Source: Calditrichaceae bacterium (GTDB lineage: Bacteria; Calditrichota; Calditrichia; Calditrichales; Calditrichaceae). Taken from it: a stretch of 41,445 nucleotides of DNA. Of this stretch, positions 1-41,445 are shown piece by piece. Every line of letters begins with the position of its first letter. The stretch's first letter is position 1. Both the position numbers and the translations under genes were made by a program. The stretch lies in contig JANTHG010000005.1 of assembly GCA_024762535.1 (NCBI GenBank), forward strand, positions 1 to 41,445. Reading direction: 5' to 3'. The notes under the pieces are model-generated. The model made no database searches and had not been told where the DNA came from. It saw nothing but the letters and a program-made list of their open reading frames with translations.

Positions 1-53
1 GGATAACTTATCGAACTGTGCGCCTTCCCGCTTCTGATCACTTCTATAGCCAT
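1..53 (-). CDS. 5' end of a CDS truncated by the window edge; N-terminus MAIEVIRSGKAHSSISY..., possibly RidA/YjgF-like
   Basis: ATG on minus strand at 53 preceded by GGAGG (cctcc at 61-65); open to the window edge. N-terminus resembles the RidA start pattern (VIRTxKAPxxIGPYSQ), but only 17 aa are visible. Confidence 0.4.
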   Translation of the reverse strand, partial: MAIEVIRSGKAHSSISY

Positions 54-188
54 AACTTTACCTCCAAATTAGTGTAAAGTTATTTCAGGACGACACAATG
101 GTCGCATACCCTTATTCCCAATATCTAACTAACCAATCCTTTTAGATTTTCTTAGAAATTTTTCATTTGTCCGTTCCATTAACCCCAT

Positions 189-3100
189 TTATTCTTTCAT
201 CGAAAGGAAGAGTTCCAGGCGGTTTAAATTATTGACTTCACTGGTTCCGGATTCGTAATCCAAAAGCAGCATATTCACATCATAATCGTCTTTTAACTGA
301 CGGTAGGCGCCCTTCGCTACGATGTGGTTGGATATACAGCCAAAGGGCTGCAAAGAAATTATATCTTTAACTCCTTCACTGGCCATGGCAGCAATTTCCA
401 TAGGTAGCAGCCAGCCTTCACCAAATTGCAGATAGAGCGGCATGGGTGCATCGACAGCTCTAATGGATTCTCCCAATGTATTTTCGTGTTCATAGCGACT
501 AAACTGTTTCAACTCAGCTTCAACCAGTTTCTGATAATGAAAAATGGTTTGGTGGTAAGCACGACGAATTAATCTCTTAAATAACGGTCGTTTTTCAATA
601 TTTTCTTTGCGGTTGTTTTCTTCTGTAAAATGATCATATTCAAAAAACTCCAGCATGGCAGGTAACACCACTTCACGGTTCCGTTCTTCTAACCAGTCGA
701 TAAGATAATTATTAGAAAAACAATTGTTCTTTAAATAAATCTCCCCTACAATGCCCACTTTGGGGAATGCCTGGTCGTAATGAACGTCTATGGCATTAAA
801 AGATTCAACAGCGTAGCGCATAAAATTGCGCAACATTTTTTTGGACGGCTTTTGTTTATATACCAAATCCTTCAGCTCGTCAATCAACCGTTTAACCAAT
901 TCAATGGTTTCGCCCTTTTTCACTTCATAGGGTTTGGTGCGCAATTTCATCCGCTGAATACCGTCGGCCATGGCAAACATCATTACCGAATATTTGGTAA
1001 ATTTAACAGGGTTAAAACGGAAGCCTTCTACGAAAGAATCAGCGCTTAAGCTGATAACGGGTGTGTTCAGATAACCTGCGTCGATCAGCGCTTTTTTTAA
1101 CAGCGGTACATAATTAGAAGCCCGGCACTGCCCGTTGGTCTGGCTTAAGGCTACAACCGTTTCATTTGGATCGTATTTTCCGCTTTTTAAAGCTTCCAAA
1201 ATATCACCGATAACCACAATAGCCGGATAACACATATCGTTGTTTACATATTTTAATCCGGTTTCTACCGCTTCTGAAGATTGATTGTACAAGGTAACAA
1301 TTTTATAGCCCAGCTGGTCAAAAACAGGTTCTAGTAAATTGGAATACATGGTAGCAAAATTTGGTACCAAAATCGTTTTTTTACGATCTGCTTTACTAAA
1401 GGGTTTGGTGTAAACCCGCGGGTGCAGTTCGATTTTTTTGTTTTGCCCCAGGGCTTCCAGTACGGAACGGATACGAATTTTAGCCGCGCCGATATTAGAC
1501 ATTTCATCTATTTTGATGGAAATATATATCTTTCCACCGCTGTCGATGATGGATTTAACTTCGTCCACTACCACAGCGTCCGGGCCGCAGCCGAAGGAAT
1601 TCAGTTGCACCGTGGCAATTTTATCATATTTTTGATTTATGACCCATTTGGCTGCAAGGTACAGACGGTTATGGTATGACCATTGTGTAAGGGGAAGAAC
1701 ACCTTTCAGATTCATTTCGTGTAAATTTGGAATGGCGCTTTCGGGGATGGCATAGGCGCCAAGGTCATAAATTAAATCCATAATTCCCGTATTGATCATT
1801 GGGTCCTGGTGATAGGGACGTCCCATCACAACGATAAGCGGTTTATCTTCGCTGATAGCCTTGTCGATTATTTTCTGCCCCAACTCCTTCTGCATATCAA
1901 TTGATTTTTTTTCGGTTCTTAAACCAAAACTGATAGCGTGGTTTACATCGTGCTGGCTCACACCGTATTCCTTTAAATATTCATATATTTTTTGTTTAAC
2001 GCCCGGCAAATACGTAAAACTCATGGGAAAGGAATCAACAGGAACATCCGTTTTCATGTTGTGTTTAAGCACTTCGCCATAGCCGGTTACAATAGGACAA
2101 TTGTAGCTGTTTTGAGAATCCTTGGTTTCAGGCGCTTCAAAAATAATGGATGGAACAAAAATCCGGTCCACCTTTTTATCAATTAAATTGAGCACATGAC
2201 CATGCGCTACTTTAGCCGGTAGGCAAAGATTATCTGCAGAAACGGTCCGCAGACCACTGTAATACATTTTTTGATTTGTGTTATCCGACAAAACAACTTT
2301 AAAACCCAGTTTTCTAAAGAAGCTGTAGAAAAAGGGGTAATGTTCGTAAACGGCCAGTACACGGGGAATCCCGATGACCGGCTTTTGAGGATCGATTTCC
2401 GGAAGCGAACCTTCCGGCAGGTATGAATCCACATCAAATAAAAATTCTTCCTTTTCACGGAAATAGTTTTCGGTAATCCGGCCGGTTTTTGTTTTGTTGG
2501 AAAAATATCGTTCGCAGCGGTTTCCTGTGTAAAATTTATTTTTATTGGCAAAGGTGAATTGCGTGATGCTGCACTTGTTGCCGCAGCCGTTACAGTGGAT
2601 TTCCTTGCGTTTATAGTCAATTTGCTCCAGTACATCTAAGCGGAACGCGGTTTGGTGCTCCGGATGTGTTTCGTAAAATTGTTTGGCGTACAGCGCCGCG
2701 CCATATGCGCCCATATATTCGGATATGTTTAGGCGCATTACATTTTTCCCGGTCAGCAGTTCAAAAGCGCGCAGAACCGCATCGTTTTTAAAGGTACCAC
2801 CCTGAACAAAAACATTTTCTCCCAGCTCATCCGTGTTGCGGATTTTAATGACTTTGTACAAAGCATTTTTCACCACGGAATAGGCCAGGCCGGCGGCTAT
2901 ATCGCTTACCGGCATTCCATCCTTTAAGGCTTCTTTTACCTTGGAGTTCATAAACACCGAACAACGTGTTCCCAAATCGACCGGTTGTTTGGCAAAGAGA
3001 GCCTGATTAACAAAATCATCTAAAGACAAATTAAGGCCGCTGGCAAAGGTTTGGATGAAAGAGCCTGTACCGGAAGAGCAGGCTTCGTTCAGTTGAATAT

Positions 3101-4409
3101 CACTCACAATCCCGTTTTCAATTTTAATGGATTTGATATCCTGGCCGCCCACATCCACGATAAAACTCAACTGGTCATTAAACAGAGAGCCCGCGCTAAA
3201 ATGGGCCATGGTTTCAACGATTCCCCCGTCTAAACCCAGAGCGATTTTAACAAATTCTTCTCCGTAACCGGTCGCAAAGGCAGCACGTAAACGGTTTCCT
3301 TCCAGGTAGGGTCGGAATTGTTTTAAGCCTTCGATGGCCACATTGAGTGGAGTCCCCCGGTTTACCGAATAGTATTGATCCACAATATTATTTTTTTCGT
3401 CCATTAAAATTAATTTGGTTGTAGTGGAACCGGCATCGATTCCCAAAAAGAAATCTCTCGATTTTTGAATTTCATTTTCGTTGAGTTTGCGCACCGTAAA
3501 ATGGGCATGCCGCTTTTGAAATTCCTCGTATTCGTGTTTAGACGCAAACAGAGGCGGGAGCGAACCCTCGATATGAACCGCTCTTTTTTCGTCCTTCAAT
3601 ATTTGAATTAATTCATTAAGAGTGTATTCTTTTTCGGTATTTTGGGAGGTAAGCGCAGCGCCCACAGCTACCAATACTTCGGAGTTTTCCGGCAGCATAA
3701 AATTTTCCTGTGGCAATTCCAATGCTTCGATGAAAGCTTTACGCAATTCGGAAAGAAATGTGAGCGGACCACCGGCAAATAAAACCTTACCTTTTATTTC
3801 GGCTCCGGCCAGTAAAGAGGTGATGGCCTGGTTGGCAACAGCAATAAATACGGCCCGGGCGATATCTTCTTTCCGCTCCCCTTTATTTAAAAGAGCCTGA
3901 ACGTCTGTTTTAGCGAACACACCGCAACGGGAAGCGATATACAGTTTTTTATCTGCCTGTTTGGCCATTTCATTTAAATCGGATGGAGTCACATTCAATA
4001 AGCTGGCCATTTGGTCGATAAAAGAGCCTGTGCCTCCGGCACAACTGCCGTTCATTTTCATCTCCGGCGCCTGGTGCTCGCTAAAAAGAACAATTTTGGC
4101 GTCTTCCCCGCCCAACTCGATAAAGGTGCTAAATTCTTTGTAAAACGTACGAATCGTCTTAGACAGTGCAATTACCTCCTGAACAAAGGGCAGATGAATG
4201 CGTTCAGCCAATCCCATTCCCGCGCTGCCTGTAATATTTATGGTGAAGGATTGTTCCGCATATTTAGGATGTAATTGCTGAAGAACATTCTGCAGGGTTT
4301 CTTTTACCTGGCCATTATGCCGAATATACGTTTTGAACTGAATAGTATTTGTTTCGGAAAGCAGAACAACTTTTGCCGTTGAAGATCCTAAATCGATTCC
4401 CAGTTTCAT
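189..4409 (-). CDS. Acyl-CoA dehydratase activase-like protein (BcrA/BadF/HgdC ASKHA ATPase domains in tandem, fused to DUF2229/HgdB-like C-terminal region)
   Basis: Two ASKHA starts: MKLGIDLGSSTAKVVLL and FFLGIDAGSTTTKLILM; Cys motifs NGSCAGGTGSFIDQMA/ASRCGVFAKTDVQ and NEACSSGTGSFIQTFA/GTRCSVFMNSKV; HCNGCGNKC motif; 1406 aa continuous ORF. Confidence 0.9.
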   Translation of the reverse strand: MKLGIDLGSSTAKVVLLSETNTIQFKTYIRHNGQVKETLQNVLQQLHPKYAEQSFTINITGSAGMGLAERIHLPFVQEVIALSKTIRTFYKEFSTFIELGGEDAKIVLFSEHQAPEMKMNGSCAGGTGSFIDQMASLLNVTPSDLNEMAKQADKKLYIASRCGVFAKTDVQALLNKGERKEDIARAVFIAVANQAITSLLAGAEIKGKVLFAGGPLTFLSELRKAFIEALELPQENFMLPENSEVLVAVGAALTSQNTEKEYTLNELIQILKDEKRAVHIEGSLPPLFASKHEYEEFQKRHAHFTVRKLNENEIQKSRDFFLGIDAGSTTTKLILMDEKNNIVDQYYSVNRGTPLNVAIEGLKQFRPYLEGNRLRAAFATGYGEEFVKIALGLDGGIVETMAHFSAGSLFNDQLSFIVDVGGQDIKSIKIENGIVSDIQLNEACSSGTGSFIQTFASGLNLSLDDFVNQALFAKQPVDLGTRCSVFMNSKVKEALKDGMPVSDIAAGLAYSVVKNALYKVIKIRNTDELGENVFVQGGTFKNDAVLRAFELLTGKNVMRLNISEYMGAYGAALYAKQFYETHPEHQTAFRLDVLEQIDYKRKEIHCNGCGNKCSITQFTFANKNKFYTGNRCERYFSNKTKTGRITENYFREKEEFLFDVDSYLPEGSLPEIDPQKPVIGIPRVLAVYEHYPFFYSFFRKLGFKVVLSDNTNQKMYYSGLRTVSADNLCLPAKVAHGHVLNLIDKKVDRIFVPSIIFEAPETKDSQNSYNCPIVTGYGEVLKHNMKTDVPVDSFPMSFTYLPGVKQKIYEYLKEYGVSQHDVNHAISFGLRTEKKSIDMQKELGQKIIDKAISEDKPLIVVMGRPYHQDPMINTGIMDLIYDLGAYAIPESAIPNLHEMNLKGVLPLTQWSYHNRLYLAAKWVINQKYDKIATVQLNSFGCGPDAVVVDEVKSIIDSGGKIYISIKIDEMSNIGAAKIRIRSVLEALGQNKKIELHPRVYTKPFSKADRKKTILVPNFATMYSNLLEPVFDQLGYKIVTLYNQSSEAVETGLKYVNNDMCYPAIVVIGDILEALKSGKYDPNETVVALSQTNGQCRASNYVPLLKKALIDAGYLNTPVISLSADSFVEGFRFNPVKFTKYSVMMFAMADGIQRMKLRTKPYEVKKGETIELVKRLIDELKDLVYKQKPSKKMLRNFMRYAVESFNAIDVHYDQAFPKVGIVGEIYLKNNCFSNNYLIDWLEERNREVVLPAMLEFFEYDHFTEENNRKENIEKRPLFKRLIRRAYHQTIFHYQKLVEAELKQFSRYEHENTLGESIRAVDAPMPLYLQFGEGWLLPMEIAAMASEGVKDIISLQPFGCISNHIVAKGAYRQLKDDYDVNMLLLDYESGTSEVNNLNRLELFLSMKE

Positions 4410-4439
4410 TTTTTCTTTGCACCTTTCTTTTCTTTAAAT

Positions 4440-4468
4440 AATAAGCCGGGCTAAAAGCCCGACTTATT
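4440..4468 (-). terminator. Stem-loop between SPW gene and activase gene
   Basis: aataagccgggc-taaaa-gcccgacttatt; as minus-strand RNA a 12-bp stem including one G-U pair, 5-nt loop; only a weak U-rich tail follows. Confidence 0.6.
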
Positions 4469-4496
4469 TGTAGTGATATGAGGGGATTGAGGAAGT

Positions 4497-4814
4497 TTAT
4501 TTAACATCAATTTGTTTACCCTGTAAAGCTCCAAATCCGGCAACCATTATCAAAGTTCCACTGATCACATCATTCCAGAGATAACCGAATCCAACCTGGA
4601 GGGAAGGAATAAAGGCAGCAATAATTAACCAAATGCCCACAATCATACCAAGCCAAGCCTGCCAGGATTTGTCTTTGAGAATGGTGTAACTTACATACGC
4701 CACAAGAGCGCCTATTACCAAATCATTCCATAAATTAAGAGTTGCGTTAAACTCTAAAAATGCGGAAATAAAAATCCACACGCCAAGTAAACCGTTTGTC
4801 CATGCCTGCCACAT
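4497..4814 (-). CDS. SPW-repeat family small membrane protein
   Basis: Two repeats with WQAWTNGLLGVWIFISAFLEF / WQAWLGMIVGIWLIIAAFIP pattern, four TM segments; RBS AGGAG before ATG. Confidence 0.85.
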   Translation of the reverse strand: MWQAWTNGLLGVWIFISAFLEFNATLNLWNDLVIGALVAYVSYTILKDKSWQAWLGMIVGIWLIIAAFIPSLQVGFGYLWNDVISGTLIMVAGFGALQGKQIDVK

Positions 4815-4861
4815 TTTATTCTCCTTTATGTTAGGTTTTGTTCAGGTTCACTTTAAGTTAA

Positions 4862-4877
4862 AGCATCTATTATGCCA
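4862..4877 (-). promoter_or_regulatory. Candidate sigma54 (-24/-12) promoter of SPW gene 4497-4814
   Basis: Minus strand reads TGGCAT-N5-ATGCT (consensus TGGCAC-N5-TTGCW), exact spacing, -12 element 48 nt from the start codon. Confidence 0.6.
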
Positions 4878-5064
4878 AAAAATATGACATTTCATAAACA
4901 CATAAATAACAATAGCTAAGGTCGTTTCCATATCAGCAAATTTTTGAGAAACCAATAGAAAGTGGGAAATCCCACTTCGCGGGCAAGGATGTTTAAAATT
5001 TAAGATTGAGGAATAGCTTAAAAGAAGGGTGTGAATTGCAAGTTCGCAGTACGGAATCATAAAA

Positions 5065-5133
5065 AAACCTTCACTGTTAGACGGATCGAATGGTAAACTT
5101 TTCGCTAAGTACTAAATCTAACAATGAAGGTTT
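5065..5133 (-). terminator. Long-stem terminator-like inverted repeat after the USP gene
   Basis: 17-bp arms aaaccttcactgttaga (5065-5081) / tctaacaatgaaggttt (5117-5133), one mismatch (a G-U pair on one strand), 35-nt loop, followed on the minus strand by a run of seven T's; starts 6 nt after the USP stop codon. Confidence 0.65.
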
Positions 5134-5139
5134 ACAAGG

Positions 5140-5970
5140 CTATTGGCCTATGAAAAGCGGCTTGTTTCCTTCCCGTATTAAATATTTTGCATGGCTGCCA
5201 ACGATGATTTCTTTTATGGAATGCTTCGAATGTAAACCGGTAACGATTAGATCGGCCCAGTCCGCATATTTTTCTTCCAGAGCCCTGCGAAGATCCATTT
5301 CGGTGTAAGTCTTTATAATATTCTTTACATTATAAGAACGTAAATATTTTTCTGCATAATTTAAATAATATTGTGCTGTTTCCTCATCGGAACCTGCCAT
5401 CAGGATATTAACTTCAAAATTAAATCCACTGGCTAAATGGGCAAACCGTTTCATAGCACGGGCTGCAGGAAAACTGCCGTCAAAAGCAATTAAAACCTTT
5501 TCGATCGGTTTGAATTTTTTAGGAACAGCTAAAATGGGGGTAATTGAATGCTGAATGATTTTTTCCAACGAATCACCGTACCGGGAATCCGTTTCAAAAT
5601 GAAAATGAGTTCGAAGTCCCATTACAATCAGGTCATAAAAAGTGCCTTCGAATAAAACCTGTTCGCTCGGAGAGCCCTGAACTTCGGCTTCAACATGTCT
5701 GATGTTTTTTTCGCTGCAAAGCTGTTTAAATTCGGAAAGCATTTCTTCCACATGTTCTTTTGCATCGTTGATTTTTGCCGCTTCAAAACGTTTTGCCCAA
5801 TACATGCCTCCCGGAGCAATGGGGCCTACGGATTTGGTTATTTCCGGAATATCCAGTACAACTACACCGGTTACTTCGGTACGGTGTCCGCTTGCTAAAA
5901 AACAAGCATAATCGATAACTGACTTCCCGTATAAACTGGGATCTAACGGTGCTAAAATACGTCTAATCAT
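5140..5970 (-). CDS. Universal stress protein, two tandem UspA domains
   Basis: MIRRILAPLDPSLYGKSVIDYACFLA... start, DLIVMGLRTH and second-domain VLIAFDGSFPAARAMKRFAHLA / DLIVTGLHSK...IIVGSHAKYLIREG. Confidence 0.88.
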   Translation of the reverse strand: MIRRILAPLDPSLYGKSVIDYACFLASGHRTEVTGVVVLDIPEITKSVGPIAPGGMYWAKRFEAAKINDAKEHVEEMLSEFKQLCSEKNIRHVEAEVQGSPSEQVLFEGTFYDLIVMGLRTHFHFETDSRYGDSLEKIIQHSITPILAVPKKFKPIEKVLIAFDGSFPAARAMKRFAHLASGFNFEVNILMAGSDEETAQYYLNYAEKYLRSYNVKNIIKTYTEMDLRRALEEKYADWADLIVTGLHSKHSIKEIIVGSHAKYLIREGNKPLFIGQ

Positions 5971-5997
5971 TATTTTGTCCTTTCTAAAGAAACAAAA

Positions 5998-6615
5998 CTA
6001 TTTTTTTAAAATTTTTTCAAACAGAGGGAGCATACGTTTACAAAAATTTAAAGGTGCTGCTTCCTCCTGGGAAAGTGTAATCCGGATATTCATCATGACC
6101 GGCATGCCCAAATAAAGAGTTCCAATATCATCAAGAGAAAATTTATCCGTCCAGATACCGGCGGAGATACCGTCTTCGATGATATTTTGAATATATTGGA
6201 TTTGTGTGTTCAGGATATCATTAAGGCCGGATTTCAGCTCAGCATCATTCAGGTGAGCCACTTCCGCGAATAGCAGAATTGTGATACCTTTGTTTTCGAG
6301 CAAATAGGATATGTGTTTGCAGAATAGTTGTTCTAACCGTTCCTGTGCCGGTATTTCTTTTTGGACAATGGCTGCCATATCCTTTAATAAGCCGGATTTC
6401 ACATCCTCAAGAATATCCAGAAGAATATCTCTTTTACTCGCGTAATGCCGGAAAATGGTTCCTTCGCTAATCCCCACAGCTTTTGCCAGATTGCGGGTAG
6501 AAAGCTGATCTAATCCCTGACTAAAAATAATACTCAGAACAGCTTCCTTAATTTGTGCTTTACGAACAGCTGTGGGCTGCCTTTGGGTTTTCTTTTCCGG
6601 ATTCATTTGATTCAC
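5998..6615 (-). CDS. TetR/AcrR family transcriptional regulator
   Basis: N-terminal HTH: AVLSIIFSQGLDQLSTRNLAKAVGISEGTIFRHYASKRDIL. Confidence 0.93.
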   Translation of the reverse strand: MNQMNPEKKTQRQPTAVRKAQIKEAVLSIIFSQGLDQLSTRNLAKAVGISEGTIFRHYASKRDILLDILEDVKSGLLKDMAAIVQKEIPAQERLEQLFCKHISYLLENKGITILLFAEVAHLNDAELKSGLNDILNTQIQYIQNIIEDGISAGIWTDKFSLDDIGTLYLGMPVMMNIRITLSQEEAAPLNFCKRMLPLFEKILKK

Positions 6616-6624
6616 TTTCTGTGC

Positions 6625-6993
6625 TTATTTATTTTCTTCTAACATCAGGTGCATCGCATCGTGTGCCGTGCTTACCACCTCCGAAGAAACTATAAAACGC
6701 GCTAAGAGAATAGCTTCCATTATTTCTTCTTTGGAAATCCCCTTGTTTCGCGCAACCTGTGTATATGTTTTGGTACAATTTTCGGAACCTGTTGCAGCTG
6801 CTACAGAAATACTCATTAGCAGTTTGTATTTTGCGGGAATCTTGTCGCCGCCCATGGCAAAATTCTTATTCTCCGCATGTTCAAATACAGCGTCTGCATG
6901 GAGACGGGACAGCTTTTGCATGACGATTGGCTGACCACCAAATTCATTTTCCATCGCTTTCAATAATTGATCGATACTCATCTTGTTTCGCAT
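6625..6993 (-). CDS. Carboxymuconolactone decarboxylase/AhpD-like protein
   Basis: IPAKYKLLMSISVAAATGSENCTKTYTQVARNKGISKEEIMEAILLARFIVS helical CMD pattern with a single Cys of the usual CxxC. The start could also be the second Met (6981). Confidence 0.8.
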   Translation of the reverse strand: MRNKMSIDQLLKAMENEFGGQPIVMQKLSRLHADAVFEHAENKNFAMGGDKIPAKYKLLMSISVAAATGSENCTKTYTQVARNKGISKEEIMEAILLARFIVSSEVVSTAHDAMHLMLEENK

Positions 6994-7025
6994 AATATTA
7001 CATCCTTTTTTAGTAATTTTACAAA

Positions 7026-8402
7026 TTAATTATTTTGCCCCTTTAAAAGCTCAATATTCGCCTTAGCCAAAAAGGCATCTTTTTCGATTTTCAGAATCGC
7101 CGTTTTTACACGGGTGACATTAAGCTGGGCATCTTCCAACTGGATATTGGTAATCACGCCGTTTTTATAGCTGATTTTAGCAATTTCGTACGCTTTTTGC
7201 GCTACGCTTAAATTGGCTTTAGCCGATTTCAACTGGGCTGCGAGGGCTTCCAGTTTTACCAACGTTTGTTTCAATTCAAAACGCAGTTTAAGGGAATAGC
7301 CCTTTTCAAATTCCTGAATCCGGCTCAGGTTAGCCCTGGATTCCTGGATTTTTCCATCGGACATTTTGCCATCAAACAGAGTCATCGAAATACCAACGCC
7401 GGCTGCGTACCCCGAACGCCAGGTCTGGTCGTATGGAGGAAAGTCGATGCCATGATAGACATGATAGTTGGCAAACATAAAAAGTGTCGGTTTCTTCCCG
7501 GCCTTTTCTATAGCGCCCTGATTGTGCACTAATTTTTCTTTTATTTTAAGAGCCTGCAACTGATGATTTCCATTTAAAATCTGGTTAAGTAAAGCCTCCT
7601 CTTTTTCTGCCTGAAAGATAGCCTCTTCCCCGCTATCTACACAGCGCAGCGAATCATTCATAGGAAGAGCGAGAAGATTTTTAAGACCGGTTTCTGCGAT
7701 TTGTGATTTTCCTTTTAGGTCGGTAAGTCTGGATTTAAATTCTTCAATTTTACTCTGAAACAGTAAAATATCCAGTTCAGAACGCACGCCTTCTTCATAG
7801 GCTTTCCGGGCTAATTCCAAATGTTGATTCATTTGCCCCAGGGCATCTTTAGTAACCTGAATCACCTTATTTAGGAAAACAATATTGTAAAAAGCTGTGG
7901 TTACTTTATAAGTAATATCTGCTTTGGTCTGTTTCGTTTCCTGAATATAATTTTCTTCTAATTTTTTGGTGCTTTCATTGGCTTTGTCAATTTTACCTCC
8001 GGTGTAAAGCGGGTAAACTAAATTGATATCCGACTTAAACACATCTCTGCTTAAGGATGGATACGGCGCCATGGGACGTAAGGGTACAAATTCCCCTGCC
8101 ACGGGTCCGCTGCCACTCATTACAGGTGCTTGTACCATATGCTGTAAGAGCATGCCCGGCAGATTGTTTGTGTAAAAATATTTTGTTAAAAACGTTACCT
8201 TTGGCGCATACAGAGAATGTGTTTGCACCTGCTTTGCACGGGCAGCCTTTATTTGTGTTTCCGCCGCTTTAACCAAAGGGTTTTTATCCAATGCTATCCG
8301 AACAGCATCATCCAATTTTAATATATGATTGGCCGCAAAAATTTCCTGCGCGAAAAACATGAGCAGCACAAAAAATATCAGGCCCGATTTATTCCATTTC
8401 AT
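7026..8402 (-). CDS. TolC-family outer membrane efflux protein
   Basis: Signal peptide; LDDAVRIALDKNPLVKAAETQIKAARA, YKNGVITNIQLEDAQLNVTRVKTAILKIEKDAFLAKANIELLKG. Confidence 0.93.
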   Translation of the reverse strand: MKWNKSGLIFFVLLMFFAQEIFAANHILKLDDAVRIALDKNPLVKAAETQIKAARAKQVQTHSLYAPKVTFLTKYFYTNNLPGMLLQHMVQAPVMSGSGPVAGEFVPLRPMAPYPSLSRDVFKSDINLVYPLYTGGKIDKANESTKKLEENYIQETKQTKADITYKVTTAFYNIVFLNKVIQVTKDALGQMNQHLELARKAYEEGVRSELDILLFQSKIEEFKSRLTDLKGKSQIAETGLKNLLALPMNDSLRCVDSGEEAIFQAEKEEALLNQILNGNHQLQALKIKEKLVHNQGAIEKAGKKPTLFMFANYHVYHGIDFPPYDQTWRSGYAAGVGISMTLFDGKMSDGKIQESRANLSRIQEFEKGYSLKLRFELKQTLVKLEALAAQLKSAKANLSVAQKAYEIAKISYKNGVITNIQLEDAQLNVTRVKTAILKIEKDAFLAKANIELLKGQNN

Positions 8403-9598
8403 GAATTTACCTCCAAATTCAAATCATTTTGTTTCGAAGGAATCTGAAACTTTTTCCTTTCAAATGATCCGATGATAATCGAAATTGCGGAAAGTGTTAA
8501 GAAACCTGCCGTAAATTTTAAAAGCGTCTTGATTGGCTGAACAACTTCTCTTAAGGGAAGATGGTGATTAAACACGCCATAAATAGCCTGAAGATAATAG
8601 CGCAATGGGAACCAGCCTCCGGCCATTTTTGGAAAATGTGCCATCTGTTCCAATGGAACCAGAAATCCGGAATACATAAAGGCCGGAAAGACAATCACGG
8701 TAACGATTGCGATAAGCGCAACTGAATTATCAATGTTCAGCGTCAGAAACAAAGCGATACTTTGCATAGCGAGAACAAATAAAAATATAATGCCCACCAC
8801 ATTCCATATGTTCGGTGGTATCGGCACAGAGAATAAATACATCGTAGTAAAGAATGCCAGAGAAATTGCTGTACCTACAATCACCCAGGATGAAAGAATA
8901 GGAATCAGAGTCGGTTTGAGCGGCATTTGACGTGCGCGCTTAATTTCCGGGAAGAGATTCTCCAACAAGCGGTGGCTGGTACGCAGCCCCAAAATAATAA
9001 TTACCATGGAAACAATTTGCATGGCCAGGCCCATAAAAGCCGGCAACATTGAAGATTCCATATTCATCGTCGGTGAATAATAGACGCGCTCACTAACCAT
9101 TAACAACGGCGCTTTGGCATGGCGAACATTTGGAATAGCTCCAAGGTCTTCTACGGGAACATGCATGGCATATTGATTATTAACCGTCATCACAACCCGG
9201 TTTAAACCGCCTAACGCCAACTTGGGAATGATTGGATTTGCAGTACCGTTTAATACCGCAAGAATTCGCACATTCCGTTTATTCAAAATATCTTTATACG
9301 CATCATGCGGAATAACAACACCTAGGTCAACTTTACCTTGGTCCACCAGTTTTTGTAAGGCAAGATAATCCGTTGGATGATGTTCTACCTTAAACAGGCT
9401 GGATGCCTGAATATTAAAAGAAAGTGCCCTACTTAAAGCGGAAAAATCTTCGTCACAAATGGCTGTACGGATAGCTCTGGGTTCGCTTTTATAGTACATA
9501 CCCGCCATCATGCTAAAAAAGAACAGTAAGGCCGCCGAAATAATAATTGTTCTGAAAAGCAGAACAACGATACGCGGTTTTGGTTTTGGGGAATTCAT
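8399..9598 (-). CDS. ABC-2 type transporter permease (YhhJ/YbhS-like)
   Basis: N-terminal TM, large periplasmic domain, C-terminal TM bundle with PAFMYSGFLVPLEQMAHFPKMAGGWFPLRYYLQAI motif; ATGA-type overlap with TolC gene. Confidence 0.9.
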   Translation of the reverse strand: MNSPKPKPRIVVLLFRTIIISAALLFFFSMMAGMYYKSEPRAIRTAICDEDFSALSRALSFNIQASSLFKVEHHPTDYLALQKLVDQGKVDLGVVIPHDAYKDILNKRNVRILAVLNGTANPIIPKLALGGLNRVVMTVNNQYAMHVPVEDLGAIPNVRHAKAPLLMVSERVYYSPTMNMESSMLPAFMGLAMQIVSMVIIILGLRTSHRLLENLFPEIKRARQMPLKPTLIPILSSWVIVGTAISLAFFTTMYLFSVPIPPNIWNVVGIIFLFVLAMQSIALFLTLNIDNSVALIAIVTVIVFPAFMYSGFLVPLEQMAHFPKMAGGWFPLRYYLQAIYGVFNHHLPLREVVQPIKTLLKFTAGFLTLSAISIIIGSFERKKFQIPSKQNDLNLEVNS

Positions 9599-10386
9599 TC
9601 TGCTTTACCTCCTGCATCCTGCGGATTCAATTCCAAATACACATAAATGCCGGGTTTGCATAATTCCTTATGATCCAAGATTTTCATTTTTACAGAGAAC
9701 GAACGAACATCCCGCTGGTCACGAAGGGTGGTAGGGGTTTTAGTGGCAAAATCAGCCATGGGCATAATTTGAATGACCTTTGCCGAGATTATATGTTTAC
9801 TACCGGCGGTAGAAATTTTAAAAACTTTACCCAGGCTAATTTGGTCTAAATAGGATTCCGGAATGCTAAACCGTGCCCAGGTTGCTGTTGTGTCGGTAAC
9901 AATTACTACCGGCATACCCGGCGGCATCATTTGCCCCACTTCGAGAATGCGCACATTAACAATTCCGTCAATCGGACTAACGATACTCATATCTTCCAAA
10001 CGCGTATTTAAGGCGGCCAATTTGCTGGTTACCACATTATATGCTGTTTCAATTTCATCCAGTTTTTGCTGTGGAACCGCCCCTGCTTTATAAAGATTCT
10101 GTACCCGTTTACGGTTCACATTAATATTTTTCAACTGGGATTTAAGTGCATTGATATTGGCAGAAAGTTCACGTTTATCTAATTCCGCAACCACCTGGCC
10201 GGCCTTTACCTCGTCTCCTTCGTCCACATTAATGGCAATAATTTTACCGGGCATACGGGTCGTTACGTTAAACTGTGTATTTTCGATATATCCCATAAAT
10301 TCGGGTTTCTTCGGCGTCTCGTTCTGAGAGCAGGCGCTTAATATGAGTAAAATAAACAAGCTTATTATTAAATATTGTTTGTGCAC
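9595..10386 (-). CDS. HlyD-family periplasmic adaptor (lipoprotein)
   Basis: Lipobox LILSAC; lipoyl-like halves FNVTTRMPGKIIAINVDEGDEVKAGQVVAELDKRE and DMSIVSPIDGIVNVRILEVGQMMPPGMPVV. Confidence 0.93.
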   Translation of the reverse strand: MHKQYLIISLFILLILSACSQNETPKKPEFMGYIENTQFNVTTRMPGKIIAINVDEGDEVKAGQVVAELDKRELSANINALKSQLKNINVNRKRVQNLYKAGAVPQQKLDEIETAYNVVTSKLAALNTRLEDMSIVSPIDGIVNVRILEVGQMMPPGMPVVIVTDTTATWARFSIPESYLDQISLGKVFKISTAGSKHIISAKVIQIMPMADFATKTPTTLRDQRDVRSFSVKMKILDHKELCKPGIYVYLELNPQDAGGKAE

Positions 10387-10398
10387 GGGAATCTCCTT

Positions 10399-11289
10399 TT
10401 AATCGTTTAATCCAAATATTTTGTCGAATTGCAATTGTACAGCATAGCTGGAAAACCAGCCGTCATTTTGATAAATCGTATAGGGAATACCAATACGGAA
10501 AAATATTTCTTTACTGTATTTATAACTGAATCCTAATAAAAATTGTATGCGGAAATCATCGGAATATACAATCTTCCTTCCGCTCATTTCGTTTTTAAAC
10601 TGTTTGCTTACGGCAAAGCCTGTTTCCGATTGAAAATCACCAAATGTGCTTTGATATGATTTTTGCAGCAAAGCATAAACACCCGCAGCGTCGCCAAGCT
10701 CTGTATTATTATTATCAGTACCCCGGTAACGGTAAAAAACCGAATAGACAATATCATATGAATCTATTAAAAAGATGCCGTTTAGTTCAGGTTGAATTTG
10801 CCAGGCGCCGGTACCCAAAGGATATTCCGTCGGCTTTAAGTTCTTATTTTCTCCGGTTGGGAAAATAACCGCGATCTTTGCACTCAGTGCAGAAGAAGTG
10901 GATTGAGATTTCCAAATCCGGTAGAAACCGCCCCATTCCAGGTCGCCAAAGCCCTTGGCACTCTGGTTAAGATTAAGAGAATAATGATGAATGAATAAAA
11001 ACGGAACACTCAGATAGGTGTTAAAATTATCTGCCACTCCATATTCGGCAAATACCTGCCAGGCCGCCTCGTTGAGAATGGTGTTATCCGGCAGATCGAC
11101 CATCTTACCGTTGGTCATATCTTTCATTTTCATATATTGCGGAAAGCTTCCCTGAAACGAAATATAGGTTTTATGAGACCCGATTGTATTGGGCTGAAGG
11201 CCAAATACAGATCGATTATCCTGTGCCTGCAATACCGTAAAAACAGACAGGGTCAATAGAAATAATTTAGTTATTCTGCTTATGTGCAT
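10399..11289 (-). CDS. Predicted outer-membrane beta-barrel protein of unknown function
   Basis: Signal peptide (LFLLTLSVFTVLQAQ), alternating aromatic/polar strands (e.g. AEYGVADNFNTYLSVPFLFI; FLLGFSYKYSKEIFFRIGIPYTIY); first gene of efflux operon. Confidence 0.65.
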   Translation of the reverse strand: MHISRITKLFLLTLSVFTVLQAQDNRSVFGLQPNTIGSHKTYISFQGSFPQYMKMKDMTNGKMVDLPDNTILNEAAWQVFAEYGVADNFNTYLSVPFLFIHHYSLNLNQSAKGFGDLEWGGFYRIWKSQSTSSALSAKIAVIFPTGENKNLKPTEYPLGTGAWQIQPELNGIFLIDSYDIVYSVFYRYRGTDNNNTELGDAAGVYALLQKSYQSTFGDFQSETGFAVSKQFKNEMSGRKIVYSDDFRIQFLLGFSYKYSKEIFFRIGIPYTIYQNDGWFSSYAVQLQFDKIFGLND

Positions 11290-11319
11290 TCAAAACTCCT
11301 TTCAGCAGATTTATTGTTA

Positions 11320-11335
11320 GCAAGTGATTACTTAC
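11320..11335. promoter_or_regulatory. Candidate TetR operator
   Basis: Palindrome gcAAGTgattACTTac immediately downstream of the -10 box of the efflux operon that encodes a TetR regulator. Confidence 0.5.
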
Positions 11336-11337
11336 AT

Positions 11338-11366
11338 AATATACTGAGATAAATTCTTTTAGTCAA
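11338..11366 (-). promoter_or_regulatory. Sigma70-type promoter of efflux operon
   Basis: Minus strand TTGACT (11366-11361), 17-nt spacer, TATATT (11343-11338). Confidence 0.65.
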
Positions 11367-11543
11367 CTCCAAGTTAACATGCAATCTAATTCCTTCATAA
11401 ATACGCACACCATTGAAACATTTTTTTTTATTCACCAATAGAGAAAACATATCCCTCTGCCCTGGTACGGTGTGTTATTTTTTTATTGAGTACTATTAGT
11501 ATTCGGTTAAATTCTCGTAAACCACATACAAGAAAAAAGAACC

Positions 11544-11631
11544 TTACTTTTTGTCTGGCCAAAAAGTAACAAAAAGGCCAGGGCGAAATTTAACTCGTCC
11601 CGAAACTCGGGACTCAAACAGAAATTTCGCC
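11544..11631. repeat. Composite hairpin element in intergenic DNA (REP/intergenic-repeat-like)
   Basis: Hairpin 1 ttactttttg/caaaaagtaa (11544-11553/11560-11569); nested hairpin 2 ggcgaaattt/aaatttcgcc (11582-11591/11622-11631) enclosing gtcccga/tcgggac (11597-11603/11607-11613). Confidence 0.6.
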
Positions 11632-11742
11632 ATAAGCTAAGCTTCTTTCAAGTCCTTCATTTGGTCTTGGTTTGAAAAGTTGACATTTTAATCGGACGAT
11701 AAAAGAATGTTTCTTCAAATTATCCCATGCCTGCCAGATTGA

Positions 11743-12282
11743 TCAGTCAAAATCGAGCAGTGCGGACATCTTTTCTACTAATCCGTCATCTATTTGATGA
11801 TGATACAAAACCGGTGCCCTGAACATGGGATTTTTTCCGCGTGCATTTACGGGAATCAACAATTGAAAATTATCGGAAAAATCTTCGAAATCAATTAAAA
11901 TGGGGATCTCGAGATTAAAACTTAAACAGGCATGTAAAGATGAATAATAATCGATTGATTTAAACAAAGGCAAATAATCTTTAATATCTTCCCTGTTTAA
12001 ATAGGTTATAACTTTTAATTCCTTAAGTTTGTTATCATCAATGGCAATCTTGGTCTGATATACTAATGTTTTGCCTTTTCTAAAGCGTACAAATTTTGTG
12101 TTTGAGTCCAACTCATAAGTATATGCCGGCCGGCCGATAATTACGCCATCGATTCTATGATTTTTTAATTCCGATAAAACCATACCTGCGCTGGGCATCG
12201 CAATAAAATTAATTTCGGGCAACTGTTCCTGAAGTTTTAGAATATAAGGTTCCATAGTTGGACAATATGCGATTGAAGTCAT
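11743..12282 (-). CDS. Cytosolic binding-protein-like protein of unknown function (179 aa)
   Basis: The ORF track starts at 12378, but ATG at 12282 has RBS GGAAGGG and avoids overlap with the upstream gene; MTSIAYCPTMEPYILKLQEQLPEINFIAMPSAGMVLSELKNHRIDGVIIGRPAYTYE resembles a periplasmic-binding-like fold; no signal peptide. Confidence 0.65.
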   Translation of the reverse strand: MTSIAYCPTMEPYILKLQEQLPEINFIAMPSAGMVLSELKNHRIDGVIIGRPAYTYELDSNTKFVRFRKGKTLVYQTKIAIDDNKLKELKVITYLNREDIKDYLPLFKSIDYYSSLHACLSFNLEIPILIDFEDFSDNFQLLIPVNARGKNPMFRAPVLYHHQIDDGLVEKMSALLDFD

Positions 12283-12307
12283 TTGTAATCCCTTCCATTT
12301 TGGTTTA

Positions 12308-12760
12308 TTAAAGTTCGTTAAAAATCCGGAATATTTCCGTTTTTGTTTTCGCACGACGTATTTTTTCGGCCTGCTCATGTTGGCATAAAAAACGCTTCAA
12401 TTTAAGTAATGCATCTGCCAAACTGTTATCCATCTCTTCAGGAACGGCAAGAAGAGAAACCAGATCAATAGGCTTTTTATGTTTTGAATAATAGCCAATT
12501 CCTTCATCAAAACGGCCAAAAATAAATAAGGGCTCGCTAATCGAATTGGTAACCGCATAAAAAGAAATATTGCAACACCCTCCTACAACCGAATCGTAAA
12601 GTTCGGAATCTACAACTACTTGTGCAAACTCGGAGGGATTGATGACACCGGGGTTATTGATAGCAAGATTAATCATAACCCGTAAAGCGCTTAATTCCGA
12701 ATGAGCCTTTAGACCGAGATGAATATTCTCTAAACGAAGCCAATTTATTATACGTTCCAT
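12308..12760 (-). CDS. PTS EIIA type-2 / PtsN-like domain protein, apparently lacking active-site His
   Basis: Manual alignment to the PtsN pattern: ...SELYDSVVGGCCNISFYAVTNSISEPLFIFGRFDEGIGYYSKHKKPIDLVSLLAVPEEMDNSLADALLKLKRFL...EKIRRAKTKTEIFRIF; the IPHG position reads FYAV. Confidence 0.7.
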   Translation of the reverse strand: MERIINWLRLENIHLGLKAHSELSALRVMINLAINNPGVINPSEFAQVVVDSELYDSVVGGCCNISFYAVTNSISEPLFIFGRFDEGIGYYSKHKKPIDLVSLLAVPEEMDNSLADALLKLKRFLCQHEQAEKIRRAKTKTEIFRIFNEL

Positions 12761-12778
12761 ATTTGCCCCAGGTATATC

Positions 12779-12808
12779 AAAAAACCGGGCGCGAAACCCG
12801 GTTTTTTT
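12779..12808 (-). terminator. Rho-independent terminator, bidirectional in form
   Basis: aaaaaaccggg-cgcgaaa-cccggttttttt; T-run/A-run on both sides; lies between SPW gene (12842) and EIIA-like gene (12760). Confidence 0.85.
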
Positions 12809-12841
12809 GAACCGTTTATCAACTGCTTTTGTTACTGGTGG

Positions 12842-13177
12842 TTAATGCGCCGGTTGATGCGTTGTATGGTGCGTTTCACCGGAAGAAAGCGCAGCAAAAC
12901 CGGCTGTAGCTATCAATATTCCACTAATCAGATCATTCCAAAGATTTCCAGAATGCATTTGCAATGCCGGAATAAAAGCAGCTACGATCAACCACAAACC
13001 CATAATGCCTGCCAGCCATCCTTGCCATGATTTTTTACTAATCATGCCGAACCCGGCGACCGCTACGATAATACCCACGATTAAGTTATTCCACATATTA
13101 CCAGTTGCTGGCATGGGTAAAAAGGCTGCGATTATTAGCCAGATCCCCAAAACTCCGTTAGTCCATGCTTGCCACAT
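12842..13177 (-). CDS. SPW-repeat family small membrane protein
   Basis: WQAWTNGVLGIWLIIAAFLP / WQGWLAGIMGLWLIVAAFIP repeats; close paralogue of 4497-4814; His-rich tail GETHHTTHQPAH. Confidence 0.87.
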   Translation of the reverse strand: MWQAWTNGVLGIWLIIAAFLPMPATGNMWNNLIVGIIVAVAGFGMISKKSWQGWLAGIMGLWLIVAAFIPALQMHSGNLWNDLISGILIATAGFAALSSGETHHTTHQPAH

Positions 13178-13227
13178 TTTAGACCTCCTTTATTTAGTTG
13201 AACCCTGTCGTTTTCAATTTTAACTAT

Positions 13228-13243
13228 TACAAAGGATGTGCCA
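13228..13243 (-). promoter_or_regulatory. Candidate sigma54 (-24/-12) promoter of SPW gene 12842-13177
   Basis: Minus strand TGGCAC-N5-TTGTA (consensus TGGCAC-N5-TTGCW), exact spacing, -12 element 51 nt from the start codon. Confidence 0.65.
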
Positions 13244-13412
13244 AAATATATTAACAGGCATTAACTTATTGAAAAACAATAATTAACATTGATAAAAATT
13301 AATATAAGAAATATGTGTATCAAACTAAAATGGGAAGCAGGATTTCACAGTAAAATCAGATTAAATTTCTATGCCCTGCAAACAGTGGGATGGAACTGCG
13401 CAATGAAATTTC

Positions 13413-14819
13413 TCAGTGTTTAAAATTTTCGATGTTTACATTATGTTTCTTAATCAAATTCTGAATCTGACGCCGGTCGTAACCGCTTTTCTCAGCCGCA
13501 TGAGAAATATTGCCGGATGTAGATTTCAGTAAACGTTTTAAAAAATCGTATTCAATTTCCCGCAAAATATTTGCCGTTCGTCGTTGTTTTTCCTGTTGTA
13601 ATTCTTCTTTTGTTTCCGCCTTTTTAACAAGACCTGTTTTAATCTCTTCCGGCAGGTTATTAATTCCAACGATTCCTTCTTTGGCAAAGATGATGGCCTG
13701 TTGAATTACATTTTCCAGTTCGCGCACATTACCCGGCCAGGGATATCGTGTCAGGGCTTCCATCGCATCATCGGAAACGGATAAGTTATGAGCACCTTCC
13801 ACATTCAACTGTTGATGTTTATCTATAAAATAACGAACCAAAACCGGGATATCTTCTTTACGATCCTTCAGAGGGGGGATTTGAATGAATACAACTTTTA
13901 AACGATAGAATAAATCCTGACGAAAACGGCCTTCTTTAACTTCCCGCGCCAAATCACGGTTTGTTGCCGCCACAATGCGGACATCGGTTTGTAAATATTG
14001 GGTTCCCCCTACCCGGGTAAAGCGCTGGTTTTCCAGAATATGTAATAATTTTACCTGTAACTCTAAGGGCAGCTCGCCAATTTCATCTAAAAAAAGAGTG
14101 CCGCCACTGGCCATTTCAAACTTCCCTTTACGCGTCTGAACCGCTCCGGTAAACGCACCTTTTTCATGACCGAACAATTCGCTTTCCATCAATTCCTTAG
14201 GAATAGCTCCGCAATTTATTTCGATAAAGGGTTGGTCAGCACGTGGGCTCATATAGTGAACAGAGCTGGCCACCAATTGCTTTCCGGTTCCGGATTCTCC
14301 CTGAATCAAAACAGTAGCATTCGTTTGGGCCACATCTTTAACTGTTGATAAAATGGCTTGCATGCGCGGATTGGCTGTAACAATTTCCCGCTGACCTTCG
14401 TATTTCTTAAGCCGTTCTTTTAATGTTTTATTTTCTTGCACGAGGCTTGCAAAATGAAGCGCTTTTTCGATGAGCGGCGTAAGCTCGGCCAGCTTAATCG
14501 GTTTTAAGATATAATCGAAAGCGCCCAGTTTCATGGCGTTAACAGCATTTTCTACAGTGCCAAATGCTGTGATAATAATAATGGGAATTTGTTTAAAATG
14601 CTCTTTAACATATTCCAGTAGCTGCAAACCGTTTACTTTACCGGGCATTTTTAAATCGGTTATCACAAGATTAATTACTTCATTTTGAAGATGCTGCTGT
14701 GCTTCTTCTCCGCTCTTTGCCAAAAACACAGAATACTTTTGTTGCAGATTAATTTTAAGCACTTTGCGAATCTTTTCTTCATCGTCAACAATCAAAATAC
14801 TCGGTCTGTCAGGATTCAT
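13413..14819 (-). CDS. NtrC-family sigma54-dependent response regulator (REC-AAA+-Fis HTH)
   Basis: REC: LVITDLKMPGKVNGLQLL; AAA+: GESGTGKQLVASSVH, GAFTGA, GTLFLDEIGELPLELQVKLLH; C-terminal Fis HTH NISHAAEKSGYDRRQIQNLIKKH. Confidence 0.96.
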   Translation of the reverse strand: MNPDRPSILIVDDEEKIRKVLKINLQQKYSVFLAKSGEEAQQHLQNEVINLVITDLKMPGKVNGLQLLEYVKEHFKQIPIIIITAFGTVENAVNAMKLGAFDYILKPIKLAELTPLIEKALHFASLVQENKTLKERLKKYEGQREIVTANPRMQAILSTVKDVAQTNATVLIQGESGTGKQLVASSVHYMSPRADQPFIEINCGAIPKELMESELFGHEKGAFTGAVQTRKGKFEMASGGTLFLDEIGELPLELQVKLLHILENQRFTRVGGTQYLQTDVRIVAATNRDLAREVKEGRFRQDLFYRLKVVFIQIPPLKDRKEDIPVLVRYFIDKHQQLNVEGAHNLSVSDDAMEALTRYPWPGNVRELENVIQQAIIFAKEGIVGINNLPEEIKTGLVKKAETKEELQQEKQRRTANILREIEYDFLKRLLKSTSGNISHAAEKSGYDRRQIQNLIKKHNVNIENFKH

Positions 14820-16963
14820 TATCTATCTCCAAAATTTTTATGATCTAACTTTTTAGAAAGCCGGATATGAAACGTTGTTTCTCCCGGTTTGGAATCCAGC
14901 GAAATCTTCCCGCCAAGGGTCTCGATTAAATGTTGCACAATGGAAAGCCCCAGCCCGGTTCCGTTTTCTTTAGTGGTAAAAAAAGGTTCAAAAACATTAT
15001 CCTTCAATTGGTCCGGAATACCAATCCCGTTATCCTTTAAATATATATGAATCGTTTTGGGCAGGATCTCAAATCGGCATTCCAGTATTCCCTGCTCAAT
15101 TGAAAAATCATCCTGCTTTTCGGCGCGCTCTTTGATTGCCGCTATCGCATTTAGCCCCAAATTCAATAATATTTGTTTTAAAATGGCTGGATCACTTATA
15201 AATGATGACCGGGGATGATTCACACTAAAACGGGTTTGCAATTTTTCTGTTTCCTGCAGAGCTAAATTCATTTCCAGATATTCAATCAGCTCTTCAGCCT
15301 GAACCGTGATAAACTCTGGCGGTTTGATGCGGGATAAATTTAGAAAATCTGTTAGTATATTATTTAGACGGTTCACCTCTTCAATAATGAACTGTTTAAG
15401 TTCCTGCTGATCCTCCCATCCGATATTGGGTTGCAATAGTGTTTCGGCTGAGGTTGAAATCGTATTGAGCGGGTTGCGGATTTCGTGCGCGATACCGGCT
15501 GTAAGCTGCCCCAGGGCCGCTAATTTTTCAAGCTGGAAATGTTCTTTAAAATGATCGTGCATTTGGCGGATTATATTATTCCGCTGAAAGGATCCGGCAA
15601 TATTACTGGCAAATATATTGTAAATTTCGATTTCATCTTCTGTATATTCCTGATTAAATTTTTTCTTAGAAAATAAAAGAATTCCTAATAGTTCCTTGTC
15701 AAAAATCAGAGGAAGGATAATCTGAATCCGTTTCTTCTCTAAATAATCATGAACCCGGGAATCCAAAGCCTGATGATCCAATTCATAAAATTCCATAGCC
15801 TTTTTGTGTTTAATTAATTCTTTAACAAAATGGCATGAAGCCGGTATCTCGGGCGCTTCTTCATCTTCATGCGCTTCTGTATATGTGCCGGCGTCATCCT
15901 CAAGATAAAAGGATGTTACGGATTCAATATAAAAATTTTTAATTAAGAATGTTTCCACCGTTTCGAAAAAAAGTTTGGGTTCGGCATAGGTTTGCAACTC
16001 TTTAAAAAGTTCCAGCGATTTCTTCCGATACTGGTGGATATCTTTATTTAGCATACGATCGAACAGTACATTCAATTTTTTTTCAAACGGACGGATCATT
16101 AGAATCAATGTAAAAATGAGGAGCCCGCTTAGGGTAAAGGAATCAATATTAAAATAGTGCACCAGACTATCTGTAATGCTTTTAATTACTACAAAATAAA
16201 CCGCCAGTGCAAAGGATGACAAAATAGTGTAGCTTAATCCGCTGCTAAGATATTTTTTAGGTCGAAATAATTTAAATTGTACAATAGCGACAAAGAAAAA
16301 TATGGCAATCAATAAAGTAACAACGGTGGATAAAAAATAGAGTGATAAAACACCATGCATAAAGGGGTGGCTGAGCTGAATAAGGATAAAGCTTAAAAAG
16401 ACGATAATCATTCCAAAGGTAAAAAACCTGGTTTGATTACGAAGGCGGATGGTACGTATTTTATGAATTTTCCCGATGAGGATCCAATTTCCCCAAATAA
16501 CATAAACCAGAGCGATGATGAGCAACAAAACAAAGCGAAAATTATTGGCAAAGCTGAACTGAAAATAATAGATATTCTTCATATCTGATAGCGATACCAG
16601 TTCAAACTGGAAATCAGGAAAGGAAAGGCTCAGGGCAAGAATGGGTAAAGCGAACACAGCTGCATAGAAAAGAGGTCTGGCCGTCCAGGGATGAAAATTT
16701 TTCGGGAAATGGTAGGCTATGATTACAAAAAAAGCAGGCGATAAAAATATTATTCGATAAAGAATCTGCCCCCAAAACATGGCGCTTGCTTCCGCCTTGC
16801 TGTTCAGGATAATCACTTCCGCAAGATTCCAAAAGGAAAAGCTAAAGATAAAGGCGGAAAACCAGCGGTTCAGCGTAGATCGTGGCGCATCCATTAATAC
16901 AATGAATGCCAGACTGAAATTCATTGTAAATGAAATTAACCCTGGGAGGGAATAGATATTCAT
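14819..16963 (-). CDS. Sensor histidine kinase with multi-TM N-terminal sensor and GAF-like domain
   Basis: Multiple TM helices; GAF-like region; AALGQLTAGIAHEIRNPLNTISTSAETLL H-box; LKQILLNLGLNAIAAIKE N-box; DNGIGIPDQLKDNVFEPFFTTKENGTGLGLSIVQHLIE. Confidence 0.95.
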   Translation of the reverse strand: MNIYSLPGLISFTMNFSLAFIVLMDAPRSTLNRWFSAFIFSFSFWNLAEVIILNSKAEASAMFWGQILYRIIFLSPAFFVIIAYHFPKNFHPWTARPLFYAAVFALPILALSLSFPDFQFELVSLSDMKNIYYFQFSFANNFRFVLLLIIALVYVIWGNWILIGKIHKIRTIRLRNQTRFFTFGMIIVFLSFILIQLSHPFMHGVLSLYFLSTVVTLLIAIFFFVAIVQFKLFRPKKYLSSGLSYTILSSFALAVYFVVIKSITDSLVHYFNIDSFTLSGLLIFTLILMIRPFEKKLNVLFDRMLNKDIHQYRKKSLELFKELQTYAEPKLFFETVETFLIKNFYIESVTSFYLEDDAGTYTEAHEDEEAPEIPASCHFVKELIKHKKAMEFYELDHQALDSRVHDYLEKKRIQIILPLIFDKELLGILLFSKKKFNQEYTEDEIEIYNIFASNIAGSFQRNNIIRQMHDHFKEHFQLEKLAALGQLTAGIAHEIRNPLNTISTSAETLLQPNIGWEDQQELKQFIIEEVNRLNNILTDFLNLSRIKPPEFITVQAEELIEYLEMNLALQETEKLQTRFSVNHPRSSFISDPAILKQILLNLGLNAIAAIKERAEKQDDFSIEQGILECRFEILPKTIHIYLKDNGIGIPDQLKDNVFEPFFTTKENGTGLGLSIVQHLIETLGGKISLDSKPGETTFHIRLSKKLDHKNFGDR

Positions 16964-17838
16964 TCCGGACTTCCGTGTTTCAATAGTTTTTCCAATTGGG
17001 GTAATGCTGCTTCTGCCGCCTCTTCCCCTGCTTTAATGATATCATCAATACTTTTTATAGCTGCCCACGAATAGTGACGCACTTTCGGCCGTATTAGCAA
17101 ATCAGCGCCTGCAAGACGTTCCTGGGTAAGATGGTACGTTACAATGTCTTCGGCCCGATAGATAATCTGAATGCCTGTGTCTAATTTACTCACATCTTCT
17201 ACACAATGAGTTACGTCCACAGCAATCACATATTGCGCACCGCGTCCTTTCACAATTTGTACCGGTATGCTATCTGAAGAAGCGCCATCTATCAAAAGCA
17301 AGCCATCGATTTCTACAGGTGGGAAAACACCCGGTATGGCAGAACTGGCCATTACAGATTTTTTTAAACTACCTTCTGTCAGCACAATTTCCCTTCCGGA
17401 AATCAAATCAGTTGCAATCGTGGCAAAATTAACCGGTAGTGTTTCAATGGGCTTATCAGGGAAGGTTTCAAATAGTTTTTCAACCAGCTTTTCATTATAG
17501 ATGGATCGTGCTTTTAAGGTCTTCAACATCGAAAAATACATTTTAAGGTTATTCAGATACTGATTAAGATGATTCATCGCTCCCGAATGTTCCGTAGAAT
17601 CAAACACTTCCATATCCAGTTCATTAAAAACCGGGCGTTTAATCAAGTCATAAATAAAATCTTCTACCGCCTCTGCATTTTGAAATGTGGCATACAGGCC
17701 TCCAATAATTGCTCCGATACTACAACCTGTAATCTGATTTATGGGTAGGTGTTCACGTTCCAGCACTTTTAGGACACCAATATGTGAAAGTCCGCGAGCA
17801 CCGCCGCCACCCAAAGCTATTCCTAATTTGCTATTCAT
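16960..17838 (-). CDS. Patatin-like phospholipase family protein
   Basis: GGGGARGLSHIGVLKVLE, GCSIGAIIGGLYA (GxSxG-type), LLIDGASSDSIPV (DGA dyad motif). Confidence 0.95.
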   Translation of the reverse strand: MNSKLGIALGGGGARGLSHIGVLKVLEREHLPINQITGCSIGAIIGGLYATFQNAEAVEDFIYDLIKRPVFNELDMEVFDSTEHSGAMNHLNQYLNNLKMYFSMLKTLKARSIYNEKLVEKLFETFPDKPIETLPVNFATIATDLISGREIVLTEGSLKKSVMASSAIPGVFPPVEIDGLLLIDGASSDSIPVQIVKGRGAQYVIAVDVTHCVEDVSKLDTGIQIIYRAEDIVTYHLTQERLAGADLLIRPKVRHYSWAAIKSIDDIIKAGEEAAEAALPQLEKLLKHGSPE

Positions 17839-17879
17839 ACGTCATTCCCTTCGGTGAAAAAAAATGGGGATTTAGTAAC

Positions 17880-17892
17880 TCCAATATTTGGA
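17880..17892. promoter_or_regulatory. Palindrome upstream of the patatin/HK/RR operon, possible operator
   Basis: TCCAAtatTTGGA, 42 nt upstream of the patatin start codon. Confidence 0.25.
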
Positions 17893-18207
17893 ATATAAAA
17901 AATTGGGCCAGAAAAAAAAATTGTTCTTCAAAACCCGGATAAGAGAAAAATGAAAAAAGCAAAACCGATGTTTGCTGGCAGGAATTCATCGTATGGATTT
18001 AATGCATTGGATACTTAACCGAGTACGACGCCAAAGTTCGTGGTGTGTGCCAATTGTCCATCAAAGGGATGATTTACTATATTTCTATTTTTAAATTTAA
18101 TCTGCTATTAAGCCTAACAGTACAGAAACTTAAATACTCAAAACTCGGGGATTTTGCTTATGAAATAATTGATTCTTAGATTAGAGATTTAATTAATGGG
18201 AGATAAA

Positions 18208-19560
18208 ATGGCATTTGTCTTTATAGTGAGTTTTTCTGCTATCATAAGTGCAGGAATGCTTATCTTTGCATTTGCTTCTTTGAAAGAAAACGAAAAACGA
18301 GCGGCGCAGCGCGCATTTTTACTGGCCATCTTACTTCCCACAGTTTTTCTTTTGCCCTTATTTTTGCCCTATAATTTTCTGATTTATGTCAGTCTTCTTT
18401 ATCTGCTATCCTTTGTGACTGGATTCCTCATTTTATTTCTTCCCTTGCATCGGCATCGTATCCACCTCGACACCATACCTGCCGGTCAAATTGACGAACG
18501 TGATATTATGTTTTCACGCAGATTGCTGGTACCGGGCTCTTCCCGCTATGAAGAATACTATACTGCTAATCCCGATAAAAAAGAGGTGGATGACCGTTTT
18601 CGAAAAAATCCGGGTTTACTGGAAAAAGGAACCCGGTATTATGACCCTTATTTGTTTGCTGCGGCAAACGCCAGTTTTAGCAGCGTAGCCGCTCTACACT
18701 CAATTCTGGAACGAGAACCGGCTATATCCAAAACGGAACAAAATGATGCGAAACAAAATACACACTTTATTAAAGCCTGGGCTAAAAAATTAGGCGCTTA
18801 CTCTATCGGTATAACAAAGTTACAAAGCTACCATCTCTATTCCCATGTGGGACGCGGACCGGATTTTGGAAAAAAGGTTACCCTTAATCACCGCTATGCG
18901 ATCGCTTTTACTGTAGAAATGGACAAAACCATGGTGGATACGGCACCTCTAGGGCCAACCGTAATGGAATCGGCTCAGCAATATATGAATGCCGGTTCTA
19001 TCGCCGTGCAGATTGCCGAATTTATTAAACATCTTGGGTATCCGGCCCGGGCGCATATAGATGGCAATTACAGAGTGGTTTGCACATTGGTCGCTAAAGA
19101 TGCCGGACTCGGCGTTTTGGGGCGCATGGGGTTATTGATGACCCCGACACTGGGTCCCCGTGTACGAATCGGAGTGATTACTACAGACTTCCCTCTCGAA
19201 ACAGATGAAGTTAAAGAAGATAAAGCAGTATATGATTTTTGTGCGCGTTGTAAAAAATGTGCAGATGTGTGCCCCAGTAAGGCTATTTCTTTTTCCGATC
19301 CTAAAGAGATAAACGGTGTACGGCGCTGGCAAATCAACCAGGAAAAATGTTTTACATATTGGACTATTGCTGGTACTGATTGCGCACGCTGCGTAAGCGT
19401 TTGCCCTTATGCGCATCCGGATACCCTTTTACATAATTTGGTAAGGCAAGGTTTAAAACGTTCCGACACATTCCAAATAGTGGCGCTTAAAATGGACGAC
19501 TTTTTCTACGGACGTAAGCCTGCGCCTAAAAAACCGGAGGGCTATTTATCCCTTTCCTAA
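18208..19560 (+). CDS. Reductive-dehalogenase-like 4Fe-4S protein with N-terminal TM helices
   Basis: LGVLGRMGLLMTPTLGPRVRIGVITTDFPLETD; FCARCKKCADVCPSKAISF; CFTYWTIAGTDCARCVSVCPYAHP (two Fe-S motifs in RdhA order); about 3 TM helices at the N-terminus. ATG at 18208 has GGGAG upstream; the track start is 18196. Confidence 0.82.
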   Translation: MAFVFIVSFSAIISAGMLIFAFASLKENEKRAAQRAFLLAILLPTVFLLPLFLPYNFLIYVSLLYLLSFVTGFLILFLPLHRHRIHLDTIPAGQIDERDIMFSRRLLVPGSSRYEEYYTANPDKKEVDDRFRKNPGLLEKGTRYYDPYLFAAANASFSSVAALHSILEREPAISKTEQNDAKQNTHFIKAWAKKLGAYSIGITKLQSYHLYSHVGRGPDFGKKVTLNHRYAIAFTVEMDKTMVDTAPLGPTVMESAQQYMNAGSIAVQIAEFIKHLGYPARAHIDGNYRVVCTLVAKDAGLGVLGRMGLLMTPTLGPRVRIGVITTDFPLETDEVKEDKAVYDFCARCKKCADVCPSKAISFSDPKEINGVRRWQINQEKCFTYWTIAGTDCARCVSVCPYAHPDTLLHNLVRQGLKRSDTFQIVALKMDDFFYGRKPAPKKPEGYLSLS

Positions 19561-19662
19561 TGAAATTTTAACCAGTGTTTTTTTGTTGCGCTTTATTCTT
19601 TTTTTTGTTTATTTCAATTCTGTTTATTTAATCTGTAAAATGCCATTCAAAAAGGAATTGCC

Positions 19663-20277
19663 ATGAGTATATATAAACCATTTTTTATAATTAGTTTACT
19701 GGTGTTGATGACTTGCCAGAACAATCAGGCACAGGATTTTAAAATTGAAACGCTCACTTACCCAGACAGCCTCCATATTATACGCCGGGCGGACTGGGGC
19801 TGGAAACCCTTACAAAGAATACTTCCCGAACAGAAAATTCATTATATCACGATCCACCATGGTGGCGAAACATTTGATCGGGACCGTGATCCGGTAGAAT
19901 ATATCCGACATTTGCAGGATTGGAGCCGCAGTGAAAAAAAATGGATTGACATTCCCTACCATTTTATGATTGATCTTCAGGGTCGAATATATGAAACGCG
20001 CCCCATAAATTACCCGGGCGATACAAACACCAGCTACAATCCACGCGGTCATGCACTTATTTGTATGATTGGGAATTATGAAAATATTACTGTTTCGAAG
20101 CAACAATTAAAATCTCTGATCGATCTCACTGCATTTTTAGCCAACACTTATCATGTACCGATTAAAGATATCCGCGGACATAAGGATTACACCGAAACCC
20201 TTTGTCCTGGGAAAAATCTGTACAAATATCTTAAAAACGGATATATACGCCAGCAGGTGGCCAGACAATTGCATTAA
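19663..20277 (+). CDS. N-acetylmuramoyl-L-alanine amidase / PGRP-type (Amidase_2)
   Basis: YITIHHGG, DIPYHFMIDLQGRIYETR, IRGHKDYTETLCPGKNLYKYL (Zn ligands His...His...Cys); signal peptide. Confidence 0.9.
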   Translation: MSIYKPFFIISLLVLMTCQNNQAQDFKIETLTYPDSLHIIRRADWGWKPLQRILPEQKIHYITIHHGGETFDRDRDPVEYIRHLQDWSRSEKKWIDIPYHFMIDLQGRIYETRPINYPGDTNTSYNPRGHALICMIGNYENITVSKQQLKSLIDLTAFLANTYHVPIKDIRGHKDYTETLCPGKNLYKYLKNGYIRQQVARQLH

Positions 20278-20414
20278 TACATCCCGGCTATCTGAAAGAA
20301 ATTGACATAATAATCTTAACTTTTCTCATATCTATCCGATAGCTCAAAAAAGATCCGGTTTCCACTTAATATTTTGACATACCGGACAACATTTAATCAT
20401 ATTACCAGCGATCA

Positions 20415-23400
20415 ATGAATATAAAATTAATCTCAAGAAGTCTGTTATTCTTCTGGCTTCTTTCTTTTTCGAATATCTTTGCAGAGCATATCACATGGCG
20501 TTATGAGGCCCTTAGAACCAACGAGGGCCTTTCCAGTAACCATATAACTTGCCTATTACAGGATAATGAGGGTTATTTATGGGTCGGTACAAATAACGGA
20601 CTTAATCGCTATTATGGGTATGGTTTTGATATTTTCCGTCAACATCCAGGTTACGAAAACTGTATAAGCAGTTCTTTTATCTTTGATTTAAAACAAGGTA
20701 GAAACAACCAAATTTGGATTGGGACGGCAAATGGCCTAAACATGTTTAATTCTGAAAGCGGTTCGTTCAAACAATTTTTTATTTCCGATACAAGCGAAGC
20801 CATACCAGTTTTCAATGTTTTACCCTTTGACTCCACTACCATTTTTGCCGGTACGTCAAAGGGATTAGCCATACTGGACAGACAAGCAAACCATTTTCGC
20901 TTACTTAATATACCCGAAATCAACATCAATTTTTCTTTTTTCTCGGTTGTTTACGATTCATCGGGTTCGTTATGGTTGGGGACAGATACAGGCTTATACC
21001 GATATCAGATTGACTCTAAAAAGCTCTCTCTCATCCCCATACCTAATGCTATAGAAAAATTTTCTCTTCGAAATATGCTTTATCGACCTAAGCAAAAGGA
21101 CCTTTGTTTTACCTCGAGATCAGGATCCATTGTCTCTTTTAATATTCAGGAAATGGAATTCAGCCCACTAACATCACCTCTGGACAACAGTTCACATTCA
21201 AGTATTTCAGCTTTTGTTCAGGACAAAGACAATTCTTTTTTAGTAGGATTTGATCACCACCCTCTTATTCAGGCATTGGTAAAACAAAATTCAAATATGG
21301 ACGTCTCACAATTTTCCCCTTCTTCAAAATTAATTTCCACTTCTACCGTAACCTCCATTCTGCCTACTTCGGATTACGTAATATGGGTTGGTACACGCAC
21401 TAAAGGGCTTATTAAAATTATCAATAATTACATGGGATTTAACCATTTTACAATAGTATCCGACTCTGCCAGGAATATTAATGCAAACAGTGTCCAGGCT
21501 ATTAGCGAAAAGGAAAACGGACGATTTATCCTCGGTACATTAGGTGGCTTATTTGCTTATCATCAGCAAACCGGAATAATCCAAGCCATCCCAGTAAAAG
21601 CTATCTCTAAAAACAGATCCATTCGAATATACAGTTTATTTACAGATTCTTTACAAAACACCTGGATTGGTACTGAAAATGCCGGATTACTCATTCTAAA
21701 AAAAGGGTCTTATCAAGCCGAACCCTATTTTATTAAAAGGGCTAATATACCCTTCTTAATTAATAAAACAATTTACTCCATTACCATGGATAACAAAGGC
21801 ATTCTTTGGCTAGGAACAAATCAGGGGCTTTATTCCCTTAATCCTCAAACAGAGCAAACCCAATTATTTTCTAAACGATTCAATAGAGTCAACAGCCTAT
21901 CCAGTAATAGTATCCGGACTTTATTTTTTGATACAAATAATATCCTTTGGATTGGAACGTTAGGAGGCGGATTAAACCGCTTTGATATCCAAAAGAAGAA
22001 GTTTAAATATTATCTTTTTAATCCCAAGAACCCTCATTCCCTTAGTTCAAACGATATCCTTTCCATTAGTCAGGATACCACTGGTAAACTTTTTATCGGA
22101 ACCGATGGTGGCGGATTAAATATTTTCGACCCCCAAAATGGTAATTTTTCTATTCATCCTTTTTTGTTTAAAACTTCAGGCTTATCCATAAATTTTATTC
22201 AGAAGGACTCCAATAATTTTTTTTGGTTAGGTACAAATATTGGACTAATCCGAACCAGTATATATCATAGGCACAGTTACCTTTTTAACAAATCAGAGGG
22301 CTTGCAAAGCAATCAATTTAATATTGGTGCCAGTTTTTTATCGAAGGAAGGATTTATATTAGCTGGTGGGACCAATGGCTTCAATTGCTTTCGCAAAAAT
22401 GAATTAATTACAAACTCCCGGATCCGTAAAAATGTTATAACAGGGATACAAGTGTCAGGTAAAGATATTTGTTTCATTAAAAAAATACCCCCTAACAGCA
22501 TGTCTTTTAGGGCCTGTTTGACCAAAAACAACACATTGTTTCTATCTCACAATGAAAACGATCTCCGATTGAGTTTTGCCAATTTATCTTTTACTGATCC
22601 CGGTCAAAATGCGTATTTATATAAAATGGAACCCATCGATAAAAAATGGCACTTTTTGCGGGAATTCAAACCCGTCACCTATAATAGTTTAAGCCCGGGA
22701 GAATATACCTTCTGGGTACGTGGTTCTAACAACGACAATAAATGGAATAAAAATAATGCATCCATTAATATAAACATCCGGGCAGCTTTTTGGCAGACAG
22801 CCTGGTTTAAAACAATATTGGCTATTTTCTTTTTAAGTCTTATTTATATTTTATATAAACTACGTTTACAATCTATCAGAGCGCGTAATGACGCATTAGA
22901 AAAAATAAACCATCAATTAAATGCAGAAATTCAAAAACGTATTAAAACTCAGAACCATTTAACTGAAAGCGAACGCCGTCTTTCCACCTTAATAGAAAAC
23001 CTTCCCGGTGTAACATATCGTTGTCGGCCGGATACTCACAGGACAATGGATTTTATAAGTCAAAGCTGTGAGGCTCTCACCGGATTTACAGCAGAGATGT
23101 TTCTCAAAAATAGATTTCCATCCTATACATCCTTAATATTTCAGGATGACATTTCAGATTTTTGGTTAAAAATCAAACAACAAACAAAACACAATGCGGC
23201 ATACGAGCTGACGTATCGTATAAAACGAAAAGATAACCGTATTATATGGGTTTGGGAAAAAGGACGGGCTATATTCGAAGATAATGCTATTATTGCCTAT
23301 GAAGGATTTATTACGGATATCACAGACCGCAAACAATTAGAACAAAATTTACACCAGGCACAGAAAATGGAAGCAATCGGCCTCTTGGCCAGCGGTGTCG

Positions 23401-24473
23401 CTCACGATTTCAACAACATCTTAACCATTATAAGAGGATACGGTGAGCTGGCCTTATTGCTCCTGGATAAAACTCATCCAGCCACTGAAAAAGTGAAAGA
23501 TATCTTAAACACCACCGGACGAGCCGAAGAACTAACCAGGCAATTGCTTGGTTTCAGCAGAAAAAATAATCTTAAAATGACTGTTTTCAATTTAAACAAA
23601 CTGATTTCTGAAGAGTATAAAATGCTTAGCCGGATTCTGGGTGAACAAACAAAACTTGAAATCGATACACAGGCTGAATTCGCGTTTATCAAAGCTGATT
23701 TTAGTCAAATACAACAAGTGATAATGAATTTGGCCATTAATGCCCGAGATGCTATGCCGAATGGCGGTAAGCTAACCATTCGTACGTCCAATCAAGCATC
23801 GCCTGATGTTTCTGAATCCAGGACAAATCCGCACAATATCCTTTTATCCATTACAGATACGGGTGAAGGTATTCCGGAAGAAACATTGCCTCATATTTTT
23901 GACCCTTTTTTTACTACCAAAGAAAAGGGTAAGGGTACAGGGCTGGGATTAGCAACGGTCTATGGAATTATCAAAGAAAGTAATGGGCATATCGAATGCA
24001 CCAGTAAAGTTGGTGCAGGAACTTCGTTTATTATCCAATTCCCTTGTATCGAACCGGAGAAGGAAATAAATGAACAACCCTCAGGCCCTGCTCAGATTAA
24101 TGGCACTGAAACCGTTCTACTGGTAGATGACCAACCTGAGGTCCGGGAAGTTGTAAAAGACAATTTAATCAATCTAGGCTATGCTGTTGTCGAGGCAGAA
24201 AGCGGTAATAAAGCTCTTGAAATTTGCAAGAATTCTCAATTCGAAATAGATCTTTTAATCACAGATATCATTATGCCTGGGATGGATGGAACAGCTTTGG
24301 CAGAAACAGTACAAAAATTATTTCCAAAAATAAAAATTCTATTTATGTCGGGATATACGGATAATATGTTTGGTCGGAGCGGAATGATTAGCCTTGAGAC
24401 CAGTTTTATACAAAAACCCTTTACAATAACACAGCTTGGCGAAAAAATTAAAACAATTTTAACGCATCCTTAG
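20415..24473 (+). CDS. Hybrid two-component sensor: Reg_prop beta-propellers, Y_Y_Y, TM, PAS, HisKA/HATPase, C-terminal REC
   Basis: Repeated LWVGTNNGLNR / IWIGTANGLNMF / LWLGTNQGLYSL motifs; GVAHDFNNILTIIRGYGEL; DTGEGIPEETLPHIFDPFFTTKEKGKGTGLGLATVYG; REC LLITDIIMPGMDG near the C-terminus; no AraC HTH. Confidence 0.94.
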   Translation: MNIKLISRSLLFFWLLSFSNIFAEHITWRYEALRTNEGLSSNHITCLLQDNEGYLWVGTNNGLNRYYGYGFDIFRQHPGYENCISSSFIFDLKQGRNNQIWIGTANGLNMFNSESGSFKQFFISDTSEAIPVFNVLPFDSTTIFAGTSKGLAILDRQANHFRLLNIPEININFSFFSVVYDSSGSLWLGTDTGLYRYQIDSKKLSLIPIPNAIEKFSLRNMLYRPKQKDLCFTSRSGSIVSFNIQEMEFSPLTSPLDNSSHSSISAFVQDKDNSFLVGFDHHPLIQALVKQNSNMDVSQFSPSSKLISTSTVTSILPTSDYVIWVGTRTKGLIKIINNYMGFNHFTIVSDSARNINANSVQAISEKENGRFILGTLGGLFAYHQQTGIIQAIPVKAISKNRSIRIYSLFTDSLQNTWIGTENAGLLILKKGSYQAEPYFIKRANIPFLINKTIYSITMDNKGILWLGTNQGLYSLNPQTEQTQLFSKRFNRVNSLSSNSIRTLFFDTNNILWIGTLGGGLNRFDIQKKKFKYYLFNPKNPHSLSSNDILSISQDTTGKLFIGTDGGGLNIFDPQNGNFSIHPFLFKTSGLSINFIQKDSNNFFWLGTNIGLIRTSIYHRHSYLFNKSEGLQSNQFNIGASFLSKEGFILAGGTNGFNCFRKNELITNSRIRKNVITGIQVSGKDICFIKKIPPNSMSFRACLTKNNTLFLSHNENDLRLSFANLSFTDPGQNAYLYKMEPIDKKWHFLREFKPVTYNSLSPGEYTFWVRGSNNDNKWNKNNASININIRAAFWQTAWFKTILAIFFLSLIYILYKLRLQSIRARNDALEKINHQLNAEIQKRIKTQNHLTESERRLSTLIENLPGVTYRCRPDTHRTMDFISQSCEALTGFTAEMFLKNRFPSYTSLIFQDDISDFWLKIKQQTKHNAAYELTYRIKRKDNRIIWVWEKGRAIFEDNAIIAYEGFITDITDRKQLEQNLHQAQKMEAIGLLASGVAHDFNNILTIIRGYGELALLLLDKTHPATEKVKDILNTTGRAEELTRQLLGFSRKNNLKMTVFNLNKLISEEYKMLSRILGEQTKLEIDTQAEFAFIKADFSQIQQVIMNLAINARDAMPNGGKLTIRTSNQASPDVSESRTNPHNILLSITDTGEGIPEETLPHIFDPFFTTKEKGKGTGLGLATVYGIIKESNGHIECTSKVGAGTSFIIQFPCIEPEKEINEQPSGPAQINGTETVLLVDDQPEVREVVKDNLINLGYAVVEAESGNKALEICKNSQFEIDLLITDIIMPGMDGTALAETVQKLFPKIKILFMSGYTDNMFGRSGMISLETSFIQKPFTITQLGEKIKTILTHP

Positions 24474-25687
24474 GATATTGTCAGGTATTCCTGCAAATTA
24501 ATCCCCCATTTTTGAGGAGATTCGGATTTAATAATTTGATGTAACGAACCAACTCCTTCGCCCAAATCCAGTTTTCTGGGAATAATGGGACGATCTTTTT
24601 TAATATCATAGATCATTTTAACAACCGGCCGTTTCAAATCATTTTTGGCTGTTTCAACAACAACTGCCAGAAAGCCACTATTTAAACGGACCAGAGCGCC
24701 AACCGGATAAATCCCGACAGAACTAATGAATTGCTGCAATAATTCCAGATCAAATACATCCGGAGCTGATTTAAACAAATATTTTAACACTTCCGTAGCA
24801 GTATCAGCTGTTTTGTATGGACGATCCGAGGTTAAAGCATCATAGACATCAACAATGGAGGCCATTCTTCCTTCCAAACTGATTTCATGCCCTTTTAATT
24901 GTCTTGGATAGCCATTCCCGTCCATCCGTTCATGGTGTTCATAAACGACATTAATAATTTCTGGATCCAGGTCTTTCATATCCGATAATATTTCTCTTCC
25001 AAAGCGTGGATGTTGTTTCATCATCTCATATTCTTCATCCGTGTAGCGGCCGGGTTTCAATATCAGCTCGTCAGGAATTAATACTTTTCCTAAATCATGA
25101 AACAAGGCTCCGGTTGTTAATCGCCGTGTTTGATCTTCATCCATTTCCCTTACTCGGCAAAAACTCGCCATCAATACCGCGACATTAATAGAATGATTAA
25201 ATGTATATTCATCTTTATTTTTTATAGAAGTCAGTGTTAATAATGCATCCTGGTTTCGGGCCAAAGAATCAACCATTTCATCAACTAACTCCGTGGCCTG
25301 TTCAAATTCTATTTTTTTACCCATCTTAATGGAAGTATTCATTTGTTCTACAAAAGAACGTGCTTTGGTTTTTACCTCCTTGGCACGTACCATTTCTTTT
25401 TCGAGGGGTACCCATTTTGAATCTTCAAGCGTAATCTTTTTAACAACAGCTTCGTTATCTCCAAATGATTTTTTCCAATCTTTTAAATCAAGCGAATCCG
25501 TAATATCCAATCCACGCTTGGTATCAATAAAAACCTCATTAATTCCATACTCTTTGATCCGTTCAATATCGGAAGTACTTCGTAAAAGCTTCTGATTGGT
25601 AAGGAAGGGATGATTGAACCAGCCTTCACCGAAATCGTGTATAAATACACCGGGACGTAATTTGTTGACTTCAACTTTTTTTATCAT
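24470..25687 (-). CDS. HD-GYP domain protein (probable c-di-GMP phosphodiesterase) with DUF3391-like N-terminus
   Basis: VNKLRPGVFIHDFGEGWFNHPF N-terminus; TTGALFHDLGKVLIPDELILKPG, VYEHHERMDGNGYPRQLKG, IVDVYDALTSDRPYK. Confidence 0.95.
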   Translation of the reverse strand: MIKKVEVNKLRPGVFIHDFGEGWFNHPFLTNQKLLRSTSDIERIKEYGINEVFIDTKRGLDITDSLDLKDWKKSFGDNEAVVKKITLEDSKWVPLEKEMVRAKEVKTKARSFVEQMNTSIKMGKKIEFEQATELVDEMVDSLARNQDALLTLTSIKNKDEYTFNHSINVAVLMASFCRVREMDEDQTRRLTTGALFHDLGKVLIPDELILKPGRYTDEEYEMMKQHPRFGREILSDMKDLDPEIINVVYEHHERMDGNGYPRQLKGHEISLEGRMASIVDVYDALTSDRPYKTADTATEVLKYLFKSAPDVFDLELLQQFISSVGIYPVGALVRLNSGFLAVVVETAKNDLKRPVVKMIYDIKKDRPIIPRKLDLGEGVGSLHQIIKSESPQKWGINLQEYLTIS

Positions 25688-25762
25688 TTCGAATCCGTAT
25701 CCATACTTATTTGTAACCTGGAATAAACATATTCGGATATATTTTGCGAAAGTTAAAGATTT

Positions 25763-25791
25763 ATCTTATTTTTCTGCATAATCGCTTTCAA
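25763..25791 (-). promoter_or_regulatory. Sigma70-type promoter of HD-GYP gene
   Basis: Minus strand TTGAAA (25791-25786), 17-nt spacer, TAAGAT (25768-25763). Confidence 0.5.
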
Positions 25792-25803
25792 TGAATATCC
25801 GGA

Positions 25804-27657
25804 GTGCTTTTAATGCATTATATCTTTTTATTTATTTTTTGCTTTTCTATCTTTTTTACAGCTTGTAAACCCACAGAATATATTATAAAAGATCATTACA
25901 TCAAAAAAGAATTCCGCATTCCCATGCGTGATGGCGTCACCCTGTTTACGTCGGTATATCTTCCTATAGACAGTAGTAAAACCTACCCGATATTATTAAA
26001 TCGTACTCCTTACAGAGTTGCGCCGTATGGTACCAGTTCCTTTAAAAAATCATTGGGGCCATCTCCTCAATTTACCAAAGACGGTTATATCTTTGTCTAT
26101 CAGGATGTGCGAGGCCGTTTCATGTCCGAGGGTACCTTTGTAAATATGCGTCCTTTTATATCCAATAAAACCGATTCCACAAAAATCGATGAAAGCAGCG
26201 ATACATACGATACAATCGACTGGCTGTTAAAACATCTTTCCTATCACAACGGGAAAGTGGGTATGTGGGGTATTTCTTATCCCGGGTTTTATGCGGCTAT
26301 GGGTATGATTGATGCCCATCCGGCTCTTAAGGCCGTCTCACCGCAGGCGCCTATTGCCGATTGGTTTATTGGAGATGATATGCACCATAATGGCGCCCTA
26401 AGCTTAACAATGAGCTTTAATTTCTTCTCCTCTTTTGGCGTTCCTCATGACAGTTTAACAACCAAATGGCCTAAACGATTTGATCATGGTACCCCCGATG
26501 GCTATCGGTTTTTTCTAAATCTTGGTTCCCTTAACAATATCAACAGAAAATATTTTAAACACCGTATTGCCTTTTGGGATAGCACCGTTCAACACAGTAC
26601 ATACGATTCGTTTTGGCAACGCCGAAATATCTTACCACATGTTAAAGATATCAAACCCGCTGTACTCATTGTGGGCGGCTGGTTTGATGCAGAAGATTTG
26701 TACGGTCCTCTGCATATTTTTAAACAGCTAAAAGGCAAAAACCATTATATGGTAATGGGCCCCTGGTCTCATGGGGGCTGGTCACGCAGCAAAGGGAATA
26801 AACTGGGCAATATTTATTTTGGCAGTAATACAAGTACACTATTTCAGGATTCCATCGAATATCCCTTCTTTAAACATTTCTTAAAAGATCAAGAAACATT
26901 TGAGCAGCCTTCTGTACAAGCCTTTGATACCGGCTCCCGCCAATGGCACAAATTTAACCGTTGGCCACCTCAGAAGAGCTTAAATAAAAAACTTTTTTTA
27001 ATGAACCACCAGCAAATTTCCTTTTCCGGCAATGAACAGGCCAATGGATATGATGAATATATCAGTGACCCGGCTCATCCGGTTCCGTTTATAAACAAAA
27101 TAACCAACACCTGGGATCGGACGTATATGACGGCTGACCAGCGTTTCGCTTCGACCCGGCCGGATGTACTTACCTTTCAGACGGAAATTTTGCAAGATTC
27201 ACTGACCTTTGCCGGACCACTGACAGCAGATTTGTACGTTTCCACCAGCGGAAGCGATGCGGACTGGGTTGTAAAATTAATTGATGTGTATCCTGATACC
27301 TTTAAATGGGCACAGGGAAAACAAAGTGCTGTTCCCATACAAGGATATCAGCAACTCATCCGGGGTGAAATTTTTCGTGGGAAATTCCGAAACAGCTATA
27401 CCCACCCCAAACCGTTCACGCCTAACAAGATTACCAGCGTACGCATACCCTTGCAGGATGTCTTTCATACGTTTTTACCGGGACACCGCTTAATGGTTCA
27501 GATTCAAAGTAGCTGGTTTCCGTTATTTGACCGGAATCCACAAACATTTGTTGATATTTATCACGCAAACGAAAGCGATTTTAAAATAGCTTATCATAAA
27601 GTCTATCATTCGGAAAAATATCCATCCAATATTGTTTATACGATCATAAAACCATAA
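25804..27657 (+). CDS. CocE/NonD family (X-Pro dipeptidyl-peptidase S15-like) hydrolase, probable lipoprotein
   Basis: IPMRDGVTLFTSVYLP, YQDVRGRFMSEG, GKVGMWGISYPGFYAAM (nucleophile GxSxxG); lipobox FFTAC; C-terminal X-Pro DPP-like sandwich. Confidence 0.92.
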   Translation: MLLMHYIFLFIFCFSIFFTACKPTEYIIKDHYIKKEFRIPMRDGVTLFTSVYLPIDSSKTYPILLNRTPYRVAPYGTSSFKKSLGPSPQFTKDGYIFVYQDVRGRFMSEGTFVNMRPFISNKTDSTKIDESSDTYDTIDWLLKHLSYHNGKVGMWGISYPGFYAAMGMIDAHPALKAVSPQAPIADWFIGDDMHHNGALSLTMSFNFFSSFGVPHDSLTTKWPKRFDHGTPDGYRFFLNLGSLNNINRKYFKHRIAFWDSTVQHSTYDSFWQRRNILPHVKDIKPAVLIVGGWFDAEDLYGPLHIFKQLKGKNHYMVMGPWSHGGWSRSKGNKLGNIYFGSNTSTLFQDSIEYPFFKHFLKDQETFEQPSVQAFDTGSRQWHKFNRWPPQKSLNKKLFLMNHQQISFSGNEQANGYDEYISDPAHPVPFINKITNTWDRTYMTADQRFASTRPDVLTFQTEILQDSLTFAGPLTADLYVSTSGSDADWVVKLIDVYPDTFKWAQGKQSAVPIQGYQQLIRGEIFRGKFRNSYTHPKPFTPNKITSVRIPLQDVFHTFLPGHRLMVQIQSSWFPLFDRNPQTFVDIYHANESDFKIAYHKVYHSEKYPSNIVYTIIKP

Positions 27658-27823
27658 TTCAAGATTAAGAACATCCGAATCTGGATCATTTTAATCCTGA
27701 TTGAACATATGTATAGGATATTTATTTAATACTATCATTACTATAGAAAATGAGATAATTATTTTCCTCAACCTTTTACATACGATGACGATATAAATAG
27801 CATTCTACCTTTTGGGAGTCAAA

Positions 27824-30800
27824 ATGAAAAAAACTTTGCTAGTAAGCACAATCATACTTTTTAGTATTGGAGCAGGTATCCATTCACTAAAAACGATTTC
27901 ACATTCCAATAATGAAACACAGGCTTACCGCAATCCAAAATTATTACGTCAACATCTCTTTCAGCACAAAAAGGAAGCAAAGAAACATCAAAAATACGAC
28001 CGGCCGGACCAGGCAATGCAGGAAGAAGTATTACTGCGTTCCGAATTGGGCAAGCCCTTTTCTTACAAGGGAAGCTGGCGCCTCGCGGCCCAAAAAGAGG
28101 CTTTGCAACAACCCCGTCTGTTTAAAACATCCGGCGAGCTTATTTGGGAAGAAAAAGGCCCTGGCAATGTTGGCGGCCGAACCCGCGCCATCGTGGTTCA
28201 TCCACGGCAGGCAGATACCTGGTGGGCCGGCGCTGTTGGGGGTGGTGTGTGGAAAACAACTGACCGTGGCAGCAGCTGGAACTGTTTAACCGACAGCCTG
28301 CCCGTCTTATCGGTAACTACCATGGCCCTTTGTAAAAGCCACCCGGACACCCTCTACTTTGGTACCGGTGAAGGGTTTTACAATTCCGATGCTATTGTTG
28401 GCGATGGTATTTTTCGTACCAATGACGGTGGTATGCACTGGGAACAACTGTCCTCCACCATATCCAACACCGACTTTCGCTATGTAAACCGACTGATCGT
28501 TCATCCGGAAAATCCGGATACGGTTTTGGCAGCTACGAACGAAGGCGTTTATAAATCTGTAGACGGCGGCACTTCCTGGGATGAGATTTTTAATATCGGA
28601 AATCGTGTACAACAAATTCTGGCAAATCCGAAAAACTTCCATACTTTATTTATTGCTGTCAACAGCAAAGGTATTTACAAATCCACTGATATGGGTACTG
28701 AATGGAATAAAGTAAGCGATGAAATAACCAGCCACTACCGTATCGAAATGGCTATTTCCGAAACTGACACCAATTACGTGTACGCTTCTGCTGTGAATGG
28801 CGATTCGGGCTTACGCGGATTTTATCAATCCACGGACGGCGGTCAAAACTGGACCGATCTTGGAAGTAGCACCAACTGGTTAGGCGGCCAGGGCTGGTAT
28901 GACAATACCTTACTGGTAAGTCCATTAAATCCAAATACCGTTTTTGTAGGCGGTATTGATTTGTACCGGGTGGATGCGTCTTCCCAGCCGGCAAATGTTA
29001 CGCCCATTAGCCAGTGGTACGGTGGCAACGGCCTGCCCTATGTGCATGCTGATCAACACGCAATCGTTGCCATTACCACATCCGATACTTCTTTTGCGCT
29101 GATTGCCGGTAACGACGGCGGTGTATTTTTATCGGAAGATAAAGGGGAAAACTGGGTTAGCAAGGATAACGGATATAATGTAACCCAATTCTATGATGCG
29201 GATAAAAATCCCTTTAGCAAATACTATATTGCCGGCGCTCAGGATAACGGGACCAATGTTTCACCGGAGAATCCGGACAAAACCGCTTCATGGAGCGAGC
29301 CGGTTGGGGGAGATGGCTTCGATTGCGCCTGGGATAAAGAAGATTACGAAACCGTATATGCCACTCTGTACAGTTCACGTATCTATCGTTCCGCTGATGG
29401 CGGCGAACATTTTGGCGATGCTACCAACGGACTGCCGGAAAGCGATGTCTTTCATACGCCATTGGCCATGGATCCGCATAATTCTCAAAAACTTTTTACT
29501 ATTTCCGAATCCGATAAGGTTTATTACACCACAGACGGTGCGCACAATTGGCAGGGCGTTTATTGTGACTTAGATGGTCGTCGATGGGTCAAAATATCTG
29601 TTTCGGAAGCAGATTCCAACATTGTGTGGGCGGCTTCAACCAATAGCCATATCAATGTTTCGACTGACGGAGGCCGGACTTTTCAATTGGTCAACAATCC
29701 TGACAACAGCTTTACGGCTTATGTTACCGGGCTGGCGACCAATCCCGTTGACAGCGCAACCGTTCTGGCAACTTTCGGTGTTTATGATCATGGCAAAATT
29801 TTTCGTTCGCACGACCTCGGCAATTCCTGGGAAAACATCACTGGCAATCTTCCCGAAATTCCGGTGCACTGCGCTTTAATTATGCCCTACGATTCTACTG
29901 AAATCTGGGTTGGAACGGATATCGGCTTGTTTATTTCGCACGATAATGGTGCACACTGGGATTATTCAAACCAAAATTTACCAGCTGTATCCATTCGCCG
30001 GCTTAAAATAGTGGGGAAGGAAATTGTGGCAGCCACCCATGGCCGTGGCGTCTGGTCTGTAATCAACGACAAACTGGATCAACAGGAAATCCCGCTCAAT
30101 CCACCGCGTCTTGCAGGGTTGAACTATCCAGACGCCAACACCGGTGCGCTTAAAATCAACTTTACACCACGCGGGGAATACGATTCCCTAACCATTAGCG
30201 TTAACGATGAAATCGTTGAAACCGTTACACAGTTTACGGCTTATCAGGATACATTTGTTGTTATCTCAACAACGATCCCCGATTATCTTGATATTTTAAT
30301 CCATGCCTATAAAGATGCACAAATTCTGGATTCCGACGTTCAGTCTATTGCCACCTATGATGTTATTGACAGCCTGCAGGAGAATTTCGACAGCGGCAGT
30401 AGTTATTTTGAAGGCGATTTCACCATTTCAAAAGACAATGGGTTTAGTTCCAATGCTTTGCACACGGTTCATCCTTATGGAAATCAACAGGAATACATCG
30501 CCGTTTTGGCTGCACCTTTACACATAAGCGAAGGATTGCGTTTACGTTACAAAGATGTCGCTTTGGTGGAACCGGGTGAAGTGAATGCCAGCTATCCGGA
30601 TGAGCAGATGTGGGATTATGCCGCTGTTGAATACAGTACGGATGGATTTACCTGGAATTTATTATGCGAGCCTTATGACTCCCGTTTTCATGAAGACTGG
30701 AAGTTTTATTATGATAACAACATCGATGCAGATGAATTCTTGTTTCAGGAACACGAACTATTTATTGCCGATTCCATCGGAAGCGATACCAATGCATATC

Positions 30801-31177
30801 TTCGTTTTCGCTTGTTTGCAGATGCGTATACAACCGGTTGGGGATGGACTATTGACGATATTTACGTTGGCACCCAACCTCCCACCGGTATAGAAGGAAC
30901 CAATCCGGTTATTTATTCGTATGAATTGAAAACGAATTATCCAAATCCTTTTAACCCGAGCACAGTCATCGGCTATCAGCTGGCAGCTGCCGGCCGGGTA
31001 CAATTGGATATATTCAATACGCTTGGGCAAAAGGTTAAAACATTGGTGGATCAACAGCAAAAACCGGGAAAATATTCGGTTACATTTAATGCTGCTACAT
31101 TAGCGAGCGGCGTCTATTTTTACCGAATTAAGGCCGGGAACTTTAGCCAGACACGCAAAATGATTTTATTACGATAA
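27824..31177 (+). CDS. Secreted sortilin/BNR-repeat (VPS10-like propeller) protein with T9SS type A C-terminal sorting domain
   Basis: Multiple S/TTDGGxxW repeats (KSVDGGTSWDE, QSTDGGQNWTD, HDNGAHWDY); C-terminus NYPNPFNPSTVIGYQLAAAGRVQLDIFNTLGQKVKTLVDQ...ASGVYFYRIKAGNFSQTRKMILLR. ATG at 27824 has GGGAG upstream. Confidence 0.93.
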   Translation: MKKTLLVSTIILFSIGAGIHSLKTISHSNNETQAYRNPKLLRQHLFQHKKEAKKHQKYDRPDQAMQEEVLLRSELGKPFSYKGSWRLAAQKEALQQPRLFKTSGELIWEEKGPGNVGGRTRAIVVHPRQADTWWAGAVGGGVWKTTDRGSSWNCLTDSLPVLSVTTMALCKSHPDTLYFGTGEGFYNSDAIVGDGIFRTNDGGMHWEQLSSTISNTDFRYVNRLIVHPENPDTVLAATNEGVYKSVDGGTSWDEIFNIGNRVQQILANPKNFHTLFIAVNSKGIYKSTDMGTEWNKVSDEITSHYRIEMAISETDTNYVYASAVNGDSGLRGFYQSTDGGQNWTDLGSSTNWLGGQGWYDNTLLVSPLNPNTVFVGGIDLYRVDASSQPANVTPISQWYGGNGLPYVHADQHAIVAITTSDTSFALIAGNDGGVFLSEDKGENWVSKDNGYNVTQFYDADKNPFSKYYIAGAQDNGTNVSPENPDKTASWSEPVGGDGFDCAWDKEDYETVYATLYSSRIYRSADGGEHFGDATNGLPESDVFHTPLAMDPHNSQKLFTISESDKVYYTTDGAHNWQGVYCDLDGRRWVKISVSEADSNIVWAASTNSHINVSTDGGRTFQLVNNPDNSFTAYVTGLATNPVDSATVLATFGVYDHGKIFRSHDLGNSWENITGNLPEIPVHCALIMPYDSTEIWVGTDIGLFISHDNGAHWDYSNQNLPAVSIRRLKIVGKEIVAATHGRGVWSVINDKLDQQEIPLNPPRLAGLNYPDANTGALKINFTPRGEYDSLTISVNDEIVETVTQFTAYQDTFVVISTTIPDYLDILIHAYKDAQILDSDVQSIATYDVIDSLQENFDSGSSYFEGDFTISKDNGFSSNALHTVHPYGNQQEYIAVLAAPLHISEGLRLRYKDVALVEPGEVNASYPDEQMWDYAAVEYSTDGFTWNLLCEPYDSRFHEDWKFYYDNNIDADEFLFQEHELFIADSIGSDTNAYLRFRLFADAYTTGWGWTIDDIYVGTQPPTGIEGTNPVIYSYELKTNYPNPFNPSTVIGYQLAAAGRVQLDIFNTLGQKVKTLVDQQQKPGKYSVTFNAATLASGVYFYRIKAGNFSQTRKMILLR

Positions 31178-31202
31178 TGACTAATTAACAGAAAGGAAGA
31201 AC

Positions 31203-31706
31203 ATGGCCGCATTAAAGGCAACCATTGTCACCAATAAAGGTGATATCCATTTAAATTTATTTGAGGACAAAGCACCTGTAACAGTTGCAAATTTCATTAA
31301 CCTGGCCCAACATGGGTTCTACGACAACCTTACATTTCATCGTGTAATTGACGACTTCATGATTCAGGGCGGCTGCCCACGCGGCGACGGACGAGGCGGC
31401 CCCGGCTACCGTTTTGAAGATGAATTTTCTTCTGACCTGCGGCATGACCAACCCGGGAAATTATCCATGGCTAATGCCGGACCCAACACAAATGGAAGCC
31501 AGTTTTTCATTACCCATGTTCCAACACCATGGCTAGACGGTAAACACACAATCTTTGGCGCCGTGGAATCTCAGTCCGATATGGACGTAGTTAATTCCAT
31601 TATGCAAAGCGATACCATTAAAACGATAACAATCGAAGGAGACAGCACAACTTTACTGGCACAATATCAAAACCGTGTTGATGAATGGAATAAGCAACTA
31701 AATTAG
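31203..31706 (+). CDS. Peptidyl-prolyl cis-trans isomerase, cyclophilin type
   Basis: [48 protein letters not shown]...[22 protein letters not shown]. Confidence 0.97.
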
Positions 31707-31714
31707 AACAGACT

Positions 31715-32965
31715 ATGAGAGCTATGCTACAACCGAAATCTGCAACGACATCAATCCCGGAACGGAAACGTCTGGGATTGCTGTATGACCGTTACCGTCA
31801 TGAATACCAGGAAACGTTAAATAGATTATATAAACAAATTCGTAAATTACTGGTAAAAACGGATATTAATTTTAACATTAAATACCGTTTAAAAACATTT
31901 GACAGTTATTTTGAAAAATTATTACGTATGCGCAGGGAAGGTGAAAGCTTTACACTGCTCAATGATTTGCTGGGTATGCGGGTTATTGTTCCCTTTTTGG
32001 AAGATGTCCAGCAGGTACAAAATATTATTTCTAAACATTTCCGAATTGTTGAAATAGAGCACAAAGGTGCTAAAAATTCATTCCGGGAATTCAGTTACGA
32101 TTCGATTCATATTCTGGTTGATATATCCGAAGCGCACACCGGAACCACTATCCCCTATATGCGTAAAGTCTGCGAAATTCAAATTCGGACGATTTTACAG
32201 GATGCCTGGGCCGAAGTAGAGCATGAATTGATTTATAAAGCCGACTTAAAACTACCCAACCATTCTATCAAACGAAAACTTGCTTCGTTAAATGCCTCAT
32301 TAACTCTGTCGGATATTATTTTTCAGGAAATCCGCGATTACGAAAAAGGGCTGGCGCACTGGCGTGAACAAAGGCACGAAAGCTTTTTGGAAAAGGTAAA
32401 AGAAGATTCGCCCATATCTTTAATGGACACACTATCCAATCCGGAACTACCGGCAAAAGAAAAAATAGCCATGGAACCGTTAAAGCCTAAAAATTCTTTG
32501 GAAAAAGATATTTTTGAAGCCTTGGAAGCGCATAGTTCCCATAAATACAGCGTTGCCATTAGTATCTACAACCGTATTCTACACAACCGTCTGGAACCAC
32601 GTATTCGTTCCATTATTTACAATCACCGGGGGATGGCACATTTTGTTCAATCTGAATACCAAAAAGCTTTAAAAGATTTTTCCAAAGCTATAAAATTTGA
32701 TAACCAGAACGCAAATGCACATAATAATCGCGGAATGACTTACAGAATCTTACAGGATTTCGCACATGCCCTGGATGATTTTACGGTTTCGCTGGATTTA
32801 AATCCCTATCAACACGAAACGTATCATATGCGTGCTCTAACATATCACGATATTAACGATTTTTCCAGTGCATTGGACAATTGCCATAAATCCTTAAACC
32901 TTAAACCGGATTTTAAACCGGCAAAATATTTAAAGAAGCTCATTACATCCAAGATGGGATATTAG
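31715..32965 (+). CDS. RelA/SpoT-type nucleotidyltransferase domain protein with C-terminal TPR repeats; no HD hydrolase domain
   Basis: NIKYRLKTFDSYFEKLLRM, LNDLLGMRVIVPFLEDV, REFSYDSIHILVDI, VCEIQIRTILQDAWAEVEHELIYK; TPRs YNHRGMAHFVQSEYQKALKDFSKAIKFDNQNANAHNNRGMTYRILQDFAHALDDFTVSLDLNP. Confidence 0.9.
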   Translation: MRAMLQPKSATTSIPERKRLGLLYDRYRHEYQETLNRLYKQIRKLLVKTDINFNIKYRLKTFDSYFEKLLRMRREGESFTLLNDLLGMRVIVPFLEDVQQVQNIISKHFRIVEIEHKGAKNSFREFSYDSIHILVDISEAHTGTTIPYMRKVCEIQIRTILQDAWAEVEHELIYKADLKLPNHSIKRKLASLNASLTLSDIIFQEIRDYEKGLAHWREQRHESFLEKVKEDSPISLMDTLSNPELPAKEKIAMEPLKPKNSLEKDIFEALEAHSSHKYSVAISIYNRILHNRLEPRIRSIIYNHRGMAHFVQSEYQKALKDFSKAIKFDNQNANAHNNRGMTYRILQDFAHALDDFTVSLDLNPYQHETYHMRALTYHDINDFSSALDNCHKSLNLKPDFKPAKYLKKLITSKMGY

Positions 32966-35900
32966 ATATTTATTGTTTTTTGGATTGTTCGAATTAATGT
33001 GTCCGGATCAAAAGGTTTTTGCAGAAATTGGATACCATCTTCTTTTACTCCATGTTGGAATATTTCGTCATCCGTATAACCAGACATAAAAATGGCTGGA
33101 ACATCAGGAGCCGTTTTCTGAAGAATACGCACCATTTCCATGCCACTCATTCCCGGCATCACCACATCACTTAAAATCAGATCAATTTCATTTTTATGTA
33201 AATCAAAAAGTTGCAGCCCCTTATTTCCACTGTCTGCAATGTAAGATTTATAACCATACAATTTTAACATTTTGCTAATCATCGAACGAACACTATTTTC
33301 ATCTTCAATGACTAAAATGGTTTTATTACTGTCAGATATTACCACTTCACCCTGAGCCTCTTCTTCTTGATCACTTACTTTTTCGGACTGTGGTAAATAG
33401 ATGGAGAACATACTTCCCTGCCCCGGTTCACTTTCTACAAGAATATAACCATCACTTTGCTTAACAATACCGAACACAGTTGAAAGACCAAGACCGGTTC
33501 CTTTACCTGTTTCTTTTGTGGTAAAAAAGGGATCAAATATTTTAGTAAGCCACTTCTTTTCAATCCCTACCCCACTATCAGATACATGAATCCCAATATA
33601 GGATCCGGCTCGTGGATCTCTAACAGCATGAAGTTCTTTTTCTGAGGAAATATTTTCAGTACAAATCAGTAATTGCCCGCCATTCGGCATCGCATCTTTT
33701 GCATTTACCACTAAATTCATCAGAACCTGTTCCATCTGTCCGGGGTCTGCTAAAACTGGTTTTAAATCGGATTCCAGTTCCAATTTCAACTGTATATTTT
33801 CGCCTATTAAGCGTTTCAATAATTTATACAGGTTGGTTATTAACTGATTTAAATCTAAAACCTTGGGTTTCAATAGCTGCTTTCTGCTAAATGCCAGTAA
33901 CTGTCTCGTTAGCGTTTGGGCGCGTTCACTGGCTTCATCGATTTCATGAATACTTGCGAGAATATCTTCAGTTGCATTGGTGTTTTTTAATAACAAAAAA
34001 CTGTATCCACGTATAACTGAAAGTAGATTATTAAAATCATGTGCTACACCACCGGCCAAATTACCTATGGCTTCCATCTTTTGAGCTTGCCTTAATTTTT
34101 CTTCCAATTCAACCTGTGCAGTGGTTTCTGCCATAACACAAAGCACCAAAGGTTTGTCATCTCCCTCATTTTTTAAGGGTTGAAAGGAAATATGAAAATA
34201 TACCGGTTTTTCATTCCGGGTAATTTCTACACTTATTTCTTGTCCGGTATTAGCCTTGAGAACATTTACGGTAGTATGCATAAAATCCTCAAGGAGTTCA
34301 GTAGGTAAAAACTGTTTTATGTTTCGACCGCTCAGCTCCTCCGGTAAACCATTTAAATAGGAAGCGGCCCTATTATTTAAAAAATAGAGAATCCCGTTGT
34401 GATCAATGGTAAGAATACCTTCATCAATACTTTCCACAAGAGTTCTATATTTTGATTCTGATGTACGCAGTAATTCTTCGACCTGCTGGCGAATAATAAT
34501 TTGTTCATTTAATTGTTTGTTAATGATCTCTAATTCTTTATTACGGTTCCGAATGGCACGAATCCGCAATTTAAATAAAAAGTAGCCAATAGAAACAAAT
34601 AGCAAAACCACCAAAGACCAGAACCACCAGGTTAGCCAAAATGGAGTTTGAATCCGGAAGCGAATATTCTCTTTTTTTTCTACCCATTCACCACCATAGG
34701 ATTTTCCTTTTATATGGAGTGTGTATGCGCCTGACGGGAGGTTCAAAAATGTAATGAGGTGACTGGCCCCCAAATTCTGCCAATTCCTGTTTAATCCTTC
34801 CAGCTTATATTGAAAGCGGTTAATATTGGGGCTCTTAAAATTTGTAAGGAACAGATCAAACATAAAAATGTACGAATTGTACGGTAAGCTTATCGAACGA
34901 CCGTTATAGATGGCGTCGTAAAATAAACGTTTATAATCCGAATTTGAATTATTAGGTACAATATTAACCTCAGATATTTCGATATTATCCTTAAGCTTTG
35001 CTGAGCTTAATTCTTTCGGTGGATAAAAAGCCGTAATTCCGTCGGAATTGCAGAACAAGAGCTGGCCGTCTGTTGCGCGGTAACTCTCACCTTGCGAAAA
35101 AATTGGATTAGCAAGTCCGTCCAGGTAATTGAAGTTTGTAATCTTTTTCGTTTTATATTGAAAACGGCTTAATCCCAAACCATGGCTCAGCCATATATTT
35201 CCATACACATCCGAAAGCATACAGTACAATTTATCTGTTATAAAGCCATCCCGTAATGTATAGTGATGAAATTTTTTAGTTGCCGGATTGTATTCGAAGA
35301 ATCCTATTTGACTTGTAAAATATACCATTCCTTCTTTATTAATTAGAATACTTCGGATTGATCCCTTTTTAAAATTGATTTCTGTTTTTATGCTCTTTGT
35401 ATTTTCGTCATATGTCAGAATTTTCCCTTTACTCCCGGCCATATATATAGTATGATCTGGTGACTCGGTTAGAGAGAAAATATGTAGCTGCCTTTTTTTT
35501 AACTTCTCTACATAATGCAGAGGGAAATACTTCGTTTCCTTTGTACCGGGCTTAAATAAAATGAGTCCTCCGTAAATAGGAGAGATCCAGATTCTTTTTT
35601 TAGAATCCATGAACGCTGTCTGAATACGCTCTAACTGTTGCCTGTCTCCATATACAATCTTTTCTTTTTTAAAAGAACCCGTTTGTTTATGAAACCGTAA
35701 TATGCCTTCCTTGGATGTAAAAACCCACAAATGCGTTTTATCATTAGCGATAATTTTTTTTATTCCATTCTTTTTATGGGAAGAAGAAAATGGAAATTTC
35801 TTAATTTTATTGGTTTTAGGATTGTATTGCAACAAGATGGTCTTATGCAGGCTTCCAATCCAAATGTAGCCATCCGAATCTTTATAAACTGACCATAGTT

Positions 35901-36957
35901 TAAGCTTCTTGGCACCATCAATTTTATAGGGATAAAAATTAATCCCACGGCTATTGAAGCGTCCGACACCCGTATTACTGCCTCCCAGCCAGGCCAGACC
36001 ATTTCGATCCAGATAAATAGTATTCAACCGTTCACTTAAAAAGGCGGAACCATTCGGATCATAGCTTTGATATTTAACCAATGTATTAATTTTTCTATCT
36101 AACCTGTATAGCCCGTTTTCATAAAACGAGGCCCAAACATCCGTATCTGAACATATAAAGCCCGAAATATACTTACCATTACTAATACTGTTTCGGATGG
36201 GGATTATCTTAACTGTTTTCTGCATGGGATTAAACCGTACCAGGCCGAAATTGTAAACAGCCATCCACAAATTACCTTCATAATCTAACTTAATCTTTGT
36301 TATTTTAGTACCATGAACTGGTAAGTCATACTCAGACGTCAATTGCTCTGAGTTTAGGTTTAATCGGTACAGACCTTTATCGGTACCCAGCCAAAGATTG
36401 TTTTTCTTGTCCTTTTCAATGGATAAAACCAATATATTTGTTTCCGATGGAAAATTTAAGATTTTCTTTATATTATATTTTTTTATGGTTTTATTCCGGT
36501 AATCTGTTTTTATCAATACGTTTTTAGCTCCAAGCCAATACATATATGCAGAATCAGCATATACGGTAATAATTCTTTTATCACTTCGTGAGAGAGTTGT
36601 ATCCTGATTCCACCATTTCAGCGGTTGAATCGTTTGGATAATACGATCGTATCGAAACAAACCCGCCGTTGTCCCTATAAGCAGATCTCCGGCTTTATTA
36701 TTGATATCAGCAAGAGCATTAATTTCGATGTGGAAATTAGTATCTACAACAAAGGTTTTAAAATGGTATCCGTCATAACGATTCATCACATTCGCGGATG
36801 CAAACCACATAAAGCCTTTTGAGTCCTGAAAAATTTTTTTGATATTGTTACTTAAGAGGCCATCCTGCGTATTTAATGTTTTTATATATACTGTAGGAAC
36901 CTGAGCAAAGGTTACGGTAAAGGCGAGAAGCAGGAATATTGTCAGGAATCGTTTCAT
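32962..36957 (-). CDS. Hybrid two-component sensor: Reg_prop propellers, Y_Y_Y, TM, PAS, HisKA/HATPase, C-terminal REC
   Basis: Propeller motifs LWLGTDKGLYRL, IWIGSLHKTIL; NLAGGVAHDFNNLLSVIRGYSFLLL; DSGVGIEKKWLTKIFDPFFTTKETGKGTGLGLSTVFG; LILSDVVMPGMSG. Confidence 0.94.
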   Translation of the reverse strand: MKRFLTIFLLLAFTVTFAQVPTVYIKTLNTQDGLLSNNIKKIFQDSKGFMWFASANVMNRYDGYHFKTFVVDTNFHIEINALADINNKAGDLLIGTTAGLFRYDRIIQTIQPLKWWNQDTTLSRSDKRIITVYADSAYMYWLGAKNVLIKTDYRNKTIKKYNIKKILNFPSETNILVLSIEKDKKNNLWLGTDKGLYRLNLNSEQLTSEYDLPVHGTKITKIKLDYEGNLWMAVYNFGLVRFNPMQKTVKIIPIRNSISNGKYISGFICSDTDVWASFYENGLYRLDRKINTLVKYQSYDPNGSAFLSERLNTIYLDRNGLAWLGGSNTGVGRFNSRGINFYPYKIDGAKKLKLWSVYKDSDGYIWIGSLHKTILLQYNPKTNKIKKFPFSSSHKKNGIKKIIANDKTHLWVFTSKEGILRFHKQTGSFKKEKIVYGDRQQLERIQTAFMDSKKRIWISPIYGGLILFKPGTKETKYFPLHYVEKLKKRQLHIFSLTESPDHTIYMAGSKGKILTYDENTKSIKTEINFKKGSIRSILINKEGMVYFTSQIGFFEYNPATKKFHHYTLRDGFITDKLYCMLSDVYGNIWLSHGLGLSRFQYKTKKITNFNYLDGLANPIFSQGESYRATDGQLLFCNSDGITAFYPPKELSSAKLKDNIEISEVNIVPNNSNSDYKRLFYDAIYNGRSISLPYNSYIFMFDLFLTNFKSPNINRFQYKLEGLNRNWQNLGASHLITFLNLPSGAYTLHIKGKSYGGEWVEKKENIRFRIQTPFWLTWWFWSLVVLLFVSIGYFLFKLRIRAIRNRNKELEIINKQLNEQIIIRQQVEELLRTSESKYRTLVESIDEGILTIDHNGILYFLNNRAASYLNGLPEELSGRNIKQFLPTELLEDFMHTTVNVLKANTGQEISVEITRNEKPVYFHISFQPLKNEGDDKPLVLCVMAETTAQVELEEKLRQAQKMEAIGNLAGGVAHDFNNLLSVIRGYSFLLLKNTNATEDILASIHEIDEASERAQTLTRQLLAFSRKQLLKPKVLDLNQLITNLYKLLKRLIGENIQLKLELESDLKPVLADPGQMEQVLMNLVVNAKDAMPNGGQLLICTENISSEKELHAVRDPRAGSYIGIHVSDSGVGIEKKWLTKIFDPFFTTKETGKGTGLGLSTVFGIVKQSDGYILVESEPGQGSMFSIYLPQSEKVSDQEEEAQGEVVISDSNKTILVIEDENSVRSMISKMLKLYGYKSYIADSGNKGLQLFDLHKNEIDLILSDVVMPGMSGMEMVRILQKTAPDVPAIFMSGYTDDEIFQHGVKEDGIQFLQKPFDPDTLIRTIQKTINI

Positions 36958-36968
36958 GAAAATCGTTT

Positions 36969-37991
36969 CTAATCTTGAACTAAGGTTTGTAATTTTTTAA
37001 TTTTTTCCGCCTCACCAAGCACAATAACTTTATCATCATGCTTTAAAGTTAAATTAGAACCCGGGTTAAAATTCCACCGGGCAGAATCTTCATGTTTAAC
37101 GGCAAGCACAATGAGGCCTGTACGCTGAGGGATCTGGGCCTGGGCAAGCGTAATACCGTTAAAAGATGAATGGGGTGGGATGCTGATTTCTTCCATTCGT
37201 AAAGATAATCCCTCTTCACGCATCATCACTTCCAAAAAATTGATTACGGTCGGACGTAAAATTACCGAAGCCATTCGTGTACCTTCCACTAAGTTAGGGG
37301 AAATAACATACGTGGCGCCGGCATTGTACAATTTGCTTTCGGTACTTGGCTCTACGGATCGTGAAATAATAACTAAATTGGGATTTAAAGCCCGGGCGGA
37401 GACCACTACAAATAGATTATCAGCATCCAGTGATAAGGCGGAAATCAATCCACCGGCTTCTTCTATATTTGCTTCCTGAAGCACTTCATCTTTGGTTGCA
37501 TTGCCCTCAATAATATAAATACCAGGATAATGGTCACGTATATCGCTAACTATTTCGGGCTTTTCTTCTATGAGTACAAATTTCTTGTGAGCGCGTATAA
37601 ATTCATTAATAACAGCCACACCGGTATTGCCGCCACCACAAATGATGATATGTCCATTCAAACGGGAAATTTCCTGTTTCATCTTAAAAATCTTTCTTTT
37701 AGTTAAAAGTTCATTACGCACAAACCAACTGGTTACACTGGCGGAAAGCATAGCAATGACAACCATTCCAAACAGGACGAGTCCCATGGTTAACAAACGT
37801 CCGCCCGTACTTAAAGGAAACACTTCCTGAAAACCCACTGTAGAGAAGGATATAAAAGTCATGTATAGCGCATCAAACCAGTTTCGGCCTTCTATTTGCG
37901 CATACCCAAAGGTGCCGATTAAAAGCAAGAGGATGAGAACAAGCACAACGGTTATAAGATGTTGAAATAAATTCGTTTCGCTGCGCGCCAT
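36969..37991 (-). CDS. Two-TM ion channel with TrkA-N/TrkA-C (RCK) domains
   Basis: P-loop LYMTFISFSTVGFQEVFPLS; IIICGGGNTGVAVINEFIRAHKKFVLIEEKPE Rossmann; TrkA-C near the C-terminus. Start taken at MARSETN (37991), which removes the overlap with the GroES-like gene; the track start is 38090. Confidence 0.88.
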   Translation of the reverse strand: MARSETNLFQHLITVVLVLILLLLIGTFGYAQIEGRNWFDALYMTFISFSTVGFQEVFPLSTGGRLLTMGLVLFGMVVIAMLSASVTSWFVRNELLTKRKIFKMKQEISRLNGHIIICGGGNTGVAVINEFIRAHKKFVLIEEKPEIVSDIRDHYPGIYIIEGNATKDEVLQEANIEEAGGLISALSLDADNLFVVVSARALNPNLVIISRSVEPSTESKLYNAGATYVISPNLVEGTRMASVILRPTVINFLEVMMREEGLSLRMEEISIPPHSSFNGITLAQAQIPQRTGLIVLAVKHEDSARWNFNPGSNLTLKHDDKVIVLGEAEKIKKLQTLVQD

Positions 37992-38049
37992 TGCTTGTCC
38001 TGATTTAGTGTTTGGATGAAAGAAGTATTCGGAAAGAGCAAAACATACT

Positions 38050-38439
38050 TTAGTCTTCCAGCTCTTTTCCGATCTGGCCCAGGATATCATCCCGGATGAG
38101 CATTAAAATTGCTGCCTGTGGAACAATCAGATATTTTTCATTATCCAGTTCAATTTCCACGGCTGCTTTACGAACAAACAGGGCGTAATCTCCTTCTTCC
38201 ACCTGAAGCGGTAAATATTTAGGTTCGAATCCACGGGTATCCCAGGGTTCTTGTCCGCCGCCCTGAGGATCCGGCAGTAAATAGCCGGGGCCCACTTTTT
38301 CCACATAACCGCCCTGAACGCTCTCTTTGCTTTCAACACCCTGGGGCAGATAGAGCCCAAAATTAGTCCGTGCTCGGGCTTCATCGGGTTTGATGAGAAC
38401 ACGATCACCCACAATAATAATTTTTTTATTTTTTTCCAT
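38050..38439 (-). CDS. GroES-like co-chaperone family protein (chaperonin-10 fold, stand-alone)
   Basis: IIVGDRVLIKPDEARARTNFGLYLPQGVESKESVQGGYVEKVGPGYLLP...EGDYALFVRKAAVEIELDNEKYLIVPQAAILMLIRD. Confidence 0.82.
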   Translation of the reverse strand: MEKNKKIIIVGDRVLIKPDEARARTNFGLYLPQGVESKESVQGGYVEKVGPGYLLPDPQGGGQEPWDTRGFEPKYLPLQVEEGDYALFVRKAAVEIELDNEKYLIVPQAAILMLIRDDILGQIGKELED

Positions 38440-38525
38440 TCTTCATTTCGTAATTGGTAGATAATACTGTAAATTTATCACTAAGGTACAACAATCGCAA
38501 ACCTAATCTAAAGAGAATATTAATC

Positions 38526-39614
38526 GTGCCAATAAAACGAAACTATTTCATTGTACTGTTCTGCCTGTTTAGCACGATTGCTTTTTCCCAATCCATTGAT
38601 TTTCGCGGGCAACTATCCGGTTGGGGTTCCGCAGCCCGGCCGCAGTCAGACTGGAAAAGCGCTGCGGGCATTCGCTATTTACCGGAACTCTCGTTTACAC
38701 AGCCGTTATCGGAAAGCTGGTTCTGGAGTCTGCTTGCCGGCGGAAACGGTGTATTACGCTTTAGCAGTACGGCACAGCCGGAATTCAACTTAAAGCTCTA
38801 TCGCCTGCAAACGCGCCTGGCCACAGCGCAGAGCGAAACACGACTCGGTTTGCAAAAAATCACTTTTGGACCGGCACAACTTTTACGCAGTCTGCAATGG
38901 TTTGACGGGATTGATCCCAAAGATCCGTTGCGCTTAACTTCCGGTGTGTATGCTGCCCGTTACCGATACACCTTTTTAAACAATAACAATCTCTGGCTTT
39001 GGTCGCTCTACGGCAATTCCGAACGGCGCAGCAAAGATCGGTTCGCTTCGGTTCCTACACAACCGGAATGGGGCGGCCGTTTTCAACTGGAACTACCGGA
39101 GGGCTCTGTTGCGCTTAGCAGCCATTACCACAAAGTGGACGCCAACTTTTTTACTTATCATGAAGCACGTTATGGGCTGGACGGCCGCTGGGACGGTTTT
39201 ATCGGAATTTGGGCTGAAGCGGCATTAATTCAAAACCAACATACGCAACGCCTGCCTCATTGGCAAAAATGGCTTACCATCGGTGGTGATTACACCTTTG
39301 ATGTGGGCAACGGGCTCTATCTTTTAGGGGAACACCAGAATATTTCTTCCGGCAATGAATTTCTGACTTTAAACCAACAAACCAATACCAGTGCACTCAT
39401 GTTGTCCTATCCGCTGAATTTACTGGACTCGTTTCGTATGATTTCGTATTATTCCTGGGAGACCCGATCCGTTTACCAGTTTTACAGCTGGCAGCGCGCT
39501 TACGATACACTGCTACTTGATGTGAGTCTCTTTTCATTTCCCAAAACAGCCAACCCTGTTTTGGGCGCTTATGCAGGATACGGTGCACGAATTATGCTTG
39601 TTTTTAACCATTAA
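38526..39614 (+). CDS. Predicted outer-membrane/periplasmic beta-rich protein of unknown function
   Basis: GTG at 38526 gives signal peptide (M/V)PIKRNYFIVLFCLFSTIAFSQS; aromatic-rich beta-strand pattern. The track start at 38454 lacks a signal peptide at its N-terminus. Confidence 0.65.
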   Translation: MPIKRNYFIVLFCLFSTIAFSQSIDFRGQLSGWGSAARPQSDWKSAAGIRYLPELSFTQPLSESWFWSLLAGGNGVLRFSSTAQPEFNLKLYRLQTRLATAQSETRLGLQKITFGPAQLLRSLQWFDGIDPKDPLRLTSGVYAARYRYTFLNNNNLWLWSLYGNSERRSKDRFASVPTQPEWGGRFQLELPEGSVALSSHYHKVDANFFTYHEARYGLDGRWDGFIGIWAEAALIQNQHTQRLPHWQKWLTIGGDYTFDVGNGLYLLGEHQNISSGNEFLTLNQQTNTSALMLSYPLNLLDSFRMISYYSWETRSVYQFYSWQRAYDTLLLDVSLFSFPKTANPVLGAYAGYGARIMLVFNH

Positions 39615-39627
39615 TCAGGATTTTTCT

Positions 39628-40338
39628 ATGGCAACAGAACCTTTAATTTACATCCGGCATCTCTTTAAACGCTATCACATGGGTGAAAGTGACTTTACCG
39701 CCTTAAAAGACATTACTCTGGATTTTGCTCAGGGAGAATTTACGGGCTTCGTGGGTCCCAGTGGCTCGGGCAAAACCACTCTGCTCAATATCATTGGTTC
39801 GCTGGATGTTCCTTCCGAAGGCGAAGCTACAGTTTTGGGTCATGCCATTTCAACACTCCCGGCCAAACAGGCGGCACAAGTGCGCAACCGGCATCTTGGT
39901 TTTATTTTTCAAACCTTTAATCTTTTGCCTGTGTACACGGTATACGAAAATGTGGAATTTCCTTTGCTTCTGTTGGGAATGGAAAATAAAAAACGGCGAC
40001 AGGCAGTGCTTCAGGCTTTGGAATGGGTCGGCCTGACCGATAAATTACATTCCAGACCGGCCCAACTTTCCGGTGGCGAAAGTCAACGGGTAGCCATTGC
40101 CCGGGCTATGGTAAAGCAACCCAAAATCGTTTTAGCGGATGAACCTACCGCGAACTTAGACGCCGAAAACTCACACCATATTCTTAAAACAATGAAAAAG
40201 CTGAACCGGGAACTGCAAACTACGTTTATTTTTGCAACCCATGACGAAAAAGTAGTTACCTATTTAGATCGTAAAATTACCTTACAGGACGGACGAGTGG
40301 CAAAGGATGAAATCATGCAGGAAGATAATCATGCTTAG
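39628..40338 (+). CDS. ABC transporter ATP-binding protein, LolD/MacB-like
   Basis: Walker A GPSGSGKTTLLN, signature LSGGESQRVAIARAM, Walker B IVLADEPTANLD; start ATG 39628 (MATEPLIYIRH). Confidence 0.95.
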   Translation: MATEPLIYIRHLFKRYHMGESDFTALKDITLDFAQGEFTGFVGPSGSGKTTLLNIIGSLDVPSEGEATVLGHAISTLPAKQAAQVRNRHLGFIFQTFNLLPVYTVYENVEFPLLLLGMENKKRRQAVLQALEWVGLTDKLHSRPAQLSGGESQRVAIARAMVKQPKIVLADEPTANLDAENSHHILKTMKKLNRELQTTFIFATHDEKVVTYLDRKITLQDGRVAKDEIMQEDNHA

Positions 40339-41445
40339 CCTGAAACTGGCCTGGAAAAATTTAAAAGGCGCCGGATTGCGCACCTGGCTGAATGTAGCGG
40401 TGCTTTCCATTTCATATGTGATGATTATCTGGTACCAGGGTCTGCTCGACGGCTGGCAACAACAGGCCAGGCATGACACAATCGAATGGGAAATAGGGGG
40501 CGGACAATACTGGCATTCGGCTTACGACCCCTTTGACCCTTTTTCCCTCGGTGACAGTCATGATCCGCTGCCACCGATGCTGACAGAGTCGGTACATCAG
40601 GAGAAGATAGTTCCCATCCTGATTGCACAGGGAAGCGTGTATCCACAGGGACGCTTACAGTCGGTTTTACTAAAAGGTATTCCGCCCACACAAACGATTT
40701 TAAAATTACCCACGCATTCTCTGCAAAAAGAATCCGATGCCATTCCGGCAATCATTGGGCAACGGTTTGCACAATCCACCGGCCTCAACCAGGGCGACCG
40801 TGTGATACTGCGATGGCGGGATGTTCACGGCACGTTTGATGCTACCGAAATTGAAATTATGGCCATTTTTCACACCAATGTACCTGCCGTGGATGCACAT
40901 CAAATTTGGATTCCGCTCAAACGATTACAATCCATGCTGCAACTTCCCGGCGAAGCAACCATTCTGATAAACAGTACGGGATTGAAACCGGTTCAATCTA
41001 AAAATTTTATTTACAAAGATACTTCTTTTCTCCTTAAAGATATTGAAGAAATCATCAAACGAAAATCCATTGGCGGGATGGTGATGTATCTGATTTTGCT
41101 TTCACTGGCGCTATTGGCTGTTTTCGATACGCAGGTATTATCCGTTTTTCGCCGCCAAAAAGAAATTGGCACCTTAATCGCACTCGGCATGACTCAGGGA
41201 GCCGTGGTGCGCCTGTTCACCTTAGAGGGCGCCATGCATGCTATTCTGGCAGCGGTGCTTGCTGCACTTTATGGTATTCCCCTGCTGATTTTTCAGGCAA
41301 CCAACGGCTTTTCCATCCCACAGAGCAGCCAGGATTTTGGGTTGGCCATTGCTGATAAAATATATCCGGAATACGGAATGGCTCTGATTGCAGGAACCAT
41401 TTTTATTATATGGATCGCAGCCACCATAGTCAGTTATTTCCCTGC
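40331..41445 (+). CDS. ABC transporter permease, FtsX/LolC/MacB-like (truncated by window edge)
   Basis: ATG 40331 overlaps the ATPase stop by 8 nt; reads MLSLKLAWKNLKGAGLRTWLNVAVLSISYVMIIWYQG...GGMVMYLILLSLALLAVFDTQVLSVFRRQKEIGTLIALGMTQGAVVRLFTLEGAMHAILAAVLAA; open to 41445. Not in the ORF track. Confidence 0.93.
   Translation, partial: MLSLKLAWKNLKGAGLRTWLNVAVLSISYVMIIWYQGLLDGWQQQARHDTIEWEIGGGQYWHSAYDPFDPFSLGDSHDPLPPMLTESVHQEKIVPILIAQGSVYPQGRLQSVLLKGIPPTQTILKLPTHSLQKESDAIPAIIGQRFAQSTGLNQGDRVILRWRDVHGTFDATEIEIMAIFHTNVPAVDAHQIWIPLKRLQSMLQLPGEATILINSTGLKPVQSKNFIYKDTSFLLKDIEEIIKRKSIGGMVMYLILLSLALLAVFDTQVLSVFRRQKEIGTLIALGMTQGAVVRLFTLEGAMHAILAAVLAALYGIPLLIFQATNGFSIPQSSQDFGLAIADKIYPEYGMALIAGTIFIIWIAATIVSYFP

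Follow-up and report, generated by a model that had tools for sequence, protein, structure and literature searches.

The analyzed window, a stretch of DNA of 41,445 nucleotides, is contig C5 of a Calditrichaceae genome, herein referred to as G000, and was studied within a set of 40 Calditrichota genomes. Genes for a histidine kinase (HK), an NtrC-type response regulator (RR), an SPW-repeat membrane protein, an EIIA-like protein, and a 179-aa protein are found on its minus strand, in this order. The features of this locus, together with those of a second SPW gene, are as follows:

14819..16963, minus strand: histidine kinase of 714 aa with the Pfam domains HisKA_7TM, HisKA, and HATPase, at the head of the HK-RR-SPW locus
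13413..14819, minus strand: NtrC-type sigma-54-activating response regulator of 468 aa (Pfam Response_reg, Sigma54_activat, and HTH_8)
13229..13243, minus strand: predicted -24/-12 (sigma-54) promoter TGGCACATCCTTTGT, 66 nt upstream of the SPW start codon, with one mismatch to TGGCAC-N5-TTGC
12842..13177, minus strand: SPW-repeat membrane protein of 111 aa (Pfam SPW, 58.9 bits)
12779..12808, minus strand: intrinsic-terminator hairpin between the SPW and EIIA-like genes, detected by sequence reading and folding
12308..12760, minus strand: EIIA type-2 (PtsN-like) domain protein of 150 aa, with Tyr68 in place of His and with Cys62-Cys63 (Pfam PTS_EIIA_2, IIANtr fold, and subfamily alignment)
11743..12282, minus strand: 179-aa cytosolic protein, similar to periplasmic binding proteins of type 2 and LysR effector domains (AlphaFold model and Foldseek), with relatives in three other genomes
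4863..4877, minus strand: second -24/-12 site TGGCATAATAGATGC, 63 nt upstream of the second SPW gene and assigned to the same putative regulon
4497..4814, minus strand: second SPW-repeat protein of 105 aa, upstream of a BcrAD/DUF2229 activase (Pfam SPW search and synteny)

The SPW, EIIA-like, and 179-aa genes had been described in an earlier sequence-only reading as three same-strand genes; they exist at the positions given there, and the parts had been read correctly. In-depth searches covered the phylum Calditrichota, plasmids, and viral contigs.

Single -24/-12 motifs occur in the 41-kb window at chance level (4 found versus 2.6 expected). A promoter call from the motif match alone was therefore dropped, and conservation was used instead. 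Each of the 10 MWQAW(T/V)NG-subtype SPW genes, distributed over six genomes (G000, G004, G008, G010, G027, and G035), is preceded, 63–93 nt before its start codon, by a sigma-54 site with at most two mismatches; among 145 control upstream regions, such a site was present in only 5 (Fisher p ~2e-12, computed on sequences that are not independent). The other SPW subtype mostly lacks such a site, which was present in one of the five genes tested. Additionally, the SPW gene is located directly downstream of the kinase and regulator genes in five genomes (G000, G008, G010, G027, and G035), and the rpoN gene was found in the window genome (contig C283). On the basis of the site conservation, the adjacent kinase and regulator genes, and the presence of rpoN, control of SPW by sigma-54 in Calditrichota is well supported at the level of sequence, and the promoter proposed earlier for the head of the locus is retained. 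The NtrC-type response regulator is the probable activator of the SPW promoters.

The HK-RR-SPW unit is an old one. It spans three families of the phylum, mostly without the EIIA-like and 179-aa genes, as in G008, G027, and G035. The HisKA_7TM kinase, the NtrC-type regulator, and a -24/-12 promoter beside the regulator gene are shared with known NtrC-type two-component systems that have a 7TM sensor kinase; the output of the window locus differs, being an SPW membrane protein. One structural model of SPW is available in the literature (PMC8078820), and no paper was found in a literature search for "SPW repeat". The conserved HK-RR-sigma54-SPW unit counts among the new findings and provides a testable regulatory context for an uncharacterized membrane family in a poorly studied phylum. 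The second SPW gene, also having a sigma-54-type promoter, is located directly upstream of the gene for the 1406-aa BcrAD/DUF2229 activase, and this order is kept in G000, G004, G008, and G010. Together, the SPW genes look like a small regulon under sigma-54.

The SPW gene is followed by a hairpin (12808-12779; dG -19.5 kcal/mol, z -4.2) that was missed by the automated terminator scan, probably because its A/T tracts pair. An equivalent hairpin was found at the same place in the related genome G010 (locus L053; dG -15.5, z -4.2), so the terminator is kept in both genomes having the SPW, EIIA-like, and 179-aa genes together. A single sigma-54-driven module of three genes, as had been suggested for this locus, is not supported, given this conserved terminator. 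Because of its strength and conservation, transcription from the SPW promoter would reach the EIIA-like and 179-aa genes by read-through at best. Only ~20 nt separate the terminator from the start codon of the EIIA-like gene, a distance that could hardly accommodate a complete promoter of its own; hence, downstream expression depends on read-through, or else on an unseen promoter that lies within the terminator or ahead of it. In the latter case, the terminator may end the transcript and the unseen promoter may drive the EIIA-like/179-aa pair.

Only two related genomes, G000 and G010, have the EIIA-like and 179-aa genes side by side, both times in the order HK-RR-SPW-EIIA-binder. In G004 both families are present on different contigs, whereas the binder occurs alone in G008, and the EIIA-like gene alone in G002 and G020. 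Thus, the linkage of the two families sought in other genomes was found in part: the genes stand together in the window genome and one relative and apart elsewhere, and a widely conserved linkage was not observed. Rather than a conserved system of three genes, the "module" is a pair restricted to one lineage.

These data bear on another explanation, according to which two independent accessory genes came to lie behind SPW by chance in one lineage, being transcribed separately or from a weak promoter of their own and functionally unrelated to SPW, to sigma-54, and to one another. Such independence agrees with the conserved terminator that follows SPW, with the three genomes that have HK-RR-SPW without the pair (G008, G027, and G035), and with the families being unlinked in G004 and single in G002, G008, and G020. 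On the other hand, the adjacency is kept between two genera at 63-72% protein identity, and both families, held by 5 and 4 of the 40 genomes, co-occur in 3 of them (hypergeometric p ~0.004, a value that ignores phylogeny). Chance placement is accordingly possible, though on balance somewhat doubtful. Differences between G000 and G010 at codon positions 1/2/3 are 44/29/76 for the EIIA-like gene and 39/13/87 for the 179-aa gene, a purifying pattern suggesting that both genes are protein-coding and under selection.

The EIIA-like protein belongs to the Pfam family PTS_EIIA_2 (2e-12, 47.8 bits versus a cut-off of 27). Its model (pLDDT 91) has the IIANtr fold, with a TM score of 0.83 to the IIANtr of N. 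meningitidis (2a0j). In fold, in Pfam family, and in being a stand-alone protein of ~150 aa, it resembles IIANtr/PtsN (PF00359). Unlike IIANtr/PtsN, it lacks the phosphorylatable His, and a Cys-Cys pair with a Phe replaces the [GN]-G-x-[AV]-[IV]-P-H loop. The column of the active-site His holds Tyr68, which bears out the earlier assignment of a His-less PtsN-like domain. With scores of 16-17.5 bits, the protein is below the NCBIfam PtsN equivalog cut-offs (138.7 and 221). In addition, its gene is not located beside rpoN, ptsO, or the canonical ptsN pair of this genome. Neither rpoN nor ptsO was found in its neighborhood on C5; apart from rpoN on C283, the genes for EI and HPr are both on contig C57, and those for two canonical EIIA proteins form a pair on contig C21. 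The EIIA-like protein would be unable to join this phosphorelay at the usual residue. With the canonical ptsN pair elsewhere and no phosphorylation site in the EIIA-like protein, the earlier argument from the PtsN/rpoN nitrogen-PTS circuit does not carry over to this locus.

In a profile search of the 40 Calditrichota genomes, five members of the EIIA-like subfamily were found (G000, G002, G004, G010, and G020), scoring 200-236 bits; every other sequence scored at most 63.6 bits. The active-site loop of all five has the motif [GN]-C-C-x-[IV]-x-F, and F-x-x-G-I-G-Y-[YF]-S is likewise common to them. Non-canonical EIIA members carry Tyr, Arg, or Glu at the His column, Arg and Glu being found in more distant members. 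Canonical EIIA genes are present in almost every Calditrichota genome, often as a divergent pair, and [AV][IV]PH is kept in 33 of the 33 canonical paralogues examined. The shared CC and GIGY motifs, the gap in bit scores, and the His kept by the canonical paralogues argue that, judging by their sequences, the EIIA-like proteins are a coherent subfamily that has departed from phosphotransfer at the usual residue, rather than a decayed copy. Decay would mean that a ptsN paralogue lost its His by drift and is disappearing, in line with the Pfam score of 47 bits against 114-128 for the canonical paralogues in the window genome. However, the frames are open in all members (one being cut by a contig end), the pattern between genera is purifying, and new invariant residues (CC, F67, GIGY, and PxDL) recur in members that come from two different families of Calditrichota. 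Decay is thus very improbable, and the reading of the gene as a degenerate pseudogene was rejected.

Foldseek matches to the EIIA-like model include the cytoplasmic domains of band 3 / SLC4 proteins (E ~3e-6 to 6e-4), a remote resemblance only. These domains, in contrast to the EIIA-like protein, are eukaryotic, much larger, and fused to a transporter. They are a precedent for an EIIA fold without the PTS His that serves as a docking or regulatory domain of a transporter. In a scan of a genome collection with the EIIA-like protein, the sole relative was the G010 contig (JANTFQ010000030.1, Calditrichaceae bacterium). Searches of plasmids with the EIIA-like and 179-aa families yielded only PTS-type EIIA proteins or nothing, and no relatives of either family were found in the viral collection. 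Plasmid matches from Roseomonas and Rhizobium were rejected as subfamily members, since those read have the canonical PH motif. The titles and abstracts of the papers found for PtsN/EIIA contain no mention of a His-less PtsN-like protein with a Cys pair, and no described function was found for the conserved cysteine motif. The small His-less Cys-Cys EIIA subfamily is new; what stands out most in it is the Cys-Cys pair.

The 179-aa protein has no Pfam match even at E 10, and a sequence search in the PDB revealed nothing credible. Its predicted structure, with two alpha/beta lobes, has 666 PDB matches at E <= 0.001 in Foldseek. The best are CynR and OxyR (E 3e-10, prob 1.00); periplasmic binding proteins are also matched, with agreement in topology. 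The global TM score to LysR domains is only ~0.4, with an rmsd of 13-14 A, possibly because the modeled lobes match and are placed differently. Mean pLDDT values for five models of the family are 89, 88, 70, 65, and 64. No signal peptide and no hydrophobic N-terminal segment are visible in the 179-aa sequence, whose N-terminus forms strand 1 of the fold. Structure prediction for the two proteins thus yielded an IIANtr fold and a LysR-effector or binding-protein fold, the latter, as proposed earlier, without a signal peptide.

Being cytosolic two-lobed ligand binders, LysR effector-binding domains (CynR, OxyR, and BenM/CatM) are the best structural matches. The 179-aa protein differs from them and from the full regulators in that it is shorter, superposes poorly over its whole length, has no detected sequence similarity, and lacks a winged helix-turn-helix, as it starts at strand 1 and has no Pfam HTH match. 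Periplasmic binding proteins of ABC transporters differ in having a signal peptide and partner import genes; no import ABC permease or ATPase genes were seen next to any of the four members of the 179-aa family. Relatives were found in G010 (72% identity) and in G008 and G004 (~30%), with a further copy truncated at a G008 contig end; weak profile matches (E 0.005-0.09) were found in G001, G007, G011, G013, and G021. The residues C7-P8-T9-M10, S31, G50-R51, T72, D131, and D134 are invariant in the relatives of 30% identity. By analogy, these presumably include the loops where such folds bind ligands and would mark a candidate pocket. The protein represents a new, unnamed family of stand-alone effector-domain-like proteins.

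Neighborhoods of the two families point to contexts of transport and of metalloid or redox stress; the neighborhoods are few and dominated by close relatives. In G004 and G008, genes for an ArsR regulator and an FMN/FAD reductase precede that of the 179-aa family. Neighbors of the EIIA-like gene in G002 and G004 are a chromate transporter gene and Suf-type genes, joined in G004 by an Fe-S oxidoreductase gene. Relatives of the window outer-membrane protein (10399-11289), whose gene lies downstream of the pair, were found in no genomes other than G002, G004, and G008; those of G002 and G008 are located in ArsR/thioredoxin/DGC/SBF clusters.

Such contexts would fit a thiol switch, in which the Cys-Cys pair of the EIIA-like protein is a working site for redox, metalloid, or metal sensing, and both families are part of gene clusters for oxidative or metalloid stress. 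This explanation accounts for Cys62-Cys63 being invariant across the five members where the active-site loop once was, for the invariant Cys7 of the binder family, for the relatives beside ArsR, FMN/FAD reductase, SufC/SufBD, Fe-S oxidoreductase, SBF symporter, and chromate transporter genes, and for the homology of the window outer-membrane protein to proteins of the ArsR/thioredoxin/DGC/SBF clusters. However, the sequences are only five, adjacent cysteines may have a structural role, no canonical metalloid site is evident, and the neighborhoods in G020 and G010 are without such genes. A thiol switch is thus unlikely. Less likely still is a combined form, in which a PTS phospho-switch was turned into a thiol switch with a vicinal Cys pair and, together with the stand-alone cytosolic effector domain, became a non-transcriptional small-molecule or metalloid sensor gating an adjacent transporter.

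From the locus anatomy, the predicted folds, the loss of His, the conserved Cys pair, the promoter, and the terminator, we infer that the pair most likely acts as a ligand-responsive cytosolic adaptor on transport or envelope stress. The arrangement tentatively preferred here consists of a cytosolic ligand sensor and a non-phosphorylatable EIIA-fold adaptor whose target lies in transport or in the envelope, with low expression behind the SPW promoter. A two-gene cassette would have been added downstream of the old HK-RR-SPW unit in one Calditrichaceae lineage. The 179-aa binder, a LysR-effector-like domain without the DNA-binding part, would sense a small, probably anionic, cytoplasmic molecule. 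The EIIA-like protein would serve as a protein-protein adaptor on the target, replacing the phosphorylation switch. The two genes would be co-transcribed at a low level via read-through of the SPW terminator, and their products may interact physically. Exporters or transporters neighbor the family genes in several genomes, namely ABC-2/HlyD/TolC-like ones in the window and a chromate transporter in G002 and G004. If the preferred arrangement is true, a phosphotransferase domain has been kept for its binding surface after the loss of phosphotransfer, with a new conserved cysteine motif, and a LysR-type ligand domain is used without DNA binding.

Several gene clusters were observed around these families. 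In G004 (L049 1-4352), genes for a 4Fe-4S/FAD/NAD oxidoreductase, a SufC-like ATPase, and a short SufBD adjoin the EIIA-like and chromate transporter genes; SufC/SufBD apparently represent a minimal SufBC outside a full SUF operon. In G008 and G002 (L118 3130-13485 and L119 77-5460), the cluster comprises ArsR, a thioredoxin-like protein, a Phenol_MetA_deg outer-membrane protein, DGC, an SBF symporter, a USP-like protein, and a 4Fe-4S protein; a chromate transporter is also present in the G008 cluster. The ArsR/thioredoxin-like/DGC/SBF clusters are coherent and unnamed, and are possibly involved in metalloid or oxyanion handling. In the window (4815-11289), genes for the outer-membrane protein, HlyD, ABC-2, a TolC-like protein, CMD, TetR, and USP lie between the 179-aa and second SPW genes. 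This block is absent at the equivalent place in G010 (L053 6666-6953), where the second SPW gene lies directly downstream of the 179-aa gene; hence, the exporter block was inserted or lost there.
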